64,000 nucleotides of DNA from an uncultured Sphingomonadaceae bacterium (GTDB lineage Bacteria > Pseudomonadota > Alphaproteobacteria > Sphingomonadales > Sphingomonadaceae), in the NCBI GenBank assembly GCA_947501695.1, contig CANMWO010000001.1:1302001-1366000 (forward strand), written 5' to 3'. The position numbers were made by a program, and so were the translations under genes. Below are positions 1 through 64,000 of the stretch, one piece after another. The notes under the pieces were generated by a model. That model saw only the letters and a program-made list of their open reading frames with translations. It made no database searches and was not told where the DNA came from. Within the stretch, counting starts at the first letter, position 1. Each line of letters opens with the position of its first letter.

Positions 1-76
1 GATTGGTGAACCTCGTTGGACAGCACCATCAGAACCACCGTCTGCGAAAAAACACCAAATTCTCGCTGATTGAGCT

Positions 77-1273
77 CTAATAAATCAGAAAATCTTTCAG
101 CATTTGGCCCCACATTCGTTCGCCAGGTGCGGTTATCGCTTCCAGGTCATTTGCTATTGTCGATGGACTCTCAATCCATTCCCGCAATCCTGGACCGCCG
201 TTAATAACGTCAAACGCCAGTTTGCCTTCTTCATATTCATAAGCGAAATCGCGCCATAGCTCATAACCAAAATGTAGTTTGTTGATTGCCTTGAGCGCTA
301 AAGCTTGAAGGCGCCAGGGACGAAATGCCCCATGGTCATATGATGGACCTTCGACATGAATCTGAACACCGTTACAAAGCATTCCGACATGTTTGTGAAA
401 AGTTGGCTCAAACCAGCATTCCCGTAAGGTACAACCTTTCAGCCATTGCGGGGCCTTACGCTGCATTTCAGCAATAATTGCCTTCGCGTCAATGTCAGGT
501 GCACCAAATAGTTCGAGCGGCCTAGTAGTTCCACGCCCTTCCGACAATGTAGTGCCCTCCAACATCACGGTACCGGCATAGGCCCGCGCCATCGATAGGT
601 TAGGAGCATTGGGACTTGGATTGATCCAAACACGATCCGTTGGCCAACCAAAGCCGAGGCCTTCGGGTTGCCATCCCTGCATTTCAATCACGTGATACTC
701 CACGTCCAGATTGAAATAACTGACAAACCAACGCCCCATTTCACCCATAGTCAGGCCATGACGCATCGGCATAGGTGCAGCCCCAACAAAACTCTCCCAA
801 CCTTCTTCCAGCATCATGCCTTCGATCGGCCGGCCCGCTGGATTCGGACGATCAAGCACCCATACGGCTTTGTCATGCTCAGCTGCTGCTTCCAAGATAT
901 AGCGCAGCGTCGTAATGAACGTGTATATTCGACACCCCAAATCCTGTAGATCAATCAGGATAACGTCAAAGCTATCCATCATTTTCTTGGTCGGCCTGCG
1001 CACTTCGCCGTAGAGGCTGAATATCGGAATACCCAGGATCGGATCATCATAATCGGGGGACTCGATCATATTATCCTGTTTGTCTCCGCGAAGACCATGT
1101 TGCGGCCCAAATGCTGAACTCAGCTCTATGCCATCGCATTGCGCCAGCGCATCCAACGAATGGGTAAGATTTTCCGTCACTGAGGCCGGATGCGCCAATA
1201 GCGCGACCCGTTTTCCAGCTAGCGGTGCACGCAATTCTGGTTCAGCCAGAAGCCTATCAATTCCAAATTTCAT
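77..1273 (-). CDS. Exo-beta-N-acetylmuramidase NamZ-like (DUF1343) protein
   Basis: A 398-residue protein of the DUF1343 family, whose characterised member NamZ removes MurNAc from the non-reducing end of peptidoglycan fragments. The N-terminus goes straight into the Rossmann-like domain (KRVALLAHPASVT, about residues 21-33). The glycine and arginine-rich core (FGPQHGLRGD, LDRPNPAGRP) and the SEGRGTTRPLE segment are typical of the family. No signal peptide is visible, so the product is probably cytoplasmic. The start overlaps the stop of the upstream DOMON-like gene as ATGA, which suggests translational coupling. The AmgK and MurU genes further along the window would use the MurNAc released; that link is inference. 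The family assignment is confident, the exact substrate less so. Confidence 0.85.
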   Translation of the reverse strand: MKFGIDRLLAEPELRAPLAGKRVALLAHPASVTENLTHSLDALAQCDGIELSSAFGPQHGLRGDKQDNMIESPDYDDPILGIPIFSLYGEVRRPTKKMMDSFDVILIDLQDLGCRIYTFITTLRYILEAAAEHDKAVWVLDRPNPAGRPIEGMMLEEGWESFVGAAPMPMRHGLTMGEMGRWFVSYFNLDVEYHVIEMQGWQPEGLGFGWPTDRVWINPSPNAPNLSMARAYAGTVMLEGTTLSEGRGTTRPLELFGAPDIDAKAIIAEMQRKAPQWLKGCTLRECWFEPTFHKHVGMLCNGVQIHVEGPSYDHGAFRPWRLQALALKAINKLHFGYELWRDFAYEYEEGKLAFDVINGGPGLREWIESPSTIANDLEAITAPGERMWGQMLKDFLIY

Positions 1274-1815
1274 AATTTACCTGCTGCCTTCAGTTGATGC
1301 GTAAAGCAATCTTTGTGGTGAAAATCCGGTTTCCCGGGCGGATGTGATAAAGCCCAAAAGGATTTTGGGCCGCTGTTTTCGGAAACTACCGCCGAAAAGG
1401 AGGCGTTTAAAGCGGCTTCTCCCCACATATCAGGTAATCCCAGCATCACTTCCATAGCGACATGAGAATCGCTAACATCGAGAGAAATCTGAGGTGATTT
1501 CTGTAGTTGAAGTTTACGCATGCCTTCACGATAGTCAGAAAATTGATACGCGGCCCAACAACTTGATGGCGAAAAATTGAATTCACAATATTTGTTTGCG
1601 CTCGCTTCTTGAAGAAACAGCTCAAAACAAGTTGTTTTCCATAATCCATCAGTATGCTTTGGCTCGGTCGTAGCGGGTAGATCCAGATCATGTCGCAATA
1701 CGTCCGCATGATATCGCATCCACAAACTACCGTGCGCTTGCCACTCGTACGTCAAAGAAATATCTGTGACCTTAGATACCGGCGTTAACGGATGGCATTG
1801 CAGGTTCAAACGCAT
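1270..1815 (-). CDS. DOMON-like domain-containing protein
   Basis: A 181-residue protein resembling the DOMON-like proteins common in sphingomonads. These are beta-sandwich folds related to carbohydrate- or heme-binding domains. Visible family features are [11 protein letters not shown] around residues 60-70, then [15 protein letters not shown] and a C-terminal [15 protein letters not shown]. It has no signal peptide and no membrane segment. Its stop overlaps the start of the NamZ-like gene by ATGA, so the two are probably co-translated. It is divergent from tyrS with only 38 bases between the starts. The molecular function is unknown and the name describes the fold only. Confidence 0.75.
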
Positions 1816-1853
1816 ATTGCGACTTTACTCTGCTGCATGTATCGACCCACTCC

Positions 1854-3086
1854 ATGACCAACTATCAATCTGATCTCCTCCGCTTAATGAATGATCGCGG
1901 CTATATCCACCAATTAACTGATGCTGATGGATTGGATCAGTTAGCAGCTAAAACAATTATACCGGGTTATGTCGGTTTTGATGCAACGGCTACGTCACTG
2001 CATGTCGGCAACTTAGTGCAAATCATGCTTTTGCGGCGTTTGCAGCAAGCTGGACATAAACCAATTGTCGTGATGGGCGGTGGAACCACAAAGGTCGGCG
2101 ATCCTTCTGGTAAAGACGAAGTTCGCAAACTGCTCGACGATGATGGCATAAACGCAAATATTGCATCCATAAGATCTTCTTTTGAGCGGTTCCTGACCTT
2201 TGGCGATGGACCAACCGACGCGATCATGGTCAACAACGCCGACTGGCTGGATAGTTTGGAATATATCCCGTTTCTTCGTGATGTTGGTCGTCATTTCACT
2301 ATCAACCGAATGCTGACATTCGATTCGGTAAAGTTGCGTCTTGAACGAGAACAACCCCTCACCTTTCTCGAATTCAATTACATGATCCTGCAAGCCTATG
2401 ATTTTCTTGAGCTATCGCGTCAGCACGCCTGCCGCTTGCAGTTGGGTGGTTCGGATCAATGGGGAAATATCGTCAATGGTATTGAACTTGGTCGCCGGAT
2501 CGATGGCGCACAGCTTTTCGGCCTGACCACCCCCCTGATTACAAAGGCTGATGGATCAAAAATGGGCAAGTCTGTCGACGGTGCTATTTGGTTGAATAAA
2601 GATCGCCTAAGTCCTTATGATTACTGGCAGTTCTGGCGCAATACGGATGATCGTGATGTGGGTAGATTCATGCGTTTGTTTACCGATATTGATACCGATG
2701 AGATCGCGCGATTAGAATCGCTCGAAGGCGCGGAGATTAACGAGGCCAAGAAAATCCTCGCCGATGCAGCAACGGCAATGGCTCATGGTGATGACGCAGC
2801 GAAAAATGCGGCAAGCACTGCCCAAAAGACTTTTGAGCAAGGCCAGTCGGGTGGGGACTTACCGGTCTTGGAGGTTGCCGAAGAACAAATTTCAATGCTC
2901 AACGCCTTAGTCGATATCGGTTTTTGCGCTTCCAAAGGGGAAGCCAAACGGATGATCGCCGGCGGTGGCGCACGGATTGATGACGAACCGGTCAAGGATG
3001 CTGGCGCGATGATTTCCATCTCAGATACTGATATAAAAATATCCGCTGGTAAGAAAAAACACGGCCTATTGAGGCGTGCAGCGTAA
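1854..3086 (+). CDS. tyrS: Tyrosyl-tRNA synthetase
   Basis: Class I aminoacyl-tRNA synthetase that charges tRNA-Tyr, 410 residues, the normal TyrRS-1 length. The HIGH-type signature is HVGN at residues 50-53 and the KMSKS loop is KMGKS at 236-240. The tyrosine-site segment [10 protein letters not shown] lies near 197-206. A C-terminal S4 RNA-binding domain covers about 345-405 ([18 protein letters not shown]). The ATG start gives the family N-terminus. The gene diverges from the DOMON-like gene across a very short intergenic region and is followed after 85 bases by the PilZ gene on the same strand. Confidence 0.97.
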
Positions 3087-3171
3087 AATCTCGAGCATAT
3101 TTACGCCGGTTTACCATTTGTTCGGAAAACGAAGTTAATGAAGAGTTTCATCAACTGACGGAGCGTCTTTA

Positions 3172-3498
3172 ATGCCAACCCCATCTAACCCGAAAACTCC
3201 AGAAATGCGTCGTGCGACGCGTTTTCCTGTTGATTTTGAGACGATTTGCGAAACTCGCAAAGATGGTGAATTTACAGTTAAACTCAGCAACATTTCTGCT
3301 CATGGGTGTCAGTTTATACACGAGGTCGAACTGAATAAGGGGGACCGCGTTGTGGTACGCTTACCCGTTGCGGGTCGCATTGAAGCGTTTTTGGTCTGGT
3401 CGCATAGCGGACGATCTGGTTTTGAATTTGAGCGTGTCATTCGCGAACCAGATTTCGTGGCACTGATTGAGCAAATCGGCGAAGCAGAAACAAAATAA
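3172..3498 (+). CDS. PilZ domain-containing protein
   Basis: A 108-residue single-domain PilZ protein. PilZ domains bind cyclic di-GMP through an RxxxR stretch and a D/NxSxxG motif; here RRATRF lies at residues 14-19 and NISAHGC at about 40-46. It could therefore be a small c-di-GMP receptor or adaptor, but its partner is unknown. The gene ends two bases before the convergent recG stop. A GGDEF/EAL protein that would act on the same messenger is encoded 6 kb downstream, with no operon link. Confidence 0.85.
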   Translation: MPTPSNPKTPEMRRATRFPVDFETICETRKDGEFTVKLSNISAHGCQFIHEVELNKGDRVVVRLPVAGRIEAFLVWSHSGRSGFEFERVIREPDFVALIEQIGEAETK

Positions 3499-3500
3499 AT

Positions 3501-5555
3501 CTATCCACTGCGCAGCAGGCTAACTCCCCAGTCTCGTTCAAAAAGATACAACGCGATCCGGGCGGCTTGGCCGCGTGGACTATTTAGCCCTCCGTCGCGG
3601 TCCAACAACAAACGCGCATCATCGGTGGCTGCTGTGATCAGGTTAGATATCTGCTCCGGTGACGCAATCCGGAATCCGGCGTCTCCGGACTGACGGGTAC
3701 CAAGCAATTCCCCCGCGCCGCGCAACCGCAAGTCTTCTTCAGCAATTTTGAAACCATCGTTCGTTTCTCGCAGCAAGGAAAGACGCGCACGCGCCGTCTC
3801 GCTGAGCGTATCGCCACGCAACAACAGGCAATTGGATTTAACATCCCCCCTGCCCACGCGCCCACGAAGTTGATGGAGTTGCGCCAATCCAAAGCGATCG
3901 GCTGCCTCTATGATCATCAAACTCGCATTGGGTACATCAACGCCGACTTCGATCACAGTTGTTGCCACCAACAATTGGATATCGCCTTGCTGGAAGCGTT
4001 CCATCACCGCATCTTTTTCAGGCCCCTTCATCCGTCCGTGTACTAAGCCGACTTTATCTCCGAATCGCGTTTTTAGAAGCGCCGCTCGTGCTTCGGCCGC
4101 TGCCAGATCGCTTTTTTCACTCTCCTCCACCAACGGACAAACCCAATAGGCTTGACCATTGGCCGACATGTGCCGAGCAAGACCATCAACAATCTCTGGC
4201 AATCGAGCATCTGAAATCACACGAGTTTCGATCGTCTGTCGCCCTGGCGGTAGTTCGTCTATACGCGAAACGTCCATCTCGCCATATTGACTGAGGGTTA
4301 ATGTCCGCGGAATCGGGGTAGCGGTCATTGCAAGCAGGTGCGGCGTATGCTCTGCTTTCTGAGTGAGCATCAAGCGCTGAGAAACGCCAAATTTATGCTG
4401 CTCATCGATGACAGCCATGGCCAACTTCCGATACTGCACTTTCTCTTGAAAAATCGCGTGTGTACCAACCAAAATATCGATCGAACCATCAGCGAGCCCC
4501 ATCAAAGTAGATTCCCGGGTCTTGCCCTTGTCTCGCCCAGTCAGGATGGCAAGGTTCACCGGCAAGCCAGTCAACAGCTTTTGTAGACCTTCAAAATGCT
4601 GTCGAGCCAAAATCTCGGTGGGCGCCAGCAGCGCTCCTTGATACCCCGCCTCGACCGCACTGAGCAGCGCGATCAAGGCCACTAGCGTTTTTCCTGACCC
4701 AACATCACCTTGTAGCAGCCGCAGCATAGGAGATGCCTGGGCCAAATCGCCTTCAATCTCTGAAATACAGCGTTTTTGTGCTCCAGTAAGCTCGAAAGGC
4801 AGCTTGATTTGATCTCGCAAATGCCCATCACCCTGGATTGAAACGCCCTGTTTGCGCCGATTACTGGCACGCACCAGCATGAATGCCAGTTGATTCGCGA
4901 AAATCTCATCATAGGCCAGTCGATCTGATTGATCGGCATCCTCGTGGCTGTGCAAGGATACGATATCCTTTCGCCAATCATTCCATTTTTTGGACTCCAG
5001 CAGGCTGGATTCAATCCACTCAGGTAATTCCGGCGCCAGACCAACCGCTTGCGTCACCAATTGCCCCATCCGCTTATTACCCAAGCCGTCAGCCAATGGA
5101 TAAATTGGCTCCACTAGCGCGATGTCCTTCTCTTCCGCCAATTCCAGCACATCTGGATGCAGCATCTGCAACTCGTCACCGTAGCGTTCCAACTTACCGG
5201 AGATGATTTTACTCTCGCCCAAAGGTAGCAGCTTCTTCGGCCAACCGGTATTTCTGCCAAAAAATGTCAGACTGATAAAATTGCCCTGCGCATCGGTCGC
5301 CTGCACGCGGAACGGACTACGGGGACCGCCGCTACGATAATCTGCGGGGGTCAATTCAGCGATAATTGTCAGGCCGACATCGGCCTCATCCAACTCCTGC
5401 ACGCGCTTACGCCGCATCCAGTAACTGGGCTTATGATAGAGTAAATCTTTCACCCGAATCAGGCGCAGCTTCTCCAGCGGCTTGGCAAGTGCCTTGCCAA
5501 CGCCTTTAAGCGACTGTGTTTCGCCAAATAATGGATTGAGTATCTCGGGCCGCAT
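3501..5555 (-). CDS. recG: ATP-dependent DNA helicase RecG
   Basis: A 684-residue branch-migration helicase that rewinds stalled replication forks and Holliday junctions. The order is an N-terminal wedge/OB domain (about 1-160), then a superfamily 2 helicase core with Walker A GDVGSGKT at 283-290, DEQH at about 384-387 and a TATPIPRT motif III. The C-terminal QLRGRVGRG is motif VI. Length and all helicase motifs are intact. It converges on the PilZ gene and diverges from sdhE. Confidence 0.97.
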   Translation of the reverse strand: MRPEILNPLFGETQSLKGVGKALAKPLEKLRLIRVKDLLYHKPSYWMRRKRVQELDEADVGLTIIAELTPADYRSGGPRSPFRVQATDAQGNFISLTFFGRNTGWPKKLLPLGESKIISGKLERYGDELQMLHPDVLELAEEKDIALVEPIYPLADGLGNKRMGQLVTQAVGLAPELPEWIESSLLESKKWNDWRKDIVSLHSHEDADQSDRLAYDEIFANQLAFMLVRASNRRKQGVSIQGDGHLRDQIKLPFELTGAQKRCISEIEGDLAQASPMLRLLQGDVGSGKTLVALIALLSAVEAGYQGALLAPTEILARQHFEGLQKLLTGLPVNLAILTGRDKGKTRESTLMGLADGSIDILVGTHAIFQEKVQYRKLAMAVIDEQHKFGVSQRLMLTQKAEHTPHLLAMTATPIPRTLTLSQYGEMDVSRIDELPPGRQTIETRVISDARLPEIVDGLARHMSANGQAYWVCPLVEESEKSDLAAAEARAALLKTRFGDKVGLVHGRMKGPEKDAVMERFQQGDIQLLVATTVIEVGVDVPNASLMIIEAADRFGLAQLHQLRGRVGRGDVKSNCLLLRGDTLSETARARLSLLRETNDGFKIAEEDLRLRGAGELLGTRQSGDAGFRIASPEQISNLITAATDDARLLLDRDGGLNSPRGQAARIALYLFERDWGVSLLRSG

Positions 5556-5647
5556 GTCTATCCGCCTATATACGCAAGCAGGCCCGATATACCAGAAGGA
5601 GTCCGCACATCATTGCGTAAACAACATATCTTGGATCAGGAGCAGAC

Positions 5648-5914
5648 ATGGAACGCGACGTCAGGCTGAAACGACTGCATTTTCGCAGCTGGCATCGCGG
5701 AACACGCGAGGCTGACAATATGATTGGCGGCTTTTTCGACAAATGGGGTCAGAGCTGGTCGGACGAGGAAATCGCTTGGTTTGAGCGGCTACTCGAAGAA
5801 GAGGATGTCGATATCATGGCTTGGGCCATTGGTAAGCAGCCTGCCCCTGCCCCATTTCAAACCAATCAAATGGTCGCCATGCAAAAGCTCGACTATTTCG
5901 ATTTCACCAAGTGA
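5648..5914 (+). CDS. sdhE: Succinate dehydrogenase assembly factor SdhE
   Basis: An 88-residue SdhE/Sdh5 protein that helps attach FAD covalently to the SdhA flavoprotein. The diagnostic RGTREADNMIG motif is at residues 17-27, and the acidic helical part (SWSDEEIAWFERLLEEEDVD) follows as in the family. The ATG start is preceded by a purine-rich CAGGAG. The gene lies between divergent recG and mfd, with 35 bases to the mfd GTG start, so mfd may be co-transcribed. This recG-sdhE-mfd order is common in sphingomonads. Confidence 0.95.
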   Translation: MERDVRLKRLHFRSWHRGTREADNMIGGFFDKWGQSWSDEEIAWFERLLEEEDVDIMAWAIGKQPAPAPFQTNQMVAMQKLDYFDFTK

Positions 5915-5949
5915 TGCTCTTCGCATTCGAACTGAAACAGAAAATTTAA

Positions 5950-8900
5950 GTGTCCTATTTAGATAAATTATTTTCCTCCAACAGTGGATTGACTCTGGCT
6001 GGAGTGACAGCGGGCTATCGGCCATATTGTTTGGCGGATATAGCGGTTCAATCGGGGCAACGGACCGTGTTCATAGCAACCGACGACGCCGCGATGAGCG
6101 CAGTTGCTGAAGCAACGCGATATTTTCAGCCGGAATTGGAAATCATCGAGTTTCCCGCATGGGACTGCCTACCCTATGATCTTGCCTCACCAGCACTTCA
6201 TACAACATCAGAACGGTTGGCAGCTTTGTCACGTCTCGCACTGCCAGCCTCTGGCGGGCAATTGGTTGTTACGACTATAAATGCTGTGACGCAGCGCGTT
6301 CTGGAACCCGCCAGAGTGAAGGAGCTGGTTACGAGATTGGCTCCCGGCACCATAGTAGAGCAAGAAAAATTGATATCTTTTCTCTATGCCAACGGTTTCG
6401 TTCGTGTTGATACGGTAGCAGATAGCGGCGAATTTGCTGCACGTGGTGGACTGATCGATCTTTTTCCGCCAGGCGTTGATATGCCGCTTCGCATTGACCT
6501 ATTCGGTGATGAAATAGAGAGTTTGCGTCAGTTTGATCCCGCCGACCAAAGAACGATTGGGAAAGTAGAAGGATTCGATCTTTTACCGGTTTCAGAGGTT
6601 TTGCTGGACGAAATCAGCATCACCCGCTTTCGCACGCGCTATCGAGAACTATTCGGTGCGGTCTCGACCAGCGACCCCATCTATCAATCCATATCCGAAG
6701 GCCGCAGGCTCTCAGGAATGGAACATTGGTTGCCGCTCATCGAAGAGCGCTTGGTCAGCTTTTTCGATTATCTATCGGATGATACACTGGTTATCCGTGA
6801 CGCTGCCGTGACTCCCGCAGCAGATGCTCAATTTGCTTCTATTGCGGATTATTACAAGAACCGCCAAGAAGCAGACAAGGCCAACCTGTCGAGCTATCGA
6901 CCGTTAAACCCGGAGATGCTCTATCTGGATCCATCGGAATGGCGAATACAGCAGTCAGATAGTCCAATCCACATCATCAGTGAATTTGACGAACCAGAAT
7001 CGTCCACCGTACTCTCCTTGTCCGTATCGTCTCCGCGCGATTTTTCTCCTGAACGCGCACGGAACGAAAACATATACAAGGCCCTAGCAGCCCATCTTAA
7101 TACGTTAACAAAGACAGGCACTACCGCGGTATTGGCGAGCTATAGCAATGGCTCCCGCGCAAGACTGTTTGACTTGCTTCAGGATCACGGCGTCAACGCT
7201 GCAACAATTTGCGATGATTGGAAATCGAGCAGAACAGCCGGCGCATCAGTTGCTCTGACCGTTTTACCTTTAGCCTCCGGATTCCGTACCGACGATATCG
7301 CTCTACTCACTGAGCAGGATATTTTCGGTGACCGACTGGTACGCAAATCAAAAAGGCGCAAGAGCGGTGACGCCTTCATTGAGGAACTATCCGCACTTAG
7401 CCAGGGCGACCTAGTCGTGCATCTAGAACACGGCATCGGGCTATATGAAGGCATTGTTTCTATTCCGGTTGGTGAAAGCCCGCATGACTGTGTCGCCCTA
7501 AAATATGCTGGCGGAGACAAGCTGTTCGTTCCGGTTGAGAATATCGACGTGCTTAGTCGCTATGGCGAAGGCGGAGAGACGGTAGTTCTTGACCGATTGG
7601 GCGGTGAAGGCTGGCAAAGGCGCAAGTCGAAACTTAAAGAACGTATAAGAGCTATTGCGCATGAGTTGTTGAAAACTGCGGCCGCGCGGGCCTTGCAACC
7701 CGCCACTCCAGCGCGAATTGAAACCAATGAAATGGCAGGATTCGTCGATCGCTTTCCCTATCAGGAAACAGACGATCAGCAGCAAGCAATTGAAGAAGTA
7801 CTCGGTGATATGGCGTCTGGCAAAGCCATGGACCGACTTGTCTGCGGTGATGTTGGTTTCGGCAAAACGGAAGTTGCGATGCGCGCTGCCTTTGCCGCTG
7901 CCATGGCGGGCATGCAGGTCGCTATAATTGCGCCAACCACCCTACTCGCTCGCCAACATTTCACCAATTTTGAAGAACGTTTCCGACCTTTCCCAGTAAA
8001 CCTCGGCCGACTGTCGCGCCTCGTACCAGCTGCCGAAGCAAAGAAGACCAAAGAAGGTCTAACCAATGGCAAGATCGACATTGTTATCGGGACGCACGCG
8101 TTAATTGCCAAATCAATCGAATTTCAACGGCTTGGCTTAATCATTGTTGATGAAGAGCAAAAATTTGGTGTTACGCATAAAGAGCGGCTCAAAGCGATGA
8201 AGGCGGATGTTCATGTGCTGACGCTAACCGCGACGCCCATTCCGCGAACTTTGCAGATGGCAATGACGGGATTGCGTGAGTTATCCGTGATCCAAACACC
8301 GCCTGTCGATCGTCTAGCTGTCCGTACTTATGTGATGCCATGGGATCCAGTTCCCTTGCGTGAAGCGCTAATGCGGGAACATTATCGCGGCGGCCAGAGC
8401 TTTATCGTCGTTCCTCGCATCGCTGATCTGCCGGAAATTCAGGAATTTCTGAAAGAATATGCACCAGAGATTAGTTTCGTCGTCGCCCATGGACAAATGC
8501 CTCCAGCTCAAGTCGAAGAACGCATGTCGGCCTTTTACGACAAGAAATATGATGTGCTCCTGGCAACGACTATTGTTGAAAGCGGCCTTGACATTCCAAG
8601 CGCCAATACGTTGATCATTCATCGCGCTGATCGGTTTGGGCTCGCCCAACTCTATCAATTGCGCGGTCGGGTCGGACGTTCGAAAACCCGCGCTTATGCG
8701 TATATGGTGACGCCGAAAGATCGGATCATAACTGAAAAAGCTGAAAAACGGCTGAAAATCTTGGGTGATCTGGATAGTCTTGGGGCTGGCTTTGAGCTGG
8801 CAAGCCACGATCTAGACATTCGCGGTGCAGGAAATTTGCTCGGCGATGAACAATCGGGTCATATTCGCGAGGTTGGTTTTGAACTTTACCAGTCGATGTT

Positions 8901-9420
8901 GGAAGACGCGATTCTAGAAGCTAAGGCCAAAGGCGCGGGACTGGATGCCGTTACCGAGAGCTTCTCGCCGCAGATCACTGTCGATGCACCTATCTTGATA
9001 CCAGAGAATTACGTGCCAGATCTATCACTCCGTATGGGGCTCTATCGGCGCATGAACGGACTTCAAACTCATCAAGAAATTCAGTCCTTTGCAGCTGAAA
9101 TGATTGACCGGTTCGGAGAATTGCCAGTTGAAACCGATAACCTGCTCAAGCTCATGGAAATCAAAATGAACTGCGTCAAAGCTCATATCGCGAAGATTGA
9201 AATGGGTCCGCGCGGAGCGTTAGTAAGCTTCCACCAGGACAAGTTCCCGAATGTTCCCGGCCTGCTCGCATATGCTGAACGCTTGAAAGGAACAGCGAAG
9301 ATCAGGCCGGATAACAAGCTGTTTATTGAGCGGCGCTGGCGTGATCCGCGATCACGACTTCACGGCCTAACGCAATTGAGCAATGGATTATCAAAATTGG
9401 CTCAGCAGAAACAAAGCTGA
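5950..9420 (+). CDS. mfd: Transcription-repair coupling factor Mfd
   Basis: An 1156-residue SF2 translocase that displaces stalled RNA polymerase and recruits UvrA. The N-terminal UvrB-homology region is followed by the RNA polymerase-interacting domain (about 460-530) and the RecG-like translocase. Walker A is GDVGFGKTEVA around residue 632, and DEEQKFG lies around 734. The QLRGRVGRS motif VI and a C-terminal TRCF domain are present. The start is GTG, chosen because the encoded N-terminus SYLDKLFSSNSGLTLAGV fits the family and the next ATG would delete it. No strong ribosome-binding site precedes it, so coupling with sdhE is possible. Confidence 0.97.
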   Translation: MSYLDKLFSSNSGLTLAGVTAGYRPYCLADIAVQSGQRTVFIATDDAAMSAVAEATRYFQPELEIIEFPAWDCLPYDLASPALHTTSERLAALSRLALPASGGQLVVTTINAVTQRVLEPARVKELVTRLAPGTIVEQEKLISFLYANGFVRVDTVADSGEFAARGGLIDLFPPGVDMPLRIDLFGDEIESLRQFDPADQRTIGKVEGFDLLPVSEVLLDEISITRFRTRYRELFGAVSTSDPIYQSISEGRRLSGMEHWLPLIEERLVSFFDYLSDDTLVIRDAAVTPAADAQFASIADYYKNRQEADKANLSSYRPLNPEMLYLDPSEWRIQQSDSPIHIISEFDEPESSTVLSLSVSSPRDFSPERARNENIYKALAAHLNTLTKTGTTAVLASYSNGSRARLFDLLQDHGVNAATICDDWKSSRTAGASVALTVLPLASGFRTDDIALLTEQDIFGDRLVRKSKRRKSGDAFIEELSALSQGDLVVHLEHGIGLYEGIVSIPVGESPHDCVALKYAGGDKLFVPVENIDVLSRYGEGGETVVLDRLGGEGWQRRKSKLKERIRAIAHELLKTAAARALQPATPARIETNEMAGFVDRFPYQETDDQQQAIEEVLGDMASGKAMDRLVCGDVGFGKTEVAMRAAFAAAMAGMQVAIIAPTTLLARQHFTNFEERFRPFPVNLGRLSRLVPAAEAKKTKEGLTNGKIDIVIGTHALIAKSIEFQRLGLIIVDEEQKFGVTHKERLKAMKADVHVLTLTATPIPRTLQMAMTGLRELSVIQTPPVDRLAVRTYVMPWDPVPLREALMREHYRGGQSFIVVPRIADLPEIQEFLKEYAPEISFVVAHGQMPPAQVEERMSAFYDKKYDVLLATTIVESGLDIPSANTLIIHRADRFGLAQLYQLRGRVGRSKTRAYAYMVTPKDRIITEKAEKRLKILGDLDSLGAGFELASHDLDIRGAGNLLGDEQSGHIREVGFELYQSMLEDAILEAKAKGAGLDAVTESFSPQITVDAPILIPENYVPDLSLRMGLYRRMNGLQTHQEIQSFAAEMIDRFGELPVETDNLLKLMEIKMNCVKAHIAKIEMGPRGALVSFHQDKFPNVPGLLAYAERLKGTAKIRPDNKLFIERRWRDPRSRLHGLTQLSNGLSKLAQQKQS

Positions 9421-9431
9421 CGCGATTCTCA

Positions 9432-11582
9432 TCAATTGCTCAGCAATGCGTATATTTCGAACTCCTCGGCTGAAATTGGTCCAGATCTCAGAAAACCTTG
9501 AAAAAGCTGACAGCCTTGCTCCGCAAGCGTAGTCAGTTGAGCTTCCGTCTCGACACCTTCGGCAATGACGGACAGGCCCAGACTACGGCCCATTTCGATG
9601 ATGGATTTGACGACCACCTGATCTTTTGTCGAGCCGCTGATATCGCCAGTCAACCCACTATCAATCTTAATATAGTCGAGGGGTAAATTTTTAAGATAGG
9701 CCAAACTGCTATAGCCTGTTCCAAAATCATCAATCGCTATGCGCAATCCCTGCTCTCTCAACGCAGAAAGACGCTGTGCGGCACTTTTGAGGTCACCAAT
9801 TAGCTCGCTTTCGGTAATTTCCAAAGTTGTTCGTTTGGCTTCAAAACCGGCGTTTTCAATAGCTTGCATCATGCCTTCAACAAAATCAGCATTGGCAAGA
9901 TCGCCAGCGGTAACGTTGATAGATAGCCGCAAGAAGGAGAGGCTTTCGGGCCAATGGCCGGCGATTTTAAAGGCAAGCTTATGAATATGCGATGACAATA
10001 GCTCCATCAAACCAGCGCGCTCCGCTACCGAAAATAGCGTAGCGGCACCCAGAAAACCCAGCGTCGGATGGTTCCAGCGCGCCAAGGCTTCGGCGCCTAC
10101 CAACTGCCCTGTTTCCACCTTTATCTGAGGTTGCAGCGCGATCGTTATATCACCACGCTCTAAAGCGTGGGCCAAATCTGATTCTAGTTGTTGTTCCACG
10201 AGGATGTTTTCCTCGGAGGAATTGCTCACTATCAATGGTAATGCGTCGGATGCCATTGCTTCGGCCAAAGCAAGTGTCGCCCGCCTGATTAACACGGCCT
10301 CATCCGAAGAATCGCTTGCAATTGCTACCCCTGCCCGTGCCACTAATCCGATATTTCGCGCTTCAACAGAAATAGGCTCAAAGACCTTGCTCAGCAATTC
10401 TTCGGCATAGTTGGTATATTCTAGTGCGACATCGCTCAAGTCACTCAACAGCTCCATCACCACAACAAAATTTTGCCCGTCCATCCTGGCCACCAGGCAC
10501 TTGTCGATGGAAAAACCGAGGGTTTCTGAGATCAGTCGTTGACCGATGCGACGCATGATTTCATCACCAACGCTGCGGCCGTAGGCCGCGTTGATTGTCG
10601 CGAAATTCTTTACGCCAAACATAATAAGGCCCAGATTACGGCCAGTTGCAAGGCGGCTACGCATCCAATTCCTAGCGGATGAACCATTTCGCAGGCCTGA
10701 TACCATATCGCGTCCAGTCCAACCAATGTCTGTTTCATTATCTGTGACACGCTCCAAGCGGCCATGTATCCGCTCTCCAGAATCATACAGATGATGGATA
10801 ATTTTATCGCCATTCCTGAAGTGCGCCACAGCGGCCTGAGTAGCCCCGGTACGCAAACGTCCCATGGCTCCGCGGACACGCATTCGGTCTTCGTCCGACA
10901 AAACTCGATAAATTCCGGTCACTGGATAGGTATTAAAACTAACTTCAGGAAAACTTGATTCCAATTTCTGACTATACCAATTTTGGCTAATGCCGAGCTT
11001 TGAAAACGACCATTGTTCATCAACTTGCGTCAGTAGTCTGTTAAAATCATGGGTAGCTTCCGTTCCACCACGAATATTTTCAACATAGCGATAGGCAAAA
11101 TTTATTGCTTGATCGAGATTGGCATTCGGGTTGGCAATATCCAAAAAATGGGTCGCGCCGGCGCGATGACATTTTTCAGCAATATCATCCTGCTCCCCTT
11201 CATCTGCTAATGCGAGAATGGCAATGCCGTTATTTTCATCTAGGCCAGCCAAATCAACAATTGCAGCTAGCCCATCATCGATTGCTGCACGCAAATCAAC
11301 AACTGCAATTAAGGCATTGGAGGAAAGAAATCGGCCTCTCAAACCTTCTTTACGGCGAGCAGAACTAACCTGCCATCCTCCCGCGGAAACTTTCGCAGCC
11401 AGAGGATCCCGGTCGTGGAAGGACAATAGAAACAGATTTTTCACAGCTGCTAAACCCGATATTGTTTGCGACTTTTGAATATTTTTGGTTTCCTGTTTCC
11501 CAATTTTGACCCCCGCTGGCCAATTGCAAAAATTCCTATCCTTTTCCATAGCGCCTAAATCTTTATAGGCCGTTGCTTGCAT
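9432..11582 (-). CDS. EAL phosphodiesterase with degenerate GGDEF domain
   Basis: A 716-residue cyclic-di-GMP signalling protein. Residues of about 50-165 look like a receiver-type alpha/beta domain, about 190-290 looks PAS-like, about 310-450 is a GGDEF-fold domain and about 465-705 is an EAL domain. The GGDEF signature is replaced by DGQNF (368-372), so diguanylate cyclase activity is unlikely. The EAL domain keeps EAL at 498-500, the ITESE segment and DDFGTGYSSLAYL, so phosphodiesterase activity is plausible. No membrane segment is seen. The start may instead be the ATG at residue 12. It is divergent from moaA, about 48 bases away. Confidence 0.85.
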   Translation of the reverse strand: MQATAYKDLGAMEKDRNFCNWPAGVKIGKQETKNIQKSQTISGLAAVKNLFLLSFHDRDPLAAKVSAGGWQVSSARRKEGLRGRFLSSNALIAVVDLRAAIDDGLAAIVDLAGLDENNGIAILALADEGEQDDIAEKCHRAGATHFLDIANPNANLDQAINFAYRYVENIRGGTEATHDFNRLLTQVDEQWSFSKLGISQNWYSQKLESSFPEVSFNTYPVTGIYRVLSDEDRMRVRGAMGRLRTGATQAAVAHFRNGDKIIHHLYDSGERIHGRLERVTDNETDIGWTGRDMVSGLRNGSSARNWMRSRLATGRNLGLIMFGVKNFATINAAYGRSVGDEIMRRIGQRLISETLGFSIDKCLVARMDGQNFVVVMELLSDLSDVALEYTNYAEELLSKVFEPISVEARNIGLVARAGVAIASDSSDEAVLIRRATLALAEAMASDALPLIVSNSSEENILVEQQLESDLAHALERGDITIALQPQIKVETGQLVGAEALARWNHPTLGFLGAATLFSVAERAGLMELLSSHIHKLAFKIAGHWPESLSFLRLSINVTAGDLANADFVEGMMQAIENAGFEAKRTTLEITESELIGDLKSAAQRLSALREQGLRIAIDDFGTGYSSLAYLKNLPLDYIKIDSGLTGDISGSTKDQVVVKSIIEMGRSLGLSVIAEGVETEAQLTTLAEQGCQLFQGFLRSGPISAEEFEIYALLSN

Positions 11583-11630
11583 CTGAACAAAACGCTACGA
11601 TTTTGACCAGTAATCTATTGGAATTTGGTA

Positions 11631-12617
11631 ATGTTGGACGGATTTGGCCGCAAAATTGATTATCTACGTATATCGGTGACTGATCGATGCAATTTTCGTT
11701 GCCAATATTGCATGTCGGAAAACATGACTTTCATGCCAAAGGCCGAATTGCTTACACTCGAGGAAATAACGCTGATCGCCGAGCGTTTCATCGGTCATGG
11801 CGTCAAAAAGATTCGCCTTACTGGCGGCGAACCCTTGGTCAGACGAGATATGAGTGATGTGATCCAAAGGCTTGGACGCAAGGTTAAATCTGGCGAATTA
11901 GAAGAATTGACGCTGACCACCAACGGAACGTTGCTGAGTGAATATGCAGACCATTTGGCCGAGAATAATGTGCGGCGCATCAATGTGAGCATGGATACGC
12001 TAGATCCAGCAGACTTCAAAGAAATAACCCGTGGCGGAAAAGTCGAGCAAGTACTAACAGGAATAAAGGCCGCAAAGCAGGCTGGGATTCAGATAAAAAT
12101 CAATATGGTGGCCCTGCGCGGATTCAATCAGGACGCGCTGTTACCAATGGCAGATTATTGCGCCAGAAATGGTCACGACCTCACAATCATCGAAACGATG
12201 CCGTTGGGTGATGTTGGCGCTGATAGAAAATTGGAACATATTCCCGCAGAGGAATTTGTCGCGCCGCTATTGGAGCAATATTCATCTAGTTCTATTGCCC
12301 ATAAAAGCGCCGGTCCCGCCCGTTATATGGCTGTCGAGCCACTAGGCCTCCGACTTGGACTGATAACTCCACTTAGCCAAAACTTCTGCGACAATTGCAA
12401 TCGGCTACGTCTTACAACCGATGGCAAGATATTTATGTGCCTTGGTCACAACGCACATGTTGATTTACGCGCCGCCGTGCGCAATGAAGGAATTGAGGCT
12501 GTTGATCGGTTGCTTCAAAAAGCTTTGAAGCTCAAACCGTTACGACATGATTTTAATGCGCAATTAAATGGGTCCGCAGACATATTGGAGCGTCACATGA
12601 ACGTTACGGGCGGATGA
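11631..12617 (+). CDS. moaA: GTP 3',8-cyclase MoaA
   Basis: Radical SAM enzyme for the first step of molybdenum cofactor biosynthesis, converting GTP to 3',8-cyclo-7,8-dihydro-GTP. The SAM-cluster motif CNFRCQYC is at residues 20-27. The C-terminal second cluster is formed by FCDNCNRLRLT plus a further cysteine in MCLG. The chain ends in the conserved Gly-Gly (NVTGG). ATG 11631 is preferred over the upstream TTG at 11625 because GGAA lies 7 bases before the ATG. The stop overlaps nadK by ATGA, so the two are coupled. moaB lies far away in the same window. Confidence 0.96.
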   Translation: MLDGFGRKIDYLRISVTDRCNFRCQYCMSENMTFMPKAELLTLEEITLIAERFIGHGVKKIRLTGGEPLVRRDMSDVIQRLGRKVKSGELEELTLTTNGTLLSEYADHLAENNVRRINVSMDTLDPADFKEITRGGKVEQVLTGIKAAKQAGIQIKINMVALRGFNQDALLPMADYCARNGHDLTIIETMPLGDVGADRKLEHIPAEEFVAPLLEQYSSSSIAHKSAGPARYMAVEPLGLRLGLITPLSQNFCDNCNRLRLTTDGKIFMCLGHNAHVDLRAAVRNEGIEAVDRLLQKALKLKPLRHDFNAQLNGSADILERHMNVTGG

Positions 12618-13387
12618 GTGAAGTGAAATGGGCATTAGTAGTGTCCCCGACCCCGCAAGCACAGGAAGCGGGAGAAAAACTCAAACCGTTGATGGATTGG
12701 GTGCCAATCGAAGAAGCTGATCAAGCAGTTGTCTTGGGCGGTGACGGGTTCATGCTGCAAACTCTGCATCAAATGCTTAACCGACGTAAAATCATGCCCG
12801 TCTATGGGATGAATCTTGGCACGGTTGGGTTTCTGATGAACAACTGGCATGAAGATGATCTGGTCCGCCGTATTGAAGGCGCAAGACCATTCAAAGTACG
12901 CCCTCTTAAAATGGAAGTCGAAACTATTTCAGGCGCCAGTTTTGTACTACCGGCAATTAATGAAGTATCTCTGCTGAGAGAAACCCGACAGACTGCAAAG
13001 CTCGAAATTGAAGTTAACAACCGAATCATGCTCGAAGAACTTGTATGTGATGGCGTGTTAATTGCTACGCCCGCAGGTTCGACTGCGTATAATTTATCCG
13101 CCAATGGTCCGATATTGCCTCTTGGATCAAATCTATTGGCATTAACTCCGATTAGCCCCTTCCGTCCTCGGCGTTGGAAAGGTGCTATTTTACCAGACAA
13201 AATGCCGATCAGTATCAAAGTCCTTAATGCTGAAAAACGGCCTGTCAGCGCGGTTGGAGACCAACAGGAAGTCCGTGATGTCGCCAAGGTAACAGTATCC
13301 ATTGACCGCAACCAGACGCTCTCGATGCTATTTGATCCCGAACATGCATTGGACGATCGGATAGCTATGGAACAATTTGTTGTTTGA
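12614..13387 (+). CDS. nadK: NAD kinase
   Basis: A 257-residue NAD kinase that phosphorylates NAD+ to NADP+ with ATP. The GGDG motif is at residues 42-45 (VVLGGDGFMLQTLH). The second signature, TPAGSTAYNLSANGPILP, lies around 151-168. Length matches the short alphaproteobacterial form. It overlaps the end of moaA by four bases and is probably translated from the same message. tRNA-Asn follows 74 bases downstream. Confidence 0.95.
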   Translation: MSEVKWALVVSPTPQAQEAGEKLKPLMDWVPIEEADQAVVLGGDGFMLQTLHQMLNRRKIMPVYGMNLGTVGFLMNNWHEDDLVRRIEGARPFKVRPLKMEVETISGASFVLPAINEVSLLRETRQTAKLEIEVNNRIMLEELVCDGVLIATPAGSTAYNLSANGPILPLGSNLLALTPISPFRPRRWKGAILPDKMPISIKVLNAEKRPVSAVGDQQEVRDVAKVTVSIDRNQTLSMLFDPEHALDDRIAMEQFVV

Positions 13388-13461
13388 TGGCTTGCGGCGA
13401 GCAAATGACATTGTTATAGGCGCGCTTCACAAAGAAAGTCTCGATCGAAAATCGAGCCTGT

Positions 13462-13536
13462 TCCCCGATAGCTCAGCGGTAGAGCGTTCGACTGTTAATC
13501 GAAATGTCGTAGGTTCGAATCCTACTCGGGGAGCCA
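13462..13536 (+). tRNA. tRNA-Asn (GTT)
   Basis: A complete cloverleaf can be folded. The acceptor stem is TCCCCGA pairing with TCGGGGA, the D-loop carries AGCTCAGCGGTAGAGC, the anticodon loop is CTGTTAA with anticodon GTT, and the T arm carries GGTTCGAATCC. The discriminator base is G and CCA is encoded at 13534-13536. The gene stands alone between nadK and a convergent transporter gene. Confidence 0.97.
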
Positions 13537-13598
13537 TTTTTATCTGATAATCTCCAATAGTGCCTCGTCGATGTGGCGGATTTTTAGATATCCGTCGA

Positions 13599-14369
13599 TC
13601 AGAATTGCTGCCACAAGATGCGGATCGCGACATAGAGGATCAGCAAGGCAGTTAGCCGCTTGATCCAAAGTTCTGGCAGGGCTTTGCTAGCCAGAAAGCT
13701 TCCAATTTGTCCACCGATCAATACACCAAGGAATAACGGCCAATACGGCAAAAGCACTACACTACCCTGTTCCCATGGTGATTTCATCAATTGTCCGGCC
13801 AAACCGCTCACAGAATTGACGAGAATGAAAACACTTGCAGTTGCGGCTATCCGGCGGCTGTCGGACCAATTGGTCAATAATAAAATCGGAGCCAAGAAAA
13901 TACCACCACCGATACCGACCATTCCCGAGAGGAAGCCAATGGCTCCACCGGTAAATGGGGTAAACCAGCTTTTCTGTGGCCATTGCAATTGATGCGCATG
14001 TTTACGCTCTCGAAATAATGGTTCGATGACCAACAGAAGGCTAGCGATAGCTAACGAGATCCCCAACAGAACGAGAAAGCTATCACGATCAATTATGATT
14101 CGTCCTCCGATCCACGCTGCAGGTACAGATAGGATCAAGATTGGCCATATTTTCTGCCAAGGGATCAAGCCGCGTTTCTGAAACCGCAATGTTCCACCGA
14201 TAACAACTATGATATTGCACAACAGCGCAATGATCGGCAGTGCTCGATAATCGAAATCGACTAACGCCAACAGCGCAATATAAGTCGAACCGCCGCCGAA
14301 GCCGACTGACGCATAAAGCGCAGCGGTGAAAAGAAAGAGCAGCGCGAGACCGGCAGTACCAAAAGCCAT
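13599..14369 (-). CDS. TauE/SafE (TSUP) family membrane transporter
   Basis: A 256-residue integral membrane protein with about eight hydrophobic segments. The paired glycine-rich repeats of the sulfite exporter TauE/SafE family are visible: YASVGFGGGSTYIALL near the N-terminus and GFLSGMVGIGGGIFLAPIL in the middle. Members export or import sulfite, sulfonates or related organic anions; the substrate cannot be told from the sequence. It lies 32 bases downstream of secA on the same strand and may be read through from it. The tRNA-Asn gene points toward it. Confidence 0.88.
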   Translation of the reverse strand: MAFGTAGLALLFLFTAALYASVGFGGGSTYIALLALVDFDYRALPIIALLCNIIVVIGGTLRFQKRGLIPWQKIWPILILSVPAAWIGGRIIIDRDSFLVLLGISLAIASLLLVIEPLFRERKHAHQLQWPQKSWFTPFTGGAIGFLSGMVGIGGGIFLAPILLLTNWSDSRRIAATASVFILVNSVSGLAGQLMKSPWEQGSVVLLPYWPLFLGVLIGGQIGSFLASKALPELWIKRLTALLILYVAIRILWQQF

Positions 14370-14401
14370 GTCAGGTCTCGCCCAGCGTGCGGCTCACAAT
14401 A

Positions 14402-17128
14402 TCAATATTTGCCGTGACAATGTTTATATTTACGGCCCGAACCGCAAGGGCATGGGGCGTTACGACTGACACCTTCAAAATTGACACCATCGGGAGCCGC
14501 GCCGCCGGATTGGCGTGGCGGCAGCGTGGAAGAAACCGTGCCCAATGTGCCACCATCAATGTCATCGCTGTTATCTTCACCGGTAAGCGGATCAATATGC
14601 GTGGTCAGAAAATCTGGTAACTCTGGCAATTCCGGCACTTCAATTTCTTCCTGACGATGGAACTGACTAACTGCGATAGTCTTGGTTACACTTTCACGAA
14701 TGACTTCCAGCATGCGCTCAAACAGACCGAAGGCTTCTTTCTTGTACTCATCAAGCGGCTTCTTCTGCGCGTAGGCACGCAAAAAAACGACCTGACGCAA
14801 CGCGTCCAATGTCGCGAGATGCTCTTTCCAATGATGGTCGAGCGATTCCAGCAAAATTGATTTTTCAATTTGCACCCAAATCTCTGGATCAATCTGATCT
14901 ACCTTTGCATTGAAATCAGCGTCGGCCATTTCGGCAATCCGTGTCTCTATAATTTCTGGTTCAACAGCATCTTCTTGCAACCATGCGTCAATATCAGGCG
15001 TGAGACCGAAAACTTCTTCGACGCGTGTTTTTAGCGTTTCGATCTCCCATTGCTCAGGATAGCTTCCTGGTGGGCAACTGTCGGCAACTATGGCGTTGAC
15101 CGTTTCAAGGCGCATATCTTCTACAACATCGCCAACCGTTGATGCATCCATGATTTCAGCGCGTTGCTCGTAAATTACTTTTCGCTGGTCATTCATCACG
15201 TCATCATATTCAACGACCTGTTTCCGGGCCTCATAGTTGCGCGCTTCAACCTTCTTCTGCGCAGTTTCAATAGCTTTCGACAGCCACTTACCGCCAATAG
15301 CTTCGCCATCTTCAAGGTTTTTGTTCATCATCTTGGCGAACATGGTTTCCGTACCGAAAATCCGCAGAAGGTCATCTTCCAAGCAGAGATAGAAACGGCT
15401 GAGACCGGGATCGCCCTGACGGCCGGAACGGCCGCGTAGCTGGTTATCAATACGCCGGCTTTCATGGCGCTCCGTACCCAAAACGAACAAACCGCCCGCC
15501 GCACGTACTTCTTCGCGCAGTGCCCGAACTTCTTCCTCGATCTTGGCAATGGCTTTTTCGCGCTCAGGCCCCTCTTCCACATCTGCGAGTTCCTGCTCGA
15601 TGCGGAAATCGATATTGCCGCCAAGCTGAATATCGGTACCACGACCCGCCATATTAGTGGCGATCGTTACCGCTCCGGGGCTACCGGCTTGCGCAACAAT
15701 CTGTGCTTCTTGCTCATGAAAACGGGCGTTGAGCACATTATGCGTCACATCTTCTTTCTGGAGGAAATCTGACAAAAGTTCGGACTTTTCGATCGAAACG
15801 GTACCCACCAAAACAGGTTGGCCATTGTCGCTATGCTCTTTAATTTTTTTGGCGATCGCAGCAAATTTATCGAGTGTATTTTTATAAAACTCGTCATTTT
15901 CATCCATCCGCTGGATCGGTTTATTCGTCGGAATAGTCACGACGTTCATTTTATAGATTTCAAAAAACTCTGCTGCTTCAGTTGCAGCTGTACCGGTCAT
16001 GCCTGACAATTTGGGGTACATGCGGAAATAATTCTGGAACGTTATCGAAGCCATTGTCTGATTTTCTGGCTCAATCTGAACGCCCTCTTTGGCTTCCACG
16101 GCCTGATGAAGACCGTTGGACCAACGCCGCCCCTCCATCATACGTCCGGTAAATTCGTCAATGATGACAATCTTACCGTCGTTGACGATATAATCCGTGT
16201 CGCGCTTTCGCATGACATTGGCCATTAAAGCTTGATTCAGATGGTGAACAACCTGCGTATTCTCGTAATCATAGAGGTTGTCCCCCTCAAGCAGTCCGGC
16301 CTCTTCTAACAACCTTTCCGCTTTTTCTGTCCCGTCTTCGGTTAACGAAATACTGCGGGCTTTCTCGTCCTTCTCATAATCTTCGTCGGTAATATGCTGA
16401 ACAACCTCGTTCACCGAAATATACAGATCAGATTTATCGTCGGTTGGGCCAGAAATAATCAATGGCGTACGCGCCTCATCGATCAAAATCGAATCTACTT
16501 CATCGACGATCGCGAAGTTAAATGGTCGCTGAACCATTTGTCCTCGATCATGCTTCATATTGTCGCGCAGATAATCGAACCCAAATTCATTATTCGTACC
16601 GTAGGTGATATCTGCCGCATACGCCTCTCGCCGCTGTTCTTCGCTGATATTGGGAATGATTGTGCCAAGGCTCATGCCAAGGAAATTATAGACCTGGCTC
16701 ATCCACTCACCATCACGGCGGGCTAGATAGTCGTTCACTGTGACAACATGAACGCCCTTGCCTTCAATAGCGTTGAGATAACATGCCAGCGTCGCGACCA
16801 GAGTTTTACCTTCACCGGTGCGCATTTCGGAAATCTCGCCCCGATGCAATACGATACCGCCGACCATTTGTACGTCATAGTGCCGCTGACCCAAGGTCCG
16901 TTTTGCTGCTTCGCGTACAACCGCGAAAGCCTCTGGCAAAATATCATCCAGCGTTTCGCCATTGGCGACCCGTTCGCGGAAATATGGCGTCTTAGCCGCC
17001 AGTTCCTCGTCCGTAAGCGGTTCAATTTCTGGTTCAAAAGCGTTTATCTTATCAACCACTTTCATAATGGTTTTTACATAACGGTCGTTGGATGACCCGA
17101 AGAAGGATTTGGCAAAGCCGCCGATCAT
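14402..17128 (-). CDS. secA: Preprotein translocase ATPase SecA
   Basis: A 908-residue motor protein that drives preproteins through SecYEG. Walker [13 protein letters not shown] lies near residues 103-114. The preprotein cross-linking domain and second nucleotide-binding fold ([28 protein letters not shown]) are intact. The C-terminus has the zinc-binding motif [14 protein letters not shown], which contacts SecB and ribosomes. Full normal length. The ATG start follows the family N-terminus. It may form an operon with the TSUP transporter. Confidence 0.98.
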
Positions 17129-17236
17129 GATGATTTCCGATATTTAATTAGATATTGGGCGTATCAAAAAGCCCAGTTCTGTCTGCATTTAGGGATGATT
17201 AGGGACAAATCAACGCGGTGACTGTCCAAGAGGCAG

Positions 17237-17521
17237 CTAAGGCGCGCCTTCTTCATGCTCCAACTTATCACCAGTCGTTGAAGCTATTGGCAATACCGTC
17301 CAAATTAGATTGGTATCACGTACGCCGTTAACGGCCGCGACAAAAGGTTGTTCGCTAAATATCAATGCCCGTGTAGCATCATCCCAGTCCGCAGATTTGG
17401 AGAGCTCAGCCTCGGAAGCCGCTTCATTGCCAGCTGTTTCTGTCGCCATAGCAGCAGCCGGCGTATTAACGCCCACTGCATTGAAAAGCAGCAACATAAA
17501 ACTTGCAATATAGACGTTCAT
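17237..17521 (-). CDS. Small secreted protein of unknown function
   Basis: A 94-residue protein that I do not recognise. An N-terminal signal peptide is likely (NVYIASFMLLLFNAVGV followed by TPAAAMA), then an acidic, Ala/Glu-rich stretch and a short folded-looking segment (ATRALIFSEQPFVAAVNGV). The ATG at 17521 is used rather than an adjacent in-frame TTG. The gene sits between secA and argJ, divergent from argJ by 58 bases. It could be a small periplasmic protein, but only the signal peptide and reading frame support it. Confidence 0.45.
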   Translation of the reverse strand: MNVYIASFMLLLFNAVGVNTPAAAMATETAGNEAASEAELSKSADWDDATRALIFSEQPFVAAVNGVRDTNLIWTVLPIASTTGDKLEHEEGAP

Positions 17522-17579
17522 CAATAAGCCTTGTCCGGAGCTAATCGCTTTAGCAAACCAATAGATAAAGGCAAGTTAA

Positions 17580-18809
17580 GTGTCAGAAACTATATCACCT
17601 CTTGCCCCCACTCACATACCTGAGCTTCCTGAAATTTCTGGCGTTACCCGTCGCATCGCTGAAGCACGGTATAAAAAATGGGATCGTTGTGATCTAACTT
17701 ATATTGAACTCGCAGAAGGAACAACGGTTGCGGGCGTCCTGACTCAAAGCAAATGCCCCTCCACTGAGGTGGAATGGTGCCGCAAAGCATTGCCAGTCGG
17801 CAAAGCGAGAGCTTTGGTGGTCAACGCTGGCAATGCCAATGCCTTCACCGGCGCGCGCGGGATGGAAGCTGTCCAAAGGATATTGTCCCTAGCGAGCGAT
17901 CATCTAGAATGTAGCGAGGAAGAGATATTCGTTTCCTCCACTGGCGTAATTGGCGAACCTTTGCCCAAGGATAGGGCTGAAGCCGGTTTAAATGCTGCCT
18001 TCATTGCCGAACCCTGCAGTTGGACAGAAGCTGCGGCCACGATCATGACCACCGATACTTTTCCGAAAATGGCGACGACGAGCGCTATTATCGGTGGGAA
18101 GACTGTCCATCTAAATGGAATCATCAAAGGGTCTGGCATGATTGCGCCGGATATGGCGACGATGCTTGGATATGTTTTTACCGATGCGACAGTCGATGCT
18201 GGCTTGCTGCAAGAAATGCTGAACGCGGCAACGGTAAAAAGCTTCAATTGTATCACGGTTGATAGCGACACTTCGACCAGTGACACGGTTCTGGCCTTTG
18301 CCACAGGACAGCATGACGCCCCTGCCCTCAAGTCTTTTGACGATCCCGGAGCCGATGCGTTTCAAGCCGCGTTGAATGACTTGTGCATGCAAATGGCGCA
18401 TCTGGTCGTCCGTGACGGCGAAGGTGCTAGCAAATTTATCGAGATTACAGTGACGGGCGCTGAATCCGATGAAAGTGCGAAACAGATTGCGTTATCCGTT
18501 GCCAATTCGCCGCTGGTCAAAACGGCCATTGCTGGTGAAGATGCAAATTGGGGCCGCGTTGTCATGGCGGTAGGCAAAGCCGGTGAACCGGCGGATCGCG
18601 ACAAGCTGTCCATCGGATTTGGTGGTGTGACAGTGGCGCGTGATGGTTTGGTTGTTCCCGACTATGATGAAGCACCAGTCGCGGCACATCTGAAAGGCGA
18701 CGTAATTGACGTCAGCGTTGATGTTGGCATGGGTAACGGCAAGGCCACGGTCTGGACTTGCGACCTCACCCATGGATATATTTCGATAAATGCCGACTAC
18801 AGGAGCTGA
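17580..18809 (+). CDS. argJ: Bifunctional ornithine acetyltransferase / N-acetylglutamate synthase ArgJ
   Basis: A 409-residue ArgJ of arginine biosynthesis. It transfers acetyl from N-acetylornithine to glutamate, and in bifunctional forms also uses acetyl-CoA. The self-cleavage site is in KGSGMIAPDMATMLGY, where Thr194 becomes the N-terminal nucleophile of the beta chain. The start is GTG, which gives the expected N-terminal region. It is the first gene of a tight cluster with a GST and an inositol-phosphatase-like gene, one base and four overlapping bases apart. Confidence 0.96.
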   Translation: MSETISPLAPTHIPELPEISGVTRRIAEARYKKWDRCDLTYIELAEGTTVAGVLTQSKCPSTEVEWCRKALPVGKARALVVNAGNANAFTGARGMEAVQRILSLASDHLECSEEEIFVSSTGVIGEPLPKDRAEAGLNAAFIAEPCSWTEAAATIMTTDTFPKMATTSAIIGGKTVHLNGIIKGSGMIAPDMATMLGYVFTDATVDAGLLQEMLNAATVKSFNCITVDSDTSTSDTVLAFATGQHDAPALKSFDDPGADAFQAALNDLCMQMAHLVVRDGEGASKFIEITVTGAESDESAKQIALSVANSPLVKTAIAGEDANWGRVVMAVGKAGEPADRDKLSIGFGGVTVARDGLVVPDYDEAPVAAHLKGDVIDVSVDVGMGNGKATVWTCDLTHGYISINADYRS

Positions 18810-18810
18810 A

Positions 18811-19710
18811 ATGACCGAAGTCATATTGCATCATTACGAGAATTCGCCCTTTGGACAGGCTATGCGGCTGGCTCTGGGCTTGAAAGGCATAAGCTGGAAA
18901 TCTGTTCAACAGCCCGACATTGCACCCAAGTCAGACTTATCGGCTTTAACCGGAGGTTATGAACGCATCCCTGTGCTGCAAATTGGTTCGGATGTCTATT
19001 GTGATACAGCCGTGATCGTTGATGCCTTGGAGACGCTTAAACCAGAACCCAGTCTTTATCCCGAACCGCTAGGTTTTGCAGGGCGCATCATCGCTTTGTG
19101 GTCTGGCGGACTTTGGTTCATGCCAGCTGTAGGTGTTGCTCTGGGCACCAATCCCGCCATCGTCAGCGATGAATTTTGGGAAGATCGCGCCAAGCGCTTT
19201 GGAATGGATCGACAGAAATTCCTACCGATGGTGCCGCACCTCACCGGACAATTTGAGGCCGGAGCAGCTTTGGTTAGAGATTCTTTATCCGATGGGCGCA
19301 GCTATATTTCTGGCGATAGCCCCGGTCATGCGGACCTGATGTTGTACATGAATATCCGCTTTGCCAGCTTTGCCGGTCGTAAACCTTCCGAATTTGGGGC
19401 CAATGTTGCCGCCTGGTATGACCGTATCGATGCCATTGGCTATGGAACGTTCGAAGAATGGACCGGCGAACAGGCTATATCTTACGCACGAGACACAAGC
19501 CCAGCAGGCGATTGCGCCGTTAATGACGGTTACGGCTTTACGCATGGAGACAAGGTTTCAATTAGAACCGAAAGCCCCGATCCAGCTGCCGTCACTGGTA
19601 TATTAATCGGCCTTAATGATCGTCAGATAAGTATCAAACGTGAGGATGAACAGGTTGGCGAAGTGCATATACATTTCCCACGCCTGGGTCAGATATTGTC
19701 ACCGGCATGA
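18811..19710 (+). CDS. Glutathione S-transferase family protein
   Basis: A 299-residue GST-fold protein. The N-terminal thioredoxin-like domain covers residues 1-80 (HHYENSPFGQAMRLALGLKG, then RIPVLQIG and the DTAVI turn that binds glutathione). The helical C-terminal domain contains the SGDSPGHADLMLY motif. An additional 70-residue tail is rich in beta strands. The start at ATG 18811 is preceded by AGGAG at ideal distance; an upstream in-frame ATG lies inside argJ. The substrate is unknown. The ATGA overlap with the next gene indicates an operon. Confidence 0.85.
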   Translation: MTEVILHHYENSPFGQAMRLALGLKGISWKSVQQPDIAPKSDLSALTGGYERIPVLQIGSDVYCDTAVIVDALETLKPEPSLYPEPLGFAGRIIALWSGGLWFMPAVGVALGTNPAIVSDEFWEDRAKRFGMDRQKFLPMVPHLTGQFEAGAALVRDSLSDGRSYISGDSPGHADLMLYMNIRFASFAGRKPSEFGANVAAWYDRIDAIGYGTFEEWTGEQAISYARDTSPAGDCAVNDGYGFTHGDKVSIRTESPDPAAVTGILIGLNDRQISIKREDEQVGEVHIHFPRLGQILSPA

Positions 19711-20519
19711 ACCATTCCAAACTCGATCTATCGGTACAGAACATCCTGCGGCATGTCGCTAAGGAAGTCGTACTGCCACATTACCAGAACCTCCAAGCAT
19801 CTGACATTCAGGAGAAATCACCCGGAGACCTTGTGACAGTGGCTGACAAGCTTAGCGAAGAAATGCTGAGCGAAAAACTTGGCGCCCTAACCCCTGGCGC
19901 CGCGATAGTTGGCGAAGAGGCAAGTGCTGCGGATCCATCCGTCATGGACCATCTGGCTGACGATCAGACATGGATTATCGATCCTATCGATGGGACCGGA
20001 AATTTCGCCGCTGCAAAACCTCCCTTCGGAATGATTGTGGCTTTGTCGGAAGCGAATGAAACGATTGCTGGCTGGCTCTACGATCCATTAGCCGATCGCA
20101 TCTGCTACGCTGCTAAAGGTCAAGGTGCTTTTCTAAACGGCGAAAAACTATCTGTTCCTGTCAATCCCAAAAGCAAGCCGGTGGCAGCCATGGCGACTGG
20201 CTTCATGACGTCAGAGCAGCGCGAACAACTTCTTCGTGCTGCCGAAGAACATTATCAAATCGTCGATATTCCGCGCTGTGCCGCGGAGCAATATCCTCGA
20301 TTGGCACTTGGCACCAACCACATCTCGACATTTGAGCGCAGCCTGCCATGGGATCATGCCGCAGGCATATTGTTCCTCAATGAAGCAGGTGGAAAAGCGG
20401 GGCGCTGGAATGGTGATGCATATCGGCCTGCAGATCGAAAAACCGGACTACTCGGGGCCTCATCACCCAAGTTATGGGATGAGGCCGCCGAGCTATTAGG
20501 TGCTGTTTTCAGCGATTAA
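19707..20519 (+). CDS. Inositol monophosphatase family protein
   Basis: A 270-residue Mg-dependent phosphatase of the IMPase superfamily. The metal-binding motifs are GEEAS at about 69-73 and DPIDGTGNF at 92-100; a third, SLPWDHAAG, lies near the C-terminus. Relatives hydrolyse inositol phosphate, histidinol phosphate or 3'-phosphoadenosine phosphates; the sequence alone does not decide which. The link with argJ would fit an amino-acid role such as histidinol-phosphatase, but this is inference. Its stop overlaps the convergent trxA stop by four bases. Confidence 0.85.
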
Positions 20520-20842
20520 GCTGGCAGGCTTTCTTCAAGCCAAGACTTTAACTGGCTCTTCGGAGCCGCACCGACTTTTGTTTCAACCGGCTCACCATTG
20601 TTGAACAAGATCATGGTTGGAATGCCGCGAACGCCATATTTACCAGGCGCATCCGGGCTGTCATCAATGTTGAGCTTGGCAATGGTTACTTGCTCACCCA
20701 ATTCATCGCTGATTTCTTCCAGCGCGGGGCCAATCATTTTACAAGGGCCGCACCATTCTGCCCAAAAATCGACAAGCACAGGGCCGTCTGCTTTCAGGAC
20801 ATCTTGTTCAAAACTCTCGTCGGTAATTGCTTTGGTACCCAT
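20516..20842 (-). CDS. trxA: Thioredoxin
   Basis: A 108-residue thioredoxin that reduces cytoplasmic disulfides. The active site WCGPCK is at residues 30-35 and the cis-proline loop is RGIPTMILF. Size and fold elements are standard. The ATG is preceded by AAGGAG. It is the last gene of the minus-strand divL-tsaE-amgK-murU-addB-addA run, 78 bases after addA. The start of this gap could hold its own promoter. Confidence 0.97.
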
Positions 20843-20920
20843 AAGGAATCTCCTTTGCTTGTTTAATCTCTATTTAGGCGCGCGTGCACCATTGCTCAAG
20901 TATTTGCCCGAAAAGGATTT

Positions 20921-23900
20921 TCATGGGCGCTCCAAGTCTGGCTTGTTGGTCAGTTTATCCCGCCCGATAAGATCGCTGGAAAGCTCCAATAATATGGGTT
21001 CCTGTGTGTAGAGCAAAGCCGCCCTAACCGGTCGATCGGGAAAGATTTTCTCCAATGCAGCAACATAAGCAGCCATTTGACGCAAATAAGCACGCGGCGC
21101 TTGGTCAGCTTCTTTCGGCACAGCACGGCCGGTTTTGAAATCAACGACCGTGATCAGATCATCAGTAACCAACAATCGATCCACTGTCCCGGAAACAACA
21201 TGCTGATCAACAACCGCAGCAATTGGCGCTTCAGCAAAACTATCCGGCGAGAACAGCGCAGACCAATCTGGATTGTCTAGTACTGCTCGCACAGTATCAA
21301 CGAGCGCTCGGCGTTGCTCCGCGTCAGATATCTGTTTTTGCTTCTCCAACCAGCGATCCGCCACATCTACCCGGTTTTCAGGCGCAATATCAGGCAGTCG
21401 TTCGAACAGACTGTGGAGCAGCTTTCCGCGTTCAGCGGCATCCCGCATGATCTGGACGGGTGGTGGATTGGTTGCGTCATCGGGGCCAAGATCAGAAGGA
21501 GTCAATGGGCGCGGAGGGCGTGCTTCTTTGGGTGCCGGGGCGAATAGCCATTCGGGCAACACCTCCGTTTCCATCCTGACGGGGTCTTTACGTTGTTCGG
21601 CAAAGTTGATGGCATTATCTATTTCGGTAAGGCCTTCATAACTCTGTTCAGCGATCCAACGGAGGCTATCCGTCCATTCTGTATCGAGACATGCCAGCCC
21701 CTCTTCTACCTTTGCATACCAGCTGCGCTCCGGTACTTCTCCACGCGCTTTGGGACCCAATATCCCCGTAACTACAAGATGTTCTTCGGCCCTCGTCATA
21801 GCCACATATAGCAATCGCCAATGCTCTTCCATCTCGCGTGCATCCGCAACCGTCGCGTAGGCATCCAGCAGTCCAACCCGCTCAGCCTTACGGATTGAGA
21901 CAATCGGATATTCCGGCTCACCTTTCGGTCTGTCGGGATCGGGAATATCAAAACCACCGCTTTTCTTGTTGGCTGGATCAAAAGTCGCATTGGCGAGAAT
22001 GACCAGCGGCGCTTGCAAGCCCTTGGCTCCATGAACCGTCATCAATCGTACTTCATTGCCCCCCTCCATCTGGTCCCGCTTGATCTCAACATCGCCGCGA
22101 TCAAACCAGTCCAGAAAGCCTTGTAGGGTCGGAATATGATCTTGTTCAAAGGCCAGAGCGGTGTTGAGAAGCTCTTCCAAAGGGTCGAGCGCTGAATGAC
22201 TGAGCCGTGCGATCAGTTTTTTGCGCCCCTCCATCGGTCCAGAAGCAATCATTTCCATAAACTGATAGGGCGTATTGAAATCCGCCATATTGAGCAGTTT
22301 TCTTAAGGGTTCTATATGGTCCGCTATAGCATCCTGTGACCGCAGATATTCCCACAGACTTTTGTCTTTGTGGCTGTCTCCGCGATAACCACGGGCCAGT
22401 AAATCTTGTTGCGTCCAACCCAAAAGCGGTGAAACCAACAATGACGCCAAGTTCAAATCATCATTTGGCTGCAATACAAAGCGGATGGTCGCGAGCATAT
22501 CCTGCACGACCAAAGGCTGGTTCAATCTTATCCGGTCAATACCAGCAACTGGGACATTTTCCGCAAATAAGCGCGCGACGATCAGCGCACTGAGATCATC
22601 GCGTTTGCTGACCAGAATCATGATATCCTTGGGTTCCAGCGGGCGCTTTTGCTGACTCAACCAAAGCGGATTTTCAGGTGAGAGCCATTCTTTGATCTGA
22701 ATCGCAAGTCTCTGTGCAAAAACGCGTTTCTCATCGCTGAGCCAATTTTCTTCTTCATTAGCATTGCTAACCGCGCCATGAGCGACAGGCTTCCACAGCC
22801 TGACGCTGCCAGACTGGCCTTCATAATGGCTCTCATGCGGAGGAATAGCTTGATCGAGCCCCAATTGTTTCTCGCCAATTTTTTCGAGAACCTTGTCGAC
22901 AACCTCAAGAACGGGAGGTGTCGAACGAAAGCTGCGGTCGAGTGACAGATCGCTAAAGGCGCGACCCGACGATTCCGCCCGAGCAAAGAAGTCATCCCGT
23001 GCGCTGACATAATTATGCGGGCTAGTACCCTGAAAACCAAAAATCGCCTGCTTGAAGTCACCAACCGTAAACAAGGTACGGACTTTATCAGCACTAGCGC
23101 CCAGTCCTGCGAAAAACTCTCCCGCGAGTGCACGGACGATATCCCATTGGGCCAAATTGGTATCTTGTGCTTCGTCGACCAATATGTGGTCAGTGCGTTG
23201 GTCGAGCTTGTAGCGGATCCATTCCGCCATATTGCCCTGATTCAGCAATTTCGCTGTCATGCGGATCATGTCATCAAAATCAACCACACCATTAAGTTTC
23301 TTGGCATCCTTAAAGCGATGGTAAAACGCGCGACCGGCATTTAACGCACCTGCAAACAAGTCGGCATAGTCAAACAGCGCTTTGGTCTCGATCAACTGGC
23401 GGCAATGATCGTACATTGCGATGCTCAGTTCCTCATATTGCGGTGCAACTTTAGCCAGTCCCTTAGCAACAGACCGCCATTCGCCGTCGGCCTTCGCCCA
23501 TATTTTATGTAGTTCCGGTAAAGACGCCGCGCGCTGCGCGATGTCAGCCGCGATCCAGTTTTGTATCTGGGCAATGTAGCCGGTCGCCGTTTTCGTACCC
23601 CATGCCCCCAGAGCATCGATCATTTGCTGTAATGCAGTGCTATCAAATATATCATCGCCACACTGTTGCTCAAGCCAGCTTTGAGCATCACCCTCGATGG
23701 GCAGGTTCAGCAATCGCCGAACAAAAGGCAGCACGGCGCTGGGCAGGCTTTCCATCGCCTCTGCCTTGGATGCGCATTTGAGAAGATATTTCTCGGCTTC
23801 TTCCTCACCCATCCTTATGCTCAATGCCTGGATAGCCTGAATAATTGCCAGATTTCCGGCAGCTTCCTCATCCAGCAACAAATCGCCCAATGCCTGCCGC

Positions 23901-24391
23901 GCCAAAATCTTTTGGTCGCGCTCTTCAATCGGTTTGAACAACGCCGGGATCGCCGCTTCTTCAGGGAAACTCGCCAGCAAGGCCTGACAAAAACTGTGGA
24001 TCGTCATGATCCTAAGACCACCGCCGCGCGCATCTAATACGCGCGCGAACAGGGTCCGGGCATATTCCCGGGTTTCGGGACCAACCGGCGCGCCAATAGC
24101 CGATAGATCAGCGGCTAACGTTGCATCATCAAGCCTGACCCAGCTTGCTAGCTGCCGATGAATACGGTCTGCCATTTCCGCCGCGCCTGCCTTCGTAAAG
24201 GTCAGGCACAATATATGCTCCGGATCAACATTTTCGCGGAGCAAAAGCCGGAATACCCGAGCTGTTAGAACCTGAGTCTTGCCAGTGCCGGCAGACGCGC
24301 TCAGCCAGATATTTTCATCGGGCTGCACCGCATCATTTTGCTTGTCAGCAAGGGGATGCAGAACGGGATGACCGGTGGAGGTTTTACTCAT
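20921..24391 (-). CDS. addA: Double-strand break repair helicase-nuclease subunit AddA
   Basis: An 1156-residue UvrD-type helicase/nuclease, one half of the AddAB complex that resects double-strand breaks for RecA. Walker A is SASAGTGKT at residues 31-39, followed by LCLTFTKAGAAEM. The Walker B motif VDEAQDTN and the helicase motif LMTVHGAKGLQAPLVIL are present. The C-terminal RecB-type nuclease domain has VVDFKTGRA with the catalytic D-x-K. It overlaps addB by eight bases. Full-length and intact. Confidence 0.97.
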   Translation of the reverse strand: MSKTSTGHPVLHPLADKQNDAVQPDENIWLSASAGTGKTQVLTARVFRLLLRENVDPEHILCLTFTKAGAAEMADRIHRQLASWVRLDDATLAADLSAIGAPVGPETREYARTLFARVLDARGGGLRIMTIHSFCQALLASFPEEAAIPALFKPIEERDQKILARQALGDLLLDEEAAGNLAIIQAIQALSIRMGEEEAEKYLLKCASKAEAMESLPSAVLPFVRRLLNLPIEGDAQSWLEQQCGDDIFDSTALQQMIDALGAWGTKTATGYIAQIQNWIAADIAQRAASLPELHKIWAKADGEWRSVAKGLAKVAPQYEELSIAMYDHCRQLIETKALFDYADLFAGALNAGRAFYHRFKDAKKLNGVVDFDDMIRMTAKLLNQGNMAEWIRYKLDQRTDHILVDEAQDTNLAQWDIVRALAGEFFAGLGASADKVRTLFTVGDFKQAIFGFQGTSPHNYVSARDDFFARAESSGRAFSDLSLDRSFRSTPPVLEVVDKVLEKIGEKQLGLDQAIPPHESHYEGQSGSVRLWKPVAHGAVSNANEEENWLSDEKRVFAQRLAIQIKEWLSPENPLWLSQQKRPLEPKDIMILVSKRDDLSALIVARLFAENVPVAGIDRIRLNQPLVVQDMLATIRFVLQPNDDLNLASLLVSPLLGWTQQDLLARGYRGDSHKDKSLWEYLRSQDAIADHIEPLRKLLNMADFNTPYQFMEMIASGPMEGRKKLIARLSHSALDPLEELLNTALAFEQDHIPTLQGFLDWFDRGDVEIKRDQMEGGNEVRLMTVHGAKGLQAPLVILANATFDPANKKSGGFDIPDPDRPKGEPEYPIVSIRKAERVGLLDAYATVADAREMEEHWRLLYVAMTRAEEHLVVTGILGPKARGEVPERSWYAKVEEGLACLDTEWTDSLRWIAEQSYEGLTEIDNAINFAEQRKDPVRMETEVLPEWLFAPAPKEARPPRPLTPSDLGPDDATNPPPVQIMRDAAERGKLLHSLFERLPDIAPENRVDVADRWLEKQKQISDAEQRRALVDTVRAVLDNPDWSALFSPDSFAEAPIAAVVDQHVVSGTVDRLLVTDDLITVVDFKTGRAVPKEADQAPRAYLRQMAAYVAALEKIFPDRPVRAALLYTQEPILLELSSDLIGRDKLTNKPDLERP

Positions 24392-27383
24392 GCTCGCCCT
24401 CTTCTGCTGCTAAAGCAGACCGGCCATACCATTCCTCAAGCCGCATCAACTGATCATAGTCGGCATAAGGCGCATATTCAGGATGCAGTTTGGCAGTCAT
24501 AGGCTCATCACCCAAAATATAGCTGTTTACAGCGTTGGTGAATGCCGCCACCGCATGATCGACAACTTCGTCAGTCTCGATCCTATCGGGACTACGCGGG
24601 TTTGTTGGTGTTGCAATATAGCCAAAGCTGTCTTTTCCGCCCTGTTTCGCTAGTGACCAATATTCGAACCCGCTTGCCTTGCCGGATAGCCCACCAAAAT
24701 CGCCGCGTTCGGCAATAGCTCCCAGTAATCCAAGCTGAAGCGAGAACCCCTCTTTAACGGCCTTGTTAGATGGCGGGCCACCGGTTTTATAATCGATGAT
24801 GCCCAGCCCGCCATCCGGCATCCGGTCAATCCTGTCGGCTACGCCAAACAAATCAATGCCCGCAATTTTTGCAGCACCCGTTTGTTCCGATTTCAACGGC
24901 GTCCGCTGTTTCTCGCCTTGATGCACAACGGTTTCCGCGATCCACAGCAAGCCTTCCATCAGGCGCGGCGCCCATAAAGTGCGCATCAGTGGATGAGACG
25001 AACGTTCGTTCAAAAATGCCATCGCACGCCGTTTCAGAGCTTCGGGATCATAGTCATCTTCTTTCGCCCAACGATCCAAAATATCGTGGATGATCGAACC
25101 GCGCCAAGCCGGACTTGGTTCGGCATCAATCATATCAAGCGATCCGAAACCCATGATCTTTAAGGCATAAAAAGCGAAGGGATCGGCAATCAGCCGGTCA
25201 ACATTGGTCACGGACAGTTTTACCAGACGCTGCTGCGCACTCGGTTCCGGTGCAGGCTGTTCGATCCGGACTAATTCGTCGGGTTGGTCAATGCCCCTAG
25301 CGAACTGCTGCGCAACAGGATGCTCTTTCAGATTATCCCCACACATGGCTTTGAGCCGGAGCAGGAAACGGGAGGCGATAGAAGGGCCCGAGCCATCCCG
25401 CTGCGCCCGCGTGAGAACCACATTTTGTGCGCCCATGGCCCCCACCAGATCATGCGCAGATAGACCAATTTGTCGTTCCTGCGCTGGCAATCCAAGAGAT
25501 TTGCGCACCATCGGGGCGAGCCAAGGGTCAGGCGTGATGGCTTGCGGCCAGCTGCCCTCGTTAAGACCGCAACAAATGACGAGTTCCGCCTGTTGCAGAC
25601 GTGCTTCCAACAGACCGTAGAGCGCAATTCGCGGATGCCCGCCATAAGGGGGGCGGACCGGCATGTTTGATAGAAACGTTTCGAAATAACCCGCAATCTC
25701 TGGTGACTGAATTTTCATCGGGCCTAGTGCCGCGCGGTCTTCCATGTCGGACAGGAAATCGGCCAATTGGCGCCCTGCCGGTCCCGACCATAGCTGTCCG
25801 TTGGTAAGCCGATCAGCCAGCTGCCGAATTTCTGCCAGAATAGCGGTCCAGTTCATAGCGCCGCTTAACGCCTCTGCCGCCGCTTCGAAAACAGTGCGCG
25901 TTTCCTGCCACCAGGGATTGAGTTCTTCTCGCAAAGCCTTGGTTCTGCGGTCTTCGCTTTGAAACAAACTATCGATGCCCGGCAATCCCGGTGCTGGCCG
26001 AGGGCCGCGCATGAGCAGGTCGAGTTTGCGTACCTGTGCAAGCCATTCCAATCGTCCCTCACCTGCCTTGACCAACGGGTGCTTCACTAGTGCTAAGAAT
26101 TCGGCAGGTGGAAATCCATCCGTGACGGCTGACAACAACGCGAGGAAAAACACCCCCTCCGGCTTTTTGGACAAAGGTTGACCTGCCGTATCGTCGGCCG
26201 TAATTGTCCAGCGTTCCAGATGCGCGGATATGCGGCCGGCCAATGCACGGTCTGGCGTGATAATCGCAACGCGGCGTTCCGGTGTTTCCAGCGCTTCCCG
26301 GGCTAATAGAGCAACGATCTGCGCTTCTTCCGCGCTATTGCGCGCTTCGACCATCTGTACCCCGGCCAAGCTGCGCTCGTTCGCGTCCAGTGATTGCCAG
26401 CGCGACGTCAATTTGGGGATAGCAAAAGCGTTGCTCAGCGCCCGGCTCCGTTTCGCTGCTGCGCCGCTGGTTCCCGTCCGCGGCCAGCGCAATATTTCTC
26501 CGCGTGCAATAGACATGCGCTCCAGCAGCAATTTCATATGATATTGCGGATGTGTTTCCTGCGCGCGTTGAACGCGGCCAGTAGCTTCATCCGGCGCAAA
26601 CGGCCCCAGCATGTCCCATTCTTCGTCTGCCATGACCATATCCAGATCAGGCAGCACAACCATCCCGTCGGGAAGAAAAGCTATCGCGCGCAAAAAGCGA
26701 GCAATGGCCGGGGCAGAGGTAGTAATACCGGCGGCCACGACGAAATGCTTAGGCGGCTTGGCTTTCCAGGTTTTCACGCTTTGATCGAAAAGAGCATTGC
26801 GGCGAGCGGCTTCATCAACCAGCCCCATATCAGCCAGCTTCTCTTTCCATTTCTCAGCAATAGCCCGGAAAAAACCCAATGATTGCTGCCAATGTCCGGA
26901 AAGCTCTGGCTCTACTTCTATATCAAATAGCTGCTTCAGCGAGATTTCTTCGACCGTCAATTGATCCAATGTTCGTGCAAATTCGCGGGCCAGCCGCAAT
27001 GCTTCTTTCGACAATATCGCATTGGCCATCGCCGCGCTTTCGACTTCGATCAGCCGCGCAAGCATCAACAAGCGATCAAGTGGATCGATGGCAGAAGGGA
27101 TGTCCAGTGCCAGTGCGCCACTATCCAACGCCACACCGATGGACTCGTCTAGCTCTAGATCCCCGATCACCGCCATTTGCGGCAACAGCAGGCCATTTTC
27201 GCTCAACCGGACGAAGGCATCATGGACCGCACGGCGCGCGCGGTTGTTGGGTAAAATGATGAGCCCTCGGGCCAAAGCCAAAGGATCTTTCGCAAAACGG
27301 TCAATCAACCCTTGTGCCAGCGCGTCCGCAAAACCGCCATGAGCGGCAATATTGTAGATTGCGGGCGCTGACCGCTTTGTCAT
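24384..27383 (-). CDS. addB: Double-strand break repair protein AddB
   Basis: A 999-residue AddB, the partner of AddA. It has an inactive helicase-like N-terminal half with PNNRARRAVHDAF at about 45-57, in place of a Walker A. The C-terminal nuclease domain carries GIIDYKTGGPP. The surrounding arrangement of conserved residues fits the alphaproteobacterial AddB type. The cysteines of the iron-sulfur staple found in Bacillus AddB are not obvious. It lies six bases after murU and overlaps addA, so the whole block is one transcription unit. Confidence 0.95.
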   Translation of the reverse strand: MTKRSAPAIYNIAAHGGFADALAQGLIDRFAKDPLALARGLIILPNNRARRAVHDAFVRLSENGLLLPQMAVIGDLELDESIGVALDSGALALDIPSAIDPLDRLLMLARLIEVESAAMANAILSKEALRLAREFARTLDQLTVEEISLKQLFDIEVEPELSGHWQQSLGFFRAIAEKWKEKLADMGLVDEAARRNALFDQSVKTWKAKPPKHFVVAAGITTSAPAIARFLRAIAFLPDGMVVLPDLDMVMADEEWDMLGPFAPDEATGRVQRAQETHPQYHMKLLLERMSIARGEILRWPRTGTSGAAAKRSRALSNAFAIPKLTSRWQSLDANERSLAGVQMVEARNSAEEAQIVALLAREALETPERRVAIITPDRALAGRISAHLERWTITADDTAGQPLSKKPEGVFFLALLSAVTDGFPPAEFLALVKHPLVKAGEGRLEWLAQVRKLDLLMRGPRPAPGLPGIDSLFQSEDRRTKALREELNPWWQETRTVFEAAAEALSGAMNWTAILAEIRQLADRLTNGQLWSGPAGRQLADFLSDMEDRAALGPMKIQSPEIAGYFETFLSNMPVRPPYGGHPRIALYGLLEARLQQAELVICCGLNEGSWPQAITPDPWLAPMVRKSLGLPAQERQIGLSAHDLVGAMGAQNVVLTRAQRDGSGPSIASRFLLRLKAMCGDNLKEHPVAQQFARGIDQPDELVRIEQPAPEPSAQQRLVKLSVTNVDRLIADPFAFYALKIMGFGSLDMIDAEPSPAWRGSIIHDILDRWAKEDDYDPEALKRRAMAFLNERSSHPLMRTLWAPRLMEGLLWIAETVVHQGEKQRTPLKSEQTGAAKIAGIDLFGVADRIDRMPDGGLGIIDYKTGGPPSNKAVKEGFSLQLGLLGAIAERGDFGGLSGKASGFEYWSLAKQGGKDSFGYIATPTNPRSPDRIETDEVVDHAVAAFTNAVNSYILGDEPMTAKLHPEYAPYADYDQLMRLEEWYGRSALAAEEGEHE

Positions 27384-27389
27384 GCTGAC

Positions 27390-28106
27390 CTATACACGGG
27401 CGAGTGCTGCCTCGGTTGGAGCAATCGCTTCGGGCGATCCTACCTCGAACCAATCCCCTTCGTGCACGAGGCCAAAGAGCCGCCCCTCCTCTATCGCCCG
27501 GCTCCACAAAATATTTGTCGAGAATGGCCCTTCAGGTGCATCTCGAAGCAGCCGTTTGGAGAGGAGCTGAATACCGGTATAAATGAAAGGCGCTTGGCGA
27601 TCCGGCAAGCGCCGCGAAACCCGGCCATGGTCATCAAGCTTGAAGTCGCCGGCACCTTTGTAGTTATGCGCCGATGTTTGGGGGACCAGTAGCAAAAGTG
27701 CATCCATTTCCGCGTCGTCCCAGCGTTCTTCCAGTCGTTGCAGACTGTTGGTTGGGCCATCTGTCCAAAGATTGTCGCTGTTAATCGAGAAAAACCGATC
27801 CTCGTCGATAAGCGGTTCGGCCTGCACCATACCGCCGCCAGTTTCCATCAGTTGCGCGCGTTCGTCCGAAATTCTGATATCAAACGGGTAATTAACAGAT
27901 TTAAGGTGCGCTTCCAAAGCATCTGGCAAATAATGCGCGTTGACGACGACTTTCATCACCCCCGCTTCCCACAGCTTGTCGAGACAATGATCAATCATCG
28001 CTTTACCGGCTACTTTGACCAACGGCTTGGGGCGGGTAGCGGTTAAAGGGCGCATACGTTTGCCAAGACCAGCCGCCATCACCATTGCGGTTTCGACCTT
28101 GCTCAT
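27390..28106 (-). CDS. murU: N-acetylmuramate 1-phosphate uridylyltransferase MurU-like
   Basis: A 238-residue sugar-nucleotidyltransferase. The N-terminal pyrophosphorylase motif VMAAGLGKRMRPLTATRPKP (residues 9-28) and the metal-binding INSDNLW around 108-114 are clear. The position directly after amgK, with ATGA overlap, identifies it as the MurU of the peptidoglycan-recycling shunt that makes UDP-MurNAc from MurNAc-1-phosphate, bypassing de novo synthesis and MurA. Other NTP-transferases have similar motifs, so the function rests on context plus length. Confidence 0.88.
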   Translation of the reverse strand: MSKVETAMVMAAGLGKRMRPLTATRPKPLVKVAGKAMIDHCLDKLWEAGVMKVVVNAHYLPDALEAHLKSVNYPFDIRISDERAQLMETGGGMVQAEPLIDEDRFFSINSDNLWTDGPTNSLQRLEERWDDAEMDALLLLVPQTSAHNYKGAGDFKLDDHGRVSRRLPDRQAPFIYTGIQLLSKRLLRDAPEGPFSTNILWSRAIEEGRLFGLVHEGDWFEVGSPEAIAPTEAALARV

Positions 28107-29095
28107 GCCTGCGTCGCCACTATTGGCTTGCTACGGACGGCAGCAGGAACATTTTGATCGAACCAAGCCGCCACAGGACCGAGAGTTGGATGTGCCAAAT
28201 CCTTTTCCAACAACCGCCACATCCGCGGCAAGAAATCAAGATAGCGCGCCTTACCATCGCGAACGCAAAGCCGGGTAAAGATGCCGATGATCTTCGTATT
28301 CCGCTGCGCGCCCAGAATAGCATAATGACTGCGAAACTGATCTGCGTCCTCAGTTGCCCGACCATCCAGATAATATTGTAGCATCACTTCTTCCAAATCA
28401 TCAGAAACATCGCGACGAGCATCCTGCAACATCGACACGAGATCATAGGCAGCGTGACCGGCAAGCGCATCTTGAAAATCGAGAAGTCCCAGACGGTCAT
28501 CATCAAGCAGCATAATATTTTCAGCATGATAATCGCGCAGCACGGTCACCGGCGACGTTTGTGAAGCGATAACTGGCCGCAAAACCGATTGCCATGCTTC
28601 AACAAAGCCGGTTTTATCGACATCGAGCGACTGCGCAGGACAATACCATTCAGGTAACAGGTTCACTTCCCTGAGATATTGCGTCCAGTCATAATGCGGC
28701 AAATCGGCAGCGGGCTTTTGATGCAACGCCTTTATCAAATCTATCGTCTGCCGATAGATCGCCTCTTCATCTTCCGGGTGATGGTCCAGATGCTCCCGCA
28801 TCCGGTGATCGCCAAAATCTTCAAGCAAGACCAAACCATGATCCAGATCTTCACCAAAAATCTCTGGCGCTGCAAAATCCTGCGCTTTTAGATGGCGTGC
28901 GATTTGGATGAATGGGCGCGGATCTTCATGTGGTGGCGGCGCGTCCATCAATATTGCTTTGCGATCCCCCGCAATAACGCGAAAATACCGTCGAAAAGAC
29001 GCATCCCCTGCCACTGGTAAAATCTCTGCGCCGGTCCAGCCATGCGCATTTAAAAAATCCTGCGCCGCTGCGGGTGGTGTCATATTATTGGCCAT
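28103..29095 (-). CDS. amgK: N-acetylmuramate/N-acetylglucosamine kinase AmgK-like
   Basis: A 330-residue aminoglycoside-phosphotransferase-fold kinase. The N-terminal AGDASFRRYFRV and the catalytic loop VLRDYHAENIMLL, followed by LGLLDFQDAL, are the expected nucleotide and metal-binding elements. AmgK phosphorylates the anomeric position of MurNAc or GlcNAc in cell-wall recycling. The start at 29095 has GGAAAG five bases upstream and overlaps the end of tsaE by 16 bases. The paired murU follows immediately. Members are often annotated simply as phosphotransferases. Confidence 0.88.
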   Translation of the reverse strand: MANNMTPPAAAQDFLNAHGWTGAEILPVAGDASFRRYFRVIAGDRKAILMDAPPPHEDPRPFIQIARHLKAQDFAAPEIFGEDLDHGLVLLEDFGDHRMREHLDHHPEDEEAIYRQTIDLIKALHQKPAADLPHYDWTQYLREVNLLPEWYCPAQSLDVDKTGFVEAWQSVLRPVIASQTSPVTVLRDYHAENIMLLDDDRLGLLDFQDALAGHAAYDLVSMLQDARRDVSDDLEEVMLQYYLDGRATEDADQFRSHYAILGAQRNTKIIGIFTRLCVRDGKARYLDFLPRMWRLLEKDLAHPTLGPVAAWFDQNVPAAVRSKPIVATQA

Positions 29096-29523
29096 CTATC
29101 TTTCCAAGCGTTGCCAGCCGTCCAAGTCAACTGGCGAGTATTATCATTTTGTATTTCTAACGTAATTTGCAGACCATCGGTCCAAAAACTATCCGGCATG
29201 CGGTCCGGCCATTCTGCAATGATCGCGCCTTCCATAAGGATATCATCTAGTCCCAATTCCTGAACCTCACTCGGTTCCTCAATGCGATAAAAGTCGACAT
29301 GGGCGACTGGCAGCCGAACTTCCGGTGGTTCATATTGCTGCACAATGGCAAAGGTCGGGCTTGGTACATCATCCTCAAACCCCAAACCCCGCAAGAGGCC
29401 TCGTGCTAGGGTGGTTTTCCCCGCGCCCAATGTCCCGGTCAACGCAATTTTGTCACCTGGCAGCAAGGCATCAGCAAGCTGTTTGCCCAAGGCCATAGTC
29501 GCTCGTTCACCATCTAGTATCAC
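29080..29523 (-). CDS. tsaE: tRNA threonylcarbamoyladenosine biosynthesis ATPase TsaE
   Basis: A 147-residue P-loop ATPase that works with TsaB and TsaD to make the t6A modification at tRNA position 37. The Walker A sequence is GTLGAGKTTLARG around residues 35-47. The family segments SPTFAIVQQYE and HVDFYRIEEPSEVQELGLDD follow. It lies 11 bases downstream of divL and overlaps amgK, so it belongs to the long operon. This divL-tsaE linkage is widely conserved in alphaproteobacteria. Confidence 0.96.
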   Translation of the reverse strand: MILDGERATMALGKQLADALLPGDKIALTGTLGAGKTTLARGLLRGLGFEDDVPSPTFAIVQQYEPPEVRLPVAHVDFYRIEEPSEVQELGLDDILMEGAIIAEWPDRMPDSFWTDGLQITLEIQNDNTRQLTWTAGNAWKDRWPII

Positions 29524-29534
29524 AGTATAATTTC

Positions 29535-31883
29535 CTACTGCCGCGGAAGATGAAGGGTTACCAGCGTGCCTTGCCCCGGCTCAGAGGTAAGCGTCAATTC
29601 GCCACCATGCGCTAGCAATAACTGCCGAGCGAGTGGAAGACCAAGGCCGCCAACATTCTCGCCTGTTTTCTTGCGAGACCGCGCGAAACTATCGAACGCT
29701 TTGGATTGCTGGCCCGCGCTCATGCCCGGACCATTATCCGAAATGTGGATAATGGCCTGCTTCACATTCCCGCTGCCATTGATCAACAAACGCCCGTTTT
29801 CGCTTGTATAGCGGATACCATTGTCAATGATCTGGGCGATCGCCTGAGACAGGCGCTTCTTGTCCGCCAAGGCAGAACCAAGCGTGTCTTCAAGCTGCAA
29901 TTCCAATTCGATGTTTTTTGCCTTGGCATCATCAGTAAATTGCCCTGCGACATCTTCGACCAGCTTGTTGAGATTCACCTTTTCTTTGGCAATCGGCAAG
30001 GCCCCTGCCTCGCTCTGACTAAGGTCGAGAACATTGTCGATCTGCATACCCAAACGTTTCACGGATTGCAGAATCGCTCGGGCATATTCGTGACCCTGCT
30101 CTGTCAAAGGCCCGGCCACTTCGTTATCCAACAATTCTGCAAAGCCACCGATAGACGTCAGTGGTGTGCGGAATTCATAACTCATGTTCGACAGGAACGA
30201 GGCTTTGATCGAATCCGCTTCCACCAACGCTTCATTGCGTTCGCGCAGTGCCAGTTCGATCTTCCGGCTGTCCGATATGTCCAGCATGGTGAATAATGCA
30301 TTGCCATCGGGCAGCGGTATGGCGGCAAATTCAAATCGGCGACCATCAGCAAAGGACATTTGACCGCTTTGCTGTTCCCGTTCAGACGTCGCAGCACGTA
30401 CCATAGCGCGAACTTCCGAAATCCGGGCTGGCTGTTTCAACTGCACCGCCATTTTCTGCATCAGGCTATCGACCCTAGGATGTTTGCCCAGTTCCTCTTC
30501 AGTTAGGTTCCAAATACTGGCAAACTGATGGTTCCAGATGTTGAGTTTCCCGTCCGCCGCAAAAACCGCGATAGATTCGAACAAATTATCGAAAGTAGCC
30601 GTACGCACGCGCAGCAACGTGTCCCGCGCGCTCGCTAATTGGACCTGTTCAGTACGATCCTCGATAATCATCAACAGGCCGCCATCGGGTGTGGGGTTGG
30701 CAATAACTCTTAAATGCGTGCCGTCTGCCAGCAGCCAGTTTTCCTCGATCGAGCCCGTCGATTTAAACCATGCTGTGCGCTCCTCCCGCCATTCGGGAAA
30801 ATCGCGTACTTCGGGAATACGATTCATCTCGCGCATCCGGTCGAGCACGCGAGGAAATTCGGGGCGTTCTGCTATCCATTGCTGACGCATGGAAAAGATA
30901 CGCTGGAACGGCAAATTGCAAAATTGCAAAGACTTATCGGGATCAAACTGCACCACGGCGGCTGAAATCTTGTCGAGCATATCCCGCTGGGATTCATTGA
31001 ACCGCCGCTGTTCTTTGCGCGAATCGATCAGTTCCTGAATATCAATCGCATAACCTGCAATACCAGACTTACCCAGTGGTACATCGACCACCTGAGTGGT
31101 TCGCCGCTGGCCACCTATGGTAGTCGCGACCACGCGTTCATAGGGCTCGCCCTTTTCTTTGGCCTGCGCCGCTGCGTCTTTTGGACTGATACCATTTATG
31201 GTCTCTATCAGTTCAATACCTTCTTCAACCACCTGAGCGCCATCATCAGCGTCTACCGCCCTTACATAGGCACTATTCACCAAAGTCAGTTTCAAATCGC
31301 GGGAGCGATGCCACATCGGCATCGGTGCTGCCTCAATCAACGCCGAAAGCGCATCAAATGCAGCATGGGCCTCTTCATTTTCGGCTCGCAATTGTTCAAT
31401 CTGGGTCTGGCTATCGGTCGCATCAAATATCCATAAAAGGGCGCTGCCATTGGGCGCAATTTTCTGATCGGCCAATCCGCCGCGGATCAACAATGCCTTG
31501 TCCGATCCAGCGATCTTGATCGCCCGGGTAAAGCTACCACCTGACTTTTGCGCAAGGTTCACGTCCTGCGTCAGCCCTTCGAGATCCGCTCGGCTCATCC
31601 CCGCATCATTGCTATGGAGTTCCGAAATATGGGCTGGCAGGTAATCAAAGCCCAGCCAATGCATCAATCTCTGTGATGCCTCGAGCTTACCATCTGACCG
31701 GACCAGCAGCGGGAGCGCCGGAGATGTTTCAAGCAATCGCCCTAAACGGCCCGATTGCCGCATCGTCGCCGCTGCCTGTTTCTTCATTGCCAGACCGGTC
31801 CACACCGCCCACGCAGACACAGCCAGCCAGGCGGCGAGAATCAGGCCCAATATGACAGCGGTTAAGTCCGGAACGTTTGACAT
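29535..31883 (-). CDS. divL: DivL-type histidine-kinase-fold cell-cycle regulator (tyrosine in the H-box)
   Basis: A 782-residue membrane protein. One transmembrane helix lies at about residues 9-29, then several PAS-like domains (about 170-540), a DHp helix and a HATPase domain. The phosphoacceptor box reads LSNMSYEFRTPLTS, with Tyr569 where kinases have His. This is the hallmark of Caulobacter DivL, which acts as a binding partner of DivK and the CckA kinase. The ATP-lid elements are present: N-box Asn688, DNGPGM at 716-721 and GGLGLP at 745-750. Position ahead of tsaE and addBA matches the divL locus. I infer that it modulates the CckA-ChpT-CtrA pathway rather than phosphorylating its own regulator. 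Confidence 0.9.
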   Translation of the reverse strand: MSNVPDLTAVILGLILAAWLAVSAWAVWTGLAMKKQAAATMRQSGRLGRLLETSPALPLLVRSDGKLEASQRLMHWLGFDYLPAHISELHSNDAGMSRADLEGLTQDVNLAQKSGGSFTRAIKIAGSDKALLIRGGLADQKIAPNGSALLWIFDATDSQTQIEQLRAENEEAHAAFDALSALIEAAPMPMWHRSRDLKLTLVNSAYVRAVDADDGAQVVEEGIELIETINGISPKDAAAQAKEKGEPYERVVATTIGGQRRTTQVVDVPLGKSGIAGYAIDIQELIDSRKEQRRFNESQRDMLDKISAAVVQFDPDKSLQFCNLPFQRIFSMRQQWIAERPEFPRVLDRMREMNRIPEVRDFPEWREERTAWFKSTGSIEENWLLADGTHLRVIANPTPDGGLLMIIEDRTEQVQLASARDTLLRVRTATFDNLFESIAVFAADGKLNIWNHQFASIWNLTEEELGKHPRVDSLMQKMAVQLKQPARISEVRAMVRAATSEREQQSGQMSFADGRRFEFAAIPLPDGNALFTMLDISDSRKIELALRERNEALVEADSIKASFLSNMSYEFRTPLTSIGGFAELLDNEVAGPLTEQGHEYARAILQSVKRLGMQIDNVLDLSQSEAGALPIAKEKVNLNKLVEDVAGQFTDDAKAKNIELELQLEDTLGSALADKKRLSQAIAQIIDNGIRYTSENGRLLINGSGNVKQAIIHISDNGPGMSAGQQSKAFDSFARSRKKTGENVGGLGLPLARQLLLAHGGELTLTSEPGQGTLVTLHLPRQ

Positions 31884-31997
31884 TAATACAAGCGATTAGA
31901 CGGTTAGAGCACCCGGGAAAACCCCCTATTCTTTATGGCTTATAAAAGTCGGATAATATGGGTTATAAAGCAGCTGAAAAACCATCGGAGAAAACCC

Positions 31998-32525
31998 ATG
32001 CCAATAGACGAAAGCCGGACGTTTAAACCGATTAACATCGCCCTTTTGACGGTGTCCGATACCCGTTCTCTAAAAGAAGACACATCCGGTGATATTCTGG
32101 CAGAGCGCATCGCTGACAAAGGCCACACTCTGATCTACCGCAGCTTGATCCGCGATGATAAATCCAAGATTATCGCGCAATTGCACCAGTGGATTGATGA
32201 GGAAACCGTCGATGTCATTATTACTACCGGCGGCACTGGCCTGACCGGGCGCGACATTACACCGGAAGCGCTTGATGCAGTGAAGGATAAGGATATCCCG
32301 GGCTTTGGCGAATTGTTCCGTTGGCTAAGCTACGACAAAATTGGGACGTCCACTGTCCAATCGCGAGCCTGCGCTGTAGTGTCGAGGGGTACATATATTT
32401 TCGCGCTACCGGGCTCCAACGGTGCGGTCAAAGATGGTTGGGATGGCATATTGGATACCCAACTCGATAGTCGCCATCGCCCCTGCAATTTTGTTGAGCT
32501 AATACCGAGGTTGCTCGAGAAATAG
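31998..32525 (+). CDS. moaB: Molybdenum cofactor biosynthesis protein MoaB
   Basis: A 175-residue MogA/MoaB-fold protein that adenylates molybdopterin before molybdenum insertion. The family motif TTGGTGLTGRDITPEA lies around residues 75-90, and SRGTYIFALPGSNGAV near the C-terminus. ATG 31998 is chosen over an earlier in-frame start because GGAG lies seven bases before it and the encoded protein then has the usual length. It is divergent from divL. The moaA gene is 20 kb away. Confidence 0.93.
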   Translation: MPIDESRTFKPINIALLTVSDTRSLKEDTSGDILAERIADKGHTLIYRSLIRDDKSKIIAQLHQWIDEETVDVIITTGGTGLTGRDITPEALDAVKDKDIPGFGELFRWLSYDKIGTSTVQSRACAVVSRGTYIFALPGSNGAVKDGWDGILDTQLDSRHRPCNFVELIPRLLEK

Positions 32526-32529
32526 AAGT

Positions 32530-32558
32530 TTGTTCTATTTTTGTTCTCATGCTATATT
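32530..32558 (+). promoter_or_regulatory. LexA (SOS) box overlapping a sigma-70-type promoter
   Basis: GTTC at 32532-32535 and GTTC at 32543-32546 are separated by exactly seven bases, which is the direct-repeat LexA operator of alphaproteobacteria. The same bases form a promoter: TTGTTC (32530-32535) as -35, a 17-base spacer and TATATT (32553-32558) as -10. The downstream ATG at 32565 is about where transcription should begin. LexA bound here would block RNA polymerase, so the following radical SAM gene is predicted to be induced by DNA damage. Confidence 0.75.
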
Positions 32559-32564
32559 GCATTT

Positions 32565-33662
32565 ATGGAACAGGATAAAAGGCCAGCCCTGCCCGCTCAA
32601 AAAGGGCGCGGCGCAGTTACCAACAATGAAAGCCACCGATTTAACTTGCCCAGCCGTGAAGCCGATGGCGATTGGCTAGATGACCGCGAGGCACTGGGGG
32701 ACGCGCCATCTAAGCTGCGCACCCAAGTTACGATCGAAGCACCAAAGTCTATATTAAGCTTCAACAAATCCCCGGATATCCCGTTTGACCGTTCGATAAA
32801 CGCTTATCGCGGATGTGAACATGGCTGCGTCTATTGTTATGCGCGCCCTACCCATGCCTATCACGACCTGTCGCCTGGCCTCGATTTTGAAACAAAACTA
32901 TTTGCTAAGCCCAATGCCGCGCAATTGCTCAGGGAGACGCTGGCTAAGCCGACATATCGACCCGCGCCGATTGCCATTGGGACAAATACCGATCCCTATC
33001 AACCGATTGAAAAACCTTATCGAATTACCCGCGCGATATTGGAAGTGATGCTGGAAACCAAACACCCTGTGGGGATCACCACCAAATCCGACAGAGTGAT
33101 TGATGATAGCGAGATTTTGGCCGCGCTGGCTGTGCTCGATCTGACCGCCGTTGCCATTTCAGTCACTACCCTCGACCCCCGCACCGCAAGACTGCTCGAG
33201 CCACGGGCACCGTCGCCGACCAAAAGACTATCGGCCATTAGCCATTTGCGCGCCCTCCATATTCCCGTGCACGTCAACATAGCACCTGTCATTCCAGCCA
33301 TTACCGATCACGAAATCGAAGCCATTGTCGCGGCCGCAGCAGACCAAGGTGCGCAAAGCGTTTCCGTCATTCCGGTGCGCCTGCCCCATGAGGTGGCGCC
33401 CTTGTTTGAACAATGGCTCGAAGCCCATTTCCCGGAGCGCAAACAAAAGGTCATGGGCATCATAGCCTCGCTGCGCGGCGGCAAGAAAAATGACCCGGAC
33501 TTCCATAGCCGGATGAAAGGGAAAGGCCCTTGGGCAGAGTTGCTCCACCATCGCGTCGCCATTGCAGCGCGCAAAAGCGGTCTGGGGAAAGCAAAATTCG
33601 CGCTGAGAACAGATTTGTTCCAGCGGCCGATAGTCAAAGGCAGTCAGATGGAGCTGTTTTAA
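32565..33662 (+). CDS. PA0069-family radical SAM protein, predicted SOS-regulated
   Basis: A 365-residue radical SAM protein of the PA0069 family, distantly related to spore photoproduct lyase. The 4Fe-4S motif is CEHGCVYC, inside YRGCEHGCVYCYARPTH near residues 85-101. The segments IAIGTNTDPYQPIEK and VSVTTLD-like strands match the family. The ATG at 32565 is the first after the -10 element, and no Shine-Dalgarno sequence precedes it, so the mRNA may be leaderless. A LexA box in the promoter points to a DNA-damage role. The substrate is unknown. Confidence 0.9.
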   Translation: MEQDKRPALPAQKGRGAVTNNESHRFNLPSREADGDWLDDREALGDAPSKLRTQVTIEAPKSILSFNKSPDIPFDRSINAYRGCEHGCVYCYARPTHAYHDLSPGLDFETKLFAKPNAAQLLRETLAKPTYRPAPIAIGTNTDPYQPIEKPYRITRAILEVMLETKHPVGITTKSDRVIDDSEILAALAVLDLTAVAISVTTLDPRTARLLEPRAPSPTKRLSAISHLRALHIPVHVNIAPVIPAITDHEIEAIVAAAADQGAQSVSVIPVRLPHEVAPLFEQWLEAHFPERKQKVMGIIASLRGGKKNDPDFHSRMKGKGPWAELLHHRVAIAARKSGLGKAKFALRTDLFQRPIVKGSQMELF

Positions 33663-33666
33663 GTCT

Positions 33667-34677
33667 CTATTGCCCTTCTGGTTTCAAATGCTTTGCAAAC
33701 CAGCGATCCATTTCCTGACGCACTCTTTGCTGATGCTCGATCAAGCTATGCGATCCTCCATCAATCAACAGCAGCTCGTAGGAGCGATTGAGCGCATCAA
33801 GCTTACGCGCCATAGCTATGGAATTCCATGCTTCCACGCGCTCGTCGGCGGTACCATGAAGCAAATAAATAGGGGTTTTAGGAGATAATTTCTCTGGCCA
33901 GAATAATGGCGATAGCGATTTCAAGGCTGCATCCTTGTCAACCGCATAGGCTTCAACCACGTCGGGATAGACAAATTCATCGAACTCCGCACGGCGTTTG
34001 GAGTTTAAGTGATCAGCGCGTGCGCCGACAAAAAATGCTGCATCTATCATATCAGTCACAGCCAGAACGCGATAACCAAGCCCGCCGCCGCGGGAGAAGC
34101 CCCATAGCCCGATCTTGTCGCCATCGGCTTCGGGCAATCGCTGCGCCATCTTTATCAGGTTCATGAGATCGGCACGATCGCCCACGCCCAAATTGGGCTG
34201 GCCTTCACTGCCGCCTTCTCCGCGAAAAGTCGATGCGAGAACGATATATCCTTGCTCCGCTAGACGATGGAATTCCAGAATCTCGAAAAACGTAATCTTG
34301 CCCCATTGCGCAACGCCACCATGGGCAAAAACGATGATAGGCAGCGGCTTGGTGACGCGGGTCGGACGAACCAAGATCGATTTTATGCGCAAACCATCGC
34401 TCAAATATTCAATCCGCTCCGCCTGAACAGTCTGATGGCTGGCGTAACGTTGGAAATCCTGCTGTGAGACGAGTTGCCGCATTGGATCCGCATGCCACGC
34501 TGGATCCGGCGCTTTATCGGAGAAAGCCAGCCATTTGTCATAAGTCGCAAAAGGGAAATCATATGCTTCGCGCGACACTATTGTGCCGTCTTCTTGAACT
34601 GCAGACTGCGCAGGAGATATTGTCATGATTATGGACAACAGGATTATCGCGAAGGTCTGCGACAAGTTTGATAGCAT
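33667..34677 (-). CDS. Secreted alpha/beta hydrolase
   Basis: A 336-residue alpha/beta hydrolase with an N-terminal signal peptide (FAIILLSIIMTISPAQSA). The nucleophile elbow is GFSRGGG. An oxyanion-hole segment, VFAHGGVAQWG, comes earlier, and the acid and histidine lie near LLHGTADERVEAWNS and GGSHSLIE at the C-terminus. This layout resembles prolyl-oligopeptidase/dienelactone-hydrolase-like proteins such as acylaminoacyl peptidases. The natural substrate is unknown. It converges on the radical SAM gene, four bases apart. Confidence 0.85.
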   Translation of the reverse strand: MLSNLSQTFAIILLSIIMTISPAQSAVQEDGTIVSREAYDFPFATYDKWLAFSDKAPDPAWHADPMRQLVSQQDFQRYASHQTVQAERIEYLSDGLRIKSILVRPTRVTKPLPIIVFAHGGVAQWGKITFFEILEFHRLAEQGYIVLASTFRGEGGSEGQPNLGVGDRADLMNLIKMAQRLPEADGDKIGLWGFSRGGGLGYRVLAVTDMIDAAFFVGARADHLNSKRRAEFDEFVYPDVVEAYAVDKDAALKSLSPLFWPEKLSPKTPIYLLHGTADERVEAWNSIAMARKLDALNRSYELLLIDGGSHSLIEHQQRVRQEMDRWFAKHLKPEGQ

Positions 34678-34951
34678 ATGTCAAATCCTCAATTATATGA
34701 AATGATATATCGTAACTATTCTAGCAAACTCATCCGATCAATGCTTATGAACGTCAACTGGTCTTAAAAAACAACAGCCAGACTCGAATAGAACTGATAC
34801 GAACAATCGCATCATCAACGCGAAAAACCGGCTCTCATTTGCAGCGGGATTTATAAACTATCGCTCCGCACCGCTCGGATATAGAGTAGAGCACAGATGC
34901 AAGCCTCCGAACAAAAGTGAAAATGTTCATAAACAACGATGAAAAGCAACT

Positions 34952-35749
34952 ATGACGAAAAAGCAAAATGTCACTTACGCAAGCTATCTTGCGCTCGACA
35001 CCCTCCTTTCCGCGCAACATCCGCAGTCGGATCTGGATGATGAGATGCTGTTCGTCATCATCCATCAAACAAAAGAACTCTGGCTGAAACAGATTATTCG
35101 CGAATTGAAACTGGCCATAACGCAAATTTCCAATGATGCCTTGATTCCGGCCTATAAGGCGCTGGCCCGGGTCAGCCGCATACAGGCGGTCATGACGTTG
35201 AGCTGGGATGTACTCTCTACCATGACGCCAAGCGACTATAGCCGGTTCCGCCATGTTTTGGGTGCAAGCTCGGGCTTTCAGTCCGATCAGTTTCGAACCG
35301 TTGAATATCTACTGGGCCTGAAAGACAAAGCCTTTCTCAAATATCAGGATGACCGACCTGAAGCACAGGCGGCCATGCAAGCGGCGTTAGAAGGTCCAAG
35401 CCTTTGGGACCATGCCATTGCGGCTCTCGCCCGCGCCGGCTTTGCCATTTCGTCCGACCTGCTCGAGCGCGATTTCAGCCAATCCCATATCTCATCCCCC
35501 GAAGTCGAGGCGGCGTTCCTCGAAGTTTATCGCGATACCGAACGTTATTGGGAGCTCTATCAACTGGCGGAGAAGCTCGTCGATCTTGATGACGCGATGG
35601 CAACCTGGCGGCACAAGCATGTTTTGACGGTGGAACGAATCATTGGCGGCAAGATGGGAACCGGAGGAACAGCTGGCGTCTCTTATCTGCAATCTACCCT
35701 GCCCAAGCGCGCTTTTCCCGAACTCTGGTCTCTGCGCACTGCTCTATGA
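34952..35749 (+). CDS. kynA: Tryptophan 2,3-dioxygenase
   Basis: A 265-residue heme dioxygenase that opens the indole ring of L-tryptophan to N-formylkynurenine. The N-terminal TYASYLALDTLLSAQHPQS and the active-site region FVIIHQTKELWLKQI (about residues 30-44) match the family. The C-terminal GKMGTGGTAGVSYL is the substrate-closing loop. The ATG overlaps nothing; the stop overlaps the kynureninase start by ATGA, so the pair form an operon. The 274 bases upstream hold no gene; I see no recognisable operator there. Confidence 0.96.
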   Translation: MTKKQNVTYASYLALDTLLSAQHPQSDLDDEMLFVIIHQTKELWLKQIIRELKLAITQISNDALIPAYKALARVSRIQAVMTLSWDVLSTMTPSDYSRFRHVLGASSGFQSDQFRTVEYLLGLKDKAFLKYQDDRPEAQAAMQAALEGPSLWDHAIAALARAGFAISSDLLERDFSQSHISSPEVEAAFLEVYRDTERYWELYQLAEKLVDLDDAMATWRHKHVLTVERIIGGKMGTGGTAGVSYLQSTLPKRAFPELWSLRTAL

Positions 35750-36867
35750 AATGGAAACCCCTCTTTTCAAGAGCCTTGGCTGCCAATTCCGAGCGGTTGC
35801 ATTTCGCGGCCCATAGCCATCATCTTTGGCCGGATGCCGCTTATGAAGGCCATATGGCGGCCTGCGATGATGCGATGGCGCTGGCGGATCACAAATGGGA
35901 AAAGATAATGGGTCCCGTTTGGGCGGAGGCACAAAGCTATATTGCCTCTGAACTCAAATTACCCGATCCAAAGACTATCGCTTTTGCGCCCAATACCCAT
36001 GATTTTTTGGTCCGTATCCTATCCGCCATTCCTACCCATCCGGTTCGCGTGTTAACAACAGATGGTGAATTTCACAGCTTTCGTCGGCAGATGGACCGCT
36101 GGGCAGAAGATAATAAAGTCATTGTCGAGGCTGTATCCGCGGATGCTCTCGTTGAAAAAGCGATGGCCGGTGATCATGATATCATTTTCGCAAGCCAAGT
36201 CCTGTTTAACTCCGGCACAGTTTTAAACGGAATTGACCAACTGGCAAAGCTGGCGCGACCTGAAGGGCCATGGGTTGTAATTGATGGTTATCATGGTTTC
36301 ATGGCGCTAGAGACCGATCTGTCGACGGTCGCGGATGATATCTTCTATATGTCCGGGGGTTATAAATATGCGATGGCCGGAGAAGGTGTTTGCTTTCTTC
36401 ACGCCCCGCCCGGATATGCACCACGACCGCCAATAACCGGCTGGTATGCAGCTTTTGACGATCTGGCGCTCCCGCCGGGGGAAACCGGCTATGCCCCCGA
36501 CGGACGCCGGTTTCTGGGCAGTACATTTGACCCCTCTGGCCTCTATCGATTCAATGGCGTGCAGGCAATGTTGGCTGATGCGAAGCTATCCACCAACATA
36601 ATTTCCAAACATGTTCTGGCATTGCAAAGCCATTTTATCGATCAAGCCCCAGTCCCGGACATGGAGTTGCTCAACCCTCTCGATGGCAATCCACACGCTC
36701 GATTTTTGGCCTATAGAGGCGAGAAGGCGCCATTGCTCTATACGGCACTGGCTGACCGCAACATAGTCACCGATGTTCGAGGCGATGTTCTGCGCATAGG
36801 TTTTGCGGCATATCATGACCGAAGCGATGTTGATCGCTTGGTTGGATTCATGCGAGAGGTTTTGTAA
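35746..36867 (+). CDS. kynU: Kynureninase-type class V aminotransferase-fold enzyme
   Basis: A 373-residue PLP enzyme of aminotransferase class V. The PLP lysine is Lys207 in MSGGYKYAMAGEG, and DGYHGF supplies the cofactor-binding aspartate region. The ATGA overlap with kynA makes it almost certainly the kynureninase that splits kynurenine to anthranilate and alanine. It is a bit shorter than canonical KynU (about 400 residues) and its Lys segment differs from the usual CSYKY, so it belongs to a variant branch. No kynurenine formamidase gene is seen nearby. Confidence 0.8.
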   Translation: MKWKPLFSRALAANSERLHFAAHSHHLWPDAAYEGHMAACDDAMALADHKWEKIMGPVWAEAQSYIASELKLPDPKTIAFAPNTHDFLVRILSAIPTHPVRVLTTDGEFHSFRRQMDRWAEDNKVIVEAVSADALVEKAMAGDHDIIFASQVLFNSGTVLNGIDQLAKLARPEGPWVVIDGYHGFMALETDLSTVADDIFYMSGGYKYAMAGEGVCFLHAPPGYAPRPPITGWYAAFDDLALPPGETGYAPDGRRFLGSTFDPSGLYRFNGVQAMLADAKLSTNIISKHVLALQSHFIDQAPVPDMELLNPLDGNPHARFLAYRGEKAPLLYTALADRNIVTDVRGDVLRIGFAAYHDRSDVDRLVGFMREVL

Positions 36868-37033
36868 AAATTTGTATCGGCGGACGGACAAAGGCTGTTC
36901 CAAATTGAAACAACTGTAACATCTTTGCACAGCCCATTTACTTTCCGTCGAAATATGGTTTAGGGGCTATTAAGTATTTACAGCGAAAGCGTGTTTTGCA
37001 CATTTATTCGAACAAACTGAGGTCAATTTTAAT

Positions 37034-37666
37034 ATGAAAAAATCGCTATTGGCATTGTCTGCCATCGCATTGAGCTTTGCGCCTGCAAATGCAGCGCTGG
37101 TAATTAGTCAGGGCGCCATTGGGGTTATCGATTCCAATGATACCGTCATCTGCGATGGCGTAACGGATTGCAACGGGGCTCTAACTGGGAATTTTATCAA
37201 CTTCTTCTCAAGTATTCCTGGCCAAGCTGCAGCACTGCCTGGAAACAACACGTCTCAGATAGCAGTACGCGGTAGTGATCTTTCTGCCATTCTCGCCGTC
37301 GACAGCTTGGTATCGAGCTTCTCTTTCGATTGGGGAAGTGTTGACACATATAATAGCATCAACATTTTCACGAGCACTGGAAATTTCACTGTCAATGGAA
37401 GCGACTTGCCGCCGGCAAACGGAAACCAGAACAGTTTCGGAACGAACTTCCGTTTCACAGCGCAATTTGATGCACCGACCTTCCTAGAGGACATTGAATT
37501 CGTGAGTACACGTAACTCGTTTGAGTTTGACAATGTCTCAATTGCAGCTGTTCCAGAGCCTGCCACATGGGCGTTCATGATCTTTGGCTTTGGTGCCATT
37601 GGTGGTGCCCTAAGATCAAATGGCCGCCGCCAGCGCAAAGCTAATCTGAAAGTCAGCTACGCTTAA
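37034..37666 (+). CDS. PEPxxWA-CTERM sorting domain protein
   Basis: A 210-residue exported protein. A signal peptide covers residues 1-20 (ending APANA). The middle is a Thr/Asn/Ser-rich beta-type region with no recognised domain. The C-terminus has the sorting signal VPEPATWA (173-180), then a hydrophobic helix FMIFGFGAIGGAL and an Arg/Lys cluster RSNGRRQRK. This is the PEP-CTERM signal cleaved by exosortase-type transpeptidases. A strong terminator follows, so it is probably monocistronic. No exosortase gene is in the window. Confidence 0.85.
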   Translation: MKKSLLALSAIALSFAPANAALVISQGAIGVIDSNDTVICDGVTDCNGALTGNFINFFSSIPGQAAALPGNNTSQIAVRGSDLSAILAVDSLVSSFSFDWGSVDTYNSINIFTSTGNFTVNGSDLPPANGNQNSFGTNFRFTAQFDAPTFLEDIEFVSTRNSFEFDNVSIAAVPEPATWAFMIFGFGAIGGALRSNGRRQRKANLKVSYA

Positions 37667-37685
37667 GCACAAATATTAGCTTATA

Positions 37686-37722
37686 AAGGCCTCGTCAGAG
37701 TAATCTGACGGGGCCTTTTTGT
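37686..37722 (+). terminator. Rho-independent terminator of the PEP-CTERM gene
   Basis: A stem of GGCC-T-CGTCAGA (37688-37699) pairs with TCTGACG-G-GGCC (37704-37715) around the loop GTAA. A run of five T follows at 37716-37720. It ends the plus-strand transcript of the PEP-CTERM gene. Confidence 0.9.
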
Positions 37723-37723
37723 T

Positions 37724-37739
37724 TGTCCACTAGTGGACA
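37724..37739. repeat. 16-bp perfect palindrome
   Basis: TGTCCACTAGTGGACA is a complete palindrome, 110 bases upstream of mtnP and just after the terminator. Its size suits a dimeric regulator's operator. No second copy was noticed in the window. It could also be a chance palindrome. Confidence 0.4.
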
Positions 37740-37847
37740 CAATGGATGCAAAATCCAACATTAGTTATTTCCATTACAGATGCGATTGCGTGGACAGGTT
37801 CAACAATAGTCGCCTAAGAGATCCTATATCTCGATGAAGGAGTAGCT

Positions 37848-38714
37848 ATGAGCGAATGGGTTTTGGGTATTATTGGCGGTTCCGGTCTTTATCAACTGGA
37901 CGCGTTGCAGAATGCCGAATGGGTTTCGCTAAACACACCCTGGGGCGCCCCGTCCGACGATCTGCTGGTCGGCCATATCGACAACGTCAAATGTGTCTTT
38001 TTACCCCGCCATGGTCGCGGACATCGTCTCGGACCAAGCCAATTGAATTTCCGCGCCAATATTGATGCGATGAAACAAATGGGAGTGACGGATCTTATCT
38101 CCATCTCAGCCGTTGGATCGCTAGCCGAAGACTTGCCACCCGGACAATTTGTTGCTGTGGACCAGTTTATTGATCGCACTTTTGCCCGAGAAAAGAGCTT
38201 TTTTGGTAATGGCTTGGTTGCCCATGTTTCGGTCGCTGACCCTGTCTGTTTACGTTTATCTACATTTGCTGCTGAAGCTGCGCGCAAGGCTGGCGCCGAT
38301 GTTCGCGAGGGTGGTACCTATATCGCAATGGAGGGCCCGCAATTTTCTTCGCGCGCGGAGAGCCATCTCTATCGTCAATGGGGCGCCCATGTCATCGGTA
38401 TGACCGCCATGCCAGAAGCGAAATTGGCGCGGGAAGCAGAACTACCTTATGCGCTGATTGGTATGGTCACCGACTATGACTGTTGGCGGGAGAATGAGGC
38501 GCCGGTGGAGGTAGATGCTATAATCGCACAAATGCATAATAATGCCGCCAAAGCGCGAGATTTGGTCGCGCACTTAGCAAATAGTTTGCCGACCAAACGA
38601 GAATCCAGTCCGATTGACACTGTGCTCGACTTTGCTCTGATTACCGATCCGTCAGTGCGTGATCCGGAATTGGTGGCAAAGCTGCAAAATGTCGCGGGAC
38701 GGGCGCTAGGCTGA
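37848..38714 (+). CDS. mtnP: S-methyl-5'-thioadenosine phosphorylase
   Basis: A 288-residue MTA/purine-nucleoside phosphorylase. It splits methylthioadenosine with phosphate to adenine and methylthioribose-1-phosphate. Seen motifs: LGIIGGSGLYQL at the start, the phosphate-site segment PRHGRGHRLGPSQLNFRANI, the PGQFVAVDQFIDRT strand, and the substrate-binding MEGPQFSSRAES then HVIGMTAMPEAKLAREAELPY. The ATG is preceded by AAGGAG. Its end overlaps the convergent radical SAM gene by nine bases. The neighbouring cluster suggests it may accept another 5'-modified adenosine. Confidence 0.94.
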   Translation: MSEWVLGIIGGSGLYQLDALQNAEWVSLNTPWGAPSDDLLVGHIDNVKCVFLPRHGRGHRLGPSQLNFRANIDAMKQMGVTDLISISAVGSLAEDLPPGQFVAVDQFIDRTFAREKSFFGNGLVAHVSVADPVCLRLSTFAAEAARKAGADVREGGTYIAMEGPQFSSRAESHLYRQWGAHVIGMTAMPEAKLAREAELPYALIGMVTDYDCWRENEAPVEVDAIIAQMHNNAAKARDLVAHLANSLPTKRESSPIDTVLDFALITDPSVRDPELVAKLQNVAGRALG

Positions 38715-39665
38715 ACAGCTAGCACCACCGAGGACGCAGAAGCGCGCGCAATGCGGATGATTGAGTTTTACAGTCTGAGAAGCCTCGGCGAGCGTCGCTC
38801 CCATATCGAATTGCGGATCATAGGGTAATAGGGTGCAAGCTGCCACGCGCGGTGTGGTTTCGCCTTTGCGTTTTACTACCATCCGGCTTGACGCGCACAT
38901 GATGCTCGTAGGCGCCACATCCAATATACCCCAACAGGCTGTCGAAATTTCGGCGATATCCGCTTTTTCATCCATTTCCGGAAACAAGACCAAAACCCCT
39001 GGATCATTTGCGTCTATTGGAAGATCATGCGCAGCAAAAAGGGCGGCATATCCAATTCGAGCGGTGACCTCATTCTCGCCGGCCAATTGCCGTCCGGCAA
39101 TTGTGATGCGAAAATCATTCGAAGCTAACCAGACAAGGCCGTCTATCGCCTTGTTCCAGCTATTGGCTCCGCGTTCTGCCTCATGCACTTTTTGCGTAAA
39201 ATGATCGAGACTTACCCTTAGCGTCAACTTGTTGCGGTGAGGCAGCGCTAGCAACTGCTGCTCAAACCGCCGCATCGGTCGCATGGCATTGGACAACATC
39301 AGCACTTCAAAGCCGCGTTCCAAACAGAGCTCGAGAATCGGGATCATATCGCCATTCATAAATGGCTCGCCCCCAGTGAAGGCAATCTCTCGTGTCGGAA
39401 GCTTACTATCCGCTATCTCATCCAGATAGGAACGCACTTCATCGACCGAGATATAGATCAAAGCATCATTGGTTGGAGAACTTTCAATATAACAGCTTTT
39501 GCAGGCAAGATTACAAAGCGTACCGGTATTGAACCACAAGGTTTCAAGGCCTATCATTGCTACAGAGGCACGAGGCTCTCCCTTTGCTGTTAACAGTGGA
39601 TTCTTAAACTTGTCATGTGCGAGCGGCCGGGTTTCGGCAATTGTGAAAGGAGATGCTGTTGTCAT
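38706..39665 (-). CDS. Radical SAM protein with C-terminal cysteine cluster
   Basis: A 319-residue radical SAM enzyme (COG0535-like). The SAM-cluster motif is CNLACKSC, with Cys51, Cys55 and Cys58. The GGEPFMNGDM loop follows (about 98-107). The C-terminal third has six cysteines (244, 257, 277, 306, 310, 317), ending HPHCARFCVLGGASCSA, consistent with an auxiliary iron-sulfur cluster. It follows two arsenosugar-type glycosyltransferase genes on the same strand but lacks an obvious ArsS-type arrangement. Substrate unknown. Confidence 0.85.
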   Translation of the reverse strand: MTTASPFTIAETRPLAHDKFKNPLLTAKGEPRASVAMIGLETLWFNTGTLCNLACKSCYIESSPTNDALIYISVDEVRSYLDEIADSKLPTREIAFTGGEPFMNGDMIPILELCLERGFEVLMLSNAMRPMRRFEQQLLALPHRNKLTLRVSLDHFTQKVHEAERGANSWNKAIDGLVWLASNDFRITIAGRQLAGENEVTARIGYAALFAAHDLPIDANDPGVLVLFPEMDEKADIAEISTACWGILDVAPTSIMCASSRMVVKRKGETTPRVAACTLLPYDPQFDMGATLAEASQTVKLNHPHCARFCVLGGASCSA

Positions 39666-39769
39666 GCCTATTGTTTCGCTCGGTTAAACCGCTTGGTTAC
39701 ATATCTGTGAATAAAAGCAAATGATTATCTGACTTTACCCAGTAAGACAGGCTTTCTGCGCATTTCAAT

Positions 39770-40498
39770 CTAGCGAATATCGGGATAATGTTCTGAAAGT
39801 CTTTTGCGCGCACCCATAACCCACATCATCCCGACTTTTACATAGATCCAATTTGCCCGCAATCGTCCCCATGCAGCAATGCGCCGATCCGACGTCCAGA
39901 CCCAGCGCGGGATCATCCGCGTGTTACCAAAACGCGCCAATTTAATGCACAGGTCTGCTTCTTCCATAACCACAATATCTTCATCACAGCCACCGATTGC
40001 GAGAAACTGGTCTCGCCGAAAAAACATCGCATGATCACCGAATAACAACCTTACACCTTTGAAAAATAGCCAAGGCCGCATCAGCAATGGGATGTACCAA
40101 GTCTTTATCCAATTATGGGCTGTCGATCCCCATCTTGTCCCGCCTGGCCCGGCGATGCGCGGTGTGAAACTGGCCAATGCCAGTTTAGGATCTGCCATAG
40201 CTTTGCGGATTTCCTCCACAGCATCCACCGGTAAGATAGAGTCTGCGTGCAGCACACAGATAATATCACCGGTGGCCTGTGAAACGCCAAAATTTAACTG
40301 CGCACCTCGCCCTCGCTTTGGTGATAACAGAACCTTTAGCCCGCTCCCTGCTGCCAGCTGCTTGGTTCCGTCCTCGCTCCCGCCATCGACCAGCAGGACT
40401 TCATTAGCCGGTGGATCTAAAGCTAGGATGCACGCAAAAGTTTGCGGCAATATCTGCTCTTCGTTCAAAGTTGGTATGAGGATCGTGACTTTACTCAT
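39770..40498 (-). CDS. TIGR04283-type (arsenosugar biosynthesis) glycosyltransferase
   Basis: A 242-residue family 2 glycosyltransferase with N-terminal TILIPTLNEEQILPQT and a DXD-like region around LLVDGGSEDGT and VLHADSILP. This is the pattern of the rSAM-associated transferase 2 family, now called arsenosugar biosynthesis glycosyltransferase. The acceptor is not shown by the sequence. It lies 105 bases ahead of the radical SAM gene and 19 bases after the TIGR04282 gene, so these three are one cluster. Confidence 0.85.
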   Translation of the reverse strand: MSKVTILIPTLNEEQILPQTFACILALDPPANEVLLVDGGSEDGTKQLAAGSGLKVLLSPKRGRGAQLNFGVSQATGDIICVLHADSILPVDAVEEIRKAMADPKLALASFTPRIAGPGGTRWGSTAHNWIKTWYIPLLMRPWLFFKGVRLLFGDHAMFFRRDQFLAIGGCDEDIVVMEEADLCIKLARFGNTRMIPRWVWTSDRRIAAWGRLRANWIYVKVGMMWVMGARKRLSEHYPDIR

Positions 40499-40517
40499 AG
40501 TTGGTCCATAGCCTCGT

Positions 40518-41108
40518 TCAGGCCGTCAACCAAGGCCACCGAGCAAGGTCCTCGGGTGTATCGCAGTCACTCAACGTTTCCAGGTTTTTACAGGTCAAAC
40601 CATGCTCGGTGATGCGCTGCAGGGTTTCCGATAAAACCTGATCTGTGCTCCACGGCATATCTTCAAACAGGAACGGATAGGAACCGTTCACGCCAATGCA
40701 ATAATAGCCACCATCTTCTGCTGGACCAATAACCACATCATGATCCTGCAATGCGGTGATAGCCTGTTCTATATGGCAATCCTTCAAGTCCGGCGTATCG
40801 GAACCAAAAAATAGAACGGGCGCAGGTTGCAATGCGGCAACCAAGCGGTCGGTCAGATCCCCGTACGGTTGTTCAACAAAAATCAGATTATCACCTAACC
40901 ATTGTTCAAACGCGACTTTGTCAGCTCCCGTATAGTGAATCTCGATTTGGCAGTTGCTCGATTTCAATGTTGCGACAGTACGCTCCGTCAAAATCTTGTG
41001 GACCGCGGCAGCTCCATCTGCGCCGATGTCCGGGATGAGGCGGGTCTTAGCCTTCCCGGCGACTGGAAAGCGTGTGAATAAAACCGCTCTGCACGGGCAT
41101 TGTTCCAT
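40518..41108 (-). CDS. TIGR04282-type (arsenosugar biosynthesis) glycosyltransferase
   Basis: A 196-residue GT-A fold protein (DUF2064). The N-terminal LFTRFPVAGKAKTRLIP is a sugar-nucleotide-transferase-like motif, followed by LFFGSDTPDLKDCHIEQA and VIGPAEDGGYYCIGV. It is the rSAM-associated transferase 1 family, first gene of the minus-strand cluster with the TIGR04283 transferase and the radical SAM gene. About 190 bases without a gene separate it from the acyl-CoA ligase. Its donor and acceptor are not known. Confidence 0.85.
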   Translation of the reverse strand: MEQCPCRAVLFTRFPVAGKAKTRLIPDIGADGAAAVHKILTERTVATLKSSNCQIEIHYTGADKVAFEQWLGDNLIFVEQPYGDLTDRLVAALQPAPVLFFGSDTPDLKDCHIEQAITALQDHDVVIGPAEDGGYYCIGVNGSYPFLFEDMPWSTDQVLSETLQRITEHGLTCKNLETLSDCDTPEDLARWPWLTA

Positions 41109-41299
41109 GAAATTATACGCTTTCTAAACTGGATAAGATCGTAAAACCCTTTCCCACACAACAAAGCTCGAACCATATCAGCTAATGGCTCTCTGAAACC
41201 CAAACCCAGTGCCCAAAAATTTTCAATAAGATACTCGTGCTTTTTTAAGGTGATTCAATGGACAGCGCACTAGTCTAAAGCTAATTTAATGCGCCAAAT

Positions 41300-42907
41300 T
41301 CAGGCCTCGGCGAGGCTCTTTAGCTTATAATCCTTATATTCATCGCGCAGCGCCCGTTTGAGGATTTTGCCGGTCGCAGTATGTGGCAATTCATCGATGA
41401 ATTTGACTTCATCCGGCAGCCACCATTTGGCGACCTTGTCGCCCAGATAGGTGATGACATCTTCTTGCGTCACCTGCGCATCCGGTTTCTTGACGACCAA
41501 TAGCAATGGCCGCTCATCCCATTTGGGGTGATAGACGCCCACAGCCGCCGCTTCGGCAACACCAGGACACCCAACCGCGGCATTTTCCAGTTCGATGGAG
41601 CTAATCCACTCGCCGCCTGACTTGATAACGTCCTTAGCCCGATCGGTTATCTGCATGGTGCCATCAGGATGGAGCACAGCAACATCGCCGGTATCAAACC
41701 AGAGATCCTCTTCGACAGCATCTTCGTCGGCCCGGAAATAGCGCTGAATGATCCAGGGCCCGCGAATTTCCAGAGTTCCGCTCGACTCGCCATCGCGCGG
41801 CAGAACTTTGCCCTCGTCATCAACCACACGCAATTCCACACCGAAGGGCGGGCGACCTTGCTTGCAAATAACGTCGACCTGCTCATCAAAATTCAGATCA
41901 TCCCAATTGGCGGGCAGCGATCCAGCAGTGCCGATGGGCGAGGTTTCGGTCATGCCCCAGGCATGGGCCACCCGCATGCCGTTCTTCATCAGCCGCTCGA
42001 TCATCGACCGTGGGCAGGCAGAACCACCAATGGTAATAACCTGCAAATCGCCGTAATCGCCGCCATTGGCATCCATGTCAGCAAACATGGAAAGCCAGAC
42101 CGTTGGCACGCCCGCGCTATGTGTCACGCCTTCTTCGCGGATTAACTTCCACAGGACTGGCGCTTCATTGCTGGCCGAGAAGACCATTTTCGCACCAACA
42201 GCGGCGCAAGCAAAGGGCAGGCCCCATGCATTGGCGTGGAACATCGGCACGACCGGCAACATCACGGAACGGGTCGCAAGGTCCATAATGTCCGGCTGCA
42301 CTTCGGTTAGCGCGTGGAGGACGTTGGAACGATGTTCATAAAGAACACCCTTGGGATTGCCGGTAGTGCCGCTGGTGTAGCAGAGGCCGCAAGGATCATT
42401 CTCGTCCACATCGACCCAGTCAAAATTGCCGTCTTCCGCATCAACCAGTTCACGGAATGTCGGATAGTCGCCCTTCTCTCCGTCAAACTGGATATAATGT
42501 TCGACCGTTTTAAGCTGCGGCTTCAGCATTTCAATAATCGGCGTAAACATCTTGTCGAACAACAAAATCCGGTCTTCAGCATGGTTGAGGATGTAAACCA
42601 ACTGCTCTTCAAACAGGCGCGGGTTCACGGTGTGGAGAATGCCGCCAATACCGGCGGAGCCATACCAACTAATGAGATGGTGAGCGTGATTCATCGCAAT
42701 AGTCGCGATCCGGTCGCCCTTTTTCATGCCAAGCCGTTGCAACGCCTGTGAGAATTTGCGCGCTTCCTGGCCAATTTCGCCCCAATTGCTGCGCGTTAGC
42801 GAGCCATCAGCCCAATAACTGACAATCTCTCGCGTGGTATGTTCCCGCGCTGCGTGGTCAATCAAATTGGTAATTTTGAGCGCACTACCCTGCATAGCTC
42901 CAGCCAT
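41300..42907 (-). CDS. Fatty-acyl-CoA synthetase (AMP-forming, AlkK-like)
   Basis: A 535-residue ANL-superfamily ligase that activates fatty acids through an acyl-AMP intermediate. The phosphate-binding loop [11 protein letters not shown] is at about 177-187, [13 protein letters not shown] is the adenine motif, and [29 protein letters not shown] the hinge. The catalytic lysine is near the end ([15 protein letters not shown]). ATG 42907 is preferred over the upstream ATG at 42919 because GGAGAG lies properly in front of it. It lies downstream of dnaE, 44 bases away on the same strand, but this is probably not a functional link. Confidence 0.9.
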
Positions 42908-42951
42908 TAATCTCTCCATTTATTGTTTGATTGTTTTTCGGCTGAAACGGC

Positions 42952-45900
42952 TCAGCTTACAAGCCTTAAATTGGGTCTGCGGTGGCGGACAGGCCGTGAA
43001 CCTGTAGCGGGGCCTAGGCGGATGTTATCAAGCCCCGCTATGTGGCTGAGCGTCTCGGCCACTTGCGCATCGAGCTGAAAAGAACGACCGAGGCAGACAT
43101 GCGCAACTTCGCCGTCAAAGCTAGGCACAGTGACGATCAGTTCACTCTTGCCACCAGCGAGAGGCGCTAAGAAATTCTTTAGCTCCTGGAGCCCGTCTTG
43201 ATTGAGAACATCCAGCTCCATCCGGGTGCGGGTCGTTTTCTCAAGGCCGTCCATGGATTGCGCCCGCCGAATGGCGACACGCGGGCTTTCATCGTCGGAA
43301 CGTTGGTCGAGCTCTACATTCAGCAAAGCACAACTGCCTTCCTTGGCCATCTCTGCCAACAGCTCGCATTGATCTTCTTCAAAACAACTGCCCGAAAACT
43401 GTCCACTGCTGTCTGAAAGGTCCGCCAGCACAAACCGATTGCCGCGCTTACTCTCTCGCCAACGCACCCCTTCAACCAGAGCCGCCATGACCGCTGGCTT
43501 GCGCTGCCCTTCCGCTATGGGTCCCTCTTCGCACAAGGCCGCATAAGTCATAGCGCCATGAGACGATGTGACAGCCTGAAATTGCGTGACAGGATGGGAA
43601 GCGAAGTAAAAGCCATAAGCATCGCGCTCGCGCAACATGATCTCGCTCAGGTTCCAATTGCTATTGGCAGGCAAGCGGATGGCTTGCATGTCTCCCGATC
43701 CGCCTTCGCCAAAAAGGCCACCCTGCCCGCTAGTCCGCGCTTCTGCGGCGCTGCTGGCAACGGACAGTAACATGTCCGCCCCTTCATAGACAGCAGCGCG
43801 GTTGGGTTCCATTTCATCGAATGCCCCTGCGGCAGAAAGGCTTTCAATCTGCCTTTTATTCATCCCTGATGGATCAACTCGGTTCGCAAAATCGTCCATT
43901 GACTGGAACGGTCCGCTCTCTTCGCGCTCGACAACCAATGACTGCATGGCCTTTTCGCCAACATTTTTGAGCCCCGCCAAAGCATAGCGCACCGCAAGCA
44001 AAGCGCCTTCTTGCTCTTCAACCGCAAAAGATGGCCGGCTTTTGTTGATTGAAGGCGGCAATATCGTCACGCCGAGCCGCTTCATATCATCGACAAAGAT
44101 ACTGAGCTTGTCGCTTTGATGCATATCGAAGCACATTGAAGCCGCAAAAAATTCATGTGGATAATGCGCTTTGAGCCAAGCCGTCTGATAGGCAAGCAAG
44201 GCATAAGCCGCCGCGTGGCTTTTGTTAAAGCCATAGCCAGCAAATTTATCGATCAGGTCAAATAGTTCATTCGCCTGTGGGCCCTCAACACCATTTTTAG
44301 CGGCGCCTTCGACAAAGATACTGCGCTGCGTATCCATTTCCGATTGGATCTTCTTACCCATAGCACGACGCAACATGTCGGCTTCGCCGAGAGAATAGCC
44401 CGCAATAATCTGGGCAGCCTGCATCACCTGCTCCTGATAGACAATGATACCGTAAGTCTCTTTCAGGATATCTTCGAGTAGTGGGTGAGGATAGGCCAGT
44501 TCCGCCCGACCGTTCTTACGATCACCAAATAAGGGAATATTATCCATCGGACCTGGCCGATAAAGCGATACCAGCGCGATAATGTCACCAAAATTGGTTG
44601 GCTTCACCGCCGCAAGCGTCCGGCGCATCCCCTCGGATTCTAACTGGAATACGCCGACCGTGTCGCCACGTTGCAGCAATTCGAACACCTTCGGATCATC
44701 CCAAGCAAGTGCGTCGAGATCCACTTCGATATTGCGTTCAGCGAGCAGTTCCACCGCTTTCTTCAGAACAGAAAGTGTCTTTAAACCCAAAAAGTCGAAC
44801 TTCACCAGACCAGCCTGCTCGACAAATTTCATATCAAATTGGGTTACCGGCAGATCTGATCGTGGATCACGGTACAGCGGCACCAACTGGTCCAGTGGTC
44901 TATCGCCAATAACTACGCCAGCAGCATGGGTTGAGCTATGGCGCGGCAAGCCTTCCAGTTTCATCGCAAGGTCAAACAGGCGCTTCACGTCAGCTTGTTT
45001 ATAATCCTGCGCTAACTCAGAAATACCGTTGAGGGCCCGTTTCAAATCCCACGGATCCGTCGGATGATTGGGCACCAATTTGGTCAATCGATCCACTTGG
45101 CCATAAGGCATTTGCAAGACGCGACCAACATCACGCAACACCGCTCGTGCTTTCAGCTTACCGAAAGTAATTATCTGTGCGACCTGCCCCGTGCCATATT
45201 TATCCTGCACATAGCGGATCACTTCACCCCGACGGGTTTCGCAGAAATCGATATCGAAATCTGGCATCGACACGCGTTCCGGATTGAGGAACCGCTCAAA
45301 AAGCAGGCCCAGCTTGATCGGGTCGAGATCGGTAATTGTCAGCGCCCAGGCGACAACCGAACCAGCGCCGGAGCCGCGTCCCGGTCCCACTGGTATATCT
45401 TGATCCTTTGCCCATTTGATAAAGTCGGCAACAATCAAGAAATAGCCAGGAAAACCCATATTGACGATCACGTCGATTTCAAAATCGAGCCGATCAAAAT
45501 ATTCCTTACGCTCTACTCCTTCCACATCACCAACATGGGCAAGACGTTTTTCGAGTCCAGCAGTAGCATCCCTCCGTAATTGTTCGACTTCTCCCGCTAA
45601 ATCGCCCGCTAAGCTTGGCAAGATAGGATCACGGCGCGGCGGTGAATAAGCACATCGCTTTGCAATCACCAACGTATTTTCGAGCGCTTCGGGCAAGTCA
45701 GAGAATAAATCCTCCATGACCATGGCGCTCTTGATCCATAGATGTGGTGAGGGTTTGTCACGGTCATCATTTTCGACATAGGCAGACGCCGCAATGCATG
45801 TCATCGCGTCGTGCGCTTCGTGAAAATCGGGCTCAGCAAAACAGCTAGGATTTGTTGCTACGAGAGGGATATTACGATCAATAGCCAGTGAAATCAGGCC

Positions 45901-46461
45901 AGCTTCAGCAGCGCTTTCAACCGGATCGTCCCGACGAGAAAGCTCGATATAAAGTCGATCGGGGAAATATTGCTGAAGCAGCGACAAGTAAGATTCTGCT
46001 TCCGATTGCTGCTCTTCCGCAAGCAACCGCGTCACTGCACCCTCTCCTCCGCCGGTTAGTGCCAACAGGCCGGCGTTATGCTGTTCCAGCATTTCTAACG
46101 GAATATGAGCATCTAGATCCGCGGGGCGGTCCAAATGAGAGGCTGATACCAACCGGCAAAGATTTTGATAACCGTCTTCATCCTGGGCATATAGTGCTAC
46201 CCAATCGAGCACCGGCTTGTCACTTCCGGTGCTACCAGGTCGCGCAACCCTCAGAAAACAACCCGTAATAGGTTGAACGCCATTGGCACGACAACCATCA
46301 TCAAATGCCATCGAAGCAAATAGTCCGATGCGATCTGTGAGCGCTATTGCCGGAAAACCACGCTCCTTGGCCACAGCACCGATCGCCTTTGGCTCCATCG
46401 CACCGTCCAAAATGGTATATGCTGAAAAAGAGCGCAGATGAACGAAAGGAATCTGTGACAT
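42952..46461 (-). CDS. dnaE: DNA polymerase III subunit alpha
   Basis: The replicative polymerase subunit, 1169 residues from ATG 46461 (an in-frame TTG two codons earlier is less likely). Order of domains: PHP domain (about 6-240), polymerase III palm with the catalytic PDFDIDF around 398-404, fingers, helix-hairpin-helix region and an OB fold. The conserved GPGRGSGAGSVVAWAL lies just before the catalytic motif. C-terminus ends in an Arg-rich tail. It lies 89 bases after the glutathione peroxidase gene on the same strand. Confidence 0.97.
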   Translation of the reverse strand: MSQIPFVHLRSFSAYTILDGAMEPKAIGAVAKERGFPAIALTDRIGLFASMAFDDGCRANGVQPITGCFLRVARPGSTGSDKPVLDWVALYAQDEDGYQNLCRLVSASHLDRPADLDAHIPLEMLEQHNAGLLALTGGGEGAVTRLLAEEQQSEAESYLSLLQQYFPDRLYIELSRRDDPVESAAEAGLISLAIDRNIPLVATNPSCFAEPDFHEAHDAMTCIAASAYVENDDRDKPSPHLWIKSAMVMEDLFSDLPEALENTLVIAKRCAYSPPRRDPILPSLAGDLAGEVEQLRRDATAGLEKRLAHVGDVEGVERKEYFDRLDFEIDVIVNMGFPGYFLIVADFIKWAKDQDIPVGPGRGSGAGSVVAWALTITDLDPIKLGLLFERFLNPERVSMPDFDIDFCETRRGEVIRYVQDKYGTGQVAQIITFGKLKARAVLRDVGRVLQMPYGQVDRLTKLVPNHPTDPWDLKRALNGISELAQDYKQADVKRLFDLAMKLEGLPRHSSTHAAGVVIGDRPLDQLVPLYRDPRSDLPVTQFDMKFVEQAGLVKFDFLGLKTLSVLKKAVELLAERNIEVDLDALAWDDPKVFELLQRGDTVGVFQLESEGMRRTLAAVKPTNFGDIIALVSLYRPGPMDNIPLFGDRKNGRAELAYPHPLLEDILKETYGIIVYQEQVMQAAQIIAGYSLGEADMLRRAMGKKIQSEMDTQRSIFVEGAAKNGVEGPQANELFDLIDKFAGYGFNKSHAAAYALLAYQTAWLKAHYPHEFFAASMCFDMHQSDKLSIFVDDMKRLGVTILPPSINKSRPSFAVEEQEGALLAVRYALAGLKNVGEKAMQSLVVEREESGPFQSMDDFANRVDPSGMNKRQIESLSAAGAFDEMEPNRAAVYEGADMLLSVASSAAEARTSGQGGLFGEGGSGDMQAIRLPANSNWNLSEIMLRERDAYGFYFASHPVTQFQAVTSSHGAMTYAALCEEGPIAEGQRKPAVMAALVEGVRWRESKRGNRFVLADLSDSSGQFSGSCFEEDQCELLAEMAKEGSCALLNVELDQRSDDESPRVAIRRAQSMDGLEKTTRTRMELDVLNQDGLQELKNFLAPLAGGKSELIVTVPSFDGEVAHVCLGRSFQLDAQVAETLSHIAGLDNIRLGPATGSRPVRHRRPNLRLVS

Positions 46462-46556
46462 ACTCAAACCCTAGCGCGATCAAAATGTTTTGACCACGAT
46501 CAGATCTCGCGAACGCAACCTATCGACCTGTTTTCCACAACTAGTTGAGAATTTTG

Positions 46557-47030
46557 CTAAAGCAGTGCTTCGATCTCGCTCTTTAGTTGTTCCGGTTTAA
46601 CGGCCGGTCCATGTCGAGCGACTACTTTGCCTTCGCGATCGACGAGAAATTTCGTAAAATTCCATTTGATTCGCGATCCCAAAAGACCGGATTTTTCAGA
46701 CTTTAGGTGTTTCCACAGCGGATCAGCATCATTGCCGTTGACGTCGACCTTACCCATCAAGGGAAAGCTGACATCATAGTTCAGTGTACAGAAATTCTTG
46801 ATTTCTTCAGCATCTCCCGGCTCTTGATTGCCAAATTGATTACATGGAAAAGCCAGGATTTCCAAACCCTTGTCAGCATAGTCTTTGTGGAGTTTCTCTA
46901 ATCCCTCATATTGCGGCGTGAAGCCACATTTTGATGCTGTGTTGACGATAAGCAGAACCTTGCCCTTATGTTTGGAAAGGTCCGACAGCGATCCATCTGC
47001 TTGTTTAATTTCAAATTCCGTAATTTGCAT
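46557..47030 (-). CDS. Glutathione peroxidase
   Basis: A 157-residue Gpx-type thiol peroxidase that detoxifies hydroperoxides. The peroxidatic Cys35 lies in NTASKCGFTPQYEGLEKL; it is cysteine, not selenocysteine. FPCNQFGNQEPG provides the conserved glutamine, and KWNFTKFLVDREG the tryptophan of the tetrad. The ATG is the normal start. It lies between lolD and dnaE on the same strand, where many relatives have no gene, so it appears to be inserted in the lolCD-dnaE order. Confidence 0.95.
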   Translation of the reverse strand: MQITEFEIKQADGSLSDLSKHKGKVLLIVNTASKCGFTPQYEGLEKLHKDYADKGLEILAFPCNQFGNQEPGDAEEIKNFCTLNYDVSFPLMGKVDVNGNDADPLWKHLKSEKSGLLGSRIKWNFTKFLVDREGKVVARHGPAVKPEQLKSEIEALL

Positions 47031-47131
47031 AGATGCACCCCATTCTTTGCAATTTTATTCCCCGATGATGAGCATCAGATCGATATTCTATCGTTAAATG
47101 TCAAAGCCAATCTGATTTCACCTTGAAAACG

Positions 47132-47815
47132 CTAGCTTAATATTCCGTCATGGAGCCTTACAACGCGGTCCATTTTGGCGGCTAACCGCTCATTATGGGT
47201 TGCGATCAAGGCCGCACTACCTTCTTCTCGGACCAAAGCCATGAGTTCAGCAAGTACTATATCGGCAGTTGTTTCGTCGAGATTGCCAGTGGGCTCATCT
47301 GCCAACACCAGCTTTGGTGCATTTGCAAGCGCTCGCGCGACGGCAACACGCTGTTGTTCGCCACCGGACAATTTACTCGGTTTATGATCCAATCGCTCAC
47401 CCAGCCCCAGACTGCGGAGTAGGGATTCTGCCCGCTCTTCAGCATCTACTTGAGATGTTCCAGCGATAAGCTGCGGCATTACCACATTCTCTTCTGCCGA
47501 AAAATCAGGAAGCAAATGGTGAAACTGATAAACAAAACCCAGTAATTCGCGACGGATCCTTGTGTGACCGCTCGCTGACATTTGAGCCGTCTCTTCATCA
47601 GCAAGCTTGATGGAACCGTCAAAGCCACCCTCAAGAAGCCCAACCGCCTGCAATAAGGTCGACTTGCCTGAACCTGACGGCCCAAGCAATGCTACTATTT
47701 CGTTGGATCGAATGTCTAGATCGACGCCCTTTAACACATCAATCTGCACGCCGCCCTGACTAAAGCTCCGCTTTACGTTGCGCAGTTCTACGACCTTATT
47801 TTGGATATCATTCAT
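47132..47815 (-). CDS. lolD: Lipoprotein-releasing system ATP-binding protein LolD
   Basis: A 227-residue ABC ATPase that powers release of outer-membrane lipoproteins from the inner membrane. Walker [13 protein letters not shown] lies near 44-55, the signature [15 protein letters not shown] around 143-157, and Walker [13 protein letters not shown] follows. The start overlaps the permease stop by eight bases, so the two are co-translated. Confidence 0.96.
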
Positions 47816-49058
47816 AGCGAAGCACCTGCACTGGATCCGTGCTTGCAGCTTTAAAAGCCGGATATAGGGTCGCTAGGAAGCTGAAGAGCAGCGCAAGCAT
47901 TGCTATTCCAAACACCTCCATCGGATCTGTTCTGGCTGGTAATTCAGTCAAGAAACGTATCGAAGGATCCCAAAGGTTTTGACCCGTAATAATCTGTACG
48001 AAGTTGATCACGTTCTGCCTGAAATAAATCGCGATCAAACCCAATATTATCCCAGCCGCGATCCCCAATGCTCCAATTGAGGTCCCGACGGTAACAAATA
48101 TTCTGGTCAATGAAGCTCGTGAGGCCCCCATAGTTCGTAATATTGCAATATCTCGAGTTTTGGCTCGTACCAGCATGATCAGTGACGAAAGAATGTTGAA
48201 AACCGCTACCAATATGATGATCGACAAAATTACGAACATCACGACCCGCTCAACCTGAAGCGTCTCAAAAAGAGAAGCATTCATAGTCTTCCAATCCGTA
48301 ATCTCGGCACGCCCATCAATTTTCGGATATAAAGGTGCGATTATTTGATTCACATTTTGCGCATCGTTTGTCTGTATCTCAATCATTCCGATCTGATCGC
48401 CTAATAGCATCAATGTCTGGGCATCCTCCATCGGCATGATCACGAAGGCTTTATCGTAATCGTAAACCCCTACTTCAAATACAGCTGCGACCTCGTAGGA
48501 TATTTCGCGAGGGACTGTTCCGAAGGGTGTAGAACGGCCTTGTGGGTTCATTAGAGTTATTCGGCTTCCCAGCTGGGCGCCAAGCGTTTGTGCAAGCCTA
48601 CTGCCAATAGCTACACGGCCGCTGTCAGGTTCCAGCGCAGCTAAATCTCCGGCCACCGTTTTTCCATCTAGCGTATCATTGGTCAATATATCTTGAGTCA
48701 ACATTCCGCGTACCAATACGGCCTCTACACGGCCGTTATATATACCCGCCAAAGGCATCTCAATCAAAGGCGATGCAGACACGACCCCTTCGGTACTTCG
48801 TGTTTCTTCCAACAAATCGCGCCAATCAGGTAACCGTCCGCCATAGCCTTGGATCACGGCATGGCCATTTAACCCAACAATCTTGTCGAACAATTCGGCT
48901 CGAAAACCATTCATTACACTCATCACAACGATGAGAGCGGCAACACCCAGCATCACAGCAACCAGACTGATGCTGGCCACCAAGAAAATAAACCCTTCCC
49001 CCTTACCGGGTAGAAGATAGCGTTTGGCAATGACCCATTCATAACGGGATAGAAGCAT
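47808..49058 (-). CDS. lolC: Lipoprotein-releasing ABC transporter permease LolC/E-type
   Basis: A 416-residue FtsX-type permease. Four transmembrane segments are visible: one at about 25-48 and three near the C-terminus, with a large periplasmic loop between. ATG 49058 begins [19 protein letters not shown], as in LolC/LolE proteins, and GGAAGA lies 10 bases upstream. An in-frame TTG 60 bases earlier gives an unusual extension and is rejected. Only one permease gene is beside lolD, so it may work as a homodimer (LolF-like) or pair with a distant LolE. Confidence 0.93.
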
Positions 49059-49483
49059 AGGAGTTTGATCTTCCTGAAAAACTATTGTGGCTTTACGGTC
49101 GCGAAGCGGCGCAGGCAAGAGTGATGCTGGCTAAAATGCTGTTGCCATTATGACACAAGCCTGAACCAATATTGCACATTTGTGAAAATTTGCATGACAA
49201 TAGCGGACATGACGATCAGAGATAGTAACAGAATCAATTACCGCTTAATGGTCATGGTTCAGGGATCCTTTCTGGTTCCGTCGGATGTTGGGGGACAAAC
49301 GGCGTTGAATAAGACAGGAAAACAGGGGGACGATATTATCGTCACCATTTTCGCCCGGAGTCAGAAATGGCTCCGGGCGTTTTTGTTTACGGGTCAGTTT
49401 CTTGACCACAACGCCTCTTGAAATCCCAAAATCTGATAATATCTTTGTTAGGCGAGATGCCACTTTGGATTTTGCAATACAGA
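49059..49483. other. Gene-free region with unassigned plus-strand transcript signals
   Basis: Apart from the terminator and the heat-shock leader, no gene can be supported in this stretch. An open frame at 49182-49421 runs straight through the terminator hairpin, so it is not coding. The hairpin GACGAT-ATT-ATCGTC at 49329-49343, followed by the terminator, suggests a structured transcript. Low-confidence heat-shock promoter elements for the downstream Hsp20 gene (CTTGACC at 49401, CCCAAAATC at about 49425) lie at the right end. Confidence 0.4.
49352..49385 (+). terminator. Orphan Rho-independent terminator
   Basis: A perfect nine-base stem, CGCCCGGAG at 49352-49360 and CTCCGGGCG at 49371-49379, with a 10-base loop, is followed by a run of T at 49380-49384 on the plus strand. 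The minus-strand side has A, so it acts on plus transcription. There is no plus-strand gene in front of it, which makes it unassigned. It would isolate the heat-shock gene from upstream transcription. Confidence 0.8.
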
Positions 49484-49536
49484 ACCGGACGCCATTTTGG
49501 GTCCAACATTTTAATTGCTCAAATGAGGATAAAGAT
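49484..49536 (+). promoter_or_regulatory. ROSE-like RNA thermometer in the Hsp20 leader
   Basis: TTGCTC (49515-49520) can pair with the Shine-Dalgarno strand GAGGAT (49525-49530), closing a four-base loop (AAAT) with a G-G mismatch in the stem. This is the signature of the ROSE thermometer, in which a UUGCU-type element masks the ribosome-binding site at low temperature. A second hairpin, GGAC (49487-49490) with GTCC (49501-49504), lies upstream. The ATG follows at 49537. Confidence 0.65.
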
Positions 49537-50016
49537 ATGAACCGTTTTGATTTTACCCCCTATCGCCGCTCAACCGTTGGTTTTGATCGGCTTTTTGACT
49601 TGCTCGAGAATAATGCTCGGGCACAGCAATCTGAAAATTACCCCCCATTTAACATCGAACGCAGTGGCGAAGACCATTACCGGATCACACTTGCGGTCGC
49701 CGGTTTTAAAGATGATGAAATTGAAATCACTGCTCAGCAAAATCTGCTGCTGGTAGCTGGTAACAAGGGTGCCGATGAAAATGAAGGAAAACAATTTCTG
49801 CACATGGGAATCGCGAACCGTAATTTTGAACGCCGCTTCGAGCTTGCCGATTTCGTCCGGGTCGACAACGCAGTATTGAGCGATGGTCTACTTGCAATTG
49901 ATTTAGTTCGCGAAATTCCTGACGCTATGAAACCTCAGAAAATTGCCATCAATGCTGGCGATAATGTCACCAAAATTGATCACAAATCTAACAAGTCTGA
50001 TGATAAGGCTGCTTAA
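49537..50016 (+). CDS. Small heat-shock protein (Hsp20/IbpA-like)
   Basis: A 159-residue small heat-shock chaperone with an alpha-crystallin domain (about 37-135), starting from PPFNIERSGEDHYRITLAVAGF. The C-terminal IxI-type motif is KIAIN. Small heat-shock proteins hold unfolding proteins for refolding. The ATG at 49537 follows GAGGAT, the masked ribosome-binding site, and supports the choice over an earlier frame extension. It is monocistronic, with its own terminator downstream. Confidence 0.93.
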   Translation: MNRFDFTPYRRSTVGFDRLFDLLENNARAQQSENYPPFNIERSGEDHYRITLAVAGFKDDEIEITAQQNLLLVAGNKGADENEGKQFLHMGIANRNFERRFELADFVRVDNAVLSDGLLAIDLVREIPDAMKPQKIAINAGDNVTKIDHKSNKSDDKAA

Positions 50017-50038
50017 GCCTCAATCTTAACTCCAATTG

Positions 50039-50072
50039 AAGGCAGCTAATTGGATTTGGCTGCCTTTTTTTG
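50039..50072 (+). terminator. Rho-independent terminator of the Hsp20 gene
   Basis: AAGGCAGC at 50039-50046 pairs with GCTGCCTT at 50059-50066, followed by a T-run at 50065-50071, just 23 bases after the stop of the heat-shock gene. Confidence 0.9.
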
Positions 50073-50084
50073 AATCTAATCATA

Positions 50085-50148
50085 TAAAAACAAAAAAATG
50101 GGGCAGCCGGATGAGGATCCGACTGCCCCTGACACCCGCGTGGTGTCA
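50085..50148 (-). terminator. Tandem hairpins ending the CRP-family gene
   Basis: On the minus strand the transcript of the regulator meets GGTGTCA/TGACACC (50130-50148), then a strong stem GGGGCAG-x-CGGAT with ATCCG-x-CTGCCCC (50100-50129), then ATTTTTTTGTTTTT. The second stem with its U-run is a complete terminator. The first stem is an extra hairpin with unclear role. Confidence 0.85.
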
Positions 50149-50190
50149 CTCTTGACGAAATTAGCCCGGGTCGCAAATGGCCAACTTCAT

Positions 50191-50907
50191 TCAAGAATCT
50201 GCATTGGCAATGTTGGAAAGAGTAGCGTGATTCAATATCCGCACTTTCCCGCTTTCAACCGAAACTATGCCATCTTCTGACCAGGTTGAAAGTTGCCGAT
50301 TAATATGTTCGCGCGACATCCCGGCAAAATTGCCAAGCTCGCTTTGACTTAGATCCAGTTTTAAACGCCCCTCTTCTGCGCCAACAACTGATAATCTCAA
50401 TAGATAGCGCGCTAGCCGAGGCCCTGATGTATAGGCCCGGTCTCCCTCGATCATGGTATTTGCCGTCCGAATGCGGTTTGCCATGACTTTAAGAAGCCGT
50501 AATGCCATATTTTTATGGTTTTTCAAAATTTCTTCAAAAGCTATCCGCGTAATGGTCAATGCTGTGATCGGTTCAATTGCAGTGACACTGGCAGTTCTTT
50601 CACCACCATCAAGCAGCGCAATCTCGCCCAAAACCTGTCCCGGCTCAGCATAATCCAATACGATTTCATGTCCATTGCTGGCGATCATACTGGTCCGCGC
50701 ATTGCCCGACAATAATATCAGTAATGAGTTTCCAGGATCGCCCTGCATGATCAATTCATCCCCTTTTGCATATTCCACGAAATGCCCGCGCAATATCAAA
50801 TCCGCCAGTTCCGCCTCGTCACAATCAGCGAACAAACTATGCTCTGCCAATATGCCTGCAAGTTCTTCGGCTTTCACTTTACTCGTCCCATTCCAAGTCA
50901 CTTGCAT
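50191..50907 (-). CDS. Crp/Fnr family transcriptional regulator
   Basis: A 238-residue cyclic-nucleotide-binding regulator. The phosphate-binding cassette GEIALLDGGERTASVTA (about 94-110) keeps Glu95 and Arg104, matching cAMP-contacting residues in E. coli CRP. The helix-turn-helix at about 187-210 has MSREHINRQLSTW, with Arg199, Glu200 and Arg204 at the positions that read TGTGA in CRP. No iron-sulfur cysteines as in FNR are found. A TGTGA-N6-TCACT site lies in its own promoter. It probably answers to cAMP; ligand is inferred. Confidence 0.9.
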   Translation of the reverse strand: MQVTWNGTSKVKAEELAGILAEHSLFADCDEAELADLILRGHFVEYAKGDELIMQGDPGNSLLILLSGNARTSMIASNGHEIVLDYAEPGQVLGEIALLDGGERTASVTAIEPITALTITRIAFEEILKNHKNMALRLLKVMANRIRTANTMIEGDRAYTSGPRLARYLLRLSVVGAEEGRLKLDLSQSELGNFAGMSREHINRQLSTWSEDGIVSVESGKVRILNHATLSNIANADS

Positions 50908-50944
50908 TTGTTAACCGGTTGATAACCAATTCTCATTGCTTGGA

Positions 50945-50960
50945 TGTGACAATAGTCACT
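50945..50960. promoter_or_regulatory. CRP-like operator in the promoter of the CRP-family gene
   Basis: TGTGA, six bases (CAATAG), TCACT: a near-perfect match to the CRP consensus with one mismatch in the last base. It is centred about 45 bases before the regulator's start codon and about 30 bases past the pyrG stop. The regulator's recognition helix has the residues expected to bind it, so autoregulation is likely. Confidence 0.55.
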
Positions 50961-50983
50961 TGCTGTAAAAAGGATTGGATAAA

Positions 50984-52615
50984 TTAGACAAGTCGGCTTT
51001 GTTTTACCGCAGCAGCGATAAAAGAAGCAAAAAGTGGATGTGGATCAAAAGGTTTGCTCTTTAGTTCCGGGTGGTACTGCACTCCGACAAACCAGCTATG
51101 ATCGGGACGCTCGACAATCTCTGGAAGCTCGCCATCCGGCGACATTCCAGAGAATATCAGCCCAGTTTGCTCCAGCTGTTCCACATAACCTTTATTGACT
51201 TCGTACCGATGGCGATGCCGTTCGTTGATCACATCAGAGCCATAAATTTCGCTGACTTTAGAACCTTGCTGCAATCGAGCTTCATAGGCGCCAAGTCGCA
51301 TAGTTCCGCCCAAATCACCACCTGATTCGCGCTTTTGCAGCCCCTCTTCCGTCATCCACTCGGTAATCAGTCCAACAATAGGCTCCGCAGTTTCGCCAAA
51401 TTCAGTAGTTGAGGCCGCATCAATTCCGGCTTGATTACGCGCTGCTTCTACACAAGCCATTTGCATACCCAGACAAATACCAAAAAACGGAACATCATGT
51501 TCTCGTGCGAATCGCACCGAACCGATTTTACCTTCGCTGCCCCGTTCTCCAAAGCCGCCTGGTACAAGAATCGCGTGTAACGGTTCCAAATTAGCGGCTA
51601 GATCGCTGTCGTCTTCGAACAATTCGGCATCAAGCCACCGGACCTGTACTTTTACCCGATTCGCAAGACCGCCATGGAAAAGCGCTTCTTGAAGCGACTT
51701 ATATGCATCCTGTAAGCCGACATATTTACCAACGACACCAACGATAACTTCGCCTTCGGGGTTTTCTATCCGCTCCATTACATCGTTCCAGCGGGTCAAA
51801 TCCGGATCCGGCGCATTGATAATCCCAAACGCATTCAAGACTTCGCGATCAAGGCCTTCTTCATGATATTGCAAAGGCACATTGTAGATACTGCTAGCAT
51901 CAAGAGCAGGGATCACTGCTTCTTTGCGAACATTGCAGAATTGCGCGATTTTCGCGCGCTCACTATCTGGCAATTCATGTTCACAACGGCAAAGTAGTAT
52001 ATCCGGCTGTATCCCCAAAGATGTCAATTCCCGCACACTATGCTGCGTTGGCTTGGTCTTTAGCTCACCTGCGGCCGCAATATAGGGCACCAGCGTCACA
52101 TGGACTGAAATCGCATTGGCGCGTCCAACTTTGTTGCGCAACTGTCGAATCGCTTCGATAAAGGGCAAACTTTCAATATCACCGACCGTGCCGCCAATTT
52201 CGCAGAGCACAAAGTCGATCCCGTCGAGCTTATCCTGCGCAAATTCCTGTATAGCGTCAGTAACGTGAGGAATCACCTGCACTGTAGCGCCGAGATAATC
52301 GCCGCGCCGTTCCTTGGTGATAATCGACTGATAGATTCGCCCGGACGTCACATTATCGGATTGCAGTGACGGAACACCGGTAAACCGTTCATAATGACCT
52401 AAGTCCAGATCGGTCTCAGCGCCATCGTCAGTGACATAAACTTCACCGTGCTGATAAGGGGACATCGTGCCCGGATCAACGTTCAGATAAGGGTCTAACT
52501 TACGGATTCGTACCGAATATCCGCGTGCTTGAAGAAGCGCGCCGAGGCTCGCTGCCATGAGACCTTTGCCAAGTGAGGAGACCACACCGCCGGTTATAAA
52601 AATATATCGCGCCAT
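50984..52615 (-). CDS. pyrG: CTP synthase
   Basis: A 543-residue enzyme that aminates UTP to CTP with glutamine. The N-terminal synthetase domain begins [19 protein letters not shown]. The C-terminal class I glutaminase has the nucleophile elbow [10 protein letters not shown], and the His/Glu pair in [17 protein letters not shown]. Length and motifs are standard. The gene follows secG by 122 bases; tpiA-secG-pyrG is a conserved alphaproteobacterial order. Confidence 0.98.
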
Positions 52616-52737
52616 GGGAGGAAAGGCTTAAGGCGTGTCCTACCGAAATGGCAAGCGTGCGAATCCGAAAAAACGATATTTATTTTCAATCGCTACTAAA
52701 TTTTACGAATGGACGCTCTCGACGAGCAGACAATCAA

Positions 52738-53145
52738 TTATTGATCGAGAGGAACTGCACCATCAGCAGCTGCCGGCGCTGCATCGTTCGTTCCCTCAGC
52801 CTGTGCCGCAGCAGCAGCCAGTGGGTCATCACCAACCAAAGGCACCGCATCCGTTGGTTCGGCAGGTGCCACAGGAATGCTGGTATCGCGTTCCAGCGTC
52901 TGATCAATGGTCGAAGGCTGACCTTCCGAAGCCGCCAAAAAAGCCAAAGAAATGGACAAAGCGACAAATAAAACGGCCAATACGGTGGTTGTCCGAGTCA
53001 GCAAATCCGCTGCACCACGCGCGGACATCATGCCGGATGGACTACCACCGACACCCAACCCGCCGCCTTCGGACCGCTGCATCAATATAACGCCAACAAG
53101 GGCGGCTGCGACAATCGCCTGAACAACGGTGAGAAATAGAAACAT
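52738..53145 (-). CDS. secG: Preprotein translocase subunit SecG
   Basis: A 135-residue SecG of the SecYEG channel. Two transmembrane helices lie at about residues 2-21 and 53-72, separated by a glycine-rich loop with GGGLGVGG. The C-terminal tail (about 75-135) is rich in Ala, Pro and Glu and is longer than in E. coli, as usual in sphingomonads. An antisense open frame at 52635-53090 is a shadow of this gene. It is separated from tpiA by 785 bases, containing repeats and a dead gene. Confidence 0.92.
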   Translation of the reverse strand: MFLFLTVVQAIVAAALVGVILMQRSEGGGLGVGGSPSGMMSARGAADLLTRTTTVLAVLFVALSISLAFLAASEGQPSTIDQTLERDTSIPVAPAEPTDAVPLVGDDPLAAAAAQAEGTNDAAPAAADGAVPLDQ

Positions 53146-53715
53146 GACTAGGTCCGAACGTAATGGTTTAACTGTGAGCAGCGCACATAGCGATTGGGCG
53201 GCGCGAGTTCAAGCGGTGAAAGATCATGGCGCCCACTTATACAGACACATGTCACGCCTCTCCTAATCCGTGCGGATTGAACCCGTCGAAGCCCCTGCCG
53301 GGAGCCGATCACATCTGCGACCCTTTGGCAACGCCCGCAAGCCTGAGACAAATGCACATAGAGAATCTATTCCTCCGCAAAGTTCACACAAATCACACCT
53401 GCTTTCCGCCTCCGAACAACGGGCCAAAGTTCACACAAGCCACACGCCAGTTCGCCGTCTGCTTCATCATGAATTTCATTCCAAAGTTCACACAAATCAC
53501 ATCTATTCTATTTTCTACTAACCAACTGTTTTAAATAGATTTATACTCAAACAGATCATGCTTTTAGTTTGCAAAAATACGAATTCAAGAACGATGCTAT
53601 TCTTAATATCTATGAAGCATAATGTAGGAAAGGCACTAAGCGTATACCTCGGTGATTTCACCTGAATCAGGACGCCGCATAAATTCATTCAATGCCGGCT
53701 ATTTAAATATCCTGC
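53146..53715. other. Gene-free stretch between secG and the TIGR03643-like remnant
   Basis: No convincing coding region exists here on either strand; the open frames are short and lack ribosome-binding sites. The left part (53150-53340) presumably holds the secG promoter. The middle has three copies of a 21-bp direct repeat (53378-53502). The rest, about 53520-53715, is AT-rich and has no recognised element. Confidence 0.6.
53378..53502. repeat. Three direct copies of a 21-bp repeat
   Basis: CAAAGTTCACACAAATCACAC at 53378-53398, a copy with two changes at 53425-53445, and one with the last base changed at 53482-53502. Spacers of 26 and 36 bases are unlike each other. The copies are not a CRISPR array (too few, spacing unequal), and nothing codes across them. 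Possible meaning: a dispersed intergenic repeat or an iterated protein-binding site. Confidence 0.75.
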
Positions 53716-53925
53716 CTATTTATAAACAGCCCGCCAATCACCAAAATCACGGACACGTTTGCGCCATGTGCTGTAGCTGCCCGTTTTCAGATTGGATCGC
53801 ATAATCGCTTTCACCTAATCTGGGCTGACCCTGTGTAATTTGCGGATCGTCTCAAACGGCACATGATCGCTCAGCGCCATTTCGATAATTTCACTTACGA
53901 TCTCTTCTGGTTGTTCCGGCGCTTG
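53716..53925 (-). pseudogene. Broken TIGR03643/DUF2805-type gene
   Basis: Minus-strand codons after 53880 read MALSDHVPFETIRKLHRVSPD, then an in-frame TAG (53815-53817), then VKAIMRSNLKTGSYSTWRKR and VRDFGDWRAVYK with a stop at 53716. The family has Glu or similar where the TAG stands, so a single GAG-to-TAG change would explain it. No good start codon precedes the frame, which runs back into the tpiA end. Interpretation as a family member is by recalled motif similarity. Confidence 0.7.
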
Positions 53926-53930
53926 TGCTA

Positions 53931-54677
53931 TTAGATCGCAGCAGCTGCCTTGATAATCGGTCCAAATTTCTCAGCAGTCAGACTGGCACCACCCACAAGC
54001 CCGCCATCGACATTCGGCACCGAAAGCAACTCTGCCGCATTGCCTCCATTCATTGAACCGCCGTAGAGTATCCGTACGGCATCAGCCCCCTCGCCCGTCA
54101 GTTCAACTAACTTGCCCCGAATGGCTGCATGCATTTCTTCGACATCTGAGGCTTCCGGAACCCGTCCTGTGCCGATGGCCCAGACGGGCTCATAAGCGAT
54201 GGTGAGCCATGTTGCAGCGGCATTATCAGGAAACGATCCCTCCAACTGGCCGCAAACGACATCGACAGCTTTCCCGGCATCGCGTTCTTCCTCGGTTTCA
54301 CCCACGCAGATAATCGCACCCAGTCCAGCAGTGTGAATGGCTTCTGCCTTGGCTTTTATTTCTGAGTCGACTTCATGTTGGTCTGCACGGCGTTCACTAT
54401 GCCCTAAAATCGACATTTTCGCGCCTGCTTCGCGGATCATGGCGGCGGACAAACAACCGGTATGCGCACCTTTCGCTGCAAAGTGGCAATCTTGTGCGCC
54501 GATCGTAAATCCAGGAACATTGCCAGCGGCTTGTGCAATCAGGGTCACGGGCGGACATATAGCGACATCAACCTGGCTATTCTGCTCCGCAATAGCAGCT
54601 ATTTCAACAATATCGGACAGTTGCTCACGCAAACCGTTCATCTTCCAATTGCCCACAATATATTTCCGATTGGCCAT
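53931..54677 (-). CDS. tpiA: Triose-phosphate isomerase
   Basis: A 248-residue TIM-barrel enzyme interconverting dihydroxyacetone phosphate and glyceraldehyde-3-phosphate. The N-terminal NWKMNG holds the catalytic lysine, LGHSERR the histidine, and AYEPVWAIGTG the catalytic glutamate with loop 6. The phosphate loop GGSMNGGNAAELL and C-terminal VDGGLVGGASL are intact. The stop is next to the broken TIGR03643-like frame on the same strand. Confidence 0.98.
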   Translation of the reverse strand: MANRKYIVGNWKMNGLREQLSDIVEIAAIAEQNSQVDVAICPPVTLIAQAAGNVPGFTIGAQDCHFAAKGAHTGCLSAAMIREAGAKMSILGHSERRADQHEVDSEIKAKAEAIHTAGLGAIICVGETEEERDAGKAVDVVCGQLEGSFPDNAAATWLTIAYEPVWAIGTGRVPEASDVEEMHAAIRGKLVELTGEGADAVRILYGGSMNGGNAAELLSVPNVDGGLVGGASLTAEKFGPIIKAAAAI

Positions 54678-54864
54678 AGTCGCTCCATCCCCTGCTATTA
54701 TCTCTTATATGTGCTGCCTTCCCGCTAACAAATAACTGCACATCTGCCAAACGGGTTTATGTGGAACAGCTTTTCATTTGCCTGCGCCCTTTTGCTTGAA
54801 CGAAAAACGCAAGCCGACTAAAGCATCGGAAAGTAAACCTACCCTAACAGAATGCAATATTCTT

Positions 54865-56808
54865 ATGATTACATTTTTCCGCAATATCTTTTCGTCGAAA
54901 ATCGGCTTGTTCCTGACGATGTGTTTTGTCGCTTTGATTGCAATTGCCTTTGCGTCGGCGGATGTAACCGGTTCGGGTGCCTTTGGTGGCGTGACTGGAT
55001 CTGGGACAGCGGCACAGGTCGGTGATTCAAAATTAACAACGTCCGAGCTCAGCCAATCCGTGAACAATGCCTTTCGCGCCGAGCAACGGGAAAATACAGG
55101 ACTAGACCTCAAATCCTATATTGAGGGTGGCGGCTTTGACGGAATTTTGGACCGGCTAATCAATAGCTTTTCGATTTCCGCATTCGGCAATAAATACGGT
55201 ATGACGGCAGGCAAGCGACTAGTCGACAGTGAGATCGCTGACATACCATCCTTTCAGGGTGCCGATGGACAATTTAGCGAAGAAAATTTCCGCCGCGCGT
55301 TGCAGCAACAAGGGATTAAAGAACAACAGCTGCGCGATGACTTCACGCGTAACTTACTGGCCGATCAGTTACTTCCGGTTGCAGGATTTGGTGCATCGGT
55401 TCCGCAAAAACTTGTGACGCCTTACGCCTCTCTGCTTTTAGAAGCGCGCGAAGGTGAAATTGCGATTGTTCCATCCGCCGCTTTCATTGAAAATATAACA
55501 CCGGCAGATGCGGCCGTGTCCGCATTTTATAGTAAAAATGGCTCTCGCTATACGATTCCGGAACGTCGCACGATCAGCTATTCGATCTTCTCAAAAGATC
55601 GCTTTAATGATAAAGTTCAACCGACCGAGAAGGAAATTCAGGGTCAGTATAATCTCGACAAGGCCAACTATGCCGCGAGCGAAACTCGAAACATCGATCA
55701 AGTAATTTTGCCAACACAGGCCGCTGCAAAGGCGCTTGCGGACAAAATATCAGGTGGCGAGACTATTGGAGCGGCAGCGCAATCTGTTGGCCTTTCGGTC
55801 GCTGAAGTCGGATCGGTCAACAAATCTGAGATAGCGGGCACGGCTTCTCAAGCTGTTGCTGACGCTGTTTTTTCCGCGGCATCAGGCGGCGTTTCTACAC
55901 CAGCCCAAAGCGCTCTCGGTTGGCATATTGCCAAGATTAACGATGTCACAAAAGTCCCTGCCCAGACGCTAGAACAAGTCCGGGCAGAAATTGTTGCCGA
56001 ACTCAGCCGCGAGAAGGTTGATGTGGCAATGGCTGAACTCACCGTGACGATGGAAGACGAGTTTGCCAGTGGCTCAACCCTAGCCGATGTGGCAACGGCA
56101 GAAGGGCTCAAAATTGAATCCACACCAGCACTGTTGGCCAACGGCCAGAACCCCGAAGATCAGAATTATCGACCGATACCTGAAATGCAGCGCATTCTTC
56201 CCGTCGCATTCTCACTAGAAGAAGATTCAGATCCACAAGTGGTCGAGATTATTCCAGGCCAGCAATATGCCATTCTCAATGTCACAAATATAACCGAAGC
56301 GGCGCCCCCGCCATTAAACGCGATCAAACCTATCGTAACGCGAGATTACATGTTGGATGAAGGCTCGAAAAAAGCGAAGGTAGTTGCCGATCAAATTGCG
56401 AAACAAGTGAGCAGTGGCGCCACACTTTCCAAAGCCATTTCTGATGCTAAGGTTAAATTGCCGAACATTGAAAACGTCAAAATGACCCGCGCTGATCTCG
56501 CAAGACAGAGCCAACAGGGGCAGGTTCCGCCGCCGCTAACCTTGATGTTCAGCATGGCGGAAAACACGGCAAAATCACTCAAGGCACAGCAAAATCAAGG
56601 CTGGTTCGTCGTCAATCTCAACAAGATAGACCGCGGTGATGCATCCCAGCGCGCCGATTTGCTCAACGCCACGCGGACACAGTTTAAGCAGGTATTTGGC
56701 AATGAATATACCGAACAATTCATCAACGCGATGAAGGCCGATGTCGGTGTCGAGAGAAATGATGAAGCCCTGACCGCGCTGAGAAACCAATTGACGGGTC
56801 GTAACTAG
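54865..56808 (+). CDS. SurA N-terminal domain peptidylprolyl isomerase, PpiD-like
   Basis: A 647-residue inner-membrane anchored periplasmic folding factor. The start ATG 54865 gives MITFFRNIFSSKIGLFLTM and one transmembrane helix (about 11-32); an upstream in-frame TTG would add an unusual tail. A SurA-type N-terminal chaperone part covers about 40-220, and a parvulin-type domain about 240-370. It is PpiD-like by architecture: single anchor, large periplasmic region. It lies 29 bases before trpE on the same strand. Confidence 0.9.
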   Translation: MITFFRNIFSSKIGLFLTMCFVALIAIAFASADVTGSGAFGGVTGSGTAAQVGDSKLTTSELSQSVNNAFRAEQRENTGLDLKSYIEGGGFDGILDRLINSFSISAFGNKYGMTAGKRLVDSEIADIPSFQGADGQFSEENFRRALQQQGIKEQQLRDDFTRNLLADQLLPVAGFGASVPQKLVTPYASLLLEAREGEIAIVPSAAFIENITPADAAVSAFYSKNGSRYTIPERRTISYSIFSKDRFNDKVQPTEKEIQGQYNLDKANYAASETRNIDQVILPTQAAAKALADKISGGETIGAAAQSVGLSVAEVGSVNKSEIAGTASQAVADAVFSAASGGVSTPAQSALGWHIAKINDVTKVPAQTLEQVRAEIVAELSREKVDVAMAELTVTMEDEFASGSTLADVATAEGLKIESTPALLANGQNPEDQNYRPIPEMQRILPVAFSLEEDSDPQVVEIIPGQQYAILNVTNITEAAPPPLNAIKPIVTRDYMLDEGSKKAKVVADQIAKQVSSGATLSKAISDAKVKLPNIENVKMTRADLARQSQQGQVPPPLTLMFSMAENTAKSLKAQQNQGWFVVNLNKIDRGDASQRADLLNATRTQFKQVFGNEYTEQFINAMKADVGVERNDEALTALRNQLTGRN

Positions 56809-56837
56809 ATGCCGCCTTTTCGCCTGTCTTTCGACTG

Positions 56838-58358
56838 ATGCCAAAAAGCTTTGGCATTGAAGCTGCACAAAAAGCATTAGCAACAGACAAGCCCGCGCTG
56901 GTCTGGCGCAAACAGGTTGCGGACACTGAAACGCCAGTATCTGCGGCGCTGAAACTGATGGAAGCCGAGCGTGGTGATTTCCTGCTCGAATCTGTCGAAG
57001 GTGGCGAAACCCGTGGGCGGCATAGTCTGATCGGACTTGCTCCTGACCTCGTTTTTCGTGCTGATGGTGAACAAGCGTCGATAAACGCTAACTGGTTGAC
57101 CGATCGTGAAACCTTTGAGCCGGAACAATTAGGCAGTCTTGATGCTCTGCGTAAATTGGTCAAACGGTGCCAAATGGATGTACCAGAAGGCCTACCGCGG
57201 GCACTGGCCTGTCTAGTAGGGTATTTCGGCTATGAAACCATTGGCCTTGTAGAGAAACTGCCAAAAGCACCGCAGTCCGAACTAGACTTGCCAGACATGC
57301 TATTCGTCCGTCCAACAGTGATAGTGATCTTTGACCGACTAGCCGATGAGATGTTTCTTGTCGCGCCCGTCTGGCCAGAAACAGCTGGTGATGCGGATAA
57401 CAAAATCGCCAGCGCCGAAGAACGACTGGATGAAGTGGAGCGGCAGATTGCGGCACCAGTGCCGGTTTTAGCTACTGAAATCCCTGATTTTAATCCCGAC
57501 GATTTGACTTTTGAGCCGAAACTAAAGCCAGAGCGATATAAAGACATGGTGCTCAGCGCCAAAGATTATATTGAAGCTGGTGACATTTTTCAGGTGGTTT
57601 TGGCGCAACGGTTCACAGCACCCTTCGCGTTACCTCCAGTGGAACTATACCGCGCTCTGCGCCGGATAAACCCCTCGCCTTTCTTGTTCTTCCTCGATTT
57701 GCCAGGTTTTGCCCTTATCGGTTCGAGTCCTGAAATATTGGTGCGCACTCGTGATGGTGAAGTCACTATTCGCCCGATTGCCGGCACCCGGCCTCGCGGA
57801 GCCAATGCTGCTGAAGACAAGGCCAATCGTGATAGTCTGCTCGCCGATCCAAAGGAACGGGCGGAACATCTGATGCTGCTTGATCTTGGCCGCAACGATA
57901 TCGGTCGGGTCAGCGCAGCCCATAGCGTTGAGGTAACTGACAGCTATACGGTCGAGTTTTACAGCCATGTCATGCACATCGTCTCCAACGTGGTTGGAGA
58001 ACTCGCGCCAGAGAAGGATGCTCTCGACGCTCTGTTTGCAGGATTTCCAGCGGGCACAGTAAGCGGCGCTCCCAAAGTCCGCGCCTGTCAGATTATCGCC
58101 GAACTGGAACCAGAAACTCGTGGTGCCTATGCTGGCGGCGTTGGCTATTTCTCGCCCGATGGAAGTATGGACAGCTGCATCGTACTACGTACCGGTATTG
58201 TCAAAGACGGGACGCTCCATGTCCAGGCAGGTGCTGGCATCGTCGCGGATAGTGACCCAACTTATGAACTACGCGAATGTGAAGCAAAGTCGGGCGCCTT
58301 GTTAGCAGCAGCGAAAGAAGCGGTACGACGTGCACAGGATGTGGGCTTTGGGCAGTAG
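56838..58358 (+). CDS. trpE: Anthranilate synthase component I
   Basis: A 506-residue chorismate-binding enzyme that makes anthranilate in the first step of tryptophan synthesis. N-terminal region LLESVEGGETRGRHSLIG, and C-terminal chorismate-binding domain with GAPKVRACQIIAELEPETRG and GAGIVADSDPTYE are typical. The ATG follows the ppiD-like stop by 29 bases. The partner trpG and the usual trpDC genes do not follow in the window, unlike the usual sphingomonad arrangement; instead a DJ-1 gene is convergent. Confidence 0.97.
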   Translation: MPKSFGIEAAQKALATDKPALVWRKQVADTETPVSAALKLMEAERGDFLLESVEGGETRGRHSLIGLAPDLVFRADGEQASINANWLTDRETFEPEQLGSLDALRKLVKRCQMDVPEGLPRALACLVGYFGYETIGLVEKLPKAPQSELDLPDMLFVRPTVIVIFDRLADEMFLVAPVWPETAGDADNKIASAEERLDEVERQIAAPVPVLATEIPDFNPDDLTFEPKLKPERYKDMVLSAKDYIEAGDIFQVVLAQRFTAPFALPPVELYRALRRINPSPFLFFLDLPGFALIGSSPEILVRTRDGEVTIRPIAGTRPRGANAAEDKANRDSLLADPKERAEHLMLLDLGRNDIGRVSAAHSVEVTDSYTVEFYSHVMHIVSNVVGELAPEKDALDALFAGFPAGTVSGAPKVRACQIIAELEPETRGAYAGGVGYFSPDGSMDSCIVLRTGIVKDGTLHVQAGAGIVADSDPTYELRECEAKSGALLAAAKEAVRRAQDVGFGQ

Positions 58359-58419
58359 CCCTCAAAAACTTCCTTATCCTGGCACAACCGCAAATCAACA
58401 CTGAAGTTTAAGAGAATAA

Positions 58420-59280
58420 TCAGATCGCAAGCTGCCTGAACTGCTCTCTTACCATCGTGAACATGCCATCCATCGCATTTGCTATAGCCGGATCCGTATC
58501 CGACAATGTACCTCCGTCTACCGGCGGCTCTGGAGCATATTCAGCCTGCAGACGCAGTGCTTCAGCATATTTTTTCCCGCGCAAAGCGGCGACAATTGAC
58601 AGACCGAAATCAATACCTGCCGAGATGCCTGCGCCAGTGATCAGATTACCATCCACTACCACTCGCTTGTCGACCGCGATGGCTCCAAAATCTGGAAGTA
58701 CTGCATGCGCGGCCCAATGAGACGTGGCACGCTTGCCTTTCAACAGCCCCGCTTTGCCCAATATCATCGAACCGGTGCAGACACTGGTGATGTAGCGCGC
58801 TTTCTTGGCTTGTTCCGCTATCCATTGCATCGACCGCTCATCAGCCATGACACTTGCCGTTCCAACGGTTCCGCCGGGGACGAACATAATATCAAGCGGG
58901 CCATCAATATCCTCCAGCTTAGCGGTTGGCGCAATCGCTAGCTGTAGGTCAGAGGCCACTGGGTCTAGATTATTCTGTGTCGTGACCAAATCAACCTTTG
59001 CCCCCATCATGCAAGCGAAGAAAAAATGCGGGCCGACCAGGTCCAATGCGGTAAAACCCGGGTAAAGCAGCATGGCAATCTTTTCATCGCCGTGCATCTT
59101 TATTCCATTGATACCCATCAGCTCGATATGTGCTGCCTCGGATTCTTTCCGCGCTGCGGCAAGGGCGGGTGATATTTCACCAGCTGCGATTTGCGCGGCG
59201 GCGCGCTCCAACGCCAGAAATGGTGCGGCGAACAAAGCTGAACCGGCGCCAAGAAGAAGGGAACGTCTTTCTAATGTCAT
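58420..59280 (-). CDS. DJ-1/PfpI family protein with Tat-like signal
   Basis: A 286-residue class I glutamine amidotransferase-like protein of the DJ-1/PfpI group, similar to isonitrile hydratase and transcriptional AraC-like amidase domains. The N-terminus has a twin-arginine-like motif (ERRSLLLGAGSALFAAPFLA), so the protein is probably exported folded. The nucleophile elbow is TSVCTGSMILGKAGLL with a cysteine. The chain ends with a helical region. It lies 47 bases after the TonB-receptor gene. No activity can be assigned. Confidence 0.85.
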   Translation of the reverse strand: MTLERRSLLLGAGSALFAAPFLALERAAAQIAAGEISPALAAARKESEAAHIELMGINGIKMHGDEKIAMLLYPGFTALDLVGPHFFFACMMGAKVDLVTTQNNLDPVASDLQLAIAPTAKLEDIDGPLDIMFVPGGTVGTASVMADERSMQWIAEQAKKARYITSVCTGSMILGKAGLLKGKRATSHWAAHAVLPDFGAIAVDKRVVVDGNLITGAGISAGIDFGLSIVAALRGKKYAEALRLQAEYAPEPPVDGGTLSDTDPAIANAMDGMFTMVREQFRQLAI

Positions 59281-59327
59281 AGGATATCTCCAAAAGTAGC
59301 TGCTAAGTTAGTGAGGGGTGCGGCAGG

Positions 59328-61451
59328 TTAAAACTCAAAGCCGAGAGTGATAAATGCTGAACGAGGATTGCCGGATCTAACAACCGATTGCGCCAGATAT
59401 TGATAAGGCACGAAATATTGTTCATCCAAAATATTGTCGATCCGCAGACCGATCCGTGCCGTACCAATATCGTAACTCGCCTGCACATCGAACACGATGT
59501 AACCATCACTACGCACGCTATTAGGCAGAATGAGTTCCGCACTGCTTGCAGCGGTTAGGCCAGCCCCGACGGCCAAGCCATCCAACGTCTCTCCATCGAA
59601 ACGATAGCGCGCGGCAAATCGTCCAGCATGTTCCGGGACACGGGGCAGTTCATCTCCGGTTGGGATTATCGTATCGAAGGTTACCCGCGCGTTGGTATAA
59701 GCATAATTAGCAAGGAACGACCAATTGCTGTTTGGTTCCCAAATCAGATCTAATTCAACTCCCTCGCTACGCTGTTCACCGGTTTGGATCGATGAAAAAA
59801 AGGTCGTCGGATCGGGCGTCGGTACGTTAGATCGAGTAGAATCAAACCATGCCAATGTTCCACTCAAACCAATAGGCGCAAACCCCATTTTGATACCTGC
59901 TTCATAATTGCGCGCCCGTTCGGGCTTGGGAACAGCATCAGGATTATTGAAGAAGAGCGACAGGCGCGATCCTTCGGCATAGCCCGCGAAAATTGCCAAT
60001 CCATCCGCTATATCAAAGGTTGCGCCTATACGTGGATCCCATTCCCGATAGGTATCACGATTACTATTGCCACCCAGCAGTTCACGGAGCGTGAGCTCAG
60101 AATATCTTATGCTCGCCAATATGTGCAGACGATCAAATAATGTTAGCTGATCCTGCGCATAAAAGGCCGTTGTTCGATATTCATTGTTCACAAAATTGGT
60201 CAGCGTTGGGATGGCCCCAAAATCAAGATCGCTGTTTGGATCAGCGAAATCGAAAATGCCGAGCGGCACCAGATTGAAGCCTGAAGCCGCAGCATAGTCG
60301 GTAGCATCATATTGCGCACCGATCAGCACTGTATGATTGATTGGGCCTGTATCAAGTACTGCCGTGACGCTGGCATCCATGGTCCATTCATCGACCGCAG
60401 CGGTTAACTGCGCACTGATTATCGGAAACTTGCTACCCATAGCTGGAAACAAAGAAGTCAGTGTCGTCGTTGCAAATTCCTGAAAATCATTTTCATAGCG
60501 ACGCGCACGAAAATCAAATGTTAGGCTGTCATTGATTGGCTGCGATAGGGAAAAATCAGCGCTGAGATTTTCGACAATAGTCGGCGGCGCATTAGTCGCA
60601 CCAGAGAAGCGAAACGGATCAACGCCTGCAATATCTATCACGGATGCGGGGAGCCCAACATATTCCAACTGCTCTATCCGGCTATGGGTAAAGCGTGCGA
60701 TGATCTCGGTATCCGTAGGCAACTCGGCACGGACAGACGCGTTCACATAAATACGCTCGATATCAACGGCATCAATCGCGTCACCAGCATCTTGATACTC
60801 CGCGATCAAGCGAACCGACAGATTATCATCCAGCTGCAGGTTCGCATCACCGCCAATTTGCAGTATATCAAAGCTACCGGCGCGGCCGCGCAACGAAAAC
60901 TTTGTTCCCGACTCTGCGGTCTTATTAACAATATTGATCAGACCGCCAACCGGCGCTCCGGTGCCGCCGCCAAACAACGCAGAGCTTGCACCTTTGGCCA
61001 CCTCGATACGCTCCACCGCGATCAGGCTTGCTGGATCAGCGACCGCTGTGTCAGCATAGCCAATCAGGCCGTCGGTAAATATCTCTGCCTCAAAACCGCG
61101 AACAATCGGATTGGCGAGCACCAGTTCCGACGACAAGGACGGGATCACACCTGAAATATTGCGCAAGGCTTCATCAATTGTATTAAGCTCCTGTTCCCTG
61201 ATCAGCGTATCGGTCAGCACCTGTATCGATTGTGGCACTTCCATTAGAGGAACCGGCGTGCGGGTTACGCTGGCAGCGTCAATTGCATAAGCTGCGCGGC
61301 GTGCTGTGACGATAATCGTATTCGATGGAGTCCAAGAATGTGCCGACGTAGGCTGATCTACTGGACTTTCTATAGTCTGCGCAGCAACGGGCCCGGAGAT
61401 AAACGCAGCAGCACATAACGGCGCCGACCGCACTAAAGAGCGATTCTTCAT
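59328..61451 (-). CDS. TonB-dependent siderophore-type receptor
   Basis: A 707-residue outer-membrane receptor. From ATG 61451 it has a signal peptide (RSLVRSAPLCAAAFISGPVAA), a TonB-box region, a plug domain (about 60-165: PVPLMEVPQSIQVLT, NPIVRGFE, GTGAPVGGLINIVNK) and a beta-barrel ending in aromatic TLGFEF. The plug matches the siderophore-receptor family. Its ligand is unknown. The upstream DUF2946-like gene and downstream DJ-1 gene share the strand, at gaps of 62 and 47 bases. Confidence 0.9.
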   Translation of the reverse strand: MKNRSLVRSAPLCAAAFISGPVAAQTIESPVDQPTSAHSWTPSNTIIVTARRAAYAIDAASVTRTPVPLMEVPQSIQVLTDTLIREQELNTIDEALRNISGVIPSLSSELVLANPIVRGFEAEIFTDGLIGYADTAVADPASLIAVERIEVAKGASSALFGGGTGAPVGGLINIVNKTAESGTKFSLRGRAGSFDILQIGGDANLQLDDNLSVRLIAEYQDAGDAIDAVDIERIYVNASVRAELPTDTEIIARFTHSRIEQLEYVGLPASVIDIAGVDPFRFSGATNAPPTIVENLSADFSLSQPINDSLTFDFRARRYENDFQEFATTTLTSLFPAMGSKFPIISAQLTAAVDEWTMDASVTAVLDTGPINHTVLIGAQYDATDYAAASGFNLVPLGIFDFADPNSDLDFGAIPTLTNFVNNEYRTTAFYAQDQLTLFDRLHILASIRYSELTLRELLGGNSNRDTYREWDPRIGATFDIADGLAIFAGYAEGSRLSLFFNNPDAVPKPERARNYEAGIKMGFAPIGLSGTLAWFDSTRSNVPTPDPTTFFSSIQTGEQRSEGVELDLIWEPNSNWSFLANYAYTNARVTFDTIIPTGDELPRVPEHAGRFAARYRFDGETLDGLAVGAGLTAASSAELILPNSVRSDGYIVFDVQASYDIGTARIGLRIDNILDEQYFVPYQYLAQSVVRSGNPRSAFITLGFEF

Positions 61452-61513
61452 TTCTGATTTGCTTTCCAAATTGAGTCAATCGTGGCGTGCCGCTTGGACG
61501 TGCCGATTATGAT

Positions 61514-61918
61514 TCAAACGGAAATGGGAGGACCCCTAAGAGGTGGCCGCAAACGGACAGAATGCTCTAAGAGAATAGCGGTTTTGGCTACAAGCCCCAC
61601 CAGCATAATGAAGCTAAGCGCCAAGGAGAGTTGAAGGGGATCAGTGGCCGTCATTGTGGATTGTGAGACGCTGCTAGAAGAGCAAGCCTCTGAGGTCATA
61701 TTCGACCCGCTATCATGTTCATTGCCGCCAACGTTCATCGGAATTTCGATGGTCTGTTGCCCATCCCCAACACCGTTGCACATCTTGACTGTAATCGTCT
61801 CGCTATCAGCGCTGATCATATACCCGTTTGGGACCAACGCTTTCATCGCCAGTACCAGCGTGAACAGAACCGCAAACCAGCTACTGCGAGTTTGTAAAAG
61901 ATGACGGATCAGCTTCAT
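61514..61918 (-). CDS. DUF2946-like protein
   Basis: A 134-residue protein with an N-terminal membrane segment (SSWFAVLFTLVLAMKALVPNGYM), a Cys/Ser-rich loop with conserved KMCNG, a second hydrophobic segment and a C-terminal RPPLRGPP motif. This fits DUF2946, a family often seen near copper-related genes and TonB receptors. Role unknown; a link to metal uptake is inference. The family assignment rests on the ends of the protein. Confidence 0.75.
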   Translation of the reverse strand: MKLIRHLLQTRSSWFAVLFTLVLAMKALVPNGYMISADSETITVKMCNGVGDGQQTIEIPMNVGGNEHDSGSNMTSEACSSSSVSQSTMTATDPLQLSLALSFIMLVGLVAKTAILLEHSVRLRPPLRGPPISV

Positions 61919-61936
61919 GCAAGCGCGTTACTGTTG

Positions 61937-61948
61937 TTTACATGTAAA
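61937..61948. repeat. 12-bp perfect palindrome before the DUF2946-like gene
   Basis: TTTACATGTAAA, 19 bases upstream of the DUF2946-like start codon on the minus strand. It could be an operator for a metal-responsive regulator, but it does not match the known Fur or CopY spacing closely. Confidence 0.3.
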
Positions 61949-61994
61949 TACAAGTCGAGTGGCATTGAAGGTTTTCCAAATACAACGCTAACGA

Positions 61995-62019
61995 TCGCTA
62001 TGGGCGCAAAAGCAGACAC
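61995..62019 (+). repeat. Dispersed repeat, copy 1
   Basis: TCGCTATGGGCGCAAAAGC followed by AGACAC. The core of 18 bases is identical to the copy at 63301-63324. In this copy the left arm is not complementary to the right, so only the core is conserved. Confidence 0.6.
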
Positions 62020-62087
62020 GTGTCCCGTCGTATGATTTTTCTCATTCTTAACCAATATTTTCTGATTTGAATTTAGAAAATATTCTT

Positions 62088-63179
62088 ATGTTTCAGAGAC
62101 CTCACCTAATGAACCATTTAAAGGAAACTCTTTCTGATTTAAAACATCGCCCTGTTCTTTATGACCTGCTGCCACTGGTCATCATTTTCCTAGTGGTAAA
62201 ATTGGTTGTGTTTCTGTTCGAGCGGATTGTTAGCTTCTCGGGCGGCGGATTGCGCGCTCCTTATCAAGTGTCCGGCGAAAGTTTGAATGGTCTGGGACTA
62301 AGCGGTCCGGTGGGACAAAACGATATCGTTGAAGCTATTTCGGCCCAGCGCATAGACTTCGACACAGCCATTTTTAGCGCTTGGACGGAAAATTTACCTT
62401 TACCGGAATGGGTATTTTTTGTCAGTTTTATCTGTGCATGGATGACACCCAGCCTATATTTTGTAATCACCATTTTGCAAAAAGGTGGGCTAACCGCTCG
62501 GCGACGCACAATTGCAATAGGTATAACTTCTATATCTGGCCCGATCGCCGCTATTGGAATGTTGGCTGGAGGATACTCTGTTATTAGGCCAGATCAATTT
62601 GCCGGAGCCTTTGGGGGAGCAATCATTTATGGAGCATTTCTGCTGCATCTTTTCACGGACCCAAAAACCAGACAAAGAAAATGGTGGCCCCGTATATTCG
62701 GTGCATTTGTGTTCGTTCATCTGGTTGTCATAAATTTGATATCCACCGGCACGTTTTTTAGCAAAAGCGACCCTAATATTGAAAAGTTGAACGGAATTAT
62801 TTCAAATGCCTATCTTTCCGGATGGATCGAAGAAGCTCATTTTCTGCTTGTTAGTGATGCTTCGCTAATAGGTCCGGTTTCCATTGGTTTGCTGACGCCG
62901 TTGATCGCTTACGAGTTCATCAAAGACAAGGTTATTAAGCGTTCTCCATCACTTCATATGGTGCTCGTTGTTTTCTACTTGGCTCTCGTCGGTTGTATTG
63001 CGTCCATTTTGCTCGGTATGATTGTCTTAACACCATCGACGATGACATTTGGTATTCTTTCTACAATATGGCTCGGCATGAGTATTGCTGGACAGTTGGA
63101 AAAAACCCTTGACCAAAAGAACGAGACCAAAAAATATCTGGATAGAATAGAGAATTGGGCGAGCGTTCGCTTAAACTAA
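62088..63179 (+). CDS. Multi-pass membrane protein of unknown function
   Basis: A 363-residue membrane protein that I do not recognise. Roughly seven hydrophobic helices are visible, at about 24-44, 106-130, 143-165, 172-190, 205-225, 285-320 and 320-340. The start is uncertain: ATG 62088 or 62109; no clear ribosome-binding site was seen. It looks more AT-rich than its neighbours. It is flanked by two direct copies of a dispersed repeat and stands alone, so it may be an acquired or relocated gene. Confidence 0.65.
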   Translation: MFQRPHLMNHLKETLSDLKHRPVLYDLLPLVIIFLVVKLVVFLFERIVSFSGGGLRAPYQVSGESLNGLGLSGPVGQNDIVEAISAQRIDFDTAIFSAWTENLPLPEWVFFVSFICAWMTPSLYFVITILQKGGLTARRRTIAIGITSISGPIAAIGMLAGGYSVIRPDQFAGAFGGAIIYGAFLLHLFTDPKTRQRKWWPRIFGAFVFVHLVVINLISTGTFFSKSDPNIEKLNGIISNAYLSGWIEEAHFLLVSDASLIGPVSIGLLTPLIAYEFIKDKVIKRSPSLHMVLVVFYLALVGCIASILLGMIVLTPSTMTFGILSTIWLGMSIAGQLEKTLDQKNETKKYLDRIENWASVRLN

Positions 63180-63296
63180 AACTACCAAATTATGCTGCCA
63201 GTTGTCATCGGTTTATGCTGATCTTGCGCTTCTTTGATCCGCATTAGCAGTCTGGAGCAAGCTTGGCAGTTTTGAATATAGCAATCATACGGCCAA

Positions 63297-63324
63297 TGTC
63301 CGCTATGGGCGCAAAAGCGGACAC
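63297..63324 (+). repeat. Dispersed repeat, copy 2 (hairpin form)
   Basis: TGTCCGC (63297-63303) and GCGGACA (63317-63323) form an inverted repeat around TATGGGCGCAAAA. This sequence shape is a common intergenic element in sphingomonads as I recall it. The core matches copy 1 at 61995 in the same orientation. Confidence 0.65.
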
Positions 63325-63333
63325 TAGGAATGC

Positions 63334-63367
63334 ACAAAAAAAGGGGCGTTGGGAGAACGCCCCTTTT
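63334..63367 (-). terminator. Rho-independent terminator of the second TonB-dependent receptor
   Basis: On the minus strand GGGGCGTT and AACGCCCC (63343-63350, 63356-63363) form a stem with a five-base loop, followed by seven T at 63342-63336. The receptor's stop lies 22 bases before it. Confidence 0.9.
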
Positions 63368-63388
63368 CCCTTCGCGCGAAAGCTCGGT

Positions 63389-64000
63389 CTACATTTCGAA
63401 GCCCAGTGTAATGCCCCAACGGCGTGGCGGGCTGATGTTGTGGAAAGCAAACAGGGTGCCAACGGGCGTGTAGGAGACTTCGTATAATTCCTTGTTCAGG
63501 TTTTTAACAAAGACCGACACATAAAATTGGTCGCCGGGCACATCCCATTTTATGCTGGCATCGATTACGTCATAAGACGGAATACGGCCATCCAATGCGC
63601 CGGTGACCAGCAAGTTTTGCTTACCCACATGCGTCCAGTCGCCGCGGAAGGTGAGCAGTCCAGCATCACCCAGATTTGCCGCATAGCTAATCCCGCCGCC
63701 GAGTGTCCATTTTGGCGCTCTCGATATTTCTAGATTTGAATTATCGGTGATAACGGTATCGCCATTCAAATCCGCTTGATATTCATCATAGCTGGCGTTG
63801 TTATAGCCAACCGAAAAATCAAGGTTTAAGCCATTGACCGGAACAGCAGATACTTCCAGTTCAACACCCTTAACGGTCGCACTAGCAGCATTGTCCGTCA
63901 CAGTTTCCTGATTATTGCCGCCGGTTTGGCCTTGAAGACTTCTGATAACGGTGCGCTGCAGATCTTTATATTTGTTATAATAGACCGCTACGTTTGTCCG
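63389..64000 (-). CDS. TonB-dependent receptor, C-terminal part (continues beyond the window)
   Basis: The frame is open to the window edge, so this is the last 203 residues of a larger receptor. It shows beta-barrel strands (GLNLDFSVGYNNASYDEYQAD) and a C-terminal aromatic signature WGITLGFEM that inserts outer-membrane barrels. The segment TNVAVYYNKYKDLQRTVI continues upstream of the first methionine, which proves the frame begins earlier. It resembles the large receptor families common in sphingomonads. Its ligand is unknown. Confidence 0.85.
   Translation of the reverse strand, partial: RTNVAVYYNKYKDLQRTVIRSLQGQTGGNNQETVTDNAASATVKGVELEVSAVPVNGLNLDFSVGYNNASYDEYQADLNGDTVITDNSNLEISRAPKWTLGGGISYAANLGDAGLLTFRGDWTHVGKQNLLVTGALDGRIPSYDVIDASIKWDVPGDQFYVSVFVKNLNKELYEVSYTPVGTLFAFHNISPPRRWGITLGFEM

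Follow-up and report, generated by a model that had tools for sequence, protein, structure and literature searches.

A PA0069-family radical SAM gene of an uncultured Sphingomonadaceae bacterium appears to belong to the LexA regulon, with a promoter of its own downstream of moaB, a leaderless mRNA, and a damage-linked radical SAM product; we put the probability of this explanation as a whole at roughly 80%. Box, promoter register, conservation, protein family, and fold are computed quantities, and from them we infer LexA binding, induction, the real transcript start, and action on DNA. The features lie in a window (the whole stretch of DNA analyzed, 64,000 nt) and are listed in Table 1.

Table 1. 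Coordinates of the radical SAM gene, its putative control region, and its upstream neighbor in the window
Feature	Position	Strand	Basis
LexA (SOS) box GTTC-N7-GTTC, GTTCTATTTTTGTTC	32532..32546	+	Sequence reading; conserved in relatives' loci
−35 hexamer TTGTTC, partly shared with the first half of the box	32530..32535	+	Top-scoring promoter in the 90 nt before the ATG
−10 hexamer TATATT, beginning at −12 relative to the ATG	32553..32558	+	Promoter scoring
Predicted leaderless transcription start at the A of the ATG	32565..32565	+	Inferred from promoter register
PA0069-family radical SAM gene, 365 aa, stop codon included	32565..33662	+	NF033668; model pLDDT 90.9
CxxxCxxC [4Fe-4S] motif codons (C84, C88, C91)	32814..32837	+	Sequence, 230 orthologues
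moaB (TIGR02667), upstream neighbor	31998..32525	+	Profile match

A preliminary description of this DNA had placed GTTC-N7-GTTC on a TTGTTC-N17-TATATT promoter and the ATG at the expected start of transcription, without a ribosome-binding site; both statements are confirmed on the sequence. The two hexamers are separated by 17 nt, and the box covers the −35 and the spacer. Because the −10 hexamer and the ATG are 6 bases apart, +1 is expected at the first base of the ATG, and no Shine–Dalgarno word was found 5′ of this start in the window sequence. The first possible start of the frame, taken mechanically, is a TTG at 32541, but this codon lies inside the box.

The proposed mechanism is as follows. 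In an undamaged cell, LexA bound to GTTC-N7-GTTC would cover the −35 and spacer and block RNA polymerase; DNA damage would bring about RecA-stimulated LexA cleavage and free the promoter. Transcription would then begin at the A of the ATG, yielding a leaderless mRNA translated without a Shine–Dalgarno site. The product would be a radical SAM enzyme with the fold of spore photoproduct lyase, most likely acting on damaged DNA or a damage-linked nucleotide by a route other than the lyase's cysteine/tyrosine hydrogen transfer.

A motif search upstream of orthologues, proposed in the preliminary description, was positive. In the genus, 29 of 32 genomes have a match to the gene over the cut-off, and a perfect box with a variable N7 lies directly 5′ of the orthologue in every one of the 28 loci whose 5′ end is complete, a set that includes the window's locus and from which two contig-end fragments were dropped. 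In the family, 133 of 149 genomes are over the cut-off; the 90 loci examined, 30 returned by the search and 60 chosen from the rest at about one per genus, have a perfect box in 83 cases and one mismatch in 5, and two loci (L043, L051) have no box within −250 to +60. The gene is over the cut-off in 90/153 Alphaproteobacteria genomes searched. Outside the family, five duplicates having been dropped, 69 of 90 alphaproteobacterial loci have a perfect box within −200 to +60, 9 have one mismatch, and 12 have none, one of the latter (L192) possessing just 9 nt of upstream DNA. A set of 80 named GTDB loci, which overlaps the others, includes 72 with a perfect GTTC box, 4 with one mismatch, and 4 with none; three of these eight imperfect loci are named Gammaproteobacteria, Chromatiales, or Muproteobacteria (L374, L377, L356), and no perfect CTGT box was found in those three either. 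In other classes of Pseudomonadota, the GTTC box is found in 0/23 loci, a perfect CTGT-N8-ACAG in 15/23, and neither in 8/23, the LexA motif types of the classes being as given in the available excerpt of PMC3323433. From class to class the operator changes with the type of LexA, a correspondence for which little besides LexA control would account; from these sequence comparisons, SOS control of the gene is very likely.

To analyze the start, we used the first ATG in frame downstream of the box, or a GTG or TTG where there was none; 192 of 197 picks are ATG. Two boxless family loci and three without a pickable start were left out, as were all loci outside the family that lack a perfect box. 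The best-scoring two-hexamer promoter was then sought in the 90 nt before each start. The first base of its −10 falls at −13 to −11 in 19/28 genus, 60/85 family, and 41/69 other alphaproteobacterial loci, and in 0/15 loci of other classes. The same rule applied to recA in 29 family genomes, three of them without a box, returned the leaderless register in 0/26. A stricter pair test at the register was positive in 15/28, 41/85, and 41/69 loci (genus, family, and other Alphaproteobacteria), against 0.5, 12.3, and 4.3 in box-preserving shuffles, and other registers never exceeded 6 in the three sets. Shine–Dalgarno words of at least 4 bases occur at 18% of genus, 8% of family, and 23% of other alphaproteobacterial starts, as compared with 18% of random places and 22/26 recA genes of family genomes. 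A leaderless start had earlier been raised as possible; this prediction is strengthened by the recurrence of the register across Alphaproteobacteria with few Shine–Dalgarno words, unlike recA, and the leaderless reading of the gene is supported.

It is unlikely, though the most probable of the alternatives, that the gene is SOS-controlled but has a start farther upstream (e.g., in or before moaB), with the box serving as a downstream operator or roadblock. moaB does lie just 5′ on the same strand, the best-scoring promoter of the genome's own lexA is followed by a normal leader that has a Shine–Dalgarno word, and the best promoter is off the leaderless register in 62/182 alphaproteobacterial loci; against this, the register peak at −12 stands well over the box-keeping shuffles, Shine–Dalgarno words are few, and the recA control behaves differently.

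Under the leaderless reading, the position of the operator relative to the start is of further interest. The distance from the box end to the start is 18 or 19 nt in 27/28 genus loci and 23–25 nt in 44/69 other alphaproteobacterial loci, with family loci divided among distances of 5–6 nt (28/85), 9–12 nt (18/85), and 23–25 nt (27/85). In the 23–25 class, N7 begins with TTG, near the −35, in 19/27 family and 39/44 other loci; in the 5–6 class, TATGTT at the box end sits at the −10 in 24/29; and a reading of the rows of the 12 class has the box filling the spacer. These sequences thus predict a promoter held in one register to the start codon and an operator free to shift. Such a fixed leaderless register with a moving operator would provide a compact natural series on the fitting of repressor site to promoter.

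The assignment of the product to the PA0069 family is secure: NF033668 (rSAM_PA0069) matches at 457.4 bits against a cut-off of 360, over profile positions 1–348 of 348. The closest solved fold to the structural model is spore photoproduct lyase. A phmmer search of the protein against the PDB returned no match at E up to 1, and the A1 profile against the PDB at E up to 10 gave SkfB, NifB, and three other, weak matches; because no lyase was among them, the kinship is drawn from the fold and from the comparison of its profile with that of three lyase homologues (E 8.4e-6), in which hhalign left the catalytic-cysteine stretch unaligned. In the Bacillus subtilis lyase, Cys141 is the hydrogen donor and Tyr99 follows the third cysteine. 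All 230 orthologues retain the three cysteines of the CxxxCxxC motif and no fourth cysteine is invariant among them; residue 140, matched to the donor by a shared TDP motif and strand order, is Cys in 0/230. The tyrosine of CxYC, Y90, is invariant in the 230, and at the position matched to Tyr99, 149 have Phe and 81, the window's protein among them, have Tyr. In the absence of a fourth invariant cysteine, the lyase's chemistry should not be assumed. The earlier proposal of a distant relative of spore photoproduct lyase is supported as a kinship of fold; the lyase's catalytic cysteine has no conserved counterpart.

Papers label SplB homologues as spore photoproduct lyases or photolyase-like repair enzymes; that the product is truly one of these is quite improbable. 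The best fold match, the profile comparison, and the invariant Y90 agree with such an enzyme; the limitation to three invariant cysteines, the lack of Cys at residue 140, and the predominance of Phe at the Tyr99 position (despite the Tyr of the window's protein) speak against it. PF20903 was, moreover, unlisted at E up to 10 for the three members tested, in a search whose speed filters can drop weak matches, and the three genomes with the strongest PF20903 matches also possess PA0069. Papers file such genes as SplB photolyases of the SOS response; with the catalytic-cysteine counterpart missing, this label may predict the wrong chemistry.

In one alphaproteobacterial genus (loci L378–L380 of G434, G349, and G428), a PF20903 lyase homologue with the donor cysteine occurs along with a PA0069 gene. 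Other relatives have a truncated 5′ copy just upstream of the intact one (L116, L129, L128, and L082 in G124, G117, G129, and G093; L387 and L388 in G398). The truncated copies, which in four alphaproteobacterial cases bear their own perfect GTTC box, all break immediately 3′ of the GCE codons in the CxxxC motif (after the E85 codon). A 3′ remainder lies ~18 kb away in G398; none was found at E up to 1e-4 within ~40 kb beyond the intact gene in G117, G124, G149, and G093, or within ~8 kb in G129. No integrase was found among the 9 ORFs scanned of 23 listed for the G398 stretch. The truncated and intact pairs look like recurrent site-specific insertion bringing a replacement copy, a pattern comparable to that of phage Samy, which has its attB within a gene of the Rv2578c family (PMC12924846, in the portion available). 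Locus L397 (G091) has a broken gene in which a piece covering residues 14–88 is followed directly by one covering 164–356, the middle being missing.

Neighboring genes were surveyed within three ORFs, with one representative piece of each cluster scanned, and no clear partner gene emerged at that distance across the surveyed loci. A MoaB match occurs near the gene in 28/28 genus and 46/90 family loci, and a UDG-superfamily gene is nearby in 12/43 sphingomonad loci. In the 37 named loci outside Sphingomonadales (L340–L377), an RNase HII-like gene is present within three ORFs in 13 (in 11 of the 37 it comes directly next, on the same strand), and a DNA methylase is present in 6 (in 5 of the 37 it follows two genes on). 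SOS control and the fold together point to damaged DNA or nucleotides; it is regulation and fold that suggest action on DNA, and we lean slightly toward a DNA lesion as the substrate.

A more far-reaching reading is put forward tentatively. The gene may be a leaderless SOS gene across Alphaproteobacteria in which selection fixes the register while the operator is re-seated, whether on the −35, around an N7 TTG used as the −35, so as to fill the spacer, or in overlap with the −10. Its product might then be a widespread damage-induced radical SAM enzyme without the lyase's catalytic cysteine, and hence perform an undescribed repair or nucleotide reaction.

Motif counting was tried as evidence and dropped. 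GTTC-N7-GTTC has 3 matches in the window against 1.64 expected, a count reached by 25/100 shuffles, and 76 matches genome-wide against 112 for a reversed control pattern; since neither count is enriched, the bare motif proves nothing. The two further window matches, both on the minus strand (7051–7065 and 37429–37443, the latter inside the frame 37034–37666), are probably due to chance. In downstream sequence of the loci used, the box occurs 5 times in 405,061 nt (~0.003 per 260 nt), and the downstream background for either strand-oriented pattern (GTTC, CTGT) is ~0.003 per 260 nt or less. It is the conservation of the box in place that exceeds chance.

The reading of GTTC-N7-GTTC as the LexA operator in alphaproteobacteria, given in the preliminary description, agrees with the genome's own lexA, which has the same box. 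Profile searches returned a single PF01726 match in the genome, which is lexA (TIGR00498), and its box, GTTCTTTATTCGTTC, ends 18 nt before its ATG. A survey of the genome's putative regulon covered 29 of the 76 sites, plus the site under study. Among the 29, boxes occur 5′ of recA, radA/sms, an RmuC-like gene (120 bits, far under its model's cut-off), and an MmcB-like gene, and at the 5′ end of the frame of a PcrA/UvrD-like helicase; several other sites are in or near genes without an SOS role, for example, egtB and purE. For the MmcB-like DNA repair gene (L147, G000:C3:465696-465710), a perfect box stands 12 nt ahead of the ATG and the best promoter is likewise at the leaderless register. In Sphingopyxis granuli, lexA, recA, radA, and imuAB-dnaE2 are reported as induced in anaerobic growth in the available text of PMC6472365. 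That the box is a coincidence or the site of another regulator is very improbable, for although the bare pattern is not enriched and several sites adjoin unrelated genes, the box is near-universally conserved in place and is substituted by the other LexA motif outside Alphaproteobacteria.

PA0069 itself is reportedly in the P. aeruginosa LexA regulon, in work said to be that of Cirz in 2006. In those parts of the literature available to us, LexA control of splB has been predicted in alpha- and betaproteobacteria (Sanchez-Alberola 2012, PMC3323433), SplB (COG1533) is described as SOS-regulated in several species in a Bacteroidetes paper that cites Cirz 2006 for splB (PMC8565304), a core Gram-positive regulon list includes a radical SAM protein (PMC7739468), and ImuB-C operons can include SplB-like genes (PMC3765255). 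No match for "PA0069 family radical SAM" was found in the open-licence literature, nor, in the portions available, any statement of the leaderless register, the moving operator, or the missing cysteine. No title on the gene appeared among the matches listed for leaderless and LexA, and the query terms do not occur in the available part of a 2026 Caulobacter SOS paper (PMC13384398).

Among known systems, spore photoproduct lyase (PDB 4FHC and relatives) shares 14% identity with the protein, which lacks a conserved donor cysteine and a PF20903 match. The Rv2578c family radical SAM model (NF038135) is the second-best NCBIfam match, at 204.6 bits under a cut-off of 430; in the accessible text of a 2026 paper, the DNA-repair link of that family is called speculative and a Streptomyces member is the attB of phage Samy (PMC12924846). 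Streptomyces venezuelae vnz_31145 is likewise a radical SAM gene with an SOS box, listed in a LexA regulon table, and is described as similar to enzymes for the repair of UV thymine cross-links (PMC9380542, in the excerpt available); it belongs to another phylum, has another box, and is likened here by description. A further close system is SOS-regulated splB (COG1533; PMC3323433, PMC8565304, as excerpted), an SplB-like radical SAM gene with a LexA box, which in alphaproteobacteria is GTTC-N7-GTTC. The alphaproteobacterial species named in a figure legend of PMC3323433 include no sphingomonad, and mention of a leaderless layout or missing cysteine was not found in the available text of the splB papers. 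SOS control is a known trait of such genes, here extended to sphingomonads; the remaining interest lies in the predicted conserved leaderless layout and in the chemistry of the enzyme, for which a conserved damage switch offers a clear condition under which to seek its function.
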